This document shows positions 1-64,000 of a DNA stretch of 64,000 nucleotides, piece by piece. The notes beneath the pieces were generated by a model. It searched no databases, was not told where the DNA came from, and was given only the letters and a program-made list of their open reading frames with translations. Numbering within the stretch: position 1 is the stretch's first letter; each line of letters starts with the position of its first letter. The DNA is taken from the NCBI RefSeq assembly GCF_000763495.1, contig NZ_CP009576.1:1498001-1562000 (forward strand), given 5' to 3'. Position numbers and translations under genes: made by a program. Source of the stretch: Listeria ivanovii subsp. londoniensis (GTDB taxonomy: Bacteria; Bacillota; Bacilli; Lactobacillales; Listeriaceae).

Positions 1-268
<268 letters not shown>

Positions 269-302
269 ATATAAATAAAAAGGGAAAAAGGGGTGTTTTT
301 AA

Positions 303-2009
<1,707 letters not shown>

Positions 2010-2024
2010 TTACATGTAACTTGT

Positions 2025-2082
2025 GCCAGATGAAACTTTTTCTCGTTACTATAAACGGGTTATGAGGGACATCTGGCTTTTA
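2025..2082 (+). terminator. Intrinsic terminator after proS
   Basis: GCCAGATG (2025-2032) pairs with CATCTGGC (2070-2077), enclosing a second, imperfect hairpin, and is followed by a short T run. It separates proS from polC. Confidence 0.65.
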
Positions 2083-2111
2083 TAAATTTGGATAAAGGGG
2101 TGTTATTCGGA

Positions 2112-5100
2112 ATGACTGCTAAAGAGGAAGAAAAACAAGAGCGATTTCAGCTGCTAATGACACAAATTGGCTTAGAAGATGTAGTTACTTATGAGGAATT
2201 TACAAAAGAAGCTAAAATAGAAAAACTAGTAGCTGATAAAAAAAATAAGACATGGCAATTCCATTTGCATGTCCCACAAATTTTTCCAGCGGCGCTTTTC
2301 CATATGATGGACGTTGGAATGAAACGAGCTTTTAGTGAAATCGCCACAACAGAAATGCAAATAGTCCCTGAAAACCAAACCATTAACGAGACACTCATTC
2401 AAGACTATTGGAATTTAATTGTAGAGCCAATTAGTAAACAATCTCCTATGATTGGCAAATTGCTCTTAGAACAAAAGCCTACATTTAAGGAACCACATTT
2501 TATGGAGATTGCCGTGCATAATGACATGGAAGAAACAACTATTCAACAAAGATTCCAAGCAAAAATTATTGAAAGTTATGGAAGTGCCGGGTTTCCACGT
2601 TTGGCGCTGAAAACACATATTTTAGACCAATCTGAAACAGAAGAATATAAAGCATTTGCACAAGCAAAAATAGAAGAAGATCAGAAAAAAGCAGCCGAGG
2701 CAGTTCAAGTAATGCAAAAACGTCAAGTAGAGGCCCAAAATGGAAGTACCGCTGCAACACCGCTTTCGGGTCCATTCCAAATCGGCTATAAAATTAAAGA
2801 TGATGAGGAAATCAAACGCCTAGGAGATGTTTACGATGAAGAACGACGCATCACAGTTCAAGGTTTGATTTTTGCAACGGAAATTAGAGAGCTCCGCAGT
2901 GGTCGTAGCCTTTTACAATTTAAAATTACCGATTATACTAGCTCGATGATTATTAAAATGTTTTCCCGTGATAATGAAGATGCAGCAATGTTTCAAAATT
3001 TAAAAAAAGGCATGTGGGTGAAAGTTCGCGGTAGTGTTCAAAATGATACTTTTGTTCGGGACTTGATTATGATGGCGCAAGATATAAATGAAATCGCTGG
3101 AGTGAAACGTCTTGATAAAGCGGAAGAAAAACGCGCAGAACTACATCTACATTCACCAATGAGCCAAATGGATGCGACGTCTTCTGTTGATTCACTCTTC
3201 AAACAAGCTGCGGATTGGGGCCATAAAGCGATTGCGATTACCGATCATTCTGTAGCGCAATCTTTCCCGGAAGCATATGGGGCTGGGCAGAAATATGGCT
3301 TAAAAGTTATTTTTGGTATCGAAGCGAATTTGATTGATGATGGAGTGCCAATCGCATATAACGACCAACATATTCTACTGAAAGATGCCACTTATTGCGT
3401 ATTTGACGTGGAAACGACAGGGCTATCAGCTGTTTATGATACGATTATCGAATTAGCTGGAGTAAAAATGAAAAACGGTGAAATCATTGATAAATTTGAA
3501 GCATTCATTGATCCCGGACACCCGCTTTCTGCAACGACGATTAATTTAACAGGAATTACGGATGACATGGTGAAAGGTTCAGACCCAATTGATGTTGTGC
3601 TTCAACGATTCAAGGAATGGAGCGCCGACGATATTTTAGTGGCCCACAATGCCTCTTTTGATATGGGATTTATCAATACCGCTTATGAAAAAGTAGGAAT
3701 TCCAAAAGCAGAAAATGCGGTAGTAGATACATTGGAGCTAGCTCGTTTTCTTTATCCGCACTTTAAAAATCATCGCTTAAATACATTAACGAAAAAGTTC
3801 AATATTATTTTAGAACAACATCACCGAGCAGTTTTTGATGCCGAAGCTACGGCATATCTAGCTTGGAAATTAATTAAAGATGCCAAAGAAATGCACGACA
3901 TCGATTACCATGATTCGTTAAATGATTATATGGGAGAAGGAGATGCATATAAACGCGCTAGACCTTTCCATGCTACTATCTATGCTCAAACAGCTGTTGG
4001 TTTAAAAAATCTATTTAAATTAATTACGATGTCTAATATTAACTATTTTTATCGTGTTCCACGTATCCCACGTTCTCAACTGAAAAAACTTCGCGAAGGT
4101 TTAATTATTGGAACAGCTTGTAGCCAAGGAGAATTGTTTGAAGCAATGATGCAAAAAGGGATGCTAGCTGCCGAAAAAGTTGCAGAGTTCTATGACTTTA
4201 TTGAAATTCAACCGAAACCAGTTTATGCGCCATTAATCGAGCGAGAACTTGTTCGGGATGAAAAAGCATTAGAAGAAATTTTAAAAAATATCGTTCGTGT
4301 CGGTGAAAAAACCGGGAAACCAGTAGTTGCAACAGGGAATGTACATTACAAAGACCCAGTGGACAAAATTTACCGTAAAATTTTGATTCATTCCCAAGGT
4401 GGAGCTAACCCACTTAATCGTGCAGAACTACCGGATGTTCATTTCCGTTCTACCGATGAAATGCTAAAAGAGTTTGCTTTTCTTGGAGAAGAGAAAGCAA
4501 AAGAAGTGGTTGTCACCAATTCTAATTTAGTAGTCGACTGGATGGAAGAGCTAAAACCGATTAAAGATGAACTTTATACACCAAAAATTGATGGTGCAGA
4601 AGATGAAGTTCGTAATATGAGTTATAATATGGCACACCAGTTATACGGTGAGAAATTACCAGAAATTGTCGAGGCGAGACTTGAAAAAGAATTGAAAAGT
4701 ATTATCGGCCATGGATTTGCGGTTATTTACTTAATCTCGCATAAATTAGTTAAAAAATCGCTTGTTGATGGTTATCTAGTTGGATCACGTGGATCGGTTG
4801 GTTCTTCCTTTGTTGCCACAATGACAGAAATAACGGAAGTAAATCCACTTCCGCCACATTATCTCTGTCCCAATTGTCAAGACTCGGAGTTCTTTGACGA
4901 TGGTTCAATTGGTTCTGGTTTTGACTTACCAGATAAAGACTGTCCTCATTGCGGAACAGCCTATCAAAAAGAAGGACAAGACATTCCTTTTGAAACATTC
5001 TTAGGATTTAAAGGGGATAAGGTACCCGATATTGACTTAAACTTTTCTGGGGATTATCAACCAGTTGCCCACGCTTATACAAAAGAAATATTTGGAGAAG

Positions 5101-6446
5101 ATTATGTTTTTCGCGCTGGAACAATTGGTACAGTAGCGGAAAAAACCGCATTTGGTTATGTTCGTAATTATGAAAGAGATATGAATATGACCATTCGTGG
5201 GGCGGAAATTGATCGTCTTGTAGCTGGTTGTACTGGCGTTAAGCGGACAACTGGGCAACATCCAGGAGGAATTATTGTTATTCCCAATTATATGGACGTA
5301 TACGATTTCACACCTGTACAATTTCCGGCGGATGCGACCGATTCAGAGTGGAAAACAACTCATTTTGATTTTCACTCTATCCATGATAATGTGCTTAAAC
5401 TCGATATACTTGGACACGATGATCCGACAGCTATCCGGATGTTACAGGATTTAAGCGGTATCGATCCAAAAACAATTCCAACCGATGATCCCGATGTGAT
5501 GAAATTATTTGGTTCCACTGAATCACTTGGTGTAAAACCAGCAGATATTGATTCTAAAACAGGGACACTTGGTATTCCTGAGTTTGGAACTCGTTTCGTA
5601 CGGCAAATGCTCGAACAAACCAAACCAACTACTTTTTCTGAGTTAGTTCAGATTTCTGGTTTATCTCATGGTACCGATGTTTGGCTTGGGAATGCTGAAG
5701 AACTAATTAAAAATAAAACATGTGAGCTTCCAGATGTAATTGGTTGTCGTGATGATATTATGGTTTTCCTTATTTATCAAGGTCTAGAAAGCTCTTTAGC
5801 CTTCAAAATTATGGAATCCGTCCGGAAAGGGAAAGGGTTAACAGAGGAAATGGAAGAAGCGATGATGGCAAACAATGTTCCACTTTGGTATATTGAATCT
5901 TGTAAAAAAATTAAGTACATGTTCCCGAAAGCCCATGCAGCAGCGTATGTTCTCATGGCAGTCCGAATCGCTTACTTTAAAGTGCATTATCCGCTCTACT
6001 TCTATGCTACTTATTTCACTGTTCGTGCAGATGATTTTGATTTGACTTCGATGGTAAATGGAAAAGAAGCAGTAAAAGCAACGATGAAAGAAGTGAATGA
6101 TAAAGGAATGGAAGCTTCTACGAAAGAAAAGAATCTATTAACCGTTCTAGAAATTGCGAATGAAATGCTTGCTCGCGGTTTCCATTTCCAAAAAGTAGAT
6201 TTATATAAGTCTTCTGCTGATGAATTTATTATTGATGGAGACTCACTTATCCCACCATTTAATGCGATTCCAAGTCTTGGAACCAACGTAGCGAAACAAA
6301 TTGTAGCAGCTCGTGAAAATGGTGAATTCTTGTCCAAAGAAGACTTACAGCAACGAGGAAAAGTGTCTAAAACAATTATTCAATACATGGATGACCAAGG
6401 ATGCTTAGAAGGATTACCCGATCAAAACCAACTGTCACTCTTCTAA
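2112..6446 (+). CDS. polC: DNA polymerase III alpha subunit, PolC type
   Basis: This is the replicative polymerase of low-GC Gram-positives, with built-in proofreading. At 1444 residues it has the usual PolC length. Domains in order are an N-terminal region, an OB fold (about 235-320), a PHP domain split by the exonuclease ([12 protein letters not shown] near 342), a DEDDh 3'-5' exonuclease (FDVETTGLS near 430, [22 protein letters not shown]), a Cys4 zinc element near 918 (CPNC...CPHC) and catalytic aspartates in [12 protein letters not shown] near 972. I chose the ATG at 2112 because AAAGGGGTG lies nine bases upstream. An in-frame TTG at 2088 has no comparable site. Confidence 0.98.
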
Positions 6447-6476
6447 AAAAGGGCAAAACTTGCTTGTAGTCACAAT

Positions 6477-6505
6477 TTGTGATAAACTTATTTAAGAAAT
6501 ACTAC
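6477..6505 (+). promoter_or_regulatory. Possible sigma-A promoter of the rimP-nusA-infB operon
   Basis: TTGTGA (6477-6482) and TACTAC (6500-6505) are 17 bases apart, inside an AT-rich gap after polC. The -10 match is weak. The -35 element is one half of a small palindrome, TCACAA-T-TTGTGA. Confidence 0.3.
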
Positions 6506-6518
6506 GATAACTCAGCCA

Positions 6519-6548
6519 AGCGTGGGCCAATGCCCACGCTTTCGTTTT
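6519..6548 (+). terminator. GC-rich hairpin between polC and rimP
   Basis: AGCGTGGGC (6519-6527) pairs perfectly with GCCCACGCT (6532-6540) and is followed by TTCGTTTTG. It could end polC transcripts or act as an attenuator in the rimP-nusA leader. A second small hairpin, CTGCCA (6555-6560) with TGGCAG (6573-6578), follows it before rimP. Confidence 0.6.
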
Positions 6549-6627
6549 GCAAATCTGCCAAAGAGTCACCAGTGGCAGAAGTAGGAGACGAATTAGCTGG
6601 AAAAGCGTATCTCTTAAGGAGGCTGAA

Positions 6628-7095
6628 ATGAGTAAAGTACTAGATCAAGTAGAAGCGATTGTTGCTCCGATTACGGACGAACTTCATTTGGAGCTCGTAG
6701 ACATTGCCTTTGAAAAGGAAGGACCAAACTGGTTTTTGCGAATTTTTATTGACAAAGACGGTGGCGTAGATATTGACGAATGCGCAGCTGTAAGTGAAAA
6801 AGTCAGTGAGAAAATGGATGAATCTGACCCGATTACCCAAAATTACTTTCTAGAAGTTTCATCACCAGGGGCTGAACGTCCACTAAAGAAAGAACAAGAT
6901 TTTGTAAATGCGATTTCTAAATATGTCCATGTCACTTCTTATGAACCAATTGATGGTCGTAAAATGTGGGAAGGCACACTAGAAAGTTTTGACGGGGAAA
7001 CACTTGTCATCACTATTACAGACAAAACGCGCAAAATTACTTGTGAAATTCCGAAAGACAAAGTAGCAAAAGCAAGATTAGCAATTCAATTTTAA
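6628..7095 (+). CDS. rimP: Ribosome maturation factor RimP
   Basis: RimP (YlxS, formerly DUF150) assists 30S subunit maturation, especially the uS12 region. The 155-residue protein shows the two-domain family pattern: an N-terminal alpha/beta domain with [18 protein letters not shown] and SSPGAERPL, then a small SH3-like barrel from about 85. The start was chosen at ATG 6628 because TTAAGGAGG sits just upstream. The frame is open further upstream to 6547 but that stretch overlaps the leader hairpins. It is the first gene of the rimP-nusA-ylxR-ylxQ-infB-ylxP-rbfA operon. Confidence 0.96.
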
Positions 7096-7121
7096 AAAGT
7101 GAATAAGGAGTTGAATCAAAA

Positions 7122-8240
7122 ATGAGCACAGAATTATTAGATGCTCTTCATGTGTTAGAACATGATAAAGGTATTTCAAGAGAGGTATTAGTGGAAGCAA
7201 TTGAGGCCGCTCTTACATCTGCATACAAAAGAAACTTTAAAGATGCTCAAAACGTACGAGTAGATTTGAATATGGAAAACGGCTCTATCCGAGTTTTAGC
7301 AAGAAAAGAAGCCGTAGAACAAGTATTTGATTCTCGTCTTGAAATTTCAATGGAAGAAGCACACAAGATCAACCCAGTCTACAAACCTGGCGATGTAGTG
7401 GAGCTGGAAGTAACGCCAAAAGATTTCGGACGAATTGCCGCACAAACAGCGAAACAAGTTGTTACGCAACGTGTTCGTGAAGCTGAACGTGGTATCATTT
7501 ACGATGAGTTTATCGACCGTGAAGATGATATTATGACAGGTATCGTAGAACGTCAAGATTCTCGTTTTATCTATGTAAATCTGGGTAAAATCGAAGCTAT
7601 TTTATCTCAAAATGAGCAGATGCCAAATGAAACATACCATGCACATGATCGTATCAAAGTTTATTTAACTAAAGTAGAAAAAACAACTAAAGGTCCACAA
7701 ATATTTGTATCTCGCACACATCCAGGTCTTTTAAAACGTCTTTTTGAAATGGAAGTTCCAGAAATTTATGATGGGGTTGTGGAAATCAAATCTGTTGCAC
7801 GTGAAGCGGGAGATCGCTCAAAAATCTCTGTTTACACTGCAAACGAAGAAGTGGATCCGGTTGGCGCTTGTGTCGGACCAAAAGGCGCACGTGTTCAAAC
7901 AATCGTTAACGAATTAAAAGGCGAAAAAATCGATATCGTTGAATGGTCAGAAGATCCTTTCACCTTTGTTGCCAATGCACTTAGCCCTTCCAAAGTGTTA
8001 GATGTTATTGTTAACGAAGCAGACCAAGCAACTACTGTTATCGTACCAGATTACCAATTATCTTTAGCTATCGGTAAACGTGGTCAAAATGCCCGTTTAG
8101 CAGCGAAGTTAACTGGTTGGAAAATCGACATTAAGAGCGAAACTGTTGCAACTGAGCTAGGAATCTATCCTCGTAATAACGAAGACTTGACTCCAGTAGA
8201 AGAAGCAGAAAGCGAAACTTTTACAGAAGATGAAGATTAA
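7122..8240 (+). CDS. nusA: Transcription termination/antitermination factor NusA
   Basis: NusA binds RNA polymerase and nascent RNA and controls pausing, intrinsic termination and rRNA antitermination. The 372-residue length matches the short Firmicutes form lacking the C-terminal acidic repeats of enterobacteria. An N-terminal polymerase-binding domain is followed by an S1 domain (about 135-200) and tandem KH domains; the KH GxxG signatures are seen as GPKGARVQ and GKRGQNARLA. The C-terminus is acidic. AAGGAG lies upstream of the ATG. Confidence 0.97.
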   Translation: MSTELLDALHVLEHDKGISREVLVEAIEAALTSAYKRNFKDAQNVRVDLNMENGSIRVLARKEAVEQVFDSRLEISMEEAHKINPVYKPGDVVELEVTPKDFGRIAAQTAKQVVTQRVREAERGIIYDEFIDREDDIMTGIVERQDSRFIYVNLGKIEAILSQNEQMPNETYHAHDRIKVYLTKVEKTTKGPQIFVSRTHPGLLKRLFEMEVPEIYDGVVEIKSVAREAGDRSKISVYTANEEVDPVGACVGPKGARVQTIVNELKGEKIDIVEWSEDPFTFVANALSPSKVLDVIVNEADQATTVIVPDYQLSLAIGKRGQNARLAAKLTGWKIDIKSETVATELGIYPRNNEDLTPVEEAESETFTEDED

Positions 8241-8254
8241 AAAGGAGAATTATC

Positions 8255-8539
8255 ATGCGTAACAAGAAAATCCCCCTTCGAAAATGTATTATTACCGGTG
8301 AACGCTTGCCAAAAGGCGAACTTCTTCGTATTGCGTATTCGAAAGACGGAGCGCTTACGATAGATCCTACAGGTAAAGCACCTGGACGCGGTTTTTACAT
8401 CGTTAAAAATGTAGCAGCATGCGAAAAAGCAAAAAAGAAAAATGCTATCTTTCATCAACTAAAAATGCCAGAACAAGAGTCTTTCTACGATGAGCTAATC
8501 GCTTATGTGAAGTCTCTCGAGGAACCTACTAATGGATAA
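8255..8539 (+). CDS. ylxR: YlxR family RNA-binding protein (RnpM)
   Basis: This 94-residue basic protein belongs to the YlxR family (DUF448), whose members bind RNA and in Bacillus have been linked to RNase P modulation. The family signature appears as RKCIITGE near the N-terminus and GRGFYIVKN in the middle. It follows nusA by 14 bases, has a clear AAAGGAG site, and overlaps ylxQ by eight bases, so translation of the two is likely coupled. Confidence 0.92.
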   Translation: MRNKKIPLRKCIITGERLPKGELLRIAYSKDGALTIDPTGKAPGRGFYIVKNVAACEKAKKKNAIFHQLKMPEQESFYDELIAYVKSLEEPTNG

Positions 8540-8831
8540 AAAAGCTCTTTCCTTATTAGGACTCGCAAATCGCGCACGTAAAATTACTACTGGTGAAGAA
8601 TTAGTATTAAAAGCAGTTAGAAATGGGAAAGCAAAACTAGTTCTCATTTCAGAAGATATATCCGAAAAAACCGAGAAAACAATCCGCAACAAGTGCGAAT
8701 ATTACCATGTTGTCGTGAAACAAGCCGGTACCCGGGAAATGATTGGGGGTGCAATCGGCAAAGACACACGTGCAATAGTTGCCATACTTGATAAAGGATT
8801 TGCTGTTAAATTAGCAGAATTACTCGGTTGA
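8532..8831 (+). CDS. ylxQ: L7Ae/L30e-like ribosome-associated protein YlxQ
   Basis: The 99-residue protein has the L7Ae/L30e/S12e/Gadd45 fold that recognises RNA kink-turns. The family features [15 protein letters not shown], the LVLISEDIS strand and a glycine-rich turn are visible. Its exact role is unsettled; the position between ylxR and infB is conserved in Firmicutes and points to translation. Its start codon lies within the last codons of ylxR. Confidence 0.9.
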
Positions 8832-8853
8832 ATCTTATACGGAGGTGTACGAC

Positions 8854-11199
8854 ATGAGTAAAGTTCGTGTATATGAATATGCAAAAGAACATCAAGTATC
8901 AAGCAAGAAAGTTATCGAGGCGCTTAAAGACTTAGGTATTGAAGTGGCAAACCATATGTCCACTATTAATGAAAATGCCTTAAGACAATTAGATAAAGCC
9001 GTTGATGGCACAAATAAAAAAGCCGAAGCACCTAAGAAAGAAACGACTAGCAACGAAAATGGAAATAGTAAGGGGCCAAACAAACCAAATATGACAAATA
9101 GTAATGAAAAATCGAATAAACCAAATAAACCAGCAGGCCAAAATACAAAACCTGCAACTACTAACAAAAGCCAAGGTGCAAAACCAGCGTCAACCAAACC
9201 AGCAAACACATCTAAGCAAACACAAACTAGTGGCGGACAACAACAATCTAGTGGACCAAAACGCAATAACAATAATAGCAATCGTCCAGGCGGCGGCAAT
9301 TCTAACCGTCCAGGCGGAAACAATCGTCCAAACCGTGGAGGAAACTTCAATAATAAAGGACGTAATACCAAGAAAAAAGGTAAATTAAATCACAGTACAG
9401 TTCCACCGACTCCGCCAAAACCAAAAGAACTTCCTGAAAAAATTGTTTTCAGTGAATCGTTAACAGTAGCAGAACTTGCGAAAAAATTATACAGAGAACC
9501 ATCTGAATTAATCAAAAAATTATTTATGCTTGGTGTTGTAGCAACAATCAACCAATCATTAGATAAAGATGCGATTGAACTAATTTGTTCCGACTATGGT
9601 GTAGCCGTAGAAGAAGAAATTAAAGTCGATGTAACAGACTTAGATGTTTATTTCGAAAATGAATTAAATGAAACAGTCGACGAATCAAAACTTGTCGAAC
9701 GTCCGCCAGTTGTTACTATCATGGGACATGTTGACCATGGTAAAACAACGTTACTGGATTCCCTTCGTAATACAAAAGTTACTTTAGGAGAAGCAGGTGG
9801 GATTACTCAACATATTGGTGCGTACCAATTAGAAATTCACGACAAAAAAATTACTTTCCTTGATACTCCAGGACATGCTGCTTTTACAGCGATGCGTGCT
9901 CGTGGTGCTCAAATCACAGATATTACCATTTTAGTTGTTGCAGCAGATGATGGAGTAATGCCACAAACAATTGAAGCTATTAACCACGCTAAAGCAGCTG
10001 GTATGCCGATTATTGTTGCTGTAAATAAAATTGATAAACCACAAGCGAATCCAGACCGTGTTATGCAAGAATTAACAGAGTATGAGTTAGTTCCAGAAGC
10101 TTGGGGCGGCGATACCATTTTTGCACCAATCTCAGCTAAATTCGGTGAAGGACTTGAAAACTTGTTAGATATGATTTTACTTGTATCAGAAGTAGAAGAG
10201 TTAAAAGCCAATCCAGACCGTCGCGCAATTGGTTCTGTTATTGAAGCAGAACTTGATAAAGGTCGTGGTCCAGTTGCAACTTTACTAGTGCAAGACGGAA
10301 CACTAAACATTGGTGATCCAATTGTAGTTGGTAATACATTTGGTCGCGTCCGTGCTATGGTCAATGATTTAGGTCGTCGCGTGAAAAAAGTCGGACCAAG
10401 CACACCAGTTGAAATTACTGGTTTAAATGATGTGCCACAAGCAGGCGATCGTTTCGTTGTGTTTGAAGATGAAAAAACAGCCAGAAGTATTGGGGAGACT
10501 CGTGCTAGTCGTGCATTAGTAGCGCAACGTTCTGCTACTAACCGCGTAAGCTTAGATAACTTATTTGAACATATGAAAGCTGGCGAAATGAAAGAAGTTA
10601 ATGTTATTATCAAAGCAGACGTACAAGGTTCTGTAGAGGCACTTGCTGCTTCCCTTCGTAAAATTGATGTAGAAGGCGTTAACGTAAAAATCATTCATAC
10701 TGCAGTTGGAGCAATCAATGAATCAGATATTACTTTAGCAGCAGCTTCTAACGCTATTGTGATTGGATTCAACGTTCGTCCAACAACACAAGCGCGTGAA
10801 GCAGCAGAAAATGAAAGTGTAGATATTCGTCTGCACCGCGTTATCTACAAAGCAATTGATGAAATTGAAGCAGCAATGAAAGGGATGCTTGATCCAGAAT
10901 TCCAAGAAAAAATTATCGGTCAAGCACAAGTGCGCCAAACAATCAATGTTTCTAAAGTGGGTACAATTGCTGGCTGTTACGTAACAGATGGTAAAATTAC
11001 TCGTGATAGTGGCGTCCGTATTATCCGTGATGGAATCGTTGTTTTCGAAGGTGAAATTGCTACACTAAAACGCTTTAAAGATGATGCAAAAGAAGTAGCA
11101 AAAGGTTATGAATGTGGTATTACAGTACAAAACTTCAATGATATTAAAGAAGACGATGTAATTGAAGCATACGTTATGGAAGAAATAGAAAGAAAATGA
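8854..11199 (+). CDS. infB: Translation initiation factor IF-2
   Basis: IF-2 is the GTPase that brings initiator fMet-tRNA to the 30S subunit and promotes subunit joining. The 781-residue protein has an N-terminal IF2_N domain, then a low-complexity linker rich in Asn, Lys, Pro, Gly and Gln (about 50-185), a second IF2_N domain, the G domain with GHVDHGKT near 290, DTPGH and NKID, and the C-terminal beta-barrel domains that bind fMet-tRNA. I chose ATG 8854 because ACGGAGGTG lies in front of it; an upstream in-frame codon at 8845 lacks a site. It overlaps ylxP by four bases. Confidence 0.98.
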
Positions 11200-11474
11200 T
11201 TCAATCAGTCATTAGTGAATTTTTCATGCAGGAACCACAAAACCTCAAAGAAAAACGCGCTATACTGAAACGAATTTTAACGAGAGCAAAACAAAAATTC
11301 AATATCTCTATTGCCGAAACGGATTATCAGGATTTATGGCAGCGAGCTGAAATTAGCTTTGCTGTCGTATCTGCCTCGCACACCCAAGCTGAAAAAGAAG
11401 CGAGGGAAGTACTTGCTTTTCTAGATTCTTTTCCAGAATGGGAGCGAGCCGAGACAGTAATGGAGAAGTTATAA
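11196..11474 (+). CDS. ylxP: YlxP family protein (DUF503)
   Basis: This 92-residue protein belongs to DUF503 (YlxP), conserved between infB and rbfA in Firmicutes. The family pattern is a small alpha/beta fold with [20 protein letters not shown] and ISFAVVSAS. Its molecular role is not established; an RNA-related or ribosome-assembly role is only suggested by context. The ATGA overlap with infB indicates translational coupling. Confidence 0.88.
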
Positions 11475-11490
11475 AAAGAGGTGAATACAC

Positions 11491-11835
11491 TTGAACGTAA
11501 GAGCAAATCGTGTCAGTGAGCAAATGAAAAAAGAATTGGGCGATATTTTAAATCGCAAAATTAAAGACCCGCGCTTAGGGTTTGTGACTGTAACTGGAGT
11601 AGATGTTACTGGTGACTTACAAGAAGCTAAGGTGTTCATTTCCATTCTTGGTACCGATAAGGAGAAAGAAAATACATTACTTGCACTTGCAAAAGCGCAT
11701 GGCTTTATCCGCTCAGAAATCGGTCGCCGTATTCGACTTCGTAAAGTTCCAGAAATGTCTTTTGAAATAGATAATTCCATCGCTTACGGAAATCGAATCG
11801 ATGAATTGCTTCGTGACTTAAATAACGATCAATAA
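11491..11835 (+). CDS. rbfA: Ribosome-binding factor A
   Basis: RbfA is a KH-like 30S assembly factor that acts on the 5' helix of 16S rRNA and is important in the cold. The 114-residue protein starts with [19 protein letters not shown] and contains [15 protein letters not shown] and [13 protein letters not shown], typical of the family. The start codon is TTG, supported by an AAAAGAGGTG site nine bases upstream. It closes the operon and is followed by a terminator. Confidence 0.96.
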
Positions 11836-11840
11836 TAAAT

Positions 11841-11912
11841 AAAAGTTTAAGGCAATCCCTTTATCTTCTCATTCAAACGGGATGTAAGCGGAAATTGTCT
11901 TAAACTTTTTTT
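11841..11912 (+). terminator. Long-stem terminator after rbfA
   Basis: AAGTTTAAGGCAAT pairs with ATTGTCTTAAACTT around 11843-11907, with an inner TCCC/GGGA stem and a following T7 run. It divides the nusA-infB operon from truB-ribF. Confidence 0.85.
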
Positions 11913-11930
11913 GTTAGAAGGAGGAGCCGG

Positions 11931-12845
11931 ATGAACGGAATTATCCCACTGTGGAAAGAACGTGGAATGACAAGTCATGATTGCGTTTTTAAATTAAGAA
12001 AAATTTTACATACAAAAAAAGTTGGACATACTGGTACACTGGATCCTGAAGTAGAAGGTGTACTCCCAATTTGTGTTGGACGTGCGACAAAACTCGCGGA
12101 ATATGTAACGGATGAAGGGAAAGTTTATGTAGCCGAAATCACGATAGGTAAATCAACTACTACAGAAGATGCTACTGGTGAGACGGTTGAAACCAAAGAG
12201 CTAACAGAAATCACGGCCGAAGCACTTCAAGTTGCACTAACAAAACTCACTGGAAAAATCACCCAAATTCCACCAATGTATTCAGCTGTCAAAGTTAATG
12301 GCAAGAAATTGTATGAATATGCAAGAGCGGGAATAGAGGTTGAACGTCCATCCAGACAAGTGGATATTTATTCATTAACCCGCTTAGATGGCGCCACTCC
12401 GCTAAATGAAGCAAATCCGACTTTCCGTTTAGAAATCGCATGTGGCAAAGGAACGTATATTCGCACGCTTGCTGTCATGATTGGCGAACAGTTAGGGTAT
12501 CCTGCGCATATGTCTAAGTTAGAGCGAGTACAAAGCGGCTTTTTCAAAAAAGAAGATTGCCTAACCCTGATAGAACTGGAAGAAAAGTTTCAAAAGAATG
12601 AAAATGATTTTTTATATCCGCTTGAAAAAGGGATTGAATCAATGGCAAAACTAGTCATTGATGAGGAAGTGCATAGCAAAGTTTTAAATGGCGGATTATT
12701 ACCAGAATCTTTATTTATGACAGTAGAAAATGAACCTCGTGTTGCGCTTATTTTTAAAGAAAAATTAACTGCAATTTACAAACCGCATCCAGAGAAAAAA
12801 GACATTTGGAAGCCAGAAAAAGTCATTGAATTAAATCAAGCATAG
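11931..12845 (+). CDS. truB: tRNA pseudouridine(55) synthase TruB
   Basis: TruB converts U55 in the T-loop of tRNAs to pseudouridine. The 304-residue protein shows the catalytic motif GHTGTLDPEVEGVLPI with the nucleophilic Asp, the substrate-binding YSAVKVNGKKLYEYAR, and the RLEIACGKGTYIRTLA block. A C-terminal PUA-like segment follows. AAGGAGGAG lies upstream of the ATG. The gene lies directly after the rbfA terminator and is followed by ribF, a conserved Firmicutes arrangement. Confidence 0.96.
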   Translation: MNGIIPLWKERGMTSHDCVFKLRKILHTKKVGHTGTLDPEVEGVLPICVGRATKLAEYVTDEGKVYVAEITIGKSTTTEDATGETVETKELTEITAEALQVALTKLTGKITQIPPMYSAVKVNGKKLYEYARAGIEVERPSRQVDIYSLTRLDGATPLNEANPTFRLEIACGKGTYIRTLAVMIGEQLGYPAHMSKLERVQSGFFKKEDCLTLIELEEKFQKNENDFLYPLEKGIESMAKLVIDEEVHSKVLNGGLLPESLFMTVENEPRVALIFKEKLTAIYKPHPEKKDIWKPEKVIELNQA

Positions 12846-12848
12846 TAA

Positions 12849-12877
12849 TTGCGACTGCAACTTTCTTATATTATGAT
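12849..12877 (+). promoter_or_regulatory. Candidate sigma-A promoter of ribF
   Basis: TTGCGA (12849-12854) and TATGAT (12872-12877) are separated by 17 bases, 39 bases before the ribF start. There is no terminator between truB and ribF, so this would be an extra, internal promoter. Confidence 0.55.
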
Positions 12878-12915
12878 ATTAAAGGAATTCGAATTTAGAG
12901 GAGAAGTGGCAAAAA

Positions 12916-13860
12916 ATGAAGACGATATACTTACATCATCCGATTGCAACGGACGAGTGGACAGACTTAAAAAAAGTAATGGCGCTTGGCTTCTTTGATG
13001 GCGTGCATTTAGGGCATCAAGCGGTCATTAAACAAGCAAAACAGATTGCTACACAAAAAGGACTTCAAACAGCGGTTTTAACGTTTGATCCGCACCCATC
13101 TGTCGTTTTAAGCAATATCCGAAAACAAGTAAAATATCTAACCCCACTGGAAGATAAAGCAGAAAAAATGACTGACCTTGGTGTTGATATTATGTATGTA
13201 GTTCGCTTTACTACACAGTTTTCCGAATTATCTCCGCAAGCATTTGTTGATAAATACCTCGTTGCCTTGAATGTAGAACATGTTGTTGCTGGCTTTGATT
13301 ATTCTTATGGTAAAAAAGGGGAAGGAAAAATGACCAATTTGGAAGGTTATGCAAATGGTCGTTTTGAAGTTACTATCGTGGATAAACAAACCGCATCTAG
13401 TGATAAGATAAGCTCGACTAATATTAGACGAGCAATTACAGAAGGTGAATTGGAAGAGGCAAATCAGTTATTAGGCTATCCCTATACAACAAAAGGAACA
13501 GTAATTCATGGAGATAAACGTGGTAGAACAATTGGATTTCCAACAGCGAACATTCTTGTTAATGAAGATTATTTGATTCCAAAACTTGGGGTATACGCAG
13601 TGAAATTCCGTGTTAATGGGAAAACTCATCTGGGAATGGCAAGTATCGGCTATAATATTACATTTAAGGACGACCAAGCATTATCTATCGAAGTTTATAT
13701 TTTGGATTTTCATCGCGAAATTTACGGCGAAGAAGCAGAAATAGAATGGTACCAATTTTTCCGTCCTGAGCTTAAATTTAATGGTGTGGAAGGTCTGATT
13801 GCTCAATTAGAAAAAGACGAGCAAGATACAAGAGCTTTTTTTGCTGATTTAGATGATTAA
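12916..13860 (+). CDS. ribF: Bifunctional riboflavin kinase/FAD synthetase
   Basis: RibF phosphorylates riboflavin to FMN and adenylates FMN to FAD. The 314-residue protein has an N-terminal nucleotidyltransferase domain (GFFDGVHLGHQ near 28, with the GxHxGH signature, and STNIRRAI) and a C-terminal flavokinase domain from about 185 (GDKRGRTIGFPTANI and SIEVYILDF). A GAGGAG site precedes the ATG. This housekeeping cofactor gene also supplies FAD/FMN for Lpd and Idi encoded further along the window. Confidence 0.96.
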   Translation: MKTIYLHHPIATDEWTDLKKVMALGFFDGVHLGHQAVIKQAKQIATQKGLQTAVLTFDPHPSVVLSNIRKQVKYLTPLEDKAEKMTDLGVDIMYVVRFTTQFSELSPQAFVDKYLVALNVEHVVAGFDYSYGKKGEGKMTNLEGYANGRFEVTIVDKQTASSDKISSTNIRRAITEGELEEANQLLGYPYTTKGTVIHGDKRGRTIGFPTANILVNEDYLIPKLGVYAVKFRVNGKTHLGMASIGYNITFKDDQALSIEVYILDFHREIYGEEAEIEWYQFFRPELKFNGVEGLIAQLEKDEQDTRAFFADLDD

Positions 13861-13874
13861 ACTACTATTTCTGC

Positions 13875-13903
13875 TTGCTTTTGGAGGCTAAATAGTGTAT
13901 CTT
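13875..13903 (+). promoter_or_regulatory. Candidate sigma-A promoter of rpsO
   Basis: TTGCTT (13875-13880) and TATCTT (13898-13903) have a 17-base spacer. Transcription would start near 13910 and give a leader of about 88 nt before rpsO. Confidence 0.5.
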
Positions 13904-13917
13904 TAAATCTGTACGAA

Positions 13918-13997
13918 CAGAACCATTACTTGGCTTTTTGCGACTCACCGACGCTAGGCTCAGTAATTGGGGATATTTTAGAAGGAGGTGGAAAGAA
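13918..13997 (+). promoter_or_regulatory. Structured leader of rpsO (putative S15 autoregulatory RNA)
   Basis: ATTACT (13925-13930) can pair with AGTAAT (13962-13967), enclosing a smaller GCG/CGC stem, just before the AGAAGGAGGTGG ribosome binding site. S15 represses its own translation through leader structures in several bacteria, including Geobacillus, so an autoregulatory role here is an inference from position and fold. Confidence 0.45.
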
Positions 13998-14267
13998 ATG
14001 GCTTTAACTCAAGAACGCAAAAATGAAATTATTGCAGAGTACCGTGTCCATGATACAGATACTGGTTCACCAGAAGTACAAATCGCTGTATTAACTGCTG
14101 AAATCAATAGCTTAAATGAACACGTTCGCGTACACAAAAAAGATCATCACTCTTACCGTGGATTAATGAAAATGGTAGGTCACCGTCGTAACCTATTAAC
14201 TTACCTACGTAAAAAAGATGTTCAACGTTACCGCGAACTTATCAAACGTTTAGGTTTACGTCGATAA
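13998..14267 (+). CDS. rpsO: 30S ribosomal protein S15 (uS15)
   Basis: S15 is a primary 16S rRNA-binding protein that organises the central domain of the 30S subunit. The 89-residue protein contains the typical [35 protein letters not shown] and [13 protein letters not shown] segments. The ATG at 13998 is chosen because a strong GAAGGAGGTGG site lies just upstream; the frame is open farther back through the leader. The rpsO-pnpA order is widely conserved. Confidence 0.98.
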
Positions 14268-14277
14268 AAACCAGACG

Positions 14278-14310
14278 AAAGCGGGATACCAAAAGTTCCC
14301 GCTTTTTTTT
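14278..14310 (+). terminator. Terminator after rpsO
   Basis: AAAGCGGGA pairs with TCCCGCTTT around a short loop and is followed by eight T residues. It separates rpsO from the pnpA leader, although read-through is likely to contribute to pnpA expression. Confidence 0.9.
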
Positions 14311-14333
14311 GAGTATTAAGCATATTAAACTTT

Positions 14334-14491
14334 GGAAAACACGGCTAAGAAATGAAACTTTATCGCATGAATCCAAAAACGTGTTAAGAAACCCTTGTTT
14401 ATAACAGGTTTTTGGATTCATGTGTGCTTTAGAAATTCTAAAGTGTGCGTGAACATTCTTATGCATGGTAAAGTTTCTGGTTCGTGTTTCC
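14334..14491 (+). promoter_or_regulatory. Large branched RNA structure in the pnpA leader
   Basis: Nested complementary segments predict a multi-branch RNA. The outer stem is GGAAAACACG (14334-14343) with CGTGTTTCC (14483-14491). The second stem is GAAACTTTA (14354-14362) with TAAAGTTTC (14469-14477). A 15-bp perfect arm joins 14366-14380 to 14408-14422 and is extended by TGTTA/TAACA and AAAC/GTTT. A side hairpin is CTTTAG/CTAAAG at 14427-14443. The structure ends about 20 bases before the pnpA start. PNPase leaders in other bacteria carry RNase III-cleaved, autoregulatory stems; a similar role here is inference. Confidence 0.7.
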
Positions 14492-14511
14492 TAATAAAAG
14501 GAGATTAAATT

Positions 14512-16683
14512 ATGTCTGAAAAACAAGTATTTTCAACAGAATGGGCAGGTAAAACATTATCTGTCGAAGTAGGTCAATTAGCAAAACAAGCAAGTGGAGC
14601 GGCATTAATTCGTTACGGAGATACAGTTGTTTTAACAGCAGCTGTAGGTTCAAAAAAACCACGTCCAGGTGACTTTTTCCCGTTAACAGTTAACTATGAA
14701 GAAAAAATGTACTCTGTCGGTAAAGTTCCTGGTGGATTCTTAAAACGTGAAGGACGTCCAAGCGACCGTGCAACATTAACAGCTCGTTTAATTGACCGTC
14801 CAATTCGCCCACTTTTTGCAGAAGGTTTCCGTAATGAAGTTCAAATTACTTCTACAGTATTCAGTGTAGACCAAGATTGCTCACCAGAAATGGCAGCAAT
14901 GCTAGGTTCTTCAGTAGCACTCGTGATTTCTGATATTCCATTTGATGGTCCAATTGCAGGTGTTGATGTTGGTCGCATTGATGGCAAATACGTTATCAAT
15001 CCAACTATTGAACAAGCAGAAAAAAGCGATATTAGCTTAACGGTTGCTGGAACACATGATGCAATCAATATGGTAGAAGCTGGAGCGAAAGAAGTTTCAG
15101 AAGAAGCAATGCTTGAAGCGATTATGTTTGGTCATGAAGAAATTAAGCGTCTTTGTGAATTCCAACAACAAATTATTGACGCTGTTGGAAAAGAAAAACG
15201 CGAAATCGAATTATTTGTAAGCGATCCTGAACTTGAAGCAGAAGTGAAAGTAGCAAGTGAAGGCAAAATGAAAGCAGCAATCAAAACAGAAGAGAAAAAA
15301 GCTCGTGAAGCTGCTATCGAAGACGTAAAAGAAGAAATTTTAGAGAGCTATAAAGCAAAAGAACTAGAAAATGAAGCAGAAGTTCTTAGTGAAGTAGCAC
15401 ATATTTTAGAAATGATTGAAAAAGATGAAATGCGTCGTCTTATTTCTCAAGATAAAATCCGTCCTGATGGTCGTAAAGTAAACGAAATTCGTCCGCTTTC
15501 TTCTGAAGTTGGTTTACTTCCACGCGTCCATGGTTCTGGTTTATTTACTCGTGGACAAACCCAAGCTTTAAGTGTTTGTACGCTTGCTCCATTACGCGAA
15601 CACCAAATTATTGATGGCTTAGGAACTGAAGAATACAAACGTTTCATGCATCATTATAACTTCCCGCAATTTAGTGTTGGGGAAACTGGTCCTCGTCGTG
15701 CTCCAGGTCGTCGTGAAATCGGTCACGGTGCTTTAGGTGAACGTGCATTACAATATGTAATCCCTTCCGAAGAGGATTTCCCATACACTATTCGTCTTGT
15801 ATCAGAAGTACTTGAATCGAATGGTTCTAGTTCTCAAGCAAGTATTTGTGGCTCTACACTTGCTATGCTTGATGCGGGTGTGCCAATTAAAGCGCCAGTT
15901 GCAGGTATCGCAATGGGACTTGTGAAACTTGGCGATGATTACACTATCCTTTCAGATATCCAAGGTATGGAAGATCACTTTGGCGATATGGATTTTAAAG
16001 TTGCTGGAACAAAAGATGGTATCACAGCACTTCAAATGGACATCAAAATTGACGGATTAAGCCGCCAAATTTTAGAAGAAGCATTAACTCAAGCTAAAGA
16101 AGGTCGCTTGCATATCCTAGAACACTTAACAAGCACAATTAGTGCACCACGTGAAGAACTTTCTGCGTATGCACCAAAAATTATTACCCTTAACATTAAA
16201 CCAGAAAAAATTAAAGATGTTATCGGACCTGGTGGAAAACAAATCAATGCAATTATTGAAGAAACTGGTGTGAAAATTGATATCGAGCAAGATGGTACAG
16301 TTTATATTGCTTCTCAAGATCAAGCAATGAACCGTAAAGCGATTGCGATCATTGAAGATATCGTTCGCGAAGTTCAAGTTGGGGAAGTTTACACAGGTAA
16401 AGTTCGTCGCATTGAAAAATTTGGTGCATTTGTTGAATTATTCAAAGGAACGGATGGTTTAGTTCATATTTCTGAATTAGCACATGAACGTGTAGGAAAA
16501 GTAGAAGATATCTTAAAACTTGGGGATGAGGTTACTGTAAAAGTTATCGAAGTCGATCATCAAGGCCGTGTTAACTTATCGCGCAAAGTATTACTTGAGA
16601 AAAAAGAGCAACCAGAAGGCGATAAAAAACCGCAAGCTGAGAAAAAATACTACCCTAAAAAAGATAAACCTGAATCTAAATAA
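14512..16683 (+). CDS. pnpA: Polyribonucleotide nucleotidyltransferase (PNPase)
   Basis: PNPase degrades RNA 3' to 5' by phosphorolysis and takes part in the RNA degradosome. The 723-residue protein has two RNase PH-like domains, an alpha-helical linker between them (about 240-320), a KH domain ([16 protein letters not shown]) and a C-terminal S1 domain ([20 protein letters not shown]), ending in a Lys/Glu/Pro-rich tail. The RNase PH signature [10 protein letters not shown] is present. AAAGGAG precedes the ATG. Its long structured leader suggests post-transcriptional control. Confidence 0.98.
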
Positions 16684-16686
16684 TGC

Positions 16687-16727
16687 AAAAAGCAAGTAGC
16701 CATTTTTCTGGCTACTTGCTTTTTTTA
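16687..16727. terminator. Bidirectional terminator between pnpA and rsgA-like gene
   Basis: AAGCAAGTAGCCA pairs with TGGCTACTTGCTT around a short T-rich loop, with A runs on the left and T runs on the right. It can end pnpA on the plus strand and the convergent GTPase gene on the minus strand. Confidence 0.92.
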
Positions 16728-17780
16728 TTTATTTTTTGGTCGATTTTTATATTGTGTTCTAATTGTTTTTTGAATAGTTTTCCAACGATCTCGTTCTTGT
16801 CTTGCTAAAGCTGGACTGTTTTTCCTAGCATGATAAGCTAGCTCTTTCTGTAATTTAAGCCAGTTTTCATAATGTTGCATGGAAAGAGACCCATCAGTTA
16901 GCGCTTCTTGAACTGCACATCCAGGTTCTTTGACATGAGAACAATCGTTAAAACGACAATGCTCCGTTAATTCCTCAACATCAGAAAAAGTTGTTTCTAA
17001 GCCAGCCTGATTTAGGCCAATCCCGAATTCTCTCATTCCGGGAGTATCAATGACTATCCAACCATTTTCCAGTAAATGCATTTCTCGATGTGTAGTTGTA
17101 TGTTTTCCCTTACTATCATCTTCACGAATATCCGATGTTTTCATCAAAGTTTTGCCAGCGAGTGCGTTAATGAAGGAAGATTTTCCAACACCAGAAGAGC
17201 CAAGTAAGACAAGCGTGCTGTGCGGCTTTAAATCGTGTTCTAGAGCTTCAAAACCCATGTGTGATAAATTGTCCACATAATAAGTTGGGACGCCGTAAGC
17301 AACGGTTTCTAGCTGATCTGTGTACGAAGTCAAGTCCGCTGCTAAGTCTGCTTTTGTTAAAATAATAATAGGAGAGGCGCCACTATCCCAAGCGACCGTC
17401 AAATAGCGCTCCAAACGGTTCAAATTAAAATCATGATTTAAACTCATGACAATGAGCGCATAATCAAAGTTCGCTGCAATTAACTGTTCTTCAGAATCCT
17501 TGTTCATCCGAGAAAAAACAGTTTTCCGCTGAAGAACAGAAATAATTTGAACAGTTTGCGAAAAGTCAATACTTACCTCTACAAAATCTCCAACAGCAGG
17601 AAGGGAAGAAGACGATAGCTCGTAAAAATTCCCTCGCTTAAGTTTGGCCAAAAATTCTCCTTGTTCTGTTATAACACGGTAAGAATCTTTAAAAACAGCA
17701 GTAACCCTTCCGTAGTCTGCATTTTTTGCTACAGTTTGTTCTTCAAAAAAACTTGTAAAACCATACTTTTCTAATATCAA
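16725..17780 (-). CDS. RsgA-family circularly permuted GTPase (paralogue)
   Basis: RsgA (YloQ/YjeQ) family GTPases act in late 30S maturation. The 351-residue protein has an N-terminal OB fold, a permuted GTPase domain with NKxD-like TKAD, then Walker A GSSGVGKSS and the G3 motif DTPGMREFG, and a C-terminal zinc domain (CRFNDCSHVKEPGC). From established Listeria genome knowledge the canonical rsgA lies elsewhere, beside the prkC/rpe region, so this would be a second copy. The start is TTG, with an AAAAGGAG site eight bases upstream. The gene is convergent with pnpA. Confidence 0.88.
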   Translation of the reverse strand: MILEKYGFTSFFEEQTVAKNADYGRVTAVFKDSYRVITEQGEFLAKLKRGNFYELSSSSLPAVGDFVEVSIDFSQTVQIISVLQRKTVFSRMNKDSEEQLIAANFDYALIVMSLNHDFNLNRLERYLTVAWDSGASPIIILTKADLAADLTSYTDQLETVAYGVPTYYVDNLSHMGFEALEHDLKPHSTLVLLGSSGVGKSSFINALAGKTLMKTSDIREDDSKGKHTTTHREMHLLENGWIVIDTPGMREFGIGLNQAGLETTFSDVEELTEHCRFNDCSHVKEPGCAVQEALTDGSLSMQHYENWLKLQKELAYHARKNSPALARQERDRWKTIQKTIRTQYKNRPKNK

Positions 17781-17900
17781 TTTTTTTGCTCCTTTTTAGG
17801 TGGGAGCACTCTATAAATAAGATACCCCCGTATTTTTTATGAGGTTTACCATTATTACATTTGCCATAATTCATCATCCTTTCTTTCTTAGATAATAACA

Positions 17901-17953
17901 CAAAAACGACCAGAACATAAAGATGAATATTAATCACCTCAAGTTCTGACCGT
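17901..17953 (-). terminator. Terminator of the minus-strand MltG-like gene
   Basis: On the minus strand ACGGTCAGAAC pairs, with two G-U pairs, with GTTCTGGTCGT and is followed by a T5 run. It lies directly after the stop codon of the gene at 17961-18440. Confidence 0.75.
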
Positions 17954-17960
17954 TCTTTTG

Positions 17961-18440
17961 TTAATTTTTATGTGCTAAAATTTTTGCAATGGTTTCATAA
18001 CTCATATCACTTTTTAAATTATACTTACCATCACGAACATATTTTTCATAATTATGGTCTTTTAAGTATTTATCAAACTCAGAAGAACTCTTAATTATCC
18101 CATTGGCCTGTAATTCTTCTCCAGCTTTTGAGGAAGGGTCTCCTTTAGAAATTGTCAATGTATAACTTTTTACTTTCTTAGCTTCTTCAGCTTTCTTTTT
18201 GGCAGCTTCATCGGCCGCTTTTTTAGCTTCGTCATTAGCCGCTTTATCAACTTCTTGTTGAGCTAATAGTTTTTCGTATTTCGTTTTCCATGTGTTTGAG
18301 TTGTCTTCAGAAATGTTTTTAGTTGTTGCGGCATTTGTTTCGTCTGCTTTGGTTGGAGTCGAGAAAAACTGATCGTAAACCAGTAAGACAACAGCAGATA
18401 CTAAAAAACCTAATGCCAACATCCGTAAGTTCTTCTTCAC
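17961..18440 (-). CDS. Small membrane protein with MltG/YceG-like LysM-type domain
   Basis: The 159-residue protein has one N-terminal membrane helix (about 8-25), an Ala/Lys/Glu-rich probable coiled coil (45-95), and a C-terminal domain (YTLTISKGDPSSKAGEEL through SYETIAKIL) resembling the N-terminal LysM-like subdomain of the endolytic transglycosylase MltG. The MltG catalytic domain with its conserved Glu is absent, so it is unlikely to cleave glycan strands and may instead bind peptidoglycan or partner proteins. The assignment to the MltG/YceG group rests on short motif resemblance. The start ATG has an AAGGAGG site. Confidence 0.65.
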   Translation of the reverse strand: MKKNLRMLALGFLVSAVVLLVYDQFFSTPTKADETNAATTKNISEDNSNTWKTKYEKLLAQQEVDKAANDEAKKAADEAAKKKAEEAKKVKSYTLTISKGDPSSKAGEELQANGIIKSSSEFDKYLKDHNYEKYVRDGKYNLKSDMSYETIAKILAHKN

Positions 18441-18468
18441 AGACTAGGCTCCTCCTTTAATTTTAAAA

Positions 18469-18825
18469 TCAATGTTTTAAATATTCCTCAATGATTTGTT
18501 CCACTTCTTCTTTAGGAAGGGAAGATTGCTCTGCGATTTCCGATGTTACAATTCCAGAAGTATAAAGTGTAATCACTTGTTTTTTCATTAATTCACGAAC
18601 TTTTGGACTTTCAGGAACTTGCTCAATTTGCGTATCTGGGCTATCCAGTTTCATTGCCTTTTCTAATTCAGAGACACGTTTTTTTAACTCGAAATTTTCT
18701 TGCATCCACTGAGAAGCAACATCTTCCAGTTCTTGTTCTAATTGCTTATTATCACCTTTTTGTAAGAATGAAATAACAAATAGCGCAATAGCTGCAATCA
18801 ATAAGATAATTATGACTGTGGTCAT
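18469..18825 (-). CDS. Membrane-anchored coiled-coil protein of unknown function
   Basis: I do not recognise a named family with certainty. The 118-residue product has an N-terminal membrane helix (TTVIIILLIAAIALFVISFL), a predicted coiled coil (about 25-60) and a C-terminal segment (LYTSGIVTSEIAEQSSLPKE) that looks like a small helix-turn-helix. This architecture resembles SwrB-like or DUF6115-type proteins of Bacillus. The ATG at 18825 has a rather distant GAGGTG; GTG at 18840 is an alternative start. It lies 28 bases upstream of the MltG-like gene and is likely cotranscribed. Confidence 0.65.
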   Translation of the reverse strand: MTTVIIILLIAAIALFVISFLQKGDNKQLEQELEDVASQWMQENFELKKRVSELEKAMKLDSPDTQIEQVPESPKVRELMKKQVITLYTSGIVTSEIAEQSSLPKEEVEQIIEEYLKH

Positions 18826-18865
18826 GGGTTTTATACACACCTCGCTTCCATAAACTCTACTACTA

Positions 18866-18874
18866 GTTATAGCA
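18866..18874 (-). promoter_or_regulatory. Extended -10 promoter of the 18825/18440 gene pair
   Basis: On the minus strand TGC-TATAAC forms an extended -10 element about 40 bases before the start codon. The -35 region is poor, as is usual for extended -10 promoters. Confidence 0.45.
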
Positions 18875-18943
18875 TAATTTACCTTAAAACACCATCCGAA
18901 ATAAGGTTTTGTAAAGAAAATAAAAAGAAAATGCACAGAGACC

Positions 18944-18972
18944 TTGCAACAACTGTATAAAAATGATATTAT
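18944..18972 (+). promoter_or_regulatory. Sigma-A promoter of rpmG
   Basis: TTGCAA (18944-18949) and TATTAT (18967-18972) are separated by 17 bases, 48 bases upstream of the rpmG start. Confidence 0.75.
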
Positions 18973-19020
18973 TATACAGGTTTAGTAAATAAATTCATCA
19001 GTCGAGTTGGAGGGAAAACA

Positions 19021-19170
19021 ATGCGCGTTAATATTACTTTAGAATGCACTGAATGCGGTGATCGTAATTATATCACTACTAAAAATAAGCGTGAAAATCC
19101 GGAACGTATTGAATTAAAAAAATATTGTCCAAGATTACGCCGTGTAACTTTACACCGCGAAACTAAGTAA
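19021..19170 (+). CDS. rpmG: 50S ribosomal protein L33 (bL33)
   Basis: This 49-residue protein is a small component of the 50S subunit near the E site. The sequence shows [18 protein letters not shown] and [17 protein letters not shown], very close to Bacillus RpmGA. Only three cysteines (9, 12, 36) are present; the fourth zinc ligand of the C+ form is replaced, so tight zinc binding is not expected. GGAGG precedes the ATG. It has its own promoter and terminator, so it is a monocistronic unit. Confidence 0.95.
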
Positions 19171-19202
19171 GCAGCAGGATTTTCATTCTGTTGCTTTTTT
19201 TA
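19168..19202 (+). terminator. Terminator of rpmG
   Basis: GCAGCAGGA pairs, with G-U pairs, with TTCTGTTGC and is followed by T7. It overlaps the rpmG stop codon. Confidence 0.8.
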
Positions 19203-19226
19203 TTCTGTTAAAAGGGAGATGTCGAG

Positions 19227-19766
19227 ATGAGTGACAAACGCCTAATTAGGGAAAAAGTTTTACGCAACCTAAACGATATGGATAAAGTAGAGCACCGCGA
19301 ACGATCTATCAAACTTGCAGAAAAACTGTTTGAATTGCCAGAATGGAAAAAGGCAAACATTATCGGTCTAACTTTGGCAAGGCATCCAGAAATTGAAACA
19401 GAAACAATTATATTACAAGCAAAAAAAGATGGTAAAACAGTATTAATTCCAAAAACCTACTATCCTGGTAGAAACATGGAATTTAAACAGATGGATTCCG
19501 TGCATCTACTTGTAAAATCTAAATTTGGAATTTTAGAACCAAGCGATTTGACTGAAACGGTAGCAAAAGATAAGATTGATTTGTTGCTAGTTCCAGGCGT
19601 TGCTTTTAATAAGGCGCATTTCCGAATTGGTTTTGGCGGTGGATTTTATGATCGTTTCCTAATGGATTTCAATGGCGATACTATTTCCTTGTGTTTTTAT
19701 GAACAAAAGCAAGAATTCGCGCAAGAAAGCCATGATAAACCAGTTTCTATCCTAATTGAAGGATAA
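19227..19766 (+). CDS. 5-formyltetrahydrofolate cyclo-ligase
   Basis: This ATP-dependent enzyme converts 5-formyl-THF to 5,10-methenyl-THF and salvages folate stored by side reactions of glycine hydroxymethyltransferase. The 179-residue length and the motif FRIGFGGGFYDRFL near the C-terminus identify the 5-FTHF cyclo-ligase family (YqgN in Bacillus). AAGGGAGATG precedes the ATG. It lies upstream of gluP-yqgQ-glcK as in Bacillus. The folate link fits gcvT and folD further along, although they are not in one operon. Confidence 0.94.
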   Translation: MSDKRLIREKVLRNLNDMDKVEHRERSIKLAEKLFELPEWKKANIIGLTLARHPEIETETIILQAKKDGKTVLIPKTYYPGRNMEFKQMDSVHLLVKSKFGILEPSDLTETVAKDKIDLLLVPGVAFNKAHFRIGFGGGFYDRFLMDFNGDTISLCFYEQKQEFAQESHDKPVSILIEG

Positions 19767-19800
19767 GTAAAAATAAATACATAGAAAATAGAGTGGATTG

Positions 19801-19829
19801 TTTACAACGTCCATTTTTTTGCGTATAGT
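19801..19829 (+). promoter_or_regulatory. Candidate sigma-A promoter of gluP
   Basis: TTTACA (19801-19806) and TATAGT (19824-19829) are separated by 17 bases, about 35 bases upstream of the preferred gluP start. Confidence 0.6.
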
Positions 19830-19864
19830 AGTAAATATAATTTGTAATGAAAGCAGGGAATTTT

Positions 19865-21403
19865 TTGAGCTTCCAAGAACAATATGTCTTCTGGCGCCTA
19901 ACCAACTATTTCTTGGGTGTTGAAAAATACCGTTTAATCCATCTTCACGAGGAGAAACAAGAACTTTGGTTAGAAAATACAAGTCGGAAAAAAAGACCAG
20001 TCATCCGTATTCAAATGAAAGAATTAAGTTGGGCTAACGTTGTAGAACGCGATGTTACCCATACTATGCACGTCTCTGAGAATCTTCGGAAGCAGATGGG
20101 GCGCCTTAAGTTGCCGCTTATAAATATATATATAACTCCATTTGAACCGATGGGTGATATTTCACCTTATTTCGGAAAGCCAATTACTTCTCCAAATGAA
20201 AAAGTGAAAATAGAGAATATTTTACTGGCAAACGAACAAATGAAAGAACAGCTAAACACTCTTGTTAAATCTTTGGAATTACCGGTAGACGCTTTTATTC
20301 TTCCAGATGAAATAACAAAAGAAATGGTAACAAAAGAACGAGAACAAGTAATTGCGTATATTACTACAAAAGTAAATGAAGAACAAAAAGTTGCTAGAAA
20401 TGCAAAACCAACTGTAACTTATGCCTTTATTGGGCTATTAATTGCCGCTTTTCTATGGGTTACTTTCCAGGGTGGATCAACCGATTCCTTTAATTTAATT
20501 AAATGGGGTGGGAAATTCAATCCACTTATCTATGCTGGCGAATGGTGGCGCTTTATTACACCCATTTTTCTTCATAGTGGCTTAATCCATTTAGCTTCTA
20601 ATGCAGTGATGCTTTATATCGTCGGTGCTTGGGCAGAACGTATTTATGGAAAATGGCGTTATGTACTTATACTCATTTTAGGTGGTATTTGTGGTAATAT
20701 TGCCAGTTTCACTTTAAATATGAATTTATCTGTCGGGGCCAGTACAGCGGTATTTGCGGTTATGGGAGCACTGTTGTATTTAGTCGTATTGAAACCAAAT
20801 ATTTATGCAAAAACAATCGGTGTTAGCATCGCGTCTCTTGTAGCTATTAACTTATTGTTGGATGTATTTTCTTCTCAAATCGATATTGCAGGTCATATTG
20901 GTGGATTAGTTGGCGGATTCTTGCTGGCAGGCGCTTTATCACTCCCAAATCAATTTTTCCACTGGCGCCGTCTCGCGTATGGTATATCTCTTGTTGGAAT
21001 CACTATTTTATTTCTTTACTTTGGTTTTCAAAAAGGAACGCAGCAATATGATCCGGCACAAGCCAACTATGCTGTACAAAAATATTTACAAGATGACAAC
21101 AAAAGTGAAGCAACTAAGATTTCTGCTAATTTGATTGAAAGCGGGAGTGCAGATGCTTATTCATATACGTATGCGGCATCTATTGCATTACAAGATAAAC
21201 AAGTAGATACAGCAGAGGAAATGGCGAAAGAAGCAATCACTATTGATAAAGACTTACCAGAACCACATTATTATTTATCAGTTTGTTATCAAATAAAAGG
21301 TGATAAACAAAATGCGTTAAAAGAAGCAGAAATTGCTAATCAACTTTCTAATGACCCATTTTTCGATTCTTATTATGATAAGTTAACAGAAACAAAAGAA
21401 TAA
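19865..21403 (+). CDS. gluP: Rhomboid intramembrane serine protease GluP with TPR tail
   Basis: GluP (YqgP) is a polytopic membrane protease that cleaves membrane proteins within the bilayer. The roughly 512-residue protein has an N-terminal cytosolic domain (about 1-180), a rhomboid core of six or seven helices with the catalytic Ser in VGASTAVFAVMG and His in DIAGHIGGLVGGF, and a C-terminal TPR region (about 420-510). I prefer TTG 19865, preceded by AGCAGGGAA; ATG 19847, six codons earlier, is possible but lacks a site. yqgQ and glcK follow closely. Confidence 0.93.
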   Translation: MSFQEQYVFWRLTNYFLGVEKYRLIHLHEEKQELWLENTSRKKRPVIRIQMKELSWANVVERDVTHTMHVSENLRKQMGRLKLPLINIYITPFEPMGDISPYFGKPITSPNEKVKIENILLANEQMKEQLNTLVKSLELPVDAFILPDEITKEMVTKEREQVIAYITTKVNEEQKVARNAKPTVTYAFIGLLIAAFLWVTFQGGSTDSFNLIKWGGKFNPLIYAGEWWRFITPIFLHSGLIHLASNAVMLYIVGAWAERIYGKWRYVLILILGGICGNIASFTLNMNLSVGASTAVFAVMGALLYLVVLKPNIYAKTIGVSIASLVAINLLLDVFSSQIDIAGHIGGLVGGFLLAGALSLPNQFFHWRRLAYGISLVGITILFLYFGFQKGTQQYDPAQANYAVQKYLQDDNKSEATKISANLIESGSADAYSYTYAASIALQDKQVDTAEEMAKEAITIDKDLPEPHYYLSVCYQIKGDKQNALKEAEIANQLSNDPFFDSYYDKLTETKE

Positions 21404-21415
21404 GAGGTTTTTACT

Positions 21416-21628
21416 ATGAAATCAGTATATGATGTTGCTCAATTGTTAAGAAAACACGGCATTATCGTTTATTTAGGAAAGCGACAATATGACATTGAAA
21501 TGATGGAATATGAGATAACGGAACTTTTCAAACATAATATTCTAGATAGAGAAATTTTTGCTAGTGCGAGAAGCATTTTAAAACAAGAGTTGATTAAGGA
21601 ACAACGAAAAAATAGTAGTTTAAACTAA
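21416..21628 (+). CDS. yqgQ: YqgQ family small protein (DUF910)
   Basis: The 70-residue protein matches the YqgQ/DUF910 family, a compact three-helix fold found between gluP and glcK in Bacillus and Listeria. The conserved start KSVYDVAQLLRKHGIIVYLG and KRQYDIEMMEYEI are visible. No function is established; nucleic-acid binding has been suggested only from the fold. AAGAGG is upstream of the ATG, 12 bases after gluP. Confidence 0.88.
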   Translation: MKSVYDVAQLLRKHGIIVYLGKRQYDIEMMEYEITELFKHNILDREIFASARSILKQELIKEQRKNSSLN

Positions 21629-21653
21629 ATTGATTATAAGGAGAACAGAAGTA

Positions 21654-22622
21654 ATGAACAAAAAATTAATTGGTGTAGATTTAGGCGGGACAACAGTAAA
21701 ATTAGCAATCTTAACAAAAGAAGGCGAAATCGAAGAAAAATGGACTATTGATACAAATATTGATGATAATGGTTCGCATATCGTAAAAGACATTGGTGAT
21801 TCGCTCAATCAAAAATTAACAGACTTACAACTTGATAATGATATCTTTTATGGTATCGGAATGGGGACGCCTGGAACTGTTAATTATGAAACCGGAACTG
21901 TAAAAGGTGCTTATAATTTAAACTGGGCAGAAGAACAAAATGTGAGTGAAGACTTAGAAAAAATTACTGGATTAAAAATCACCCTAGACAATGATGCTAA
22001 TGTTGCAGCTCTTGGTGAGCGCTGGAAAGGCGCTGGAGAAGGTGGTGCAAATGTTGTATTTGTAACGCTTGGAACTGGTGTTGGTGGCGGAATCTTTGCA
22101 GAAGGAAAAATATTGCACGGAGTCCGAGGTGCAGCTGGTGAAATTGGTCATGTGACTGTAGTTCCGAAAAACGGCTATGACTGCACTTGTGGTAAAAAAG
22201 GCTGTTTAGAAACTGTGGCCTCAGCGACAGGGATCGTTCGAGTTGCGAAAGATTTAGCAAAAGAATTTACTGGTGAATCAAAACTTAAAGAAGCAATCAA
22301 AAATACAGAGAACATTACTTCTAAATTGATTTTCGAATTAGGTGCTGAAGGTGACGAGTTAGCTAAAGAAACTATTGATAAAATTTCTTTTTATTTAGCT
22401 CTTGCGCTTAGCCATATTGGCAACATGTTAAATCCAGAAAAGATTATTATTGGTGGCGGAGTTTCAGCGGCAGGAGAACAGTTACTGACCCCTGTTAGAA
22501 ATTATTTTGAAACAATGGTATTCCCAGCAGTGAAAGAATCGACCAAATTATCTATTGCGACAAAAGGGAATGACGCAGGCGTAATTGGAGCTGCTTGGTT
22601 AGCAATGCCAATTGAAGATTAA
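21654..22622 (+). CDS. glcK: Glucokinase, ROK family
   Basis: GlcK phosphorylates cytoplasmic glucose with ATP, feeding non-PTS sugars into glycolysis. The 322-residue protein begins with the phosphate-binding GVDLGGTTVKLAI, carries the ROK signature (LDNDANVAALGERW then GTGVGGGI) and the zinc motif CTCGKKGCLET. The start ATG 21654 is preceded by AAGGAG; an in-frame codon at 21630 lacks a site. It is the last gene of gluP-yqgQ-glcK and is followed by a terminator. Confidence 0.96.
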   Translation: MNKKLIGVDLGGTTVKLAILTKEGEIEEKWTIDTNIDDNGSHIVKDIGDSLNQKLTDLQLDNDIFYGIGMGTPGTVNYETGTVKGAYNLNWAEEQNVSEDLEKITGLKITLDNDANVAALGERWKGAGEGGANVVFVTLGTGVGGGIFAEGKILHGVRGAAGEIGHVTVVPKNGYDCTCGKKGCLETVASATGIVRVAKDLAKEFTGESKLKEAIKNTENITSKLIFELGAEGDELAKETIDKISFYLALALSHIGNMLNPEKIIIGGGVSAAGEQLLTPVRNYFETMVFPAVKESTKLSIATKGNDAGVIGAAWLAMPIED

Positions 22623-22634
22623 TATTATTTCTAC

Positions 22635-22672
22635 AAAGCTACAATAATACTCCATTATTGTAGCTTGTTTTT
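22635..22672 (+). terminator. Terminator after glcK
   Basis: AAGCTACAATAAT pairs with ATTATTGTAGCTT around a five-base loop and runs into GTTTTT. Confidence 0.92.
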
Positions 22673-22698
22673 ATGAAATGAATCTTTCTATGAGCTTT

Positions 22699-22724
22699 GT
22701 TTTAGCTTACTACGAAAAGGGTAA
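22699..22724 (+). promoter_or_regulatory. Candidate sigma-B promoter of the YqgU-like lipoprotein gene
   Basis: GTTTTA (22699-22704) and GGGTAA (22719-22724) are separated by 14 bases, close to the sigma-B consensus GTTT(T/A)A-N13-15-GGG(T/A)AT. The start codon lies 31 bases downstream. Confidence 0.5.
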
Positions 22725-22755
22725 AATTTTAGCATAGAGAGATTGGAGGCAAAAG

Positions 22756-23847
22756 ATGAAAAAATCAACTACTATTTTGCTTATCGTCATATCAATGGGC
22801 TTGATTTTTATCTCTTTTGGTTGCGCAAAGGAAAAAGAAACGCCAAAAAAGACAACAAAAGATGTCCAAGCTATTCAAATTAAAACAAAAGAATTTCAGC
22901 GGGTTGTTGGCTGGTTATCGAAAGACTCTGTTTTGCTTCAAACTAAAGCAAAAGGACTCAGTTATTTTGCTGAATTAAATATCTATACAGGAAAAAAGCG
23001 AGCTATCTTTCATACAAAGGAATCTATCTCGGAAGTTCAAATTAGCCCAGATTATAGAAATATGTTACTTTATTCCGCTGAATCAAGTGAGAAAGCAATA
23101 ATGCGGGTAATTGATTTAGATGATGGAAATATTGTTGCATCAAGAGAAACAAATCCACTTACTACTAATTTTTATTGGAATAATGAATCTCCTGAAAAAA
23201 TAATGTTAGTAATTTATAGTCCAGAATGGGATTTTCATGTAGAAAATTGGGATTATACATTAAATCAAGTTGATAAGGTTGATTTAGTTTCACCATTTGT
23301 TTCTTGGTATGGGGATAATTTAATCATTTCAAATAACAAGGACAAACCAGATGATGAACTAGGAAATTTATATTTACAAGACATTCGAGATAATTCTAAT
23401 AAGAGCTTAATTGTGGCAAATATTATGCAATTTGCTGTTCATGATAATGTTTTAATTACAATAGAAAAGTCATCTGATGAGAAATTATTGTATGAATTTA
23501 GAACAATTGGTTTTCAAAATTTCTATTCTTATTATTCAGCGCGAGAATACGATGAATTGGGCACTTTTGTTCCATATTTCGATGCGAATTTTGATAAAAA
23601 TGCCTTTTTGACATTTGAACCTTATGAGAGTGCTAAAATAAGTGGGAACCAGAATGAATATAAGTTGGTAAAAGTTAATCCGACGACTAATAAAGAAACA
23701 ACTATTTTAGACTTGATGGATAATCAACCGATATTATCCTATGAAACAGGAGACTTAATTCTCTATGGTTACCTCTTTGATAAAGTAATAGACACTAAAA
23801 CAGGTAAAATGTATAATTTAGTTAATACTCCAACAAAATCTTTTTAA
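22756..23847 (+). CDS. YqgU-like lipoprotein, predicted beta-propeller
   Basis: The 363-residue protein starts with a lipoprotein-type signal peptide (basic MKKS, hydrophobic core, Cys at 23 in FISFGC), although the lipobox is not canonical. The remainder has repeated strand-rich blocks, such as SEVQISPDYRNMLLYSAES, resembling TolB/WD40-like propellers. It matches the position and character of YqgU of Bacillus, between glcK and comG. Function is unknown. TTGGAGGC precedes the ATG. A sigma-B-like promoter suggests induction by stress. Confidence 0.8.
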   Translation: MKKSTTILLIVISMGLIFISFGCAKEKETPKKTTKDVQAIQIKTKEFQRVVGWLSKDSVLLQTKAKGLSYFAELNIYTGKKRAIFHTKESISEVQISPDYRNMLLYSAESSEKAIMRVIDLDDGNIVASRETNPLTTNFYWNNESPEKIMLVIYSPEWDFHVENWDYTLNQVDKVDLVSPFVSWYGDNLIISNNKDKPDDELGNLYLQDIRDNSNKSLIVANIMQFAVHDNVLITIEKSSDEKLLYEFRTIGFQNFYSYYSAREYDELGTFVPYFDANFDKNAFLTFEPYESAKISGNQNEYKLVKVNPTTNKETTILDLMDNQPILSYETGDLILYGYLFDKVIDTKTGKMYNLVNTPTKSF

Positions 23848-23882
23848 CAACGAATTCCTGTTTTTTAGGGTTCGTTGTTTTT
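23846..23882. terminator. Bidirectional terminator between the yqgU-like gene and comGG
   Basis: AACAACGAA pairs with TTCGTTGTT, extended by TCCT/AGG, around a loop containing a T6 run. T follows on the plus strand and T-rich sequence on the minus strand. The comGG stop codon (23865-23867) lies within the hairpin and the plus-strand stop codon at its foot. Confidence 0.85.
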
Positions 23883-24197
23883 GGCTATACTCATATTTTT
23901 TGAAAGCTGGTAGCCATTTTCTAAAAGAATTTGGCATTTGAATTCATTGGACTTATTATCGATAGATGTACACTTAATTTCAGAACGACCATATTTTTCT
24001 GTAAAATTTGATTGGACAGGTGCTTTTTTTATTTTAATAATGGTTAAATTAAGTTCCGCTGAAGCCAAGTAATAGTTTTGGATCATCTTTTCGTATTCCA
24101 CCTGCCTTTTAAAAATAGAGGCGCTACCAGTAACAATTAAGATAGTTAGCAAAGCGATAAAGATAGTAAAAGGAAGTGTAAATGCATTTTGATTCAT
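23865..24197 (-). CDS. comGG: ComG operon protein ComGG, minor pseudopilin
   Basis: ComGG is a minor component of the competence pseudopilus, which draws DNA through the cell wall. The 110-residue protein has a type IV pilin-like N-terminus (NQNAFTLPFTIFIALLTILI) followed by a variable globular part with two cysteines (KCTS and KCQI). The prepilin processing site is atypical for the family, as in Bacillus ComGG. Its ATG overlaps the comGF stop by four bases. Identification depends on position as last gene of comG. Confidence 0.82.
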   Translation of the reverse strand: MNQNAFTLPFTIFIALLTILIVTGSASIFKRQVEYEKMIQNYYLASAELNLTIIKIKKAPVQSNFTEKYGRSEIKCTSIDNKSNEFKCQILLENGYQLSKNMSIAKNNEP

Positions 24198-24661
24198 GGC
24201 TGTTCCTTTGTTTTGGATAGTGGAAAGCGAGAGGTATAGAATGTCGAATCTGAGAAATCAACTTCTAAGATTAATTGATTATTATTTTTTATAAACCGCC
24301 ATTCTTTTATTTGGGCTAATAAAGGCTCATGTCCTTTGCCATCCACTTGTCGTCTTAGTACGTTATTAAATTTTGTATAAGTGATTTTTTTGTTTTCTAC
24401 TTGAAAAGATAATTGCTCTTTTTCTACTTTAACATTACTTGCTTTTTCCCACTCTAATCGCATCTGAATTAAAAAAAGTTGCCATTCCGTCGTTTGATCT
24501 AAATTACTAAGTTCGATAGTTTTGTGATAGCATTGAAAAAATAGTGGGATAAGCGAGCTAATACTTAAAATAATTGTAATGGAGAGGATAGTCTCGAGTA
24601 GCGTAAATGCTGGAGAAGCATCTTTATAATATACATTTTTCTGTCCGTTTATTTTTTGCAC
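24194..24661 (-). CDS. comGF: ComG operon protein ComGF, minor pseudopilin
   Basis: This 155-residue protein has a pseudopilin-like N-terminal hydrophobic segment (SPAFTLLETILSITIILSI) with Ala in place of the usual processing-site Gly, followed by a ComGF-type domain ending KEWRFIKNNNQLILEVDF-like. GTG 24661 is preferred because GGAGG lies 11 bases upstream; ATG 24679 has no site. It overlaps the end of comGE by 38 bases in another frame. Its partners are the other ComG pseudopilins. Confidence 0.82.
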   Translation of the reverse strand: MQKINGQKNVYYKDASPAFTLLETILSITIILSISSLIPLFFQCYHKTIELSNLDQTTEWQLFLIQMRLEWEKASNVKVEKEQLSFQVENKKITYTKFNNVLRRQVDGKGHEPLLAQIKEWRFIKNNNQLILEVDFSDSTFYTSRFPLSKTKEQP

Positions 24662-24908
24662 AAATTTGAATACCTCCATTTTCGTGATAACTTTTTAATT
24701 GATTATCGTTAAAATTGATAGGGATACTACCGTGTAGTAATAATTCACTATGCTCAAACAGCTGTTGGTGAAGCGTACTTAATTCTTTTTCTTGCTCTAT
24801 TCTTTGAAATATAGTTAGAGTGAGAGGGAGTAAAAAGCTGCAAACTAAGGAGAATAACAAGAGAGAAACCATACTTTCAACTAAAGAAAATCCATTAATC
24901 CGGTTCAA
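24624..24908 (-). CDS. comGE: ComG operon protein ComGE, minor pseudopilin
   Basis: The 94-residue product starts NRINGFSLVESMVSLLLFSL, a type IV prepilin leader with Gly-Phe processing site, Glu at mature position 5 and a hydrophobic helix. The likely start is TTG 24908, with AAAGGGG ten bases upstream; another TTG at 24929 is possible. It overlaps the comGD end by 14 bases. The short C-terminal part has two cysteines (QICAKNKRTEKCIL) that could form a disulfide after export. Confidence 0.8.
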   Translation of the reverse strand: MNRINGFSLVESMVSLLLFSLVCSFLLPLTLTIFQRIEQEKELSTLHQQLFEHSELLLHGSIPINFNDNQLKSYHENGGIQICAKNKRTEKCIL

Positions 24909-25323
24909 TTCTAAAGCGCCCCTTTCCAATTTGAAATATTAGTTTGTAGTTGTTAGCTTTACCAATAAAGCGAACGGTGGTAAAGCGATTAATAGAACCA
25001 GCCGAACCTGAGAAACAAAATTTTTCTAATCTCTGCGGATTTAATTTTAGCGAATTAGAAAATGGGACTGTGATAAGAGAATTATTCATAGTAGCAACTG
25101 TTAATTGATTTTCAGGGGATGAAAAAGTAATCATTGTGTCTTGGCCACTCGTAATCGCATTTAGCTGAGCATAATATATAGTAGCTTTTATTTCTTCTAA
25201 TAGTTGTTTTTCGGTAAGCGTTGAAAGGCTATTTGATATTGGGAAGATCGTTAAGGTTATCATAGTAAGACTGATGGATAAGACAAGTAACATTTCTAGT
25301 AATGTAAAAGCGTTAGTTTTCAT
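24895..25323 (-). CDS. comGD: ComG operon protein ComGD, pseudopilin
   Basis: This 142-residue protein begins MKTNAFTLLEMLLVLSISLT, a type IV prepilin leader with FTLLE, processed by the prepilin peptidase ComC at the Ala-Phe bond in this case. The C-terminal part shows GSAGSINRFTTVRFIGKANN-like sequence common in ComGD. Its ATG overlaps the comGC stop by four bases, indicating coupled translation. Confidence 0.85.
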   Translation of the reverse strand: MKTNAFTLLEMLLVLSISLTMITLTIFPISNSLSTLTEKQLLEEIKATIYYAQLNAITSGQDTMITFSSPENQLTVATMNNSLITVPFSNSLKLNPQRLEKFCFSGSAGSINRFTTVRFIGKANNYKLIFQIGKGRFRIEPD

Positions 25324-25643
25324 TTGTTTTCGGAAACATTTCCTGAACGATCGATTGTAATACTATTTCCATTAGGACATGATTTTTGATTAGCTTTTAA
25401 GTAACCACCACTTACTAAATCACTAACAGAAGGCATTGCATTTTTTTCTAGTTGATAAGACTGAACTTGGCCTTGAACCATCGAAACAAATGCCTCGCAC
25501 CCCTTGTTATTAATAGATTCACTTTGGGAAACGATATTTGGAATGGTTAATAACAATAAAACACTAACAACTAATAAAACTATAAGCATTTCCACTAAAG
25601 TAAAACCACGTTCATCACGCCAATCGATTTTTCTTTTAAACAT
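25320..25643 (-). CDS. comGC: Major competence pseudopilin ComGC
   Basis: ComGC is the main building block of the competence pseudopilus. The 107-residue prepilin has a basic leader, the GFTLVEMLIVLLVVSVLLLL processing and helix motif, and a small globular domain with two cysteines (NKGCEAF and KSCPNG) expected to form an intramolecular disulfide. AAGGAGG precedes the ATG. The reading frame is intact, so the pilin subunit itself is preserved although the ATPase gene upstream is broken. Confidence 0.93.
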   Translation of the reverse strand: MFKRKIDWRDERGFTLVEMLIVLLVVSVLLLLTIPNIVSQSESINNKGCEAFVSMVQGQVQSYQLEKNAMPSVSDLVSGGYLKANQKSCPNGNSITIDRSGNVSENK

Positions 25644-25656
25644 GTAAACTTCCTCC

Positions 25657-26688
25657 TTAAATTTGATTTACCATTGAAAACATTGGATATAGAATAGAGA
25701 GATAAATAGATATGATTAAAATGCCAATAATAATAAATACAACAGGTTGAATAAAAGAGAATAGTTTTTCTGTTTTTATTAAAGCTTTTTGGTGACAAAG
25801 ATTGTAGTAAAATAGTAATTCTTCCGCTAAACGTCCATTCTTTTCTCCATGCGCAACTATATAATAAAGTTCTTTTTCAAAAACAGACATTTGTGCTAAG
25901 GCCTTTGTTAAAGGGAAACCTTCTTCAAGGGAGGAAAGAATTCGTTTTGCAATTGCTTGGAAAAATTGTGGGGAAGACTTGCTTTCGAATAATTGCATAA
26001 TATGCGAAATGGACAATCCGCTTTTTAAAAGATAGCCCATTTCACGTGAAAAAATCTGTGAATAATGAATTCGTGAAAATTGACATATATAAGGAATGCG
26101 ACAATAAAAATTAGCCCGTTGATAAGCATTTTTTTGTTTTTGCTTTTTTATAAAGAAACGCATGCTTAAAAAAAGCAGAAGGAAGAAGGCTCCTAAAATA
26201 ATCGGAACTTTTTCTAGTAAAAAATAAGTGAAGCTTGATTCCATTGAACCATTATTAGATAATTGCTCGAATAAAAGTTCGAATTTGGGGAGTAGAAAAA
26301 TCCGTAGTAAAAAGAAAACTAAAATAACTGTAGAGAACAATACGAGCGGATATTGGAAAGCTTTCTTTAAAGCAGTTTGTTCTGCTGCTTTTCGCTGCAT
26401 ATGAATACCGGTTTCGCGGACTGTCTGAATGAAAAAGCCGTGACTTGAGGCATAGTGAAGTTGAGAACATATAAACTCCGGAAAATCATTTTGTTGAAGT
26501 GAATGGGCAAAAGAATTCCCAAGCGAGAGAGAGGCAATAATTTTTTCATAACGAGTATGTTCTTTTGGAGAAGTGATGGTCAAAAAACTAATTGTAGCTT
26601 CGAGAGAAAATCCTTTATCGAGTAAACTAGCGGTTCTGATTAAAAACTCGCCATCATCTTTCCAGTTAATCCTTTTAAAAAAATCCAT
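25657..26688 (-). CDS. comGB: Pseudopilus assembly membrane protein ComGB
   Basis: ComGB is the polytopic PilC/GspF-family platform protein of the competence pseudopilus. The 343-residue protein has the tandem T2SSF domains, with hydrophobic helices near 115-135, 165-185 and the C-terminus (VVFIIIGILIISIYLSILYP). I chose ATG 26688, preceded by AAAGGAA. An in-frame ATG at 26793 would overlap comGA by 119 bases and lacks a site. ComGB overlaps the end of comGA by 14 bases. The reading frame is intact. Confidence 0.93.
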   Translation of the reverse strand: MDFFKRINWKDDGEFLIRTASLLDKGFSLEATISFLTITSPKEHTRYEKIIASLSLGNSFAHSLQQNDFPEFICSQLHYASSHGFFIQTVRETGIHMQRKAAEQTALKKAFQYPLVLFSTVILVFFLLRIFLLPKFELLFEQLSNNGSMESSFTYFLLEKVPIILGAFFLLLFLSMRFFIKKQKQKNAYQRANFYCRIPYICQFSRIHYSQIFSREMGYLLKSGLSISHIMQLFESKSSPQFFQAIAKRILSSLEEGFPLTKALAQMSVFEKELYYIVAHGEKNGRLAEELLFYYNLCHQKALIKTEKLFSFIQPVVFIIIGILIISIYLSILYPMFSMVNQI

Positions 26689-27687
26689 AAGCAATTCCTT
26701 TCTGCTGAATTTCTTGAAGCGTATGTTTAGGTTTCGTTTTTTGTTTATTAGATTGGAAATAAGATTGAATATTTTGTTTAGATAAAACTTCATAAATGGC
26801 TGTTCTTTTCCTTTTCAAATGACTGCAGTGCGGATGACACTTGGGACCACAATAAACACAATATAGATGAACTAATTGTTGAAAACTAATTCCAAGTAAA
26901 CACTGAGCAAGTTCCTCATGGCTGATACCAAATTCTGCTAACCTTAATAAAACACCATAAGAATCACCTGCATGAATAGTGCTTAAAACTAAATGTCCAG
27001 TTAATGCAGCACGAATAACCATTCTTGCTGTTTCTTCATCTCTAATTTCTCCAATAATTAAAATATCAGGGTCATGACGAAGAACTGCTCGAATCAAAGA
27101 AGCATAGTTTAGATGTGCTTTTTCATTAATTTCAACTTGAAGAAATTCTGGGGAGTAGTGTTCCACGGGATCTTCAATCGTTATAACTTGAAGTTCGGAA
27201 TACTTCCTAATAAAAGAAACTAAACTATACATCGAGCTAGATTTTCCGCTGCCAGTGCTGCCAGAAAATAAAAATAAGCCGGTTTTGTGGTGCATTGTTG
27301 AATAATTTGTTCAGTCAAATGTGGAAAAAGACTTGATTTCCTAAACGGAATAGGATTTTTATAACGGAAAATACGAATAACAAGGCTTTCTTGAAAGTCT
27401 TTATTTGGAATGGTAGAAAGTCGTAAAGCAACTTTTTCTGAAGTTAGTTCTTTTTCATAACTTCCGGATTGCGGTTTTCTTTTTTCGCTTATATCTAAAG
27501 CAGCTTGAAATTTAAGAAAAGAAACTAATTTTTCAGCAGTTTCTCTTGGGAGGTAACGGAGCGGGATTAAGGTTCCGTGAACTCTCAGGCGTAATAAATA
27601 ACGGTCTTTGAAAGGGTGAATATGAATATCACTTGCATTAAATTTTAGTGCTTGGGATAGAATATGATCCATTAATTTTTGTGGCAT
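26675..27687 (-). pseudogene. comGA: comGA, pseudopilus ATPase, frameshifted
   Basis: ComGA is the PilB/GspE-type ATPase that powers pseudopilus assembly. The N-terminal frame (ATG 27687 with AAGGAGG) runs through FNASDIHIHPF and then leaves the family after about codon 134, ending at 27220. The second frame from about 27295 resumes with GLFLFSGSTGSGKSSS (Walker A), the Asp-box/Walker B region (DILIIGEIRDEET) and a Cys-rich motif (YCVYCGPKCHPHC). Restoring one A in the coding-strand A4 run (plus-strand T at 27283-27286) joins them into a normal protein of about 337 residues. It is either a real one-base deletion or a sequencing error. As written, no functional ATPase would be made. Confidence 0.9.
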
Positions 27688-27758
27688 AACAACCTCCTTA
27701 CAAGTCATATTCTACATAATTCTTTTAAATCCTTTGCTAGATATTTTTCACAAAAAAT

Positions 27759-27771
27759 AAAAAAGTGTTTT
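27759..27771 (-). promoter_or_regulatory. Possible ComK AT-box upstream of comG
   Basis: The motif AAAA-N5-TTTT, the half-site recognised by ComK, occurs at 27759-27771, about 72 bases upstream of the comGA start. A second match (27843-27855) lies 71 bases farther away, not at one of the usual ComK spacings. AT-rich chance matches are common. Confidence 0.35.
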
Positions 27772-27887
27772 TATGGTAGGAAAATTAACTCTTTGATACT
27801 AAATTTGAGTAATAGTATTCTTTTTCAATTAATAATTCCTGCAAAAAAACTTTTTTCCTTTTAAGCCGTTTTCACAATATTTGTGCA

Positions 27888-27911
27888 CAGAGTAACATGC
27901 GTATGATCAAG
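27888..27911 (+). promoter_or_regulatory. Weak candidate promoter of the gcv operon
   Basis: In the stretch from 27872, TTTGTG is followed after 16 bases by TATGAT (ending near 27907), giving a leader of about 310 nt in front of gcvT. The elements are weak and the exact start is uncertain. The rest of 27688-28050 is AT-rich, with no gene that I can support. Confidence 0.3.
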
Positions 27912-28050
27912 CTAGCTAAATACGATAAAGCCCTTACAATCCGAACGAATATCTGGATTTAAGAATTTTTAGGGAGCAAAACTAATTATTTGCCGAACAA
28001 TAGAACTCATGATAAGCTATAGAAAAGGCAAATACATAATCGAATTAGCG

Positions 28051-28172
28051 GATGAATGTAAACAGAGAGACTGCAAAAATGCAGCGCCGACGGGGAAAGC
28101 ATTTAGATGTGAAACTCTCAGGCAAAAGGATGTTTACGGGACGCAACTCTGGAGTTACTTTTGTTTCACGAC
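28051..28172 (+). promoter_or_regulatory. Glycine riboswitch, one canonical aptamer
   Basis: The core shows P1 GTAAAC (28058-28063) with GTTTAC (28132-28137), a P2 side AGAGAG (28065-28070) opposite ACTCTC (28114-28119), a short arm CTGC/GCAG (28071-28084), and the conserved GCGCCGACGGGGAAA and CTCTCAGGCAAAAGGA blocks. These identify the gcvT glycine riboswitch class. I find only one canonical aptamer; a small AACT/AGTT hairpin follows it and the 5' region is degenerate. In Firmicutes this class turns on gcv genes when glycine binds. Confidence 0.9.
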
Positions 28173-28200
28173 AGGGCTTATGAATCATATAAGCCTTTTT
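28173..28200 (+). terminator. Expression-platform terminator of the glycine riboswitch
   Basis: GGCTTAT (28175-28181) pairs with ATAAGCC (28189-28195), followed by T5, just 29 bases before the gcvT start. It is the likely switchable terminator; a competing antiterminator is inferred, not traced. Confidence 0.75.
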
Positions 28201-28228
28201 GCTATGTGAAAAAAAGGAGGATATAAAT

Positions 28229-29317
28229 ATGGCGGAATTATTAAAAACACCGATTCATCCACTTTATGAAAAGTATGGAGCGAAAACCATTGATTTTGGT
28301 GGATGGGACTTACCTGTTCAATTTTCTGGTATTAAAGCGGAACATGAAGCCGTGCGAACGAAGGCTGGGCTATTTGATGTATCTCATATGGGAGAAATCA
28401 TTGTGGAAGGCGCTGAAAGTACAGCATATTTACAATACTTGTTATCAAATGACATAGAAAAAATAAAAATAGGCAAAGCGCAGTATAACATTATGTGTTA
28501 TGAAAATGGTGGCACAGTAGATGACTTAGTTGTTTATAGATTATCAGAGACTAAATACGTACTAGTTGTTAATGCAGCAAATACAGAAAAAGATTTTGAC
28601 TGGATAGTAAAAAACGTTAGGGGTGATGTTACTGTCTCTGATGTTTCTTCCAAGTATGGACAATTAGCACTTCAAGGTCCTGATGCAGAGAAAATACTTG
28701 CAAAATTAACTAATATTGATTTGAACGCGATTAGTTTCTTTGGTTTTGTAGAAGATGCAGAAATCGCTGGTGTAAAAACAATTATTTCTCGGAGCGGTTA
28801 TACTGGTGAAGATGGATTTGAAATTTACATGCCAAGTGATGATGCTACCAAAGTATTTGAAGCTATTATGGCAGAAAAAGTATTACCAATTGGTTTAGGT
28901 GCTCGAGATACACTACGTTTAGAAGCAGTACTTGCGCTATACGGTCAAGAATTAAGCAAAGATATTACACCACTTGAAGCAGGGCTTAATTTTGCTGTGA
29001 AATTAAAAAAAGAAGCTGATTTTATCGGGAAAGAAGCCCTTATTAAACAAAAAGAAGCTGGTTTAACTCGAAAATTAGTCGGAATTGAATTAATTGAACG
29101 AGGAATACCACGTCATGATTATCCAGTATTTCTAGATGGAAAACAAATTGGTGTAGTCACTTCAGGAACGCAATCACCGACACTTGGAACCAATATTGGC
29201 TTAGCTTTAATAGACATAGCGCACACAGAACTTGGACAAGAAATAGAAATAGGTATCCGGAATAAAAAAGTAAAAGCTAAAGTAGTGGCAACACCATTTT
29301 ATAAACGTGCAAAGTAA
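28229..29317 (+). CDS. gcvT: Glycine cleavage system T protein (aminomethyltransferase)
   Basis: GcvT transfers the aminomethyl carbon from lipoylated H protein to tetrahydrofolate, releasing ammonia. The 362-residue protein shows the family start [22 protein letters not shown], the folate-binding [13 protein letters not shown] and [11 protein letters not shown] with the catalytic Asp. I chose ATG 28229, preceded by AAAGGAGG. The gene is first in gcvT-gcvPA-gcvPB and is controlled by the glycine riboswitch. The H protein gene is not in this window. Confidence 0.97.
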
Positions 29318-29332
29318 AAAGGAGGAAATGAA

Positions 29333-30679
29333 ATGGCAAAACATCGTTATTTACCGATGACGGAACAAGATGAAAAAGAGATGCTTGATACTATTGGAGT
29401 AGCGTCAATTGATGATTTATTTCAAGATATTCCAGAAAAAATTAGATTTAAAAGAGACTATAATTTAAAACCAGCGAAATCAGAACCAGCATTACTTCGA
29501 GAATTATCCAAGCTTGCTTCTAAAAATGCCAATACAACTGAATATGCCTCATTTTTAGGAGCTGGTGTATATAGCCATTATATTCCTACAGCAGTGGATC
29601 ATGTGATTTCTCGGTCTGAATTTTATACAGCATACACTCCCTATCAACCAGAAATCTCGCAAGGGGAATTACAAGCTATTTTTGAATTTCAAACGATGAT
29701 TGCTGAATTAACGGGAATGGATTTAGCGAATTCTTCGATGTATGACGGTGGAACAGCACTTGCAGAAGCAGCGATGTTAGCTAGTGGACACTCGAAGCGT
29801 AAAAAAATACTTATTTCTGGAGCAGTCCACCCAGAAAGCATCAATGTATTGAAAACATATGCTTCTGGACAACATATTGAAGTAGAAGTGATACCAGAAT
29901 TAGATGGTAAGACAGATATAGATGCACTAAAAAAAGCACTTACAGACGATATTGCTGGATTTGCTGTACAATATCCCAATTTCTATGGTCAAGTAGAACC
30001 ATTAGCAGAAATGGAGCAGTTAATTCACGAAAATAATTCATTGTTACTTGTTTCTAGTAATCCGCTTGCGCTTGGTATACTTACGCCACCAGGGGAATTT
30101 GGTGCAGATATTGTTGTTGGTGATTCACAAGTCTTCGGTATCCCAGAGTCTTTTGGTGGACCGCACTGTGGATTCTTTGCCGTAACTAATAAATTAATGC
30201 GAAAAGTGCCTGGTAGACTTGTAGGAGAGACAGTGGATGAAAACGGAAAACGTGGTTATGTATTAACTTTACAAGCGCGTGAACAACATATTCGTCGAGA
30301 TAAAGCTACTTCTAACATATGCTCTAACCAAGCTTTGAATGCTCTTGCGTCATCAGTTGCAATGGCGACATTAGGGAAAGTCGGCTTACCTGAAATGGCG
30401 AAACAAAACTTAGATAAATCTCATTATGCCAAACAAAAATTCCGAGAAAGTGGATTTGAGGTTTTATTTTCAGATAGTTTTTTCAATGAATTTGTAATCA
30501 AGCTTTCGAAACAAATCAAAGAAGTTAATGAAGCGCTTTTAGATGAAGGGATTATTGGTGGATATGATCTTGGATTTTACGATGCTAAATACGAAAATCA
30601 TATGCTTGTAGCAGTAACTGAGATGCGTACAAAAGAGGAAATTGATGCCTTTGTGGCAAGTTTGGAGGGTGTAAAATGA
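29333..30679 (+). CDS. gcvPA: Glycine dehydrogenase (decarboxylating) subunit 1
   Basis: This is the N-terminal half of the split P protein, which with subunit 2 decarboxylates glycine using PLP. The 448-residue protein has the family segments [40 protein letters not shown] and [19 protein letters not shown]. It lacks the PLP lysine, which lies in subunit 2. AAGGAGG precedes the ATG and it overlaps gcvPB by four bases. Confidence 0.97.
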
Positions 30680-32136
30680 ATTTAGAAGAGACAATGCCGC
30701 TAGTTTTTGAGCGCTCTATCCCGGGAAGAATTGGATTTAGTTTACCAGAAAGTGACGTGCCGGAAACAAAAGCGACTGATTACTTTGATCCAACATATAT
30801 TCGTGCTACACCAGCTAATTTACCTGAATTAAGCGAACTAGAAATTATGCGCCATTATACGAATTTATCTAATCATAATTTTGGCGTGGATTCTGGCTTC
30901 TATCCATTAGGTTCTTGTACAATGAAATATAATCCAAAAATTAATGAGAAAGTTGCGCGATTCTCAGGTTTCGCTAATATTCATCCCAACCAGCCTGAAA
31001 GTTCAGTTCAAGGTGCACTTGAGCTATTATTTGATTTGCAAACGAGTTTAGTCGAAATTACTGGGATGGATGAAGTGACACTACAACCAGCTGCAGGAGC
31101 GCACGGAGAGTGGACAGGACTGATGCTAATTCGTGCTTTCCATGAAAAAAATGGTGATACTAAGCGGACGAAAGTAATTATTCCAGACTCTGCACATGGT
31201 ACTAATCCTGCATCTGCTGCAGTAGCAGGCTTTGACGTAGTAACGGTTAAGTCGAACGAAAAAGGTCTTGTGGATGTTAATGATTTAAAAAAAGTAGTAG
31301 GCGATGACACAGCTGCACTAATGCTTACTAACCCGAATACACTTGGGTTATTTGAAAAAGATATTGTTGAAATGGCAGAAATTGTTCATGAAGCTGGCGG
31401 TAAATTATACTATGATGGCGCGAATTTAAACGCAATTATGGCAAAAGTTAGACCAGGTGATATGGGGTTTGATGTCGTCCACTTAAATCTTCACAAAACA
31501 TTCACCGGTCCTCATGGTGGAGGTGGTCCTGGATCTGGTCCAATCGGTGTGAAAAAGGATTTAATACCATTTTTACCAACACCGGTACTTACTAAAAATA
31601 ATAATTTTTACACGTTTGATTACAATTATCCGGAATCTATCGGTCGTGTGAAGCCATATTATGGTAACTTTGGGATTAATGTCCGAGCTTATACTTACAT
31701 TCGGACGATGGGACCAGATGGCCTAAAACTCGTTACTGAGTATGCGGTTCTAAATGCTAATTATATGATGCGTAAATTACAACAAGCATATGATTTACCG
31801 TTTGATCAAGTATGTAAGCATGAGTTCGTTTTAAGTGGTAATAGACAGAAAAAACTTGGTGTTCGCACAATTGATATTGCTAAACGTTTGTTAGATCATA
31901 ATTTCCACCCGCCAACTGTTTATTTCCCACTAATTGTTGGAGAAGCGATTATGATTGAGCCAACTGAAACGGAATCTAAAGAAACACTAGACTCATTTAT
32001 TGATACGATGTTAAAAATAGCAAAAGAAGCAGAAGAAAATCCGGAAATTGTCCAAGAAGCGCCACACAGTACTTATGTAAAACGACTAAACGAAACGCGT
32101 GCTGCTAGAAAACCAGTGTTACGTTATCAAAAATAA
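30676..32136 (+). CDS. gcvPB: Glycine dehydrogenase (decarboxylating) subunit 2
   Basis: This subunit carries the PLP site of the glycine decarboxylase. The 486-residue protein shows the PLP-lysine motif [44 protein letters not shown] and [12 protein letters not shown]. Start ATG overlaps the end of gcvPA, as is typical for the split Firmicutes enzyme. A strong terminator follows the stop codon. Confidence 0.97.
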
Positions 32137-32141
32137 GCTAA

Positions 32142-32177
32142 AAAAAATCTTGCCGCAATGCTGCAGCAAGATTTTTT
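32142..32177. terminator. Bidirectional terminator between gcvPB and yqhL
   Basis: AAAAAATCTTGC pairs with GCAAGATTTTTT, with an inner GCAATGC loop. It ends the gcv operon on the plus strand and the rhodanese gene on the minus strand, whose stop codon touches the hairpin. Confidence 0.9.
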
Positions 32178-32556
32178 ATTTAGATTTTGTTTTACCTTTC
32201 CATTTACGGAAGCCGCCTTTAAGTTGGTAAACGTTATGATAACCACGTTTGTATAGCATGATTGCTGCACGGTTACTACGTTGAGCAGTTTGACAATATA
32301 GATAAACTGGTAAATCTTGGCGAATCTCAGTCGTACGGTTTTTCATTTGTGTTACTGGAATATTTCTAGCTCCAAGAATATGACCAGCGTCGAATTCGTT
32401 TGGCTCGCGAACGTCAATTAATTGCGCTTTGCGATATCCTTGCTTAAATTCTTCCTCTGTTAAAACTTTTACTGCTTTGCGACGCATTACAAACTGGTAA
32501 ATTTCATATGCTAAAAGAATAACCAGAATAGTAAGCGCTATAATCCAACTAATCAA
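32176..32556 (-). CDS. yqhL: Membrane-anchored rhodanese domain protein (YqhL-like)
   Basis: The 126-residue protein has an N-terminal membrane helix (SWIIALTILVILLAYEIYQF) and one rhodanese domain with LIDVREPNEFDAGHI and the catalytic cysteine loop YCQTAQRSNRA, so it is probably an active sulfurtransferase at the cytoplasmic face. The start codon is TTG, with GAAAGGGG nine bases upstream. The position beside gcvPB matches yqhL in Bacillus. The sulfur acceptor is unknown. Confidence 0.9.
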   Translation of the reverse strand: MISWIIALTILVILLAYEIYQFVMRRKAVKVLTEEEFKQGYRKAQLIDVREPNEFDAGHILGARNIPVTQMKNRTTEIRQDLPVYLYCQTAQRSNRAAIMLYKRGYHNVYQLKGGFRKWKGKTKSK

Positions 32557-32617
32557 TTGTGTAAACCCCTTTCATCCTGAAAACTGCTTTTTATAAAGCA
32601 TTCTTTTCTATTATAAC

Positions 32618-32890
32618 TTATTTTTTGCCACCATCAATCACTTTGAAGGAAGATTTTCTTTTTTTCTTTGTTTTTTTCTTATCGCCATGTAATTTTTTGG
32701 ATTGTTTTACTGCTTTTTGATAATTACTGTCGGTTTTTTTATTAGATAGAAGTCGGAAAATCAATGTGAAAATGATTGTTCCTAATAAAAGCGAGACTGC
32801 GAGCGTAAAAAAAGATTTAAAATCACCCATTAACAGACCAATTCCCACAAGGACAAGTAAAAAGATTACTATCAGCGGATATTTTTTCAA
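32618..32890 (-). CDS. Small membrane protein, SA1362/YqhP family
   Basis: The 90-residue product has two predicted membrane helices (about 4-24 and 28-47) and a very basic C-terminal tail rich in Lys (KLHGDKKKTKKKRKSS). It resembles the SA1362/YqhP family located next to yqhQ in Bacillus. Function is unknown; the charged tail could bind nucleic acid or membrane lipids, but nothing shows this. It ends 61 bases before yqhL starts. Confidence 0.75.
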   Translation of the reverse strand: MKKYPLIVIFLLVLVGIGLLMGDFKSFFTLAVSLLLGTIIFTLIFRLLSNKKTDSNYQKAVKQSKKLHGDKKKTKKKRKSSFKVIDGGKK

Positions 32891-32902
32891 TCAAACCAAC
32901 CC

Positions 32903-33889
32903 CTATTCTAAAAGTTCCAGATTATCAGGTTCATCATTGTTCACGGGGACTCCTTCTTTTTCAATACGTAATAACTCATTGAAAGAAGCAATAGCCACTT
33001 CTACTTGATCGTTAGCAGGTTCTTTAGTTGTAAGTAGTTGCAGCCATAAACCAGGAACGCCTAAATATTTAAGTACAGGAATATTTCGACATTTATTTGT
33101 TAGTTGTAAAACTTCAAAAGCAACACCGAGTACAACTGGAATGAGCAGAATCCGGTCAACCACACGAAGCCAAAGCGGGTCAGTAGGGACGAGCAAATAA
33201 ATAAACATACCTACAATGACCGTAAATAAAATAAAGCTACTACCGCAACGATAGTGTAACCGAGACTGTTTTTGAACATTTTCGACAGTTAACGGTAAAT
33301 TTTGTTCATAACAATTAATCACTTTATGCTCAGAACCGTGATATTGAAAAACGCGTTTGATTATCGGCGTTTGGGAAACAGCAAAAATGTAAGTCAGCAA
33401 GAGAATCAATTTAAAGAAGCTTTCTAAAAAGACCTGTGCAGTGTCTCCTGGGACTATCGGGCGAAATAATTCTGCTAAAAATACAGGGATAAGTGTCATA
33501 ACGAATTTGGCGAATACAAATGATAAAATACCAATCACCGCAACCCCTAACCACATGGCTACTTTCGATTCTTTTTTTTCGATTTTTTCCTCTTCTTGTG
33601 GATTATTTGGATCTTCATCGTAACGGTCCGTTGCAAATGCTAAATGTTTGGAACCAATCGCGCTAGATTCAATTAAAGCAACGATTCCGCGTAAAAAGGG
33701 AATTTTTTTAAGTCGCATCACCCAAACAGGGCTATTCTTCGATAAATAAAAATACTCTAATGAACCATCTATACGTCTAACGGCTGTTACAGTTTGTTTT
33801 TTACCACCAAACATGACACCTTCAACAACCGCTTGTCCTCCATATGATGGTACGTTTTGTTTGCTCAAATTTTTCACCAGCCTATTCAT
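32903..33889 (-). CDS. yqhQ: YqhQ family membrane protein (DUF1385)
   Basis: The 328-residue protein belongs to DUF1385, with the signature PSYGGQAVVEGVMFGGKK near the N-terminus and an RYHGAEHK-like YHGSEHKVINCYE with conserved His-Glu-His. Four or more membrane helices are predicted (about 110-145, 155-180, 215-260). The biochemical role is unknown. ATG 33889 lacks a clear ribosome site; TTG 33868, after GGTGAAAA, is an alternative that gives the length usual in Bacillus. The gene is divergent from the M24B peptidase gene. Confidence 0.88.
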   Translation of the reverse strand: MNRLVKNLSKQNVPSYGGQAVVEGVMFGGKKQTVTAVRRIDGSLEYFYLSKNSPVWVMRLKKIPFLRGIVALIESSAIGSKHLAFATDRYDEDPNNPQEEEKIEKKESKVAMWLGVAVIGILSFVFAKFVMTLIPVFLAELFRPIVPGDTAQVFLESFFKLILLLTYIFAVSQTPIIKRVFQYHGSEHKVINCYEQNLPLTVENVQKQSRLHYRCGSSFILFTVIVGMFIYLLVPTDPLWLRVVDRILLIPVVLGVAFEVLQLTNKCRNIPVLKYLGVPGLWLQLLTTKEPANDQVEVAIASFNELLRIEKEGVPVNNDEPDNLELLE

Positions 33890-34047
33890 GTGTACTAATA
33901 TATTATTTTACGCTAAAAACTGTTTTTCGTATAGCAGCAAACGTCTAAAAAAAGTTATTTTTTGTAAATTATGATAAAATAGTTTCGAACGTGTCTAGTA
34001 ATACTTATTTTGTGCGCCTAAAATTTGAAAAAAGTGGAGGAATTAAA

Positions 34048-35109
34048 ATGTCTAAATTAACTAAAATTCAAGAAACACTTGGAAAAGAAAAGATTGAAGC
34101 GGTTCTTGTCACAAGTGAATTTAATAGAAGGTATGTGTCTGGTTTTACAGGGACTAGTGGTGTAGCGCTAATTTTACCAGAAAAAGCTTATTTTGTGACT
34201 GACTTCCGTTATACAGAACAAGCAGCAAAACAAGCGGAAGGATATGAAATTGTAAAGCATGAAGGGCATATTTTTGATACAGTAGAGGAATTGTTATCGC
34301 AAAATTCGACTAAAACATTACATTTTGAAGCAGATTATGTGACTGTTTCTGAATTTAAACAAATGGAACGAGTATTTAACCGTGAATTAATTCCACTCAC
34401 TGGCTTTTTTGAAGAAATGCGTAAAGTGAAAACCGCAAGCGAACTAAAAGCGATTCGTACAGCTTGTGATATTGCCGATGCAGCCTTTGCTCATATTATT
34501 AAATTCATTAAACCGGGCATGGCAGAAATAGAAGTATCTAATGAGTTAGAATTCTTTATGAGACGAGCTGGGGCAACATCGTCTTCTTTCGATACTATTG
34601 TCGCTTCAGGTCTTCGTTCTGCATTTCCACATGGTGTTGCTTCCGATAAAAAAATCGAAATTGGCGATTTTGTTACTATGGACTACGGTTGTTATTATGA
34701 TGGTTATTGTTCTGATATGACAAGAACAATTGCAGTTGGGGAACCGGCAGAAAAATTAAAAGAAATTTATCAAATTACATTGGATGCACAATTAAAAGTA
34801 ATTGATAGCTTAAAACCGGGAATGACCGGGATTGAAGCAGATGCGATTGCTCGTGATTATATTGCTTCATTTGGTTACGGAGATGCATTTGGTCATTCGC
34901 TCGGCCATGGAATCGGTCTCGAAATTCATGAAGGGCCTAATTTATCATTTAAAAACCCTCAAAAGTTAGAAGTAGGGCATGTGGTTACAGATGAGCCAGG
35001 AATTTATTTGCCAGGAATCGGTGGCGTGAGAATTGAGGATGATTTATTGATTACTGAAACAGGTAATGAAATTCTAATCCATTCACCAAAAGAATTAATT
35101 ATTTTATAA
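34048..35109 (+). CDS. M24B family Xaa-Pro aminopeptidase
   Basis: This 353-residue metallopeptidase removes N-terminal residues before proline. The N-terminal creatinase-like domain (about 1-125) is followed by a pita-bread catalytic domain with metal ligands in TMDYGCYYDGYCSDMTRT (two Asp), GHSLGHGIGLEIHEGP (His), TDEPGIYLPG and VRIEDD (Glu). I chose ATG 34048, preceded by GTGGAGG; an in-frame codon at 33991 is not supported. It lies next to efp as yqhT does in Bacillus. EF-P also acts at proline stretches, though a functional link is not shown. Confidence 0.94.
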   Translation: MSKLTKIQETLGKEKIEAVLVTSEFNRRYVSGFTGTSGVALILPEKAYFVTDFRYTEQAAKQAEGYEIVKHEGHIFDTVEELLSQNSTKTLHFEADYVTVSEFKQMERVFNRELIPLTGFFEEMRKVKTASELKAIRTACDIADAAFAHIIKFIKPGMAEIEVSNELEFFMRRAGATSSSFDTIVASGLRSAFPHGVASDKKIEIGDFVTMDYGCYYDGYCSDMTRTIAVGEPAEKLKEIYQITLDAQLKVIDSLKPGMTGIEADAIARDYIASFGYGDAFGHSLGHGIGLEIHEGPNLSFKNPQKLEVGHVVTDEPGIYLPGIGGVRIEDDLLITETGNEILIHSPKELIIL

Positions 35110-35116
35110 AATTCCT

Positions 35117-35145
35117 TTGTAACTTTGCGTGTTTTATGGTTAAAT
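35117..35145 (+). promoter_or_regulatory. Candidate sigma-A promoter of efp
   Basis: TTGTAA (35117-35122) and TTAAAT (35140-35145) are spaced by 17 bases, about 65 bases upstream of efp. Confidence 0.45.
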
Positions 35146-35210
35146 AAGGAAGAATGAGCAGATTTAAGATGCTCCAATAAAGATACTTTGTAATTTACAG
35201 GAGGAAAAAC

Positions 35211-35768
35211 ATGATTTCAGTAAATGACTTTAAAACAGGGTTAACGATAGAGGTAGATAATGGGATTTGGCGCGTGCTAGATTTCCAACATGTGAAACCT
35301 GGAAAAGGAGCAGCATTCGTACGTTCTAAATTGCGTAACCTTCGTACTGGTGCAATCCAAGAAAAAACATTCCGCGGTGGCGAAAAAGTAGCTAAAGCAC
35401 AAATTGATAACCGTAAAATGGCTTATTTATACGCAGACGGCTCCAATCATGTTTTCATGGACAATGAGTCTTATGAACAAATTGAGCTTCCAGAAGACCA
35501 AATTGCGCATGAGCTTAAATTCTTAAAAGAAAATATGGAAATTAATATTATCATGTACCAAGGAGAAACAATCGGGATTGATTTACCAAATACAGTTGAA
35601 TTAATTGTTACTGCCACTGATCCCGGAATTAAAGGTGATACTTCGTCTGGTGGTTCTAAACCAGCAACGTTAGAAACTGGACTTGTTGTACAAGTACCGT
35701 TTTTCGTGAACGAAGGAGATAAATTAGTTATTAATACAACCGAAGCAGCATATGTTTCTCGGGCGTAA
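35211..35768 (+). CDS. efp: Translation elongation factor P
   Basis: EF-P binds between the P and E sites and relieves ribosome stalling at consecutive prolines. The 185-residue protein has the three-domain pattern, with the loop of domain I at [12 protein letters not shown], whose lysine is the position modified in many bacteria, and the C-terminal EF-P signature [27 protein letters not shown] precedes the ATG. It is followed by a terminator. Confidence 0.97.
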
Positions 35769-35784
35769 AAAAAAAGCAGTTGTT

Positions 35785-35815
35785 ACAGCTGAAGTTAATT
35801 CTTCAGCTGTTTTTT
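35785..35815 (+). terminator. Terminator after efp
   Basis: ACAGCTGAA (35785-35793) pairs with TTCAGCTGT (35802-35810) and is followed by T5. Confidence 0.9.
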
Positions 35816-35928
35816 CTGTCTGTCAGCGCTTCCGGTACACCTTTTGAATAAAAAGTATGGTACAATAAGAACAATGCGTGATTCATGCAATTTTATATTT
35901 TTAGTTATTATTAAGGAGTGTAAATGAT

Positions 35929-36396
35929 ATGTTATCGATAGATGAAATTAAACAGCTAATAGAGCTGATTGACGAGTCAACCCTAGATGAATTTGAACTA
36001 GAAACAAAGGATAGTAAGATTTTACTTAAAAAGAACAAAGTGGTAGCAACTACAGCAATTAGTGAAGCACCAGTAGCTATTCCAACAGTTCAAGCAGTGC
36101 CGGCAGTAGAGCAATCACAGGCGCCACAAGTAGAGACAAACGTAGCAGATGAAAACTTAGAATTGATCACTTCCCCAATGGTTGGGACTTTTTATGCATC
36201 AGCGTCACCTGGAGATGCCGATTTTGTGAGCGTTGGTTCCAAGGTTTCTGCACAATCAGTTGTATGTATTGTAGAAGCGATGAAATTATTCAACGAAATC
36301 ACTGCGGATATCGATGGTGAAATTGCAGAAATCTTAGTATCTAGTGGTGAGTTAGTCGAATTTGGACAACCACTTTTCAAAGTTAGAAAAAAATAA
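35929..36396 (+). CDS. accB: Biotin carboxyl carrier protein of acetyl-CoA carboxylase
   Basis: AccB carries the biotin that shuttles carboxyl groups from AccC to the AccAD carboxyltransferase, making malonyl-CoA. The 155-residue protein has an N-terminal dimerisation region, an Ala/Pro/Val-rich linker (about 40-75), and a biotinyl domain with the biotin lysine in VEAMKLFNEI. AAGGAG is upstream of the ATG. accC follows by 13 bases. Confidence 0.97.
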   Translation: MLSIDEIKQLIELIDESTLDEFELETKDSKILLKKNKVVATTAISEAPVAIPTVQAVPAVEQSQAPQVETNVADENLELITSPMVGTFYASASPGDADFVSVGSKVSAQSVVCIVEAMKLFNEITADIDGEIAEILVSSGELVEFGQPLFKVRKK

Positions 36397-36409
36397 GGGG
36401 TCGAAAAAT

Positions 36410-37774
36410 ATGATTAAAAAAGTACTGGTAGCGAACCGTGGAGAAATCGCTGTCCGTATCATTCGCGCTGCAAAAGAGCTTGGAGTGGAGACAGTTGCGA
36501 TATATTCGGAAGCAGATAGAGAAGCACTACATATTCAGCTAGCGGATGAAGCTTATTGTGTAGGTCCCGCGGCAACAAAAGATAGTTATTTAAATATGTC
36601 AAACATTATTAGTGTAGCTGTTTTAACAAACTGTGATGCAATTCATCCAGGCTATGGCTTTTTAGCTGAAAACGCGGATTTTGCAGAGCTTTGTGAAGAC
36701 TGCAATATTACCTTTATTGGACCAAGTGCTGCTGCTATATCCCAAATGGGGACGAAAGACGTGGCCCGTGAAACAATGCGTAAAGCTGGGGTTCCAATTG
36801 TCCCTGGTTCACAAGGGATAGTAGCCGACGTTGAGGATGGTAAAAAAATCGCTAAAAAAATCGGTTATCCGGTCATCATTAAAGCAACAGCTGGTGGTGG
36901 TGGTAAAGGAATTCGTGTAGCAGAAAATGAAGAAAAATTAATTTCTGGAATTCAAACGACACAACAAGAAGCCGAAGCCGCCTTTGGTGACCCTGGTGTC
37001 TATTTAGAGAAATATATTCAAGATTTCCGTCATGTGGAAATTCAAGTGCTTGCTGACAACCATGGCAATGTGATTCATTTAGGAGAACGTGATTGTAGTA
37101 TTCAACGTCGCTTGCAAAAGCTAATCGAGGAATCCCCGTCACCTGCTATTGATGAAAAAACTCGCCAGAAAATGGGGAAAGCAGCTGTTAAAGCAGCAAA
37201 AGCAGTTAATTATTCGGGTGCCGGAACGATTGAATTTATCTTTGATCATCATGAAAATAATTTCTACTTTATGGAAATGAATACGCGTATTCAAGTAGAA
37301 CATCCTGTCACAGAACTTGTAACAGGAATTGATTTGGTAAAACAACAATTTTTAGTGGCTTCAGGGGAAGAACTAAAAATTAAACAAGCGGATGTAAAAC
37401 TAACTGGTTGGGCAATGGAATGTCGGATTAATGCCGAAAATCCAGAGAAAAACTTTATGCCTGCACCTGGTGAAATTAAGTTTTATCTTCCACCAGGTGG
37501 TTTAGGAGTCCGAATTGATTCGGCAGCTTATCCTAATTATAAAATCCCACCTTATTATGATTCGATGATTGCAAAAGTAATTTGTTATGCAGAAACTCGC
37601 GAAGAAGTAATACAAAAAATGAAGCGAGCATTGTCCGAGTTTGCTATTGATGGCATTCCTTCGACAATACCATTCCATTTACGTGTATTAGATAGTGATG
37701 TATTTTTGTCAGGAGACTTCAATACAAAATTCTTGGAGCAAAATGATGTAATGAATCTTTCTAAGGAGGGTTAA
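36410..37774 (+). CDS. accC: Biotin carboxylase subunit of acetyl-CoA carboxylase
   Basis: AccC carboxylates biotin on AccB using ATP and bicarbonate. The 454-residue ATP-grasp enzyme shows KVLVANRGEIAVRIIRAAKE at the start, the glycine-rich loop KATAGGGGKGIRV, RDCSIQRRLQKLIEESPS and EMNTRIQVEHPVTE. ATG 36410 is chosen because AAGGGG lies upstream; the in-frame ATG at 36362 lies inside accB. The pair supplies malonyl-CoA for fatty-acid synthesis. Confidence 0.97.
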   Translation: MIKKVLVANRGEIAVRIIRAAKELGVETVAIYSEADREALHIQLADEAYCVGPAATKDSYLNMSNIISVAVLTNCDAIHPGYGFLAENADFAELCEDCNITFIGPSAAAISQMGTKDVARETMRKAGVPIVPGSQGIVADVEDGKKIAKKIGYPVIIKATAGGGGKGIRVAENEEKLISGIQTTQQEAEAAFGDPGVYLEKYIQDFRHVEIQVLADNHGNVIHLGERDCSIQRRLQKLIEESPSPAIDEKTRQKMGKAAVKAAKAVNYSGAGTIEFIFDHHENNFYFMEMNTRIQVEHPVTELVTGIDLVKQQFLVASGEELKIKQADVKLTGWAMECRINAENPEKNFMPAPGEIKFYLPPGGLGVRIDSAAYPNYKIPPYYDSMIAKVICYAETREEVIQKMKRALSEFAIDGIPSTIPFHLRVLDSDVFLSGDFNTKFLEQNDVMNLSKEG

Positions 37775-37778
37775 AAAA

Positions 37779-38186
37779 ATGGCTTACACAAAAGATTTAC
37801 GTAAACAAAATGATGCACCGCTTGGTAAAATAGAGATTGCACCTGAAGTAATTGGTGTAATTGCTGGACTTGCTGCTAGTGAAATCGAAAATGTAGCCTA
37901 TATGCAAGGTGGCTTTGCGACTGAAATGCGTGAAAAATTCAGTGGTGCTGTTAACTACCGAAAAGGCGTAAAAGTCGAATTAACTGAAGAAGGTATTTTA
38001 ATCGAACTTTATTGTTCTGTCTTATTTGGCGCGACAATTCCACTTGTTGCTCAAAATATTCAAGATGTAGTTAGAGACACGATTTATAATATGACTGGAC
38101 TAAATGTACTTGAAATTAATGTGCATATCGTTGGAGTCCAATTTGAAAAAACAGAAACACTTTCCTTCGATGATTTTGAACTATAA
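37779..38186 (+). CDS. yqhY: Asp23/Gls24 family protein YqhY
   Basis: The 135-residue protein has the Asp23/Gls24 (DUF322) fold pattern, with GKIEIAPEVIGVIAGLAASEIENV, a middle KVELTEEGILIELY strand block and a C-terminal amphipathic NIQDVVRDTIYNMTG helix. In Bacillus YqhY is encoded with accBC and has been linked to control of acetyl-CoA carboxylase activity; the same accBC-yqhY order here supports that role. AAGGAGG lies within the end of accC. Confidence 0.93.
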   Translation: MAYTKDLRKQNDAPLGKIEIAPEVIGVIAGLAASEIENVAYMQGGFATEMREKFSGAVNYRKGVKVELTEEGILIELYCSVLFGATIPLVAQNIQDVVRDTIYNMTGLNVLEINVHIVGVQFEKTETLSFDDFEL

Positions 38187-38216
38187 AATTCAAGGAAAAA
38201 AAGGAGCAGCTTTAAC

Positions 38217-38603
38217 ATGAAAAGAAGAGAAGCGCGCGAGAAAGCACTTCAAGCATTATTCCAAATTGAACTAAATGAAATGTCACTTGATCAAGCAATT
38301 AAAAATATCATGGAAGACGAGCAAGACGACTACATGGAGAAATTAGTCGAAGGTGTTATGGCGAATAAAACGGAGATTGATGCTATTATTGAGCCTAATT
38401 TAGACAATTGGCGCATGGATCGTTTGAGCAAAGTAGATTTATCTTTGCTTCGGCTTAGTGTATATGAAATAAATTACTTGAGTGATGTGCCAAATCGAGT
38501 TAGTCTAAACGAATCCATCGAAATTGCAAAAATTTACAGCGATGAAAAATCAAGTAAGTTTATTAATGGTGTATTAGCTAATATTGCACCTGAAGATAAA
38601 TAA
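38217..38603 (+). CDS. nusB: Transcription antitermination factor NusB
   Basis: NusB, with NusE (S10), binds boxA of rRNA operons and favours processive transcription. The 128-residue all-helical protein has KRREAREKALQALFQIELNE at the start and RLSKVDLSLLRLSVYEINYL and NESIEIAKIYSDEKSSKFING, the typical signature. AAAGGAG lies upstream. It is cotranscribed with accBC-yqhY and followed by a hairpin before folD. Confidence 0.96.
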   Translation: MKRREAREKALQALFQIELNEMSLDQAIKNIMEDEQDDYMEKLVEGVMANKTEIDAIIEPNLDNWRMDRLSKVDLSLLRLSVYEINYLSDVPNRVSLNESIEIAKIYSDEKSSKFINGVLANIAPEDK

Positions 38604-38611
38604 ACTTGACT

Positions 38612-38639
38612 GAGTGCGAGGAATCTTCTCCTTGCACTC
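38612..38639 (+). other. Hairpin between nusB and folD, no adjacent T tract
   Basis: GAGTGCGAGGA (38612-38622) pairs with TCCTTGCACTC (38629-38639) around a six-base loop. T-rich sequence appears only about 15 bases later, so it is a weak terminator or an RNA-processing/stability hairpin. Confidence 0.55.
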
Positions 38640-38699
38640 CCTTATTTCGCAATTTTTTAAGATAAAACTTGGAAATGTAATTTTAAGGGGGCAATAAGC

Positions 38700-39554
38700 A
38701 TGGGACAAATTATTGACGGTAAAAAATTAGCAAAAGAAATTCAAGAAAATGTAACAACTGAGGTAGCTGAACTCGTAAAAACTGGTAAAAAACCAGGACT
38801 TGCAGTAGTACTTGTAGGCGATAATCAAGCATCTCGTACATATGTAAGAAATAAACAAAAACGGACAGAAGAAGCGGGCATGAAATCCGTTTTGATTGAG
38901 CTTCCTGAAACGGTGTCCGAAGAAAAGTTACTTGAAGTAGTAGAAGAGCTAAATACAGATGATACTATCCACGGTATTTTAGTGCAATTACCATTACCAA
39001 AACATATCTCCGAAGAAAAAGTTATTGATACTATCAGTTATGACAAAGATGTTGATGGTTTTCATCCTGTGAATGTCGGCAATTTATTCATCGGAAAAGA
39101 TTCGTTTGTTCCTTGTACACCAGCAGGAATTATCGAATTAATTAAATCAACCGGAACTCCAATAGAAGGAAAACGGGCAGTTGTTATCGGTAGAAGTAAT
39201 ATCGTAGGTAAACCAGTAGCACAATTATTACTAAATGAAAATGCGACGGTAACAATAGCGCACAGCCGGACAAAAGACTTGCCAGAAGTTGCTAAAGAAG
39301 CAGATATACTTGTAGTTGCAACGGGTCTTGCCAAATTTGTAAAGAAAAATTATATTAAACCAGGTGCGGTTGTCATTGATGTGGGTATGGACCGCGATGA
39401 AAATAATAAATTATGTGGTGATGTTGATTTTGCTGATGTAGTAGATGTAGCAGGTTTCATTACACCAGTTCCAGGCGGGGTTGGACCAATGACTATCACA
39501 ATGTTACTCGCTAATACATTAAAAGCAGCAAAACGAATTTGGAAGATGAATTGA
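38700..39554 (+). CDS. folD: Methylenetetrahydrofolate dehydrogenase/cyclohydrolase FolD
   Basis: FolD interconverts 5,10-methylene-THF, methenyl-THF and 10-formyl-THF, using NADP. The 284-residue protein has the substrate-site [15 protein letters not shown] with catalytic Lys, [20 protein letters not shown] and the nucleotide-binding [17 protein letters not shown], and ends with [23 protein letters not shown] is upstream of the ATG. It handles one-carbon units that the gcv operon can generate. Confidence 0.97.
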
Positions 39555-39572
39555 TTAATTGGATGTGAAATG

Positions 39573-40925
39573 ATGGAACAAGATAAATATTTGACGGTAG
39601 CAGCTATAACCAAATATATCGAAAAAAAATTCGAAGTAGATCCTTATATGAAACAAGTTTTTGTACGCGGAGAAATTTCTAATTTAAAACAACCTACAAG
39701 CGGCCATCTTTATTTCACTGTAAAAGATGAGTTTGCGATGCTTCGTTCTGTCATGTTTCAAAAAGCAGTTCAAAAGATTGGTTTTGTACCCGAAGATGGA
39801 ATGAACGTTCTCATCACTGGTCGAATCGGTGTTTTTACAAAAGCTGGGCGTTACCAGTTTTATGCAGAACATATGGAACCTGATGGTATCGGTGCACTTT
39901 ATATTCAATTAGAACAATTAAAATCCCATTTGGAAAAGGAAGGACTTTTTGCGGAAGCGCATAAAAAAGTGCTTCCTTCTTTCCCGTCCAAAGTAGCAGT
40001 TGTTACATCAAAAACTGGCGCAGCGGTGCGGGATATATTGACGACTATTCATCGCAGAATGCCTTCTGTAGAAGTGATTATTTATCCAACGATTGTTCAA
40101 GGTGACAAAGCAGCTCAAAAAATTGTCGAGAATATCGGACTTATTAACCAACGAAATGATATTGATGTGATGATTATTGGACGTGGCGGTGGATCACTAG
40201 AAGAACTTTGGGCCTTTAATGAGGAACCAGTTGTACGAGCAGTTTATGATTCAGATGTTCCGGTCATTTCTGCAGTTGGTCATGAAACAGACTTTTCGTT
40301 AAGCGATTTCTCAGCCGATGTTCGAGCTGCAACACCAACTGCAGCGGCGGAATTAGCTGTTCCAGATTATCGCGATTTAGAAGAACGGCTAGCAGAACGA
40401 AAATATCGTTTGCTTGCTGCAACCCGGCAATTACTTGAACGAAAAGAACGCAAACTGGAACAATTAAAGCAGCATTTAATTCTTAATGGTCCAAAACATC
40501 AGCTAGAGCAACAAATGGAGCGAACGGATTATTTTTCCGAACGATTAAAAAGCGCTTTTTCTAAACAAGTACTACTAAAACAAACGACTTTTAATCGGCT
40601 AAATGATCGACTAAATTATTATCATCCCGAAAAAGAGATTACTTTGCAAAAAGAACAATTAATATTACGTAGAACAGCCCTTGATAAAGCAATAAAACAA
40701 CAGCTAAAAGATAAGCAGCAATCTTTTGTTAGACAAGTAGAAGCCTTAGAACATCTAAGCCCACTTGCTTTATTGAAGCGAGGGTTTGGAGTAACCTATA
40801 AAGAAAAAAAGCTAGTTAAATCTGTTGTGCAGTTAGAAGTTGGGGATAATATTCAAGTGAAAATGCAAGGTGGACAAATTGATGCTTTAATTACAGCAAA
40901 GGAGGAAGAGACTAGTGGCAACTAA
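39573..40925 (+). CDS. xseA: Exodeoxyribonuclease VII large subunit
   Basis: XseA is the catalytic subunit of exonuclease VII, which degrades single-stranded DNA from both ends. The 450-residue protein has an N-terminal OB fold (VRGEISNLKQPTSGHLYFTVKD), a catalytic core with GAAVRDIL, GRGGGSLEELWAFN and SAVGHETDFSLSDFSADVRA, and a long coiled coil (about 260-390). ATG 39573 or the adjacent ATG 39570 could start translation; GGATGTGA lies upstream. It overlaps xseB by 11 bases. Confidence 0.95.
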   Translation: MEQDKYLTVAAITKYIEKKFEVDPYMKQVFVRGEISNLKQPTSGHLYFTVKDEFAMLRSVMFQKAVQKIGFVPEDGMNVLITGRIGVFTKAGRYQFYAEHMEPDGIGALYIQLEQLKSHLEKEGLFAEAHKKVLPSFPSKVAVVTSKTGAAVRDILTTIHRRMPSVEVIIYPTIVQGDKAAQKIVENIGLINQRNDIDVMIIGRGGGSLEELWAFNEEPVVRAVYDSDVPVISAVGHETDFSLSDFSADVRAATPTAAAELAVPDYRDLEERLAERKYRLLAATRQLLERKERKLEQLKQHLILNGPKHQLEQQMERTDYFSERLKSAFSKQVLLKQTTFNRLNDRLNYYHPEKEITLQKEQLILRRTALDKAIKQQLKDKQQSFVRQVEALEHLSPLALLKRGFGVTYKEKKLVKSVVQLEVGDNIQVKMQGGQIDALITAKEEETSGN

Positions 40926-41142
40926 AAAAAAGAGTTTTGAAGAAGCAATCGCAGAATTAGAAACGATTGTCGAAGCACTGGAGAGTGGTACTGCATCTCT
41001 AGAAGATTCCCTTGATATGTATCAAAAAGGAATTGAACTAACTAAATTATGTCAAGATAAACTACAAACAGCCGAGAAACGAATGGCAAAAGTAGTCACA
41101 GATGCTGGAGAAGAAATTCCTTTTGAAGCGGATGGTGAATAA
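40915..41142 (+). CDS. xseB: Exodeoxyribonuclease VII small subunit
   Basis: XseB binds the coiled coil of XseA and is needed for exonuclease VII activity. The 75-residue protein matches the family: KSFEEAIAELETIVEALESG, ASLEDSLDMYQKGIELTKLC and an acidic tail. The start is GTG with GGAGGAAG upstream, within the xseA end, so the subunits are likely made in balance through translational coupling. Confidence 0.95.
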   Translation: MATKKKSFEEAIAELETIVEALESGTASLEDSLDMYQKGIELTKLCQDKLQTAEKRMAKVVTDAGEEIPFEADGE

Positions 41143-41144
41143 AT

Positions 41145-42026
41145 TTGCAAGATTTGACCCTTTTTTTAGAACATTATAAAAAAGTGATGGATGACTCGCT
41201 CCTTACTGAGATAAATAAACGAAATATCGAACCAAAATTAAAAGAATCCATGCTATATTCTGTACAAGCTGGTGGAAAGCGCATTCGTCCAATGCTTGTT
41301 TTTGCAACACTGCAAGCTTTAAATACAGATCCGATGCGTGGCGTGAAAACCGCTACAGCTCTTGAAATGATTCATACGTATAGTTTGATTCATGATGATC
41401 TACCAGCAATGGATAACGATGACTATCGTCGCGGGAAACGTACCAATCATAAAGTATACGGTGATGCAACCGCTATTTTGGCAGGTGATGCGTTGTTAAC
41501 CCTCGCTTTTTCTGTTTTAGCAGAAGATGCAAATTTGACTTTCGAAACGAGACTCGCTTTAATTAATGAACTTAGTTTTAGTAGCGGGGCAGAAGGAATG
41601 GTCGGTGGTCAACAGGCAGATATGGAAGCAGAAAATAAAAAAATCACCTTAGAAGAATTGGCCACTATTCATGCAAGAAAAACAGGTGAATTATTAATTT
41701 TTGCAGTTACTTCTGCTGCTGAAATTGCCGAAGCGACACCAGAGCAAACAAAACGATTACGAATTTTTGCGGAAAACATTGGAGTCGGCTTTCAAATTAG
41801 CGATGATATTTTGGATGTCATTGGAGATGAAATGAAAATGGGTAAAAAGACAGGGGGGGATGCTTTTCTGAATAAAAGTACCTATCCCGGATTACTCACG
41901 TTAGATGGCGCTAAAAGGGCTTTAAACGAGCATGTTTCAATAGCGAAGTCAGCGCTTTCAGGGCACGGTTTTAACGATATCATTCTACTTAAACTTGCTG
42001 ATTTAATCGCATTTAGAGAAAATTAA
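41145..42026 (+). CDS. ispA: Geranyl/farnesyl diphosphate synthase
   Basis: This prenyltransferase condenses IPP with allylic diphosphates to make GPP/FPP for undecaprenol and menaquinone. The 293-residue protein shows the first Asp-rich motif HDDLPAMDNDDYRRG, GGQQADME and the second motif SDDILDVIGD. The start is TTG 41145, two bases after xseB, preceded by GGTGAA. Its substrates link functionally to dxs and idi in this window. Confidence 0.95.
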   Translation: MQDLTLFLEHYKKVMDDSLLTEINKRNIEPKLKESMLYSVQAGGKRIRPMLVFATLQALNTDPMRGVKTATALEMIHTYSLIHDDLPAMDNDDYRRGKRTNHKVYGDATAILAGDALLTLAFSVLAEDANLTFETRLALINELSFSSGAEGMVGGQQADMEAENKKITLEELATIHARKTGELLIFAVTSAAEIAEATPEQTKRLRIFAENIGVGFQISDDILDVIGDEMKMGKKTGGDAFLNKSTYPGLLTLDGAKRALNEHVSIAKSALSGHGFNDIILLKLADLIAFREN

Positions 42027-42079
42027 TCATAATAATCTAGTAATTTCAAAAATTTTTCACAAGTATAAATCAAATTGAT

Positions 42080-42108
42080 TTGCTTTTCCTAAAATACCGT
42101 GTTATACT
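42080..42108 (+). promoter_or_regulatory. Sigma-A promoter of csp
   Basis: TTGCTT (42080-42085) and TATACT (42103-42108) have a 17-base spacer. Transcription would start near 42115, giving a leader of about 110 nt, long as in other cold-shock genes. Confidence 0.7.
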
Positions 42109-42114
42109 AATGTA

Positions 42115-42425
<311 letters not shown>

Positions 42426-42443
42426 TTCTATTTTTTGAATAAG

Positions 42444-42477
42444 AAAAAGCAAATCATTTCGGTGATTTGCTTTTTTA
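42444..42477 (+). terminator. Terminator of csp
   Basis: AAAAGCAAATCA pairs with TGATTTGCTTTT around TTTCGG and is followed by more T residues. Confidence 0.92.
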
Positions 42478-42502
42478 TTTGTTTAAAATCCCTTTTCCTT
42501 GT

Positions 42503-42531
42503 TTGGTATAACAAGAATTGTTTGCTATAAT
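42503..42531 (+). promoter_or_regulatory. Sigma-A promoter of dxs-tlyA
   Basis: TTGGTA (42503-42508) and a perfect TATAAT (42526-42531) are separated by 17 bases, about 78 bases upstream of dxs. Confidence 0.8.
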
Positions 42532-42608
42532 AAGAACAATTAAATTAGAAAAAAGATTACGTTTGCGCTTCTAGTGAACGATTCTTTGGAAAGTGAGTTG
42601 TTTTTATT

Positions 42609-44513
42609 TTGGATCTTTTAAAAATAAAGGATCCTTCCTTTATCAAACAATTGGATATAAAAGAATTAGAAGCACTTGCAGTAGATATTCGCGCATTTTT
42701 AATTACTTCTACATCGAATTCAGGTGGGCATATTGGTCCAAACCTTGGTGTTGTAGAACTAACGATTGCACTTCATTATACTTTTACAAGTCCAAACGAT
42801 AAATTTATTTGGGATGTTGGCCATCAATCTTATGTGCACAAAATCCTAACAGGAAGGGCGAATAAGTTTGAAACATTGCGACAACATGGTGGTTTAAATG
42901 GTTTTCCGAAAAGAAAAGAGTCTAAGCATGATGTGTTTGAAACTGGCCACAGTTCAACTTCTCTTTCAGCAGCCGCGGGAATGGTTATTGCTAGGGATAT
43001 AAAACAAGAAGATTTCTATGTGATTCCTGTGATTGGAGATGGAGCGTTAACCGGTGGAATGGCGCTTGAAGCTCTCAATCATATTGGAGACATGGGTAAA
43101 AATATGATTATTATTTTGAATGATAATGACATGTCCATTGCACCAAACGTAGGCGCACTTCAAAGTGTACTCAGAAAATTAAGGAAATCAGATAAATTTA
43201 ATCCTACAAGGAAAGAGTTAGACAAAATGATTCGGAAAGTACCAACTACTGGTGAGGAACTGGCCGATGCAACTGAAAAAATAAAAGATAGTGTGAAGCA
43301 TTTACTTGTCGAGGGAACTTTTTTTGAAGAATTAGGCTTTATGTACCTTGGACCTGTGGATGGACATAATTTGCAAGATATCATCACTCATTTAGAGATT
43401 GCTAAAAGAATAAAAGGGCCTGTATTGCTCCATATCGTCACAAAAAAAGGAAAAGGGTATCAGCCGGCCGAATTAGATGAACGTGGAACCTGGCATGGTA
43501 CAGGGCCATATAAAGTCGAAACTGGAAGCTTTATTAAGCCAGTTGTATCTGCACCATCATGGAGCTCGATTATTAGCAAAGAGTTAATGCGTCTGGCGGA
43601 AGAAGATGAAAGAATCGTGGCAATTACACCCGCAATGCCTGTTGGTTCGAAGTTAGAAAAATTTGCAGCAACATTTCCCGATCGTTTTTTCGATGTGGGG
43701 ATAGCGGAGCAGCACGCGACAACTATGGCGGCTGGATTAGCCACACAAGGTATGAAACCTTTTTTGACCATTTATTCTACTTTTTTACAAAGGGCCTATG
43801 ACCAAGTCGTGCATGATGTTTGTCGCCAAAAATTAAATGTCATATTCGGGATTGATCGCGCCGGACTTGTTGGTGCTGATGGGGAAACGCATCAAGGTAT
43901 TTTTGATATTTCATTCTTGAGTAGTATTCCAAATATGATTATCACTATGCCAAAAGACGAAGCGGAAGCCAAACAATTGATGGATACTGCTTTTGCTTAT
44001 GATAAAGGACCGATAGCGATACGTTATCCGCGAGGCAATGGTCCTGGAGTGAAACCAAATTTATCAACGGAATTGATACCAATTGGTGAATGGGAGACGC
44101 TTATCCAGCCAGTAGATGCAGTGATTTTAACTTTTGGTCCGACTGTTCCACTGGCACTCGCGGCAGCTAAACGACTTTCAGCTGCCGGAAAACAAGTAGG
44201 GGTCATCAATGCTCGCTTTATCAAACCACTCGACGAAGCGTTGTTACATCAAATTATGCAATTAAACATTCCGATTTTGACAGTGGAAGAATCCTTGCTA
44301 AAAGGCGGATTTGGCGCGAGTGTGTTAGAATTTATGGAACTGAATAATTATACTAATCTTAGTTTGCATCGGATTGGTTTTCCAGATGCATTTATCCGTC
44401 ATGGTTCTGTAAAATTAATACTTGAATCATACGGTATATCTGAATCTGGCATTGTATTAAAAATAAATGAAATGCTCGCACAAAGCGAGAAGTTAAGGGC
44501 GAAAAGACTATGA
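42609..44513 (+). CDS. dxs: 1-deoxy-D-xylulose-5-phosphate synthase
   Basis: Dxs condenses pyruvate and glyceraldehyde 3-phosphate with thiamine diphosphate, the first step of the MEP isoprenoid pathway. The 634-residue protein has the ThDP motif [18 protein letters not shown]...NDNDMSI, the catalytic His in [11 protein letters not shown], and a transketolase-like central and C-terminal part ([17 protein letters not shown]). The start codon is TTG, giving the typical [11 protein letters not shown]-terminus, with a weak ribosome site. It overlaps tlyA by four bases. Confidence 0.96.
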
Positions 44514-45334
44514 CAATAAAAAAAGAACGAGCAGATATTCTGCTAGTAGACCAAGGATTATTTGAAACAAGAGAAAAAGCGAAACGTGCGATTATGGCGG
44601 GTATTGTTTACCGAAAAGAAGAGCGTGTTGATAAACCAGGAGAAAAAATCCCGGTGGATAGCGAGCTTCAAGTTAAAGGTAAACAAATGCCATATGTCAG
44701 TCGTGGCGGCCTTAAATTAGAAAAAGCTTTAGAAGTATTTGATTTTAATGTTAAAGATAAATTAATGCTTGATATCGGAGCTTCTACGGGTGGATTTACG
44801 GACTGTGCCCTGCAAAATGGAGCAAAACATTCATACGCACTTGATGTTGGTTATAATCAGCTTGCATGGAAATTGCGTAATGATGATCGTGTTACTGTTA
44901 TGGAAAGAACTAATTTTCGTCACGTTACTCCAGCTGATTTTACAGAAGGGTTAGCCGATTTTGCGACGATTGATGTCTCGTTTATTTCCTTAAAATTGAT
45001 TTTACCTGTGCTTAGAACGGTTCTTGTAACTGGCGGTGATGTAATGACTTTGATTAAACCACAATTTGAAGCTGGCCGAGAACAGGTTGGAAAAAAAGGA
45101 ATTATTCGTGACCCAGCAGTACATCAATCAGTTGTAGAGCATATAGTTCAATTTGCACTAAATAACGGCTATGATTTAGTAGGACTGGATTATTCCCCGA
45201 TTACAGGCGGGGAAGGGAACATTGAATTTATTGCTCACCTAAAATGGACAGGTGAAGATACTGGGGCAAATCGGTTACCTTCTGATGCAATAACCCAACT
45301 TGTTTCTAAAGCACATAAAAAACTAGATAAATAA
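44510..45334 (+). CDS. TlyA family rRNA methyltransferase/hemolysin-like protein
   Basis: The 274-residue protein has an N-terminal S4 RNA-binding domain ([22 protein letters not shown]) and an FtsJ-type SAM-dependent methyltransferase domain with [14 protein letters not shown], so it probably 2'-O-methylates rRNA, as TlyA does in mycobacteria. It matches YqxC of Bacillus, beside dxs and argR. The hemolysin label used for the family is historical. The ATG overlaps the dxs stop codon. Confidence 0.9.
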
Positions 45335-45341
45335 AATGCAT

Positions 45342-45372
45342 ACCGGAAAGCAGTGATGTTTTCCGGTTTTTG
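45342..45372 (+). terminator. Terminator after the tlyA-like gene
   Basis: ACCGGAAA (45342-45349) pairs with TTTCCGGT (45360-45367) and is followed by TTTT. Confidence 0.8.
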
Positions 45373-45526
45373 CTTTTACCATGCGAGTTTGGTTCATTTA
45401 GACATGTATTTTCGATGTATAAAGTATTAAAGCAATATTTCTTGCATAATTTTGCACTAATTCCGTGACTTTATGCGTTTTTTCGGATAAGATGTAAGTA
45501 GAAAATTATCGTGAGGTGAAGAAGGA

Positions 45527-45976
45527 ATGAATAAAGGTCATCGTCATATTATTATTCGAGAATTGATTACATCTAATGAGATTGACACGCAAGAAGATTT
45601 AGTAGAACTTCTATTAGAACGCGATGTTAAAGTCACCCAGGCAACTGTTTCCCGTGATATAAAAGAACTTCATCTTGTCAAAGTTCCAACACAAACAGGT
45701 GGCTATAAGTATAGTCTACCTGCCGATAATAGCTTTAACCCGCATCAAAAACTAAAACGCACATTAATTGATTGTTTTATAGGCATCGATACCGTACAAT
45801 TTATGATTATTTTAAAAGTAATGCCAGGAAACGGTAATTCTGTTGGTGCATTAATAGATAACCTAGACTGGCCAGAAAAAGCAGGAACTCTTTGTGGAGA
45901 TGACACTTGCTTAATTATTTGTCGCTCGGAAGAAAATGCAAAAACATTAACGGATCGTTTTATAGATATGCTTTAA
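45527..45976 (+). CDS. argR: Arginine repressor ArgR/AhrC
   Basis: ArgR is an arginine-responsive regulator that represses arginine synthesis and can activate catabolism. The 149-residue protein has an N-terminal winged helix ([18 protein letters not shown]) and a C-terminal hexamerisation and arginine-binding domain ([27 protein letters not shown]). AGGTGAAGAAGG lies before the ATG. recN follows by 22 bases; the argR-recN order is conserved in Firmicutes. Confidence 0.96.
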
Positions 45977-45998
45977 AAATGGTTGGAGGTGAATAATA

Positions 45999-47690
45999 TT
46001 GCTTCAAGAAATGACAATTAAAAACTTTGCTATCATCGAATCGCTATCTTTGAGTTTTCGGGAAGGGATGACGGTATTAACGGGGGAGACCGGCGCAGGT
46101 AAATCAATTATTATTGATGCGCTTGGTCTTCTTGTTGGCGGGCGCGGCTCCACGGATTTTATTCGTCACGGAGAAGAACGACTCGAATTACAAGGGCTAT
46201 TTGCACTAGCAGAAGATAATTTGGCGTGCCGAGATGCGCTTTTGGAACATGGAATAGATGCAACAGATAATATGGTTGTTTTAGAACGCAACTTATTTCG
46301 CTCAGGTAAAAATAGTTGTCGGATTAACGGCAAGTTGGTTACTACCGTGTTACTTCGTCAAATAGGTTCTAAATTAATTGATATCCATAGTCAACATGAA
46401 CACCAAGAACTCATGAATGAGGAATTCCATTTATCACTACTAGATCGCTTTGCTGCTGATAAAATCAAATCAGCGCTAACGAAATATCAAGCGAATTTTA
46501 AAGAGTATCAATCCATTTCAAAAGAATGGCAAAATTGGACGAAAAATGAACGTGAACTTGCGCAACGTCTTGATATGCTCCGTTTTCAACAACAAGAAAT
46601 CGAAAATGCTAATCTACAAGCTGGTGAAGAAGATCGTTTATTAGAACAAAAAAATATTCTAGCTAATTTTGAAAAATTAAACGAAAACTTACAAGGTGCT
46701 TATACCGCCATTCAGGGTGAGCCGGGTGGGCTTGAATTTATTGGAGAAGCGATGCGCCAGATGGATTCTGCTGCTAGTATTCATGCGGACTATAAAGTTG
46801 TTAGTGAAGCAATCTCATCTAGTTATTATATGTTAGAGGATAGTATGAGCCAAATTAGGCAATCACTCGATCAATTAGAGTTTCAACCAGAAGAACTTAA
46901 CCAAATCGAATCACGCCTCAATGATCTCAACCAATTGAAACGCAAATATGGCAAAACGATTGAAGATATCATTCACTACGAACAAGAAATTAGTAGCGAG
47001 ATGGAGAAATTAACAGATAGTGAGTCGCATGTTGGTCACTTAGAAACCAAACTAGCCAATTTAAAGGTGGAGCTTATAAAACAAGCGACCATATTAACTG
47101 ACATTCGCAAAAAGGCGGCAACGACACTAGAAAAACAAATTAAACAAGAACTAAACCAACTTTATATGGAAAAAGCGATTTTTAGCGTTCGTTTTGAAAC
47201 CGAGAAAATGGAATTGACAGAAACAGGACAAGATAGTATCGTTTTTTATATGTCTACCAACCCTGGTGAACCATTAAAACCACTTGCGAAAATTGCTTCA
47301 GGTGGAGAGTTGTCCCGGATGATGTTAGCACTTAAAACCATTTTTTCTAGACACCAAGGAATCACCTCCATTATTTTTGATGAAGTTGATACAGGTGTAA
47401 GTGGTCGTGTTGGACAGGCGATTGCAGAGAAAATTTATGCCGTTTCTGTTGGCTCACAAGTTCTTTGCATCAGTCATTTGCCACAAGTTGCTGCAATGGC
47501 TAACCATCATTATTACATCACCAAAAAAGTTCAAAACAAACGTACAACAACTTCAGTTACCATCCTAACAGGTGATGAAAAAGTAGAAGAAATTAGCCGA
47601 ATGATTGCTGGGATTGAAGTGACAGAACTAACTAAACAACATGCAAAAGAAATGATTGAACAAGCTGAAAGAGTAAAAGAAACTTATTAA
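45999..47690 (+). CDS. recN: DNA repair protein RecN
   Basis: RecN is an SMC-like ATPase recruited early to double-strand breaks. The 563-residue protein has Walker A (GETGAGKSIIIDALG), a central coiled coil (about 155-360), the ABC signature (ASGGELSRMMLAL) and Walker B (SIIFDEVDTGVSG). The start is TTG 45999, with TTGGAGGTG upstream. It follows argR and precedes the branched-chain acid operon, with no terminator that I can see between recN and ptb. Confidence 0.97.
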   Translation: MLQEMTIKNFAIIESLSLSFREGMTVLTGETGAGKSIIIDALGLLVGGRGSTDFIRHGEERLELQGLFALAEDNLACRDALLEHGIDATDNMVVLERNLFRSGKNSCRINGKLVTTVLLRQIGSKLIDIHSQHEHQELMNEEFHLSLLDRFAADKIKSALTKYQANFKEYQSISKEWQNWTKNERELAQRLDMLRFQQQEIENANLQAGEEDRLLEQKNILANFEKLNENLQGAYTAIQGEPGGLEFIGEAMRQMDSAASIHADYKVVSEAISSSYYMLEDSMSQIRQSLDQLEFQPEELNQIESRLNDLNQLKRKYGKTIEDIIHYEQEISSEMEKLTDSESHVGHLETKLANLKVELIKQATILTDIRKKAATTLEKQIKQELNQLYMEKAIFSVRFETEKMELTETGQDSIVFYMSTNPGEPLKPLAKIASGGELSRMMLALKTIFSRHQGITSIIFDEVDTGVSGRVGQAIAEKIYAVSVGSQVLCISHLPQVAAMANHHYYITKKVQNKRTTTSVTILTGDEKVEEISRMIAGIEVTELTKQHAKEMIEQAERVKETY

Positions 47691-47704
47691 AAAAACGAAA
47701 TTGC

Positions 47705-47733
47705 TTGCATATCGAATAGTTTTTGCTTAAAAT
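47705..47733 (+). promoter_or_regulatory. Sigma-A promoter of ptb-buk-bkd
   Basis: TTGCAT (47705-47710) and TAAAAT (47728-47733) have a 17-base spacer, 87 bases before ptb. I see no sigma-54 -24/-12 element, unlike the bkd operon of B. subtilis. Confidence 0.6.
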
Positions 47734-47819
47734 GAATAAGGTAATAATTTATTACCTGGTCATAAAAACAACTACTAATTTCGAAATGCGGCTTTTTTGT
47801 GCGAAAAAGGAGTTATTTT

Positions 47820-48686
47820 ATGACCAAAAACAGATTTTTTTCAGACAAAGTAGAAACCAGTTCTTACGTTTTTGCAGTAGCAGGTGCGGATGATGAAGTA
47901 GTATTAGAAACAATTCGTCTAGCATTGAAACAAAAATTAGGTAAATTCTTGTTATTTGGGAAAAATGAAGACAAAGCTTTAACGACAAATGAAGGAGTTA
48001 CTTGGATTCAAACAGATACAGCAGATGAAGCAGCTCAAGGTGCCATTTTAGCAGTAAAAAACAAAGAAGCAGATATTTTAGTGAAAGGGTTTATTCCGAC
48101 AGCTACTTTAATGCATCATGTGTTAAAAAAAGAAAATGGACTTAGAACAGGAAATTTACTAAGCCAGATTGCTATTTTCGATATTCCGACATATCATAAA
48201 CCGCTATTATTAACGGATTGTGCAATGAATGTCGCGCCAAAAGCGAAGGAGAAAATGGCTATTACTGAAAATGCAGTAAGTGCTGCAAATAAAATTGGTA
48301 TATGGAATCCAAAAATCGTTTTGCTTAGCGCGGTGGAAGACATCACAGATAAAATGCCTTCTACGGTTGAAGCAAATGAAGTAGTTAATCACTTTGGGGA
48401 TACGTTAGCAATTGCTGGACCGCTCGCACTTGATGTAGCAATTTCCAAAGAAGCTGCTCACCATAAAGGCATCAAAAACAGTGTAGCAGGAGAAGCAGAT
48501 ATTTTGATTGCGCCGAATATAGAAACTGGTAATGCCCTTTATAAATCACTTGTTTATTTTGCGGGTGCGAGAGTGGGTAGTGCTATCGTTGGAGCAAGAG
48601 TGCCAATAGTTATCTCTTCTAGAAATGATACTCCTGAAAATAAATTAGCTTCATTTATACTAACTGTCAGAATGGTTGGAAAATGA
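47820..48686 (+). CDS. ptb: Phosphate butyryltransferase / branched-chain acyl phosphotransferase
   Basis: Ptb exchanges CoA for phosphate on butyryl- or branched acyl-CoA. The 288-residue protein belongs to the phosphate acetyl/butyryltransferase family, with [28 protein letters not shown] and [16 protein letters not shown] 47820 follows AAAGGAG; an upstream codon at 47799 is unsupported. With Buk it can form acids and ATP from branched acyl-CoA, or work in reverse to activate exogenous acids. It is first in ptb-buk-lpd-bkdAA-bkdAB-bkdB. Confidence 0.94.
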
Positions 48687-48731
48687 TGAAATAATGTGAA
48701 TAGACGGACTTTAACAATCTGAATGCAAAGG

Positions 48732-48766
48732 CTTTTATTTGATTAGAGCCCACGTGTTACAATAGT
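48732..48766 (+). promoter_or_regulatory. Weak candidate promoter upstream of buk
   Basis: A TGT-TACAAT element near 48757-48765 has a T-rich -35-like TTTATT about 18 bases upstream in the 135-base gap between ptb and buk. It could give separate expression of buk-lpd-bkd. Confidence 0.35.
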
Positions 48767-48821
48767 CCTTGGGAAAATGATAACTATAGCATTTTTCACA
48801 ATTAAATTTGGAGGAAATCAA

Positions 48822-49889
48822 ATGTCTTTTGATGTTTTGACAATAAATCCTGGTTCCACTTCCACAAAACTTGCTGTCTATCAAGGCGACAAATTACTTT
48901 TTGAAGAAACAATCAGACATGGAATACAAGAACTAGCCAATTTTAATAATGTACAAGAACAATTTGATTTTAGATGGCAACTGTTACGCCGAGTGATTGA
49001 TACGTTTGGTTATAAGGTGGAAAATTTAGATGCAGTAGTTGGGCGTGGAGGTTTACTTCATCCAGTTGCTGGTGGTACATACAAAGTTACTGAAAAGATG
49101 ATAGCGGATTTAGAAGTTAATAAATACGGTGAACATGCATCCAATCTTGGCGCAATGCTAGCCAAGAAATTAGCAGATAGTCTTGCTATTCCAAGCTTCA
49201 TTGTTGATCCAGTGGTAGTCGATGAAATGCAAGCGATTGCGAGATTTTCTGGAAATGAGCTTATTGAGAGGAAAAGTATTTTTCACGCATTAAATCATAA
49301 AGCAGCTGGACATAAAATTGCTAAACAATTTGGCTCTGATTACGAAAAAATGAATTTTGTTATCGCGCATCTCGGTGGTGGAATTTCTGTTGCTGCACAT
49401 AAGCAAGGCAAAGCCGTAGATGTGAATAATGCCTTAGATGGAGATGGTCCTTTTAGTCCTGAACGATCAGGTTCATTACCAATGAATGCTTTTCTAGAAG
49501 CGTGTTTTAGTGGGAACTGGACAAAACGAGAACTGCATGATTTGCTAGTAGGTCGTGGTGGAATGATTTCTTATCTAGGAACGAATAGCATGATAGATGT
49601 AGAAACAAAAGTGCAAATTGGTGACGAAAAAGCAGTAGATGTATTTGAAGCGATGGCATATCAAGTTAGTAAAGAAATCGGTGCTTGTTCCGTTGTTTTA
49701 AAAGGAAAAGTAGATGCGATTATCTTAACTGGCGGACTTGCTAGAAGCGAACTTTTTACAAATAAAATTATCGAACAAACAAGCTGGATAACCAAGGTCA
49801 TTATAGAACCTGGAGAAGATGAGTTAAAAGCTTTAAATAGCGGTGTCCAGCGAGTACTTACAGGTATAGAAAAAGAAAAAGTTTATTAA
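48822..49889 (+). CDS. buk: Butyrate kinase (branched-chain)
   Basis: Buk converts acyl phosphate and ADP to the free acid and ATP, or the reverse. The 355-residue protein is an acetokinase-family enzyme with the phosphate-binding start LTINPGSTSTKLAVYQG and the ASKHA-type IAHLGGGISVAAHKQGK. ATG 48822 has TTTGGAGG upstream; an earlier in-frame codon at 48777 is not supported. It works with Ptb in branched-chain acid metabolism. Confidence 0.95.
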   Translation: MSFDVLTINPGSTSTKLAVYQGDKLLFEETIRHGIQELANFNNVQEQFDFRWQLLRRVIDTFGYKVENLDAVVGRGGLLHPVAGGTYKVTEKMIADLEVNKYGEHASNLGAMLAKKLADSLAIPSFIVDPVVVDEMQAIARFSGNELIERKSIFHALNHKAAGHKIAKQFGSDYEKMNFVIAHLGGGISVAAHKQGKAVDVNNALDGDGPFSPERSGSLPMNAFLEACFSGNWTKRELHDLLVGRGGMISYLGTNSMIDVETKVQIGDEKAVDVFEAMAYQVSKEIGACSVVLKGKVDAIILTGGLARSELFTNKIIEQTSWITKVIIEPGEDELKALNSGVQRVLTGIEKEKVY

Positions 49890-49903
49890 AAGGAGGAGCT
49901 AAT

Positions 49904-51331
49904 GTGGCAACAGAATATGATGTAGTTATTCTTGGCGGAGGAACTGGCGGATATGTCGCAGCAATCCAAGCCGCTAAAAATGGTCAAAAAGTCGCTGTCG
50001 TTGAAAAAGGGAAAGTTGGCGGGACCTGTCTTCACCGTGGCTGTATCCCAACAAAAGCATTATTACGTTCGGCGGAAGTTTTGCAAACAGTGAAAAGAGC
50101 AAGTGAATTCGGTATTACAGTTGAAGGGAATGCCGGGATTAATTTTTTACAAGCACAAACAAGAAAGCAAGCAATTGTGGATCAATTAGAAAAAGGTATT
50201 CATCAACTATTTAAACAAGGAAAAATCGATTTATTTGTTGGAACGGGGACTATCTTAGGTCCATCTATATTTTCACCAACTGCAGGGACTGTTTCTGTCG
50301 AGTTCGAGGATGGTTCTGAAAATGAAATGCTAATTCCGAAAAACCTAATTATTGCAACAGGTTCGAAACCGCGCACGCTTGATGGCCTTACAATTGATGA
50401 AGAAAATGTATTATCTTCAGACGGCGCACTTAACCTAGAAACTTTACCAAAATCAATTATTATTGTCGGTGGCGGAGTTATCGGAATGGAGTGGGCTTCG
50501 ATGATGCACGATTTCGGTGTAGAAGTAACTGTTCTGGAATATGCGGATAGAATTTTACCAACCGAGGATAAAGAAATAGCGAAAGAGTTAGCAAGACTTT
50601 ATAAAAAGAAAAAATTAACTATGCATACATCTGCTGAAGTTCAAGCAGCAAGTTATAAAAAAACCGAAACAGGTGTCCAAATTAGTGCAACAATCAAAGG
50701 CGAGGAACAAACTTTCACAGCAGACAAAATTCTTGTTTCTGTAGGGCGTTCCGCTAATACGGAAAATATCGGCTTACAAAATACTGATGTTGCAATTGAA
50801 AATGGCTTTATTCAAGTTAATGACGCTTATCAAACAAAAGAAAGTCATATTTATGCAATTGGTGACTGTATCCCGACAATTCAACTTGCGCATGTTGCCA
50901 TGGAAGAAGGGACTATCGCTGCCAATCATATTGCCGGAAAAGCAACTGAAATACTAGATTATGATTTAGTTCCGCGTTGTATCTATACGTCAACAGAAAT
51001 TGCAAGCGTTGGTATTACGGAAGAACAAGCAAAAGAACGTGGTTATAACATCAAAAAAGGTAAATTTTTCTTCCGAGGCATTGGAAAAGCATTAGTTTTT
51101 GGAGAGTCAGATGGCTTCATCAAAATCATTGCTGATAAAGATACAGAAGATATTCTTGGCGTTAGCATGATTGGGCCTCACGTAACCGATATGATTAGTG
51201 AAGCAGCACTTGCACAAGTATTAAATGCAACCTCGTGGGAAGTAGGAAATACCATTCATCCCCACCCAACTTTATCAGAAAGTTTTAGAGAAGCTGCCCT
51301 TGCTGTGGATGGAAACGCAATTCATGGTTAA
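49904..51331 (+). CDS. lpd: Dihydrolipoyl dehydrogenase (E3) of the branched-chain complex
   Basis: Lpd reoxidises the lipoyl groups of the E2 subunit using FAD and NAD. The 475-residue flavoprotein has the FAD-binding VVILGGGTGGYVAAIQAAK, the redox disulfide GGTCLHRGCIPTK, the NAD-binding IIIVGGGVIGMEWAS and the C-terminal dimer motif HPHPTLSESFREAAL with the active His. The start codon is GTG with AAAGGAGGAG upstream. It is dedicated to the bkd complex by its operon position. Confidence 0.96.
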   Translation: MATEYDVVILGGGTGGYVAAIQAAKNGQKVAVVEKGKVGGTCLHRGCIPTKALLRSAEVLQTVKRASEFGITVEGNAGINFLQAQTRKQAIVDQLEKGIHQLFKQGKIDLFVGTGTILGPSIFSPTAGTVSVEFEDGSENEMLIPKNLIIATGSKPRTLDGLTIDEENVLSSDGALNLETLPKSIIIVGGGVIGMEWASMMHDFGVEVTVLEYADRILPTEDKEIAKELARLYKKKKLTMHTSAEVQAASYKKTETGVQISATIKGEEQTFTADKILVSVGRSANTENIGLQNTDVAIENGFIQVNDAYQTKESHIYAIGDCIPTIQLAHVAMEEGTIAANHIAGKATEILDYDLVPRCIYTSTEIASVGITEEQAKERGYNIKKGKFFFRGIGKALVFGESDGFIKIIADKDTEDILGVSMIGPHVTDMISEAALAQVLNATSWEVGNTIHPHPTLSESFREAALAVDGNAIHG

Positions 51332-51355
51332 TACAGCTTTAAAGGAGGAACAAAA

Positions 51356-52351
51356 ATGACTTTAAAAGAAGCAGGTTTAACTAAAGATCAATTATTAAAA
51401 ATGTACGAAACGATGTTAATGGCTAGACGACTTGACGAGCGAATGTGGCTACTCAATCGTTCAGGGAAAATTCCTTTTACGATTTCTGGACAAGGGCAAG
51501 AAACGGCACAAATTGGCGCTGCGTTTGCTTTTGATTTAGAAAAAGATTATGCCTTACCATATTACCGTGATTTAGCTGTCGTTTTAGCATTTGGTATGAC
51601 TGCAAAAGACATTATGCTATCTGCTTTTGCGAAAGCGGAGGATCCTAACTCAGGTGGTCGTCAAATGCCAGCACACTTTGGTCAAAAGGAAAATCGTATT
51701 GTGACACAAAGTTCACCAGTAACAACGCAGTTTCCACATGCTGCTGGTATAGGTCTTGCTGCAAAAATGGCCAACGATCCAGTCGCGATTTACGCTTCAA
51801 CAGGAGAAGGTTCCTCTAACCAAGGAGACTTCCATGAAGGAATCAACTTTGCCTCTGTACATAAGTTGCCAGTTGTTTTTGTCATTCATAACAATAAATA
51901 TGCTATCTCTGTTCCAGCATCTAAACAATATGCAGCAGAAAAACTTTCGGACCGAGCAATCGGTTATGGAATTCCCGGTGAACGTGTAGATGGAACCGAT
52001 ATGGGAGAAGTTTACACTGCCTTTAAACGCGCAGCTGATCGAGCAAGAAATGGGGAAGGACCTACCTTAATCGAGACTGTTTCCTACCGTTTCACGCCTC
52101 ACTCCTCTGATGATGACGACAGTAGCTACCGTTCGAAATCAGAAGTTGCTGAAGCAAAAGAAAAAGACCCACTGAAGATTTTTGAAAAAGAACTTGTTGA
52201 TGAAGGCTATCTAACAGAAGAAAAAATTGCTGAAATCGAAAAGAGCATTGCAAAAGAAGTAAATGAAGCAACAGATTACGCGGAAAGTGCAGCATACGCA
52301 GAGCCAGAATCATCTTTACTTTATGTATACGATGAAGAAGCGAATAGCTGA
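51356..52351 (+). CDS. bkdAA: Branched-chain 2-oxoacid dehydrogenase E1 alpha subunit
   Basis: This ThDP-dependent subunit decarboxylates 2-oxo acids derived from Val, Ile and Leu. The 331-residue protein has the ThDP motif (ASTGEGSSNQGDFHEGINFAS through NNKYAIS), SGQGQETAQIGAAFA and the phosphorylation-loop-like YRFTPHSSDDDDSSYRS. AAGGAGG precedes the ATG. Products are primers for the branched fatty acids that keep Listeria membranes fluid in the cold. Confidence 0.96.
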   Translation: MTLKEAGLTKDQLLKMYETMLMARRLDERMWLLNRSGKIPFTISGQGQETAQIGAAFAFDLEKDYALPYYRDLAVVLAFGMTAKDIMLSAFAKAEDPNSGGRQMPAHFGQKENRIVTQSSPVTTQFPHAAGIGLAAKMANDPVAIYASTGEGSSNQGDFHEGINFASVHKLPVVFVIHNNKYAISVPASKQYAAEKLSDRAIGYGIPGERVDGTDMGEVYTAFKRAADRARNGEGPTLIETVSYRFTPHSSDDDDSSYRSKSEVAEAKEKDPLKIFEKELVDEGYLTEEKIAEIEKSIAKEVNEATDYAESAAYAEPESSLLYVYDEEANS

Positions 52352-52366
52352 TTAGGAGGGATTTTA

Positions 52367-53350
52367 ATGCCAGTCATTTCATATATTGATGCAATAACAA
52401 TGGCGCTTAAAGAAGAAATGGAGCGCGATGATAAAGTATTTATTTTAGGAGAAGATGTAGGAAAAAAAGGTGGCGTATTTAAAGCGACGGCCGGTTTGTA
52501 CGATGAATTTGGTGAAGACCGCGTTTTAGATACACCGCTAGCAGAGTCAGCGATTGCTGGAGTTGGAATCGGCGCAGCGATGTATGGCTATCGTCCGGTT
52601 GCTGAAATGCAGTTTGCTGATTTCATTATGCCTGCAGTGAACCAAATTATTTCCGAAGCATCGAGAATTCGTTATCGCTCGAACAATGATTGGTCTTGTC
52701 CAATGGTTATTCGCGCACCTTTTGGCGGAGGCGTTCACGGAGCACTTTATCATTCTCAATCGGTCGAAAAAGTATTTTTTGGTCAACCAGGACTAAAAAT
52801 TGTGGTTCCATCTTCCCCGTATGATGCGAAAGGACTTTTAAAAGCGGCAATTCGCGATAATGATCCAGTGCTTTTCTTTGAACATAAACGTGCTTACCGT
52901 TTACTTAAAGGAGAAGTTCCAGAAACAGATTATATCGTTCCAATCGGTGAAGCAAATGTTGTTCGTGAAGGCGATGACATTACCGTTATTACTTACGGTC
53001 TAGCTGTCCAATTTGCACAACAAGCTGCTGAAAGACTAGCTAGCGAAGGTGTAGAAGCGCATATTCTTGATTTACGTACTATTTATCCACTAGATCAAGA
53101 AGCAATTATCAAAGCAACAAAGAAAACTGGAAAAGTCCTTCTTGTAACAGAAGACAACAAACAAGGGAGTATCATTAGCGAAGTGGCGGCAATTATTTCA
53201 GAGCATTGCTTGTTTGATTTAGATGCACCAATAGCAAGACTTGCTGGACCCGACACCCCGGCTATGCCGTTTGCTCCAACAATGGAAAAACATTTTATGA
53301 TTAATCCAGATAAAGTTGCGGATGCAATGAAAGAATTAGCGGAATTTTAA
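52367..53350 (+). CDS. bkdAB: Branched-chain 2-oxoacid dehydrogenase E1 beta subunit
   Basis: The beta subunit forms the E1 heterotetramer with BkdAA. The 327-residue protein has the transketolase-like pyrimidine domain with GEDVGKKGGVFKATAGL, DTPLAESAIAGVGIGAA and QFADFIMPAVNQI, and a C-terminal domain with ILDLRTIYPLD and the GPDTPAMPFAP end. AGGAGGG lies upstream of the ATG, 15 bases after bkdAA. Confidence 0.96.
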   Translation: MPVISYIDAITMALKEEMERDDKVFILGEDVGKKGGVFKATAGLYDEFGEDRVLDTPLAESAIAGVGIGAAMYGYRPVAEMQFADFIMPAVNQIISEASRIRYRSNNDWSCPMVIRAPFGGGVHGALYHSQSVEKVFFGQPGLKIVVPSSPYDAKGLLKAAIRDNDPVLFFEHKRAYRLLKGEVPETDYIVPIGEANVVREGDDITVITYGLAVQFAQQAAERLASEGVEAHILDLRTIYPLDQEAIIKATKKTGKVLLVTEDNKQGSIISEVAAIISEHCLFDLDAPIARLAGPDTPAMPFAPTMEKHFMINPDKVADAMKELAEF

Positions 53351-53380
53351 ACCCGTTCTAAACAAAAGGAGTGAGGACCC

Positions 53381-54625
53381 GTGGCAGTTGAAAAAATTAC
53401 TATGCCCAAGTTAGGGGAAAGTGTAACAGAAGGAACCATTAGTTCATGGTTAGTCAAACCCGGTGATACGGTAGAGAAGTATGATGCTATCGCAGAAGTT
53501 TTAACCGATAAAGTAACTGCTGAAATCCCGTCTTCTTTTAGCGGAACCATTAAAGAAATTTTGGCGGAAGAAGAGGAAACACTAGAAGTTGGCGAAGTAA
53601 TTTGTACAATTGAAACAACAGAAGCAGGAAGTGCGGAAGCTGAAACGAAAGAGCAAGCACCAGAAGCACCTAAAAAAAATAATGAATCAGAAAAACAAGT
53701 GACATTAGCTGAGTCGCCAGCAAGTGGGAGATTTTCCCCTGCTGTACTTCGAATCGCTGGTGAAAACAACATCGATTTAAATACCATTCAAGGGACAGGT
53801 AAAGGTGGTCGGATTACGAGAAAAGACTTACTTCAAGTAATAGAAAATGGTCCAGTGGTTTCAAAACCAGAACAACCATTAAAACGCGAACCAGAAAAAA
53901 CAGCAGCACCAGTTCAAACCTCAGCAACTGATAAAGAAATTCCCATTAATGGCGTTAGAAAAGCAATTGCTAAACATATGAGTGTTAGCAAACAAGAAAT
54001 TCCGCATGCTTGGATGATGGTTGAAGTAGATGCAACAGGTCTGGTTCGCTATCGTAATTCTGTCAAAGATAGCTTTAAAAAAGAAGAGGGTTATTCATTA
54101 ACTTATTTCTCCTTTTTCATCAAAGCCGTAGCGCAAGCATTAAAAGAGTTTCCGCAGCTTAATAGTACGTGGGCGGGAGATAAGATTATTGAACACGGAA
54201 ATGTCAATATTTCGATTGCAATTGCAGCAGGAGATTTACTCTATGTTCCAGTAATCAAAAATGCAGATGAGAAGTCAATTAAAGGTATTGCACGTGAAAT
54301 TAGCGAACTTGCTTCCAAAGCGCGTAGTGGCAAACTCGCGCAAGTTGATATGGAAGGTGGTACATTTACCGTTAATAGTACTGGTTCGTTTGGTTCGGTA
54401 CAATCAATGGGAATTATTAACCATCCACAAGCTGCAATTCTTCAAGTGGAATCTATCGTTAAGCGTCCAGTGATAGTGGACGACATGATAGCCGTTCGGG
54501 ACATGGTTAATTTGTGTTTATCGATTGATCATCGCATTCTAGATGGTCTACTTGCTGGTAAATTCTTACAAGCCATTAAATCTGCTGTAGAAAAAATTTC
54601 TAAAGAAAACACAGTGCTATATTAA
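53381..54625 (+). CDS. bkdB: Branched-chain 2-oxoacid dehydrogenase E2 (lipoamide acyltransferase)
   Basis: E2 carries the lipoyl arm and transfers the acyl group to CoA. The 414-residue protein has a lipoyl domain with the lipoyl lysine in LTDKVTAEIPS (near 42), a peripheral-subunit-binding domain (SPAVLRIAGENNIDLNTIQG, about 118-155), Ala/Pro-rich linkers, and a catalytic core with the HxxxDG-type motif SIDHRILDGLLAG. The start is GTG with AAAGGAG upstream. It is the last gene of the operon. Confidence 0.96.
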   Translation: MAVEKITMPKLGESVTEGTISSWLVKPGDTVEKYDAIAEVLTDKVTAEIPSSFSGTIKEILAEEEETLEVGEVICTIETTEAGSAEAETKEQAPEAPKKNNESEKQVTLAESPASGRFSPAVLRIAGENNIDLNTIQGTGKGGRITRKDLLQVIENGPVVSKPEQPLKREPEKTAAPVQTSATDKEIPINGVRKAIAKHMSVSKQEIPHAWMMVEVDATGLVRYRNSVKDSFKKEEGYSLTYFSFFIKAVAQALKEFPQLNSTWAGDKIIEHGNVNISIAIAAGDLLYVPVIKNADEKSIKGIAREISELASKARSGKLAQVDMEGGTFTVNSTGSFGSVQSMGIINHPQAAILQVESIVKRPVIVDDMIAVRDMVNLCLSIDHRILDGLLAGKFLQAIKSAVEKISKENTVLY

Positions 54626-54629
54626 CTAT

Positions 54630-54654
54630 GTTTTAATCTAGTTTTAGCGGGTAT
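54630..54654 (+). promoter_or_regulatory. Sigma-B promoter of an SbrA-like RNA
   Basis: GTTTTA (54630-54635) and GGGTAT (54649-54654) are separated by 13 bases, a full match to the sigma-B consensus. Transcription should start near 54661 on the plus strand. Confidence 0.75.
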
Positions 54655-54660
54655 TGTTTA

Positions 54661-54731
54661 GTACATCTAGATTCATACCCCTAAACTCCCTAGATGTCTT
54701 GGGTAGTACTCTCGAGTGCTGCTCTTTTTTT
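54661..54731 (+). ncRNA. sbrA: Sigma-B-dependent small RNA, SbrA/Rli11-like
   Basis: A roughly 70-nt transcript is predicted from the sigma-B promoter to a terminator. It contains an 8-bp stem, ACATCTAG (54663-54670) with CTAGATGT (54690-54697), around a C-rich loop (ACCCCTAAACTCCC region) that could pair with ribosome binding sites, then the terminator stem. No open reading frame of note is present. Position after bkdB, length and sigma-B control agree with what I recall of SbrA/Rli11 in L. monocytogenes. The name is by recognition, not by a search. Confidence 0.75.
54703..54731 (+). terminator. Terminator of the SbrA-like RNA (and bkdB)
   Basis: GTAGTAC (54703-54709) pairs, with two G-U pairs, with GTGCTGC (54716-54722), followed by TCTTTTTTT. 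It can also end bkd transcripts. Confidence 0.8.
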
Positions 54732-54742
54732 GGAAAAAAACC

Positions 54743-54772
54743 AAAAAAAATCTGAACCAATTTTGGCTCAGA
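54743..54772 (-). terminator. Terminator of prli42
   Basis: On the minus strand TCTGAGCCAA pairs with TTGGTTCAGA (54751-54772) and is followed by T8. It lies back to back with the SbrA-like terminator. Confidence 0.85.
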
Positions 54773-54782
54773 CGTAGAACAT

Positions 54783-54878
54783 TTATAAGAACATTAATAC
54801 CCCAGTTAAAACACTAGATAACACAATCGCGATTAACATTAAAATAACGACAACGCGAACTACTTTTTTATTAGTCAT
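54783..54878 (-). CDS. prli42: Stressosome-associated membrane miniprotein Prli42
   Basis: This 31-residue protein has a basic N-terminus (MTNKKVVR) and a single membrane helix (VVVILMLIAIVLSSVLTGVL). I recognise it as Prli42, the Listeria miniprotein reported to anchor the stressosome at the membrane by contacting RsbR, with basic N-terminal residues important. Start ATG 54878 has GAGAGGGG upstream on the minus strand, and a terminator follows the stop. It is convergent with the sigma-B-controlled SbrA-like RNA. Its small size makes it easy to miss. Confidence 0.88.
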   Translation of the reverse strand: MTNKKVVRVVVILMLIAIVLSSVLTGVLMFL

Positions 54879-54997
54879 TTTGGAAGAAAACCCCTCTCAT
54901 AAAGCATTTCTTAAATATATCTTACTGATAATCAACAAAAATTTCAAGTGATTTTTGTGTTTTTTACTCAAAAAGAAAGAATATAGGTGAATAACTT

Positions 54998-56092
54998 ATG
55001 ACAATGAACGTGAAAAAATATTTTATGGAACTAATTCAAATCCCCTCAATCTCTGGAAAAGAAGCAGCTATTTTAGCATACATAGAAAATCATTTGATAG
55101 AACGAGATGTGGAGTATCATTTAGATGAAAAATATGGCTTAATTGCTCGAATTCCTGCTACAGCAGAAAAGTTCCCGACAATTTTTTTCTGTGGCCATGT
55201 TGATACACATCCAAGTGCAGAAAAACCGATTGTCCATATAGATGAAGGGAAAATTAGGACGGAGAATTCCGCTTCATTAGGAGCGGATGATAAAACTGCC
55301 GTTGCCGCAATGTTAGCAGCGATAGATTATTTTAGTTTGGCAAAAACCATGCATGGAACGATTGAATTTATCTTTACTACTAAAGAAGAAATAGGAATGA
55401 TGGGTATGCGGTTATTCCCTGATGAAAAAATTACAGCGGCTTATGGTTATTGCTTAGATGCTCCAGGTAAAGTTGGTAATTATCAAGCAAAAGCGAATAC
55501 GTTAGTGGCAGTCAATTTTACAATTTCTAGTTCGGACGCTACTCAAATGTCACCGATTTCTGTTGCAAGAATGGCACTTCATGCGACAAAGCCAGGTCGA
55601 ATTGATCGCGAAAACCATTGGGAAATTCAGTCTTTTTCTGGTGGAATCAATGATAATAATCAGCAAGATGCTAGGCTGGAAATCATCTTTACATCGGATG
55701 CCAATTATCAAAAAGCATTAGGTCATATCCAAGTAATAGAAGAACGCTTTAGTCAGATTTGCAAAAAATATGCTGCTACCTTATCCTATGAAACCCACTT
55801 GATTTACGAAGGCTATCATCTTCAGCAAAAACACCCGCTCCTGAATATTCTTCAAAAGGCTACTAAAAAACAAGGCTTAAAAATGCATGAAATCAATCTA
55901 GAAGGTGGCACAGATGCAAATATTCTAAATGAAAAGGGACTACCGACGATGCTACTTTCTGCTGGATACGAGCATGCGCATACAGAAAAAGAGTATGTAT
56001 TTATAGAACAATTAGAAAACCTTATGCAGCTAGTAATAAACTTAGCCGAATCCGCAAAAAATGAAAAAATTTTACTTAGAAAGTTGAATTAA
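54998..56092 (+). CDS. M20 family peptidase, peptidase T-like
   Basis: The 364-residue protein belongs to the M20 zinc di-/tripeptidase group (YqjE/peptidase T-like). Metal-ligand motifs are [13 protein letters not shown] (His, Asp), [22 protein letters not shown] (catalytic Glu and ligand), YCLDAPGK and the C-terminal [12 protein letters not shown]. Start ATG 54998 has AGGTGAATAA upstream. It probably hydrolyses small cytoplasmic peptides; the exact substrate cannot be read from the sequence. gnd follows after 144 bases, with its own promoter. Confidence 0.88.
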
Positions 56093-56124
56093 TGAAAAAA
56101 AGTCGAATAATTCGGATTGATTCA

Positions 56125-56153
56125 TTGTCCAAGAGGCAATTCTTTGATATAGT
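56125..56153 (+). promoter_or_regulatory. Sigma-A promoter of gnd
   Basis: TTGTCC (56125-56130) and TATAGT (56148-56153) are spaced by 17 bases, giving a leader of about 75 nt. Confidence 0.65.
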
Positions 56154-56236
56154 AAATGATGTTGATACTTTTATGTGTCATGTTGAAGTAAGACAGATTT
56201 TTCTGCCTTAATAAACCGGAAAGGAAGAAGTGCAAA

Positions 56237-57655
56237 ATGGCAAAACAAGAAATTGGCGTTATAGGAATGGGCGTTATGGGTCGTAACTTGGCTTTAAATA
56301 TCGAAAGCCGCGGTCATACAGTATCTATCTTTAATCGCTCCACTGAAAAAACTAAAGCTGTAATGGAAGAAAATGCGGACAAAAAATTAGTACCAACTTA
56401 TAGTTTAGAGGAATTTGTCGAATCTCTTGAAGTGCCTCGTCGTATTCTTATTATGGTAAAAGCAGGCGATGCTACAGATATGATGATTGAAGCAGTAAAA
56501 CCTTTCTTAAACGAAGGAGATATTTTGATTGACGGCGGTAATGCTTTCTTCAAAGACACGATTCGTCGTAATAAAGAGCTTAGCGAAGAAGGATTTAACT
56601 TTATTGGAACGGGTGTATCAGGCGGAGAAGAAGGCGCGTTAAAAGGACCTTCTATTATGCCAGGTGGACAACGTAAAGCATATGACCTTGTAGCTCCAAT
56701 TTTACGTGAAATTGCTGCAGTAGCAGACGGCGAACCTTGTGTGACTTATATTGGTCCTGATGGTGCCGGACATTATGTTAAAATGGTGCATAATGGTATC
56801 GAATATGGAGATATGCAATTAATTGCAGAAGCCTATACAATTTTGAAAGAAATTGGTGGCCTTAATCACGAGGAACTTGCAGACGTATTTGAAGAATGGA
56901 ATAATGGCGAACTAGATAGTTATTTAATCGAGATTACTAAAAACATTCTAAAAGTAAAAGATGAAGAAACCGGCAAACCAATTGTCGACGTCATTCTAGA
57001 CAAAGCGGGCCAAAAAGGAACTGGTAAATGGACTAGTCAAAGCGCGCTTGACTTAGGCGTTCCACTTTCCTTAATTACAGAATCTGTATTTGCGCGTTAT
57101 ATCTCTGCATTAAAAGAAGAGCGTGTCTATGCAAGCACTGTTTTAAATGGTCCATCTAACTATCATTTTGAAGGCGATAAGAAAGAGTTTGTCGAATCTG
57201 TTCGCCGTGCACTTTATTTCAGTAAAATCGCTTCTTATGCACAAGGTTTTGCTCAAATGAGAGCTGCAAGCGAAGAATACGACTGGGATTTACAATACGG
57301 TGAAATTGCGAAAATTTTCCGTGCTGGTTGTATTATCCGTGCTCGCTTCTTACAAAAAATTACAGATGCCTATAACCAAGATAAAAATCTTAAGAACTTA
57401 TTACTAGATCCTTATTTCAAAGATATTGCACATAACTATCAAGGAGACCTCCGTACTGTTGTAGCAGAAGCTGTAAAAGCTGGAATTCCAGTGCCAACAT
57501 TTACTGCAGCAATTAGCTACTATGATAGCTATCGTTCTGAAGTACTATCTGCGAATCTCATTCAGGCACAACGCGACTACTTTGGTGCGCATACGTATGA
57601 AAGAATTGATAAACCAGGAATTTTCCATACAGAATGGCCACAAGTAGAAGATTGA
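56237..57655 (+). CDS. gnd: 6-phosphogluconate dehydrogenase (decarboxylating)
   Basis: Gnd oxidises 6-phosphogluconate to ribulose 5-phosphate with NADP, the last oxidative step of the pentose phosphate pathway. The 472-residue protein has the Rossmann motif [48 protein letters not shown] and the catalytic [13 protein letters not shown], with Lys and His/Asn. AAAGGAAGAAG precedes the ATG. It has its own promoter and terminator. Confidence 0.97.
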
Positions 57656-57666
57656 TTTATCGAACA

Positions 57667-57698
57667 GGCGCTCACTTTCAACAGTGAGTGCTTTTTTT
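57667..57698 (+). terminator. Terminator of gnd
   Basis: GCGCTCACT (57668-57676) pairs with AGTGAGTGC (57683-57691), followed by T7. Confidence 0.92.
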
Positions 57699-57772
57699 AT
57701 GAGATTTGAATTAGTAAATCATGGTAATGTGCTAAAAAATATAGGAAATATCTAATTATAGGCTGTTATTAG

Positions 57773-57800
57773 TTGTTTTTGAGTCAAAGTTCGTTACAAT
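57773..57800 (+). promoter_or_regulatory. Candidate sigma-A promoter of lisRK
   Basis: TTGTTT (57773-57778) and TACAAT (57795-57800) are spaced by 16 bases, 46 bases before lisR. Confidence 0.55.
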
Positions 57801-57846
57801 AGTAATAGGAATATAGTGTAATGACCGAAAGAGAGGGTTAGGCCAA

Positions 57847-58527
57847 ATGAATAGAATATTAATCGTAGAAGATGAAAAAAACTTAGCACGCTTTATTGAG
57901 CTAGAATTACAACACGAAAATTATGAAACTGCGGTCGCAAATGATGGGAGAGCTGGACTTGAACTCGCATTAAATGAAGAATGGGATGCCATTTTACTGG
58001 ATCTAATGTTACCGCATCTAAATGGAGTGGAAGTATGCCGTCGTGTTCGTCAAGTAAAACAAACACCTATCATAATGATAACAGCTCGCGATTCTGTCAT
58101 TGACCGTGTATCAGGATTAGATCATGGGGCAGATGACTATATCGTTAAACCATTTGCAATTGAAGAATTACTTGCACGTCTTCGTTCACTTTTACGCCGT
58201 GTAGAAAATGCGGAACAATCTGCTAAACAAACGACATTGCAATATCGCAATCTGATTGTCGAAAAAGAAAATCGAATTGTAAAACGTGATGAAGAAATTA
58301 TTGATTTAACGAAACGAGAATACGAACTTTTACTTACTTTAATGGAAAATGTAAATATTGTTCTGACCCGAGAAGTTTTACTGAATAAAGTATGGGGATA
58401 TGAAACGGAAGTAGAAACTAATGTAGTGGATGTATATGTTCGTTATTTGCGAAATAAAATTGATCATCCTGACGAAGAGAGCTACATTCAAACCGTTCGT
58501 GGGACAGGGTATGTGATGCGTACATGA
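57847..58527 (+). CDS. lisR: Response regulator LisR
   Basis: LisR is the OmpR-family regulator of the LisRK system, which in L. monocytogenes affects envelope stress, acid, ethanol and nisin responses. The 226-residue protein has a receiver domain (acidic Glu8/Asp9, phospho-acceptor Asp52 in LLDLMLPHLNG, KPF switch near 103) and a C-terminal winged helix (LTKREYELLLTLMENV, VRGTGYVM). GAGAGGG precedes the ATG. It overlaps lisK by four bases. Confidence 0.95.
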   Translation: MNRILIVEDEKNLARFIELELQHENYETAVANDGRAGLELALNEEWDAILLDLMLPHLNGVEVCRRVRQVKQTPIIMITARDSVIDRVSGLDHGADDYIVKPFAIEELLARLRSLLRRVENAEQSAKQTTLQYRNLIVEKENRIVKRDEEIIDLTKREYELLLTLMENVNIVLTREVLLNKVWGYETEVETNVVDVYVRYLRNKIDHPDEESYIQTVRGTGYVMRT

Positions 58528-59975
58528 CAACGAGCCCATTCTCCTTAAAAAGTCGCTCTTTGAAATTTAAATGGACTTTTGGAGCTAGTGCTGCCATTTT
58601 TCTAACTTTTTTCTTATTTTCCTATGCGATTTACCAAGGAATTGGGCAAATGCTGCTAAATGAAGAGGAACCAGAAGTAAAAGAGCTGCTTCTAGCGACC
58701 ACAAGTACATTAACAAATCAAGACTTAACCGACAATGAAGAAATCAAATATCTCTTTAATAATGATAAAACAGTCAATCGAAAACTCCAAGACCAAGTAA
58801 TTAATCTATATGATAAAGATGGCCATTTTATTAATAAATATTATTTTTCAAGAAATCAGGATATTACAAGTATCGATTTTTCACAGTATTTTGTTAGTGG
58901 AACTGACAAATTCATTATGAACAAACCAACGATAGACGGGCAGAAAATGATGACTGCCCAAATGCCAATTGTCGGTGATGACAATACAACAGTGATTGGT
59001 TACGCTCAGGTTGTTAATCCACTTACTTCTTATAATCGAATGATGGACCGTTTGCTTGTGACGATGATCCTTCTCGGGGCGGTTGCGCTCTTTATTAGTG
59101 GGATGCTAGGTTATCTACTTGCGCAAAATTTTTTAAATCCACTGACAAAATTAGCCAGGTCGATGAATGATATACGAAAAAATGGTTTCCAAAAACGAAT
59201 TGAGACAAAAACGAATTCTCGTGATGAAATCGGTGAACTGACGGTTGTCTTTAATGATATGATGACAAGGATTGAAACGAGTTTTGAACAACAAAAACAA
59301 TTTGTGGAAGATGCTTCTCATGAGTTACGGACTCCAGTTCAAATTATGGAAGGGCATTTGAAACTTCTCACTCGTTGGGGGAAAGATGACCCAGAAGTAC
59401 TAGATGAATCATTAAATGCTTCATTAACTGAATTAGAACGCATGAAAAAACTAGTACAAGAGATGCTTGACTTATCAAGAGCTGAGCAAATTTCACAAAC
59501 TAAAGAACTGCAAATAACAGATGTTAATGCGGTAGTAGAGCAAGTTAGACGTAATTTTGAAGTGATGTATGAAAACTTTACTTTTGAATTAAAAGAGGAT
59601 GACACTGATTTACGTGCGCTTATCCAACATAATCATTTAGAACAAATTTTAATAATTATTATGGATAATGCAGTAAAATACTCTGGTGATGGTACAGAAG
59701 TAGATATGCATGTGTATAAGGAACAAAACCAAATCCATATTGATGTTCATGATTACGGTGAAGGTATCTCTCAGGAAGAAATTGATAAAATCTTTCATCG
59801 TTTCTACCGGGTTGATAAGGCCAGAAGCCGTGAGAAGGGTGGTAATGGATTAGGACTAGCGATTGCTAAACAATTGGTTGAAGGATATCTTGGAACGATT
59901 ACAGCTGTTAGTGAGCCCGATAAAGGCACTACCATAAAAATCACTTTACCATATATTGAACCAAAATCGAACTAA
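58524..59975 (+). CDS. lisK: Sensor histidine kinase LisK
   Basis: LisK is the membrane sensor that phosphorylates LisR. The 483-residue protein has two membrane helices (about 18-38 and 175-200) bounding an extracytoplasmic domain, a HAMP domain (NPLTKLARSMNDIRKNGF), the phospho-acceptor His in DASHELRTPVQ, and an ATPase domain with N box (IMDNAVKYSGDG), HDYGEGIS and the G box (GGNGLGLAIAKQLVE). Unlike most kinases the HELRTP motif is followed by VQ. The ATG overlaps lisR. Confidence 0.95.
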   Translation: MTTSPFSLKSRSLKFKWTFGASAAIFLTFFLFSYAIYQGIGQMLLNEEEPEVKELLLATTSTLTNQDLTDNEEIKYLFNNDKTVNRKLQDQVINLYDKDGHFINKYYFSRNQDITSIDFSQYFVSGTDKFIMNKPTIDGQKMMTAQMPIVGDDNTTVIGYAQVVNPLTSYNRMMDRLLVTMILLGAVALFISGMLGYLLAQNFLNPLTKLARSMNDIRKNGFQKRIETKTNSRDEIGELTVVFNDMMTRIETSFEQQKQFVEDASHELRTPVQIMEGHLKLLTRWGKDDPEVLDESLNASLTELERMKKLVQEMLDLSRAEQISQTKELQITDVNAVVEQVRRNFEVMYENFTFELKEDDTDLRALIQHNHLEQILIIIMDNAVKYSGDGTEVDMHVYKEQNQIHIDVHDYGEGISQEEIDKIFHRFYRVDKARSREKGGNGLGLAIAKQLVEGYLGTITAVSEPDKGTTIKITLPYIEPKSN

Positions 59976-59976
59976 C

Positions 59977-60015
59977 AAAAACAGGCCTTCGAAATTATCT
60001 GGAGGGCCTGTTTTT
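59977..60015 (+). terminator. Terminator of lisRK
   Basis: AAAAACAGGCC pairs with GGCCTGTTTTT around a loop, and T residues follow. Confidence 0.88.
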
Positions 60016-60029
60016 GGAATAATACAGAG

Positions 60030-60075
60030 AAAAGCATCCGAAAGACTAGACTAATCTATGTTTCGGATGCTTTTT
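60030..60075 (-). terminator. Terminator of yidC
   Basis: AAAAGCATCCGAAA (60030-60043) pairs perfectly with TTTCGGATGCTTTT (60061-60074). It lies just past the yidC stop codon on the minus strand and could work in both directions. Confidence 0.9.
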
Positions 60076-60085
60076 AAGTTGGATT

Positions 60086-60913
60086 TTATTTTTCTTTCTT
60101 TTGTTCTTCTACAATTTCTTCAAATTCTTTTTCTTCTTGTTCCATCATTTTAACTTCAGGGTGTTTATTCATATATAATTTTTTCGTTAATAATGTTTGT
60201 CCTGCTAAGAAGAGACCGCCGACTGCCCAGTATAAAGCAAGTGCGGATGGAGCTGTGAATGATACAAATAAAATCATAATTGGTGACATAAGACCGATTA
60301 TTCTCATTTGTTTCTTTTGTTCTGGAGAATAGCCAATCATCGAAACAAAATATTGTGCTAAATAGACCAGGCCAGCAATAATTGCTAGGACCATATCTGG
60401 TGAACCTAAGTTAAACCATAAGAAAGTATGGCTCGCGATTTCGGATGAACCACGAATCGCATAATAGAAAGCCATTAAGATAGGCATTTGAATAAGTAAA
60501 GGTAAGCAACCCATTTGCATTGGATTAATATTATACTTAGAATAAACGGCCATCATTTCTTTTTGAATAGTTGCTTGTTCTTCTTTCGATGTTGCGCGTT
60601 TCAAACGAGCTTGAATTTCGTCAATTTCGGGTTTAGCTACGGCCATTTTTGATTGCATGCCCATTTGTGCTTTTGCTGTACGCAAGTTGAGCGGCATAAT
60701 AAGTGCCCGAATTAATAAAGTTGTAATAATAATCGCAACACCATAATTATCACCAACAAATGATGCAACAAACATAATAAAGCTCGTAAATGGTTGAATC
60801 AAATAAGTGCTAAAAAAACCATCTGTATTTTGTGAAGGGTCCAAGCTACAACCAGTAAGTAATAGCAATGCACCGAGTAATACGCTAATTAGAATAATAT
60901 TTTTCTTTTTCAA
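60086..60913 (-). CDS. yidC: Membrane protein insertase YidC/SpoIIIJ (lipoprotein form)
   Basis: YidC/Oxa1 proteins insert and fold membrane proteins, alone or with SecYEG. The 275-residue protein has a lipoprotein signal with LLLLTGC (Cys22), about five membrane helices, the hydrophilic-groove Arg in [20 protein letters not shown], and a basic/acidic tail ([18 protein letters not shown]). The start codon is TTG, with TAGGAGG 11 bases upstream on the minus strand. Listeria has a second YidC elsewhere by established annotation. Confidence 0.95.
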
Positions 60914-60949
60914 TGTTTCATTTTCCTCCTAAATGGTAAAATAATAAGC

Positions 60950-61231
60950 TCAAACGTTGGAAAATGAAAAACTGTCTTCATCATCAGTAATGGCGCTACA
61001 TTTCATTTTTACTGCCAGCCAATTGATAATAAAATTGGGAGAAGCTCGGTGAAAACGAGCTTTTAATGAAAGTTTACTTCGCTTTAAACAGATAGCGTCA
61101 GCGGGTAGCACCATTTTCGGTTTTAATAATGTGATTGCCGACCAATAACTAAAAATCGTCAACATTAACAAAAACGTTACCGTAAGTGAAATGAATTCTG
61201 GTTCCAGTAAAATCTGTAAAATGGAAATCAT
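60950..61231 (-). CDS. Orphan small membrane protein of unknown function
   Basis: I do not recognise this gene. It encodes 93 residues (96 if ATG 61240 is used) with a hydrophobic N-terminal helix (FISLTVTFLLMLTIFSYWSAI) and a basic middle part (LKRSKLSLKARFHRAS). GAAAGGAG lies 12 bases upstream of ATG 61231, but only three bases from ATG 61240. It ends 36 bases before yidC on the same strand and may be cotranscribed. It could be a lineage-specific protein or a spurious frame. Confidence 0.5.
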   Translation of the reverse strand: MISILQILLEPEFISLTVTFLLMLTIFSYWSAITLLKPKMVLPADAICLKRSKLSLKARFHRASPNFIINWLAVKMKCSAITDDEDSFSFSNV

Positions 61232-61316
61232 GCCACGCATTCGCTCCTTTCAAGGTTTAAGTACTCATTAACTATAATCCAAAAAGAGCTTTAGTACAAC
61301 CACTATTTTCGAAATA

Positions 61317-61598
61317 TTAATAAATGATATCAAACGTTTTTCGTTCTTCCACGGGAGCACCTTTGTAAATATAAACATGCTCAATTCTGGAACCAGGTGA
61401 AGGGCCTTTTTTTATCGCATCGATGAATTTTGCTAAGTTTTCTTCTTCCGCAATGGCGTGAATTTCAACGGATCCATCATCTAAGTTTTTAACTGTACCA
61501 CTAATATCATATTTGTATGCGACATGTTTTGTTGTGTAACGAAAACCAACTCCTTGTACAAATCCGGTCACTCTTAAAATCGCTGTATCCCTAGCCAT
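61317..61598 (-). CDS. acyP: Acylphosphatase
   Basis: Acylphosphatase hydrolyses carboxyl-phosphate bonds such as those in 1,3-bisphosphoglycerate or acetyl phosphate. The 93-residue protein has the signature [18 protein letters not shown] with the catalytic Arg, the [15 protein letters not shown] segment with the catalytic Asn, and [11 protein letters not shown]. The ATG is preceded by GAAAGGG on the minus strand. It has its own promoter and is divergent from the DUF1033 gene. Confidence 0.95.
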
Positions 61599-61633
61599 TA
61601 TGCAACCAACCCTTTCTATTTTTCCTTACTACT

Positions 61634-61662
61634 AGTGTATCTTTTTTTGACGCTACTTTCAA
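61634..61662 (-). promoter_or_regulatory. Sigma-A promoter of acyP
   Basis: On the minus strand TTGAAA (61657-61662) and TACACT (61634-61639) are spaced by 17 bases. Confidence 0.65.
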
Positions 61663-61694
61663 AAATTTGCATTCCAGTATTTCACGAGGGCTTA

Positions 61695-61703
61695 TGCTAT
61701 AAT
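61695..61703 (+). promoter_or_regulatory. Extended -10 promoter of the DUF1033 gene
   Basis: TGC-TATAAT at 61695-61703 forms a perfect extended -10 element, 31 bases upstream of the start codon. No clear -35 element is present. Confidence 0.65.
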
Positions 61704-61734
61704 AATAGTATTCTAATTAGTGTTGGGAGTTTTT

Positions 61735-62085
61735 ATGATGGCAAAGTGGAATGTCTATCTAACCAAAGGAGAATATGAGCCTTGGTGGTTTTTTGAAGAA
61801 TGGGAAACATCTATTCAAGCTGATTTTTCATTTTCGGAAAAAGAACGAGCGTTAGCAAAGTATCAGGAATTAGCCGGAGAACTATTACGTAATTACCCTA
61901 ATCATCAGACTAAAAAAGACTGTTTACTTGCTGCTTGGAATGAAGAAGAAATCGAATATTGCGAGGACTGCGAGGACGACATCCAAACCTTCCATGGTCT
62001 TATTTTGTTTTTAGACGGAGAAGTATATCAACCAACTACGGAAGAAAAAGAAACGATTTTTAAAACAGTTTTAACATTTGCTTGA
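61735..62085 (+). CDS. DUF1033 family protein
   Basis: The 116-residue protein matches DUF1033, small acidic proteins of Firmicutes with a conserved Trp-rich N-terminus (WNVYLTKGEYEPWWFFEEWE) and a C-terminal CEDCEDDIQTFHGLILFLDG. The cysteines in EYCEDCEDD could bind metal, but this is a guess. Function is unknown. Start ATG 61735 is five bases after GGGAG; the adjacent ATG 61738 is also possible. It precedes idi by 56 bases and may be cotranscribed with it. Confidence 0.82.
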   Translation: MMAKWNVYLTKGEYEPWWFFEEWETSIQADFSFSEKERALAKYQELAGELLRNYPNHQTKKDCLLAAWNEEEIEYCEDCEDDIQTFHGLILFLDGEVYQPTTEEKETIFKTVLTFA

Positions 62086-62141
62086 GAAAATTCTCTCGTT
62101 TATAAAGATAATTGAAATTAGTGATTTGTGGAGGACTAGAA

Positions 62142-63218
62142 ATGCAAAAGAATGATGACTTATTAAGAGAACGGCGCAAAGATGAACATGTTGCTCTTGG
62201 AGTAAAACAAAATGAGCAACTTGGCAAGTCTAGCTTAGATGATATTCAGCTGATTGGCACATCTATCCCACGCTATAATGTGCGCGAAATTGATTTGACA
62301 ACGACGATTTGCAAGACGAATGTGGCATTTCCTTTTTATATTAATGCGATGACTGGTGGAAGTCGCCATACAAAAAGAATTAACGCGGAACTTGCTGAAA
62401 TTGCGAAAGAAGTGGGGATTCCGATGGCGGTTGGTTCGCAGTCGGCAGCTTTAAAGAATAGTGCACTTATTGATACATATCAAGTTGTTCGAGATGTCAA
62501 TCCACATGGAGTAATCCTAGCGAATGTAAGCCCAGAAGTGAAAATAGAGGATGGATTACGAGCAGTAGAAATGTTAGAGGCTAATGCACTTCAAATTCAC
62601 ATTAATCCAGCACAAGAGTTAGTTATGCAAGAAGGTGACCGGTCTTTCAGTCACTGGCAAGAGAGAATAGAGGAGTATGTGAAAATTTCGCCGGTTCCTA
62701 TTATTGTAAAAGAAGTTGGCTTTGGCTTAACGCGCGAGACAGTGACCTCTTTAACAAACATCGGTGTCCAAACAGTTGATTTAGCTGGAAAAGGCGGGAC
62801 TAATTTTGCTCAAATTGAAAATGATCGTCGCCGCGACCATGCATATGATTTTTTACTTGATTGGGGAGTTACGACTGGACAAGCGTTACTAGATATGCAA
62901 CATGCGGATGCACCAGAAGTGGCTTTTCTTTCATCGGGAGGAATTCGTTCACCACTTGATATTGTAAAATCATTAGCGCTTGGAGCAAATAGTGTTGGTA
63001 TGGCGGGGCAAGTTATTTATGCATTGAAAAAAGATGGCGTCGAAAAGACCATCGCTAAACTAGAACTTTGGAAAGAGCAATTACGTGGGTTATTTGTATT
63101 GGCTGATGCTAAAAATATTACTGAATTAAAACAAACTTCTTTGATTGTGACAGGAGAGCTTGCTGCATGGGGAAATTTACGAGGAATTGACTTAATACAT
63201 CTAGCTAATCGAAAATAA
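62142..63218 (+). CDS. fni: Type II isopentenyl-diphosphate delta-isomerase
   Basis: This FMN-dependent enzyme interconverts IPP and DMAPP. The 358-residue TIM-barrel protein has RRKDEHVALG near the N-terminus, NAMTGGSRHTKRINAELAEI, GSQSAALKNS, AGKGGTNFAQIE and the FMN phosphate-binding SSGGIRSPLDIVKSLALGA. ATG 62142 is preceded by GTGGAGG; an earlier in-frame codon at 62112 is not supported. The type II enzyme normally serves the mevalonate pathway, which supplies only IPP. Confidence 0.96.
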   Translation: MQKNDDLLRERRKDEHVALGVKQNEQLGKSSLDDIQLIGTSIPRYNVREIDLTTTICKTNVAFPFYINAMTGGSRHTKRINAELAEIAKEVGIPMAVGSQSAALKNSALIDTYQVVRDVNPHGVILANVSPEVKIEDGLRAVEMLEANALQIHINPAQELVMQEGDRSFSHWQERIEEYVKISPVPIIVKEVGFGLTRETVTSLTNIGVQTVDLAGKGGTNFAQIENDRRRDHAYDFLLDWGVTTGQALLDMQHADAPEVAFLSSGGIRSPLDIVKSLALGANSVGMAGQVIYALKKDGVEKTIAKLELWKEQLRGLFVLADAKNITELKQTSLIVTGELAAWGNLRGIDLIHLANRK

Positions 63219-63254
63219 AACCAGCTGCTATTAATTAGCAATGCTGGTTTTTTT
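63216..63254. terminator. Terminator between fni and trhO
   Basis: AAAACCAGC pairs with GCTGGTTTT, with an inner TGCTA/TAGCA stem, followed by T residues. It lies between the convergent genes and can serve both. Confidence 0.88.
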
Positions 63255-63255
63255 A

Positions 63256-64000
63256 TTATTGAACGGTCTCGTTTAAAGCCTCAAGTCGTTCATTGAAGCT
63301 CTCTTTCGATAAGTTTTTTGTATATAGGTTTGCAGGATGAACCCGGCATGCATGCGAACAACTACGCATGTATTTCTCTTCATTTTCGACAGAGGCAAGA
63401 ATTTGTTTGTTACAATACGGATTAGCACAATTGATGTAGCGTTCACAAGGAGTTCCATCAAAGTAATCTTTACCAACAATTGTCGGGTTTACTTGATTTA
63501 TTGGAACCGCAATTCGCTCATCAAATACATACATTTGTCCATCCCAAAATTCGCCTTGCGTTTCTTCATTTTTTCCGTAAGTAGCAATGCCGCCATGAAG
63601 TTGACTTACATCTTCAAAACCAGCAGTTTTTAACCAACCAGAAAATTTCTCGCAACGAATACCACCAGTACAATAAGTAACGATTTTTTTATCTGCTAAT
63701 TGATCACGATTTGCTTCAACCCAACCTGGTAATTCACGGAAATTTTGGATATCTGGACGAATGGCTCCACGGAAATGACCTATATCAAATTCATAATCAT
63801 TTCTTGCATCTAAAATGACCGTATCTTCATCTAACAAAGCTTCGCGAAATTCAGCTGGGTCTAAATAATCTCCGGTTACTTCAAGCGGATTCACATCATT
63901 CTCTAAACTTAAGCTAACAATTTCCGCACGATGTCGAACATGCATTTTTTTAAAGGCATGAGCTTCTGCCGCATCAATTTTAAAAACCATATCACGAAAG
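63256..64000 (-). CDS. trhO: Rhodanese-like tRNA uridine(34) hydroxylase TrhO, 5' end cut
   Basis: TrhO (UPF0176/YceA family) forms 5-hydroxyuridine at position 34 of certain tRNAs. The visible part, about 248 residues, runs off the window; the frame continues upstream of 63990 ([16 protein letters not shown]), so the true start is outside. It has the rhodanese domain with [16 protein letters not shown] and the catalytic loop [10 protein letters not shown], and a Cys-rich C-terminal part ([20 protein letters not shown]) that may bind metal. About 70 N-terminal residues are missing compared with the family. Confidence 0.93.

What the first reader, a model, noticed from the sequence alone, without database searches (positions are those of the whole stretch)
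26675..27687. comGA, the competence pseudopilus ATPase, is broken by a one-base deletion in an A run
Two overlapping minus-strand frames together make a complete PilB/GspE-type ATPase. The break lies in the coding-strand A4 run (plus-strand T at 27283-27286). Adding one A restores the sequence TTKTGLFLFSGSTGSGKS and a protein of about 337 residues. All six downstream comG genes are intact. In L. monocytogenes the Com machinery has been linked to phagosomal escape, so a strain lacking ComGA would be interesting. The homopolymer context also allows a sequencing error or a phase-variable tract.
Basis: partly seen in the sequence, partly recalled or inferred. Interest (0 to 1): 0.7.

Follow-up and report, generated by a model that had tools for sequence, protein, structure and literature searches.

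The report
Broken competence genes in Listeria ivanovii
A DNA-uptake motor gene is split by a frameshift in this Listeria genome, a second gene of the same pathway (the uptake channel) looks broken too, and this is most likely an ordinary recent loss of function in one strain, although a sequencing error cannot be ruled out.

Summary
On the minus strand comGA is split into a 155-residue N-terminal frame (27220-27687) and a 206-residue C-terminal frame (26675-27295), each matching its own part of one ATPase family. In 24 of 24 other Listeria genomes held here the gene is one open frame. The interpretation needs three corrections. (1) The genome is not L. monocytogenes; size and kinship fit Listeria ivanovii subsp. 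londoniensis WSLC 30151, assembled from PacBio reads alone. (2) The A-run is not uniquely the place of the break: the neighbourhood also carries substitutions against the nearest genome, and four bases is short for phase variation. (3) comGA is not alone: comEC, the uptake channel gene, has a net one-base loss too, while 14 other competence genes checked are open. Among 333 aligned genes of the nearest relative, only these two are clearly broken. comG protein change is no faster here than in the sister lineage, so any loss is recent. Best reading: recent strain-level inactivation of the Com machinery. Main rival: PacBio indel error at one or both sites. The comE operon was also exchanged with an L. 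seeligeri-like lineage. Ordinary pseudogenisation, modest interest.

The parts
27220..27687 (-). comGA 5' frame: N-terminal domain, 155 aa, last ~20 residues out of frame
   Evidence: T2SSE 9-134
26675..27295 (-). comGA 3' frame: ATPase core (GSTGSGKS, Walker A, onward), 206 aa; its ATG has no visible ribosome-binding site
   Evidence: T2SSE 139-345
27283..27293 (-). zone of the net one-base frame change, with substitutions against the nearest relative
   Evidence: alignment (13 of its 15 sequences usable there)
27709..27735 (-). sigma-H-type promoter of comGA (AAAGGATTT ... GTAGAAT), intact by sequence
   Evidence: pattern as in PMC4754846 table 2
27693..27699 (-). ribosome-binding site AAGGAGG of comGA
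25657..26688 (-). comGB, open (T2SSF)
25320..25643 (-). comGC, open (99% identical to relative over 107 aa)
24895..25323 (-). comGD, open (named by position; no Pfam match)
24624..24929 (-). comGE, open (N_methyl prepilin motif)
24194..24679 (-). comGF, open (PF15980)
23865..24197 (-). comGG, open (named by position; no Pfam match)

Best explanation
comGA is a recent loss-of-function allele in this L. ivanovii subsp. londoniensis strain, one of two hits (with comEC) that disable its Com (pseudopilus/DNA-uptake) machinery. Mechanism: a net one-base change after about residue 133 of ComGA takes the ribosome out of frame to a stop about 20 codons on. The product would be an N-terminal domain without the ATPase core, so no pseudopilus assembly. 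comEC likewise keeps its membrane 'Competence' domain but is cut from its metallo-beta-lactamase-like domain. Shown: both breaks in the held sequence, intact copies in relatives, a sigma-H-type promoter and open downstream genes, low dN/dS in the surviving comGA pieces. Inferred: that the bases are real, that the products are inactive, that the strain lacks the Com phenotype.
For: comGA is one frame in 24 of 24 other Listeria genomes. comEC is also cut: open frame 507 versus 753 aa in the two relatives compared, a net one-base loss against both. Of 333 aligned genes of the nearest relative, 2 are clearly broken here and both belong to the 16 competence genes, all 16 of which are in that set; one-sided p 0.002, or 0.045 given that comGA was the starting point. 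The low break rate elsewhere argues against a generally error-ridden assembly. comGA pieces have dN/dS 0.17 and 0.05, and protein changes across comG are 22 on this branch versus 20 on the sister branch, so the loss is young.
Against: The assembly is PacBio-only (PMC4319588), whose typical residual error (recalled) is a one-base indel; no reads could be checked. The enrichment is weak once conditioned on comGA, and vanishes if the published 104 pseudogenes per 3,015 genes is taken as background (P 0.10 for two or more of 16, 0.41 for one or more of 15). The lack of any branch-specific relaxation is also what an error would give.
Confidence: 0.62

Rival explanations
1. Assembly artefact: one or both one-base losses are consensus errors of a PacBio RS II P4/C2 HGAP3 assembly and the genes are intact in the strain.
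For: PacBio-only data; both breaks are single-base, comEC in a T run, comGA next to an A run; no branch-specific acceleration in comG. The held record is 18 bases longer than the published length, which may mean small later edits.
Against: 184-fold coverage; no other clear break among 333 aligned genes; both hits in one pathway by chance is unlikely on that background; an A4 run is short for a homopolymer miscall (judgement).
Confidence: 0.32
2. Phase variation: a slipping homopolymer switches comGA (and comEC) on and off in the population.
For: One-base length difference near homopolymers; homopolymer frameshifts are reported in L. monocytogenes inlA and evidence of phase variation in flaR (PMC2831843 passages).
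Against: The comGA tract is four bases and is not conserved as a tract in the nearest relative; the comEC T run is not a pure run in the two relatives compared. PMC2831843 has 0 hits for comG, competence, comE and DNA uptake in its main text.
Confidence: 0.03
3. Split but functional gene: programmed frameshifting or separate translation of the C-terminal ATPase gives an active ComGA.
For: The 3' frame has its own ATG upstream of the break and codes for the whole ATPase core.
Against: No ribosome-binding site visible before that ATG; the same ATG occurs out of frame in the intact gene of the nearest relative; no canonical slippery heptamer by eye; no unusually stable RNA structure in the 93 bases after the break (z +0.79, 153 of 200 shuffles fold at least as well); none of the 24 other genomes has such an arrangement.
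Confidence: 0.03

Closest known systems
comGA split by prophage SpST71A in Staphylococcus pseudintermedius ST71 (PMC7029219, passages read)
   Same: Natural lineage-level inactivation of comGA with comK intact
   Different: There by a 44-kb prophage, in all 90 ST71 isolates and 12 others; here by a one-base change in one genome, with comEC also hit
comK interrupted by prophage A118/phi10403S in L. monocytogenes (Rabinovich 2012, not read; described in PMC4754846 and PMC7029219)
   Same: Com system of Listeria disabled in nature
   Different: That interruption is reversed by excision and hits the regulator; here comK is open and structural genes are broken
Intact comGABCDEFG operon of L. monocytogenes and other Listeria
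   Same: Same operon and same sigma-H promoter type (PMC4754846)
   Different: comGA is one open frame in 24 of 24 other genomes held

Membership tests
ComGA / PilB-GspE type ATPase (as gene identity) | T2SSE domain covering N-terminal and ATPase parts | tested here: met
   pieces match PF00437 9-134 and 139-345
ComGA / PilB-GspE type ATPase (as gene identity) | First gene of a comG operon with ComGB (T2SSF), ComGC-type prepilin, ComGF | tested here: met
   PF00482, PF07963, PF15980 in following frames; comGD and comGG frames without a Pfam match
ComGA / PilB-GspE type ATPase (as gene identity) | Single uninterrupted open frame coding for the complete enzyme | tested here: not met
   two frames; 24 of 24 relatives have one
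Pseudogene of comGA | Frame-breaking change specific to this lineage, intact orthologues in relatives, no paralogue to replace it | tested here: met
Pseudogene of comGA | Change present in the cell's DNA, not only in the assembly | not testable with these tools
   no raw reads or second isolate held
Phase-variable gene | Long homopolymer or repeat tract | tested here: not met
   A4 only, tract not conserved in the nearest relative
Phase-variable gene | Tract length varies between cells | not testable with these tools
   no reads held

The most novel reading that the evidence does not exclude
A strain of an intracellular animal pathogen has lost both the pseudopilus motor and the DNA channel of its Com system in quick succession, after exchanging its comE operon, with a sigma-H promoter, with an L. 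seeligeri-like lineage. It would be a natural double mutant for asking whether the Com machinery matters in L. ivanovii, and whether the machinery is selected against as a whole.
Probability: 0.35. Interest if true: 0.45.

Novelty: new member of a known kind. Interest (0 to 1): 0.28.

Why it matters
If the two breaks are real, WSLC 30151 is a natural strain without a working Com pseudopilus and DNA channel. It would then bear on whether these genes, for which transformation was not found in L. monocytogenes but which are linked there to phagosomal escape (PMC4754846), are needed in L. ivanovii. If they are errors, pseudogene lists drawn from this reference genome mislead. Either way this genome should not serve as the competence reference for the species without re-sequencing.

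Tried and rejected
L. monocytogenes as the source: rejected on kinship (nearest named record L. immobilis at 86% protein identity for the C piece, nearest genome 92% DNA) and on genome size. A replacement ComGA paralogue: none found. Prophage in comK: comK open. Branch-specific decay of comG: not seen. Recoding signal: no unusual RNA structure (the control stretch from the relative in that call is offset, so only the own fold counts). Homopolymer paper PMC2831843 as a direct precedent for competence genes: 0 hits for four terms.

Searches for prior mention: 'Listeria' with 'comGA' gave 40 listings; 'Listeria ivanovii' with 'comEC' one, listing only; 'WSLC 30151' only its genome announcement. 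Six further searches gave background. Read: PMC4319588 whole; PMC4754846 sections 6 and 7 and passages; passages of PMC7029219, PMC2831843 and PMC11472951; everything else only as search listings. Most subscription journals are not covered.

Of the 10 genes flagged short, two are comGA and comEC. The other eight: clpX (name recalled from its sequence) and L124:16895 are start extensions; comGC is a start extension (full 107 aa matched, not gap-checked); Gwin:11937 is antisense to an rbfA-like frame (name recalled); L070:10637 is antisense to minus-strand genes; L070:14563 has no gaps; L096:17926 and L132:16720 are gap-rich and poorly conserved and were judged non-coding. Three genes without a hit were not followed up. 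Of ten further own stretches fetched for the survey, four had no aligned counterpart in the relative's stretches fetched and three only a partial one, so the survey covers 355 kb of 476 kb. An earlier survey on a smaller sample gave the same two breaks.

Full report
What was checked. The minus strand at 26675-27687 holds two overlapping frames. The upstream one, from the ATG at 27687 behind an AAGGAGG site, gives 155 residues, of which about the first 133 are native ComGA. The downstream one gives 206 residues and carries the ATPase core, beginning with GSTGSGKS (Walker A; motif name recalled). Searched apart, they match PF00437 (T2SSE) at profile positions 9-134 and 139-345. In a whole-genome search this genome shows two T2SSE matches, one on each side of the break, whereas each of the 24 others has one continuous comGA match (one of them, G009, has a further T2SSE protein elsewhere).

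Comparison with relatives. 25 Listeria genomes were searched, own included. Both pieces of comGA fall in one and the same open frame in 24 of 24 others. The alignment puts the net one-base difference within about 27283-27293. Two of its fifteen sequences (L005, L007) were in the opposite orientation and are misaligned, so I read it from the other thirteen, own included. This genome also carries substitutions in that stretch relative to its nearest relative, so the loss cannot be pinned to the A4 run alone.

Which organism. The window lies in a single contig of 3,045,035 bases. The nearest genome, G013, is a single contig of 2,919,550 bases, 92% identical over the region. The announcement PMC4319588 (whole text read) gives 3,045,017 bases for L. 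ivanovii subsp. londoniensis WSLC 30151 and 2,919,538 for L. ivanovii subsp. ivanovii WSLC 3010. G013's comGA promoter also equals the L. ivanovii promoter of PMC4754846 table 2. The announcement says PacBio RS II P4/C2 reads, HGAP3, 184-fold coverage, 104 pseudogenes and 3,015 genes for WSLC 30151.

A second break in the same pathway. The comEC 'Competence' domain lies in an open frame of 507 aa here against 753 in both relatives compared, G013 and G020. Across the genus the open frame is 713 aa or longer in 22 of 25 genomes, and short or broken in this one, in G007 (491 aa) and in G001 (three pieces); the last two are drafts listed at 93% and 89% completeness, so they may be artefacts. The break here is a net one-base loss in a T run, relative to both relatives. 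The C-terminal piece carries the metallo-beta-lactamase-like domain. The 14 other competence genes examined are open and match the relative over at least 90% of their length: comGB-GG, comEA, comEB, comK, coiA, dprA, comC, comFA, comFC. comFA, comGD and comGG were named by position and sequence, from recall.

Background rate. I fetched stretches of both genomes; 355 kb of 476 kb of own sequence aligned. Of 333 genes of the relative (80 aa or more, at least 95% aligned), 320 are covered to at least 90%, 3 had no hit and 10 were short. On inspection only comGA and comEC are clear breaks of real genes (the eight others are told one by one under Tried and rejected). All 16 competence genes are in the set. 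Two of 16 against 0 of 317 gives p = 0.002; conditioned on comGA having been the starting point it is 0.045, and if 1 or 3 of the other flags were real breaks that conditional value rises to 0.09 or 0.17. The 16 genes were chosen because they are competence genes, and part of the sampled stretches were fetched around them. With the published pseudogene rate as background the clustering is not significant (0.10 and 0.41). The reverse comparison flags 11 of 335 own genes as short in the relative; these were not inspected one by one, and none is a competence gene by position.

Age of the loss. In the comGA pieces dN/dS against the relative is 0.17 (N, 89th percentile) and 0.05 (C, 45th percentile), the median being 0.06 over 322 frame pairs, which include the two comGA and two comEC fragment frames. 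dS of the C piece (0.41) is about twice the median (0.19), unexplained. Most other comG genes also lie high in the dN/dS distribution (75th to 99th percentile; comGC 32nd), so they change faster than typical genes. But with L. seeligeri-like G020 and L. immobilis as outgroups, amino-acid changes in comG are 22 on this branch and 20 on the sister branch, with 50 ambiguous (sum over the eight rows). So comG shows no decay peculiar to this branch, which fits a young mutation and equally an assembly error.

Mechanism. The early product lacks the whole ATPase core. The later frame starts at an ATG that has no visible ribosome-binding site and that is present, out of frame, in the intact gene of the nearest relative. 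No unusual RNA structure follows the break. The likely result is no working ComGA. Since the ComG proteins and ComEC are required for transformation in B. subtilis (stated and cited in PMC4754846), either break alone should stop it. Possible reduced expression of comGB, whose start overlaps the end of comGA, is inference.

What is known. PMC4754846 (sections 6 and 7 and passages read) states that the one published test found no competence in L. monocytogenes and that prophage excision restoring comK has been tied to phagosomal escape (citing Rabinovich 2012, which I did not read). Natural comGA inactivation by prophage is described in S. pseudintermedius (PMC7029219, passages). [quoted passage not shown] The present case is a small member of this known kind. 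I found no paper on these two genes in WSLC 30151 with the searches, which do not cover most subscription journals; of the 40 listings only two papers were opened.

Verdict. The frameshift is in the sequence, is unique among the genomes held, and has a partner in comEC. I favour a real, recent strain-level loss (0.62) over an assembly artefact (0.32). It is ordinary biology of modest interest until re-sequenced.

Noticed in passing
G000:C1:about 1681000-1686250 (L069:4000-9250), outside the window: The comE operon and neighbours (comEA, comEB, comEC, a methyltransferase-like gene) are 86-98% identical to the L. seeligeri-like genome G020 but 68-88% to the nearest relative G013, with sharp edges beyond which the pattern reverses: a recombination tract of about 5 kb, direction not settled.
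   Followed up: partly
L069:8146-8172 (minus strand), upstream of comEA: A sigma-H-type promoter (AAAGGAATT ... GGCGAAT) stands before comEA here and in G020, but my pattern finds none in G013; PMC4754846 table 2 lists it as not found in L. ivanovii. It lies within the exchanged tract. The -35 that the table gives for L. seeligeri differs from the one in G020.
   Followed up: partly
G007:C9:27649-28431 and G001:C12:123548-124332: comEC is also short (491 aa) or in three pieces in two other Listeria draft genomes; real or draft error not resolved.
   Followed up: no
window 26675-27274: Synonymous divergence of the comGA C piece from the relative (dS 0.41) is about twice the median of 0.19 over 322 frame pairs.
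   Followed up: no
G013 stretches L138, L136, L104, L134: Several frames intact in the window's genome look split in the relative G013; not inspected one by one.
   Followed up: no
whole genome record: The held assembly is 18 bases longer than the published length of WSLC 30151, and the relative 12 bases longer than WSLC 3010.
   Followed up: no
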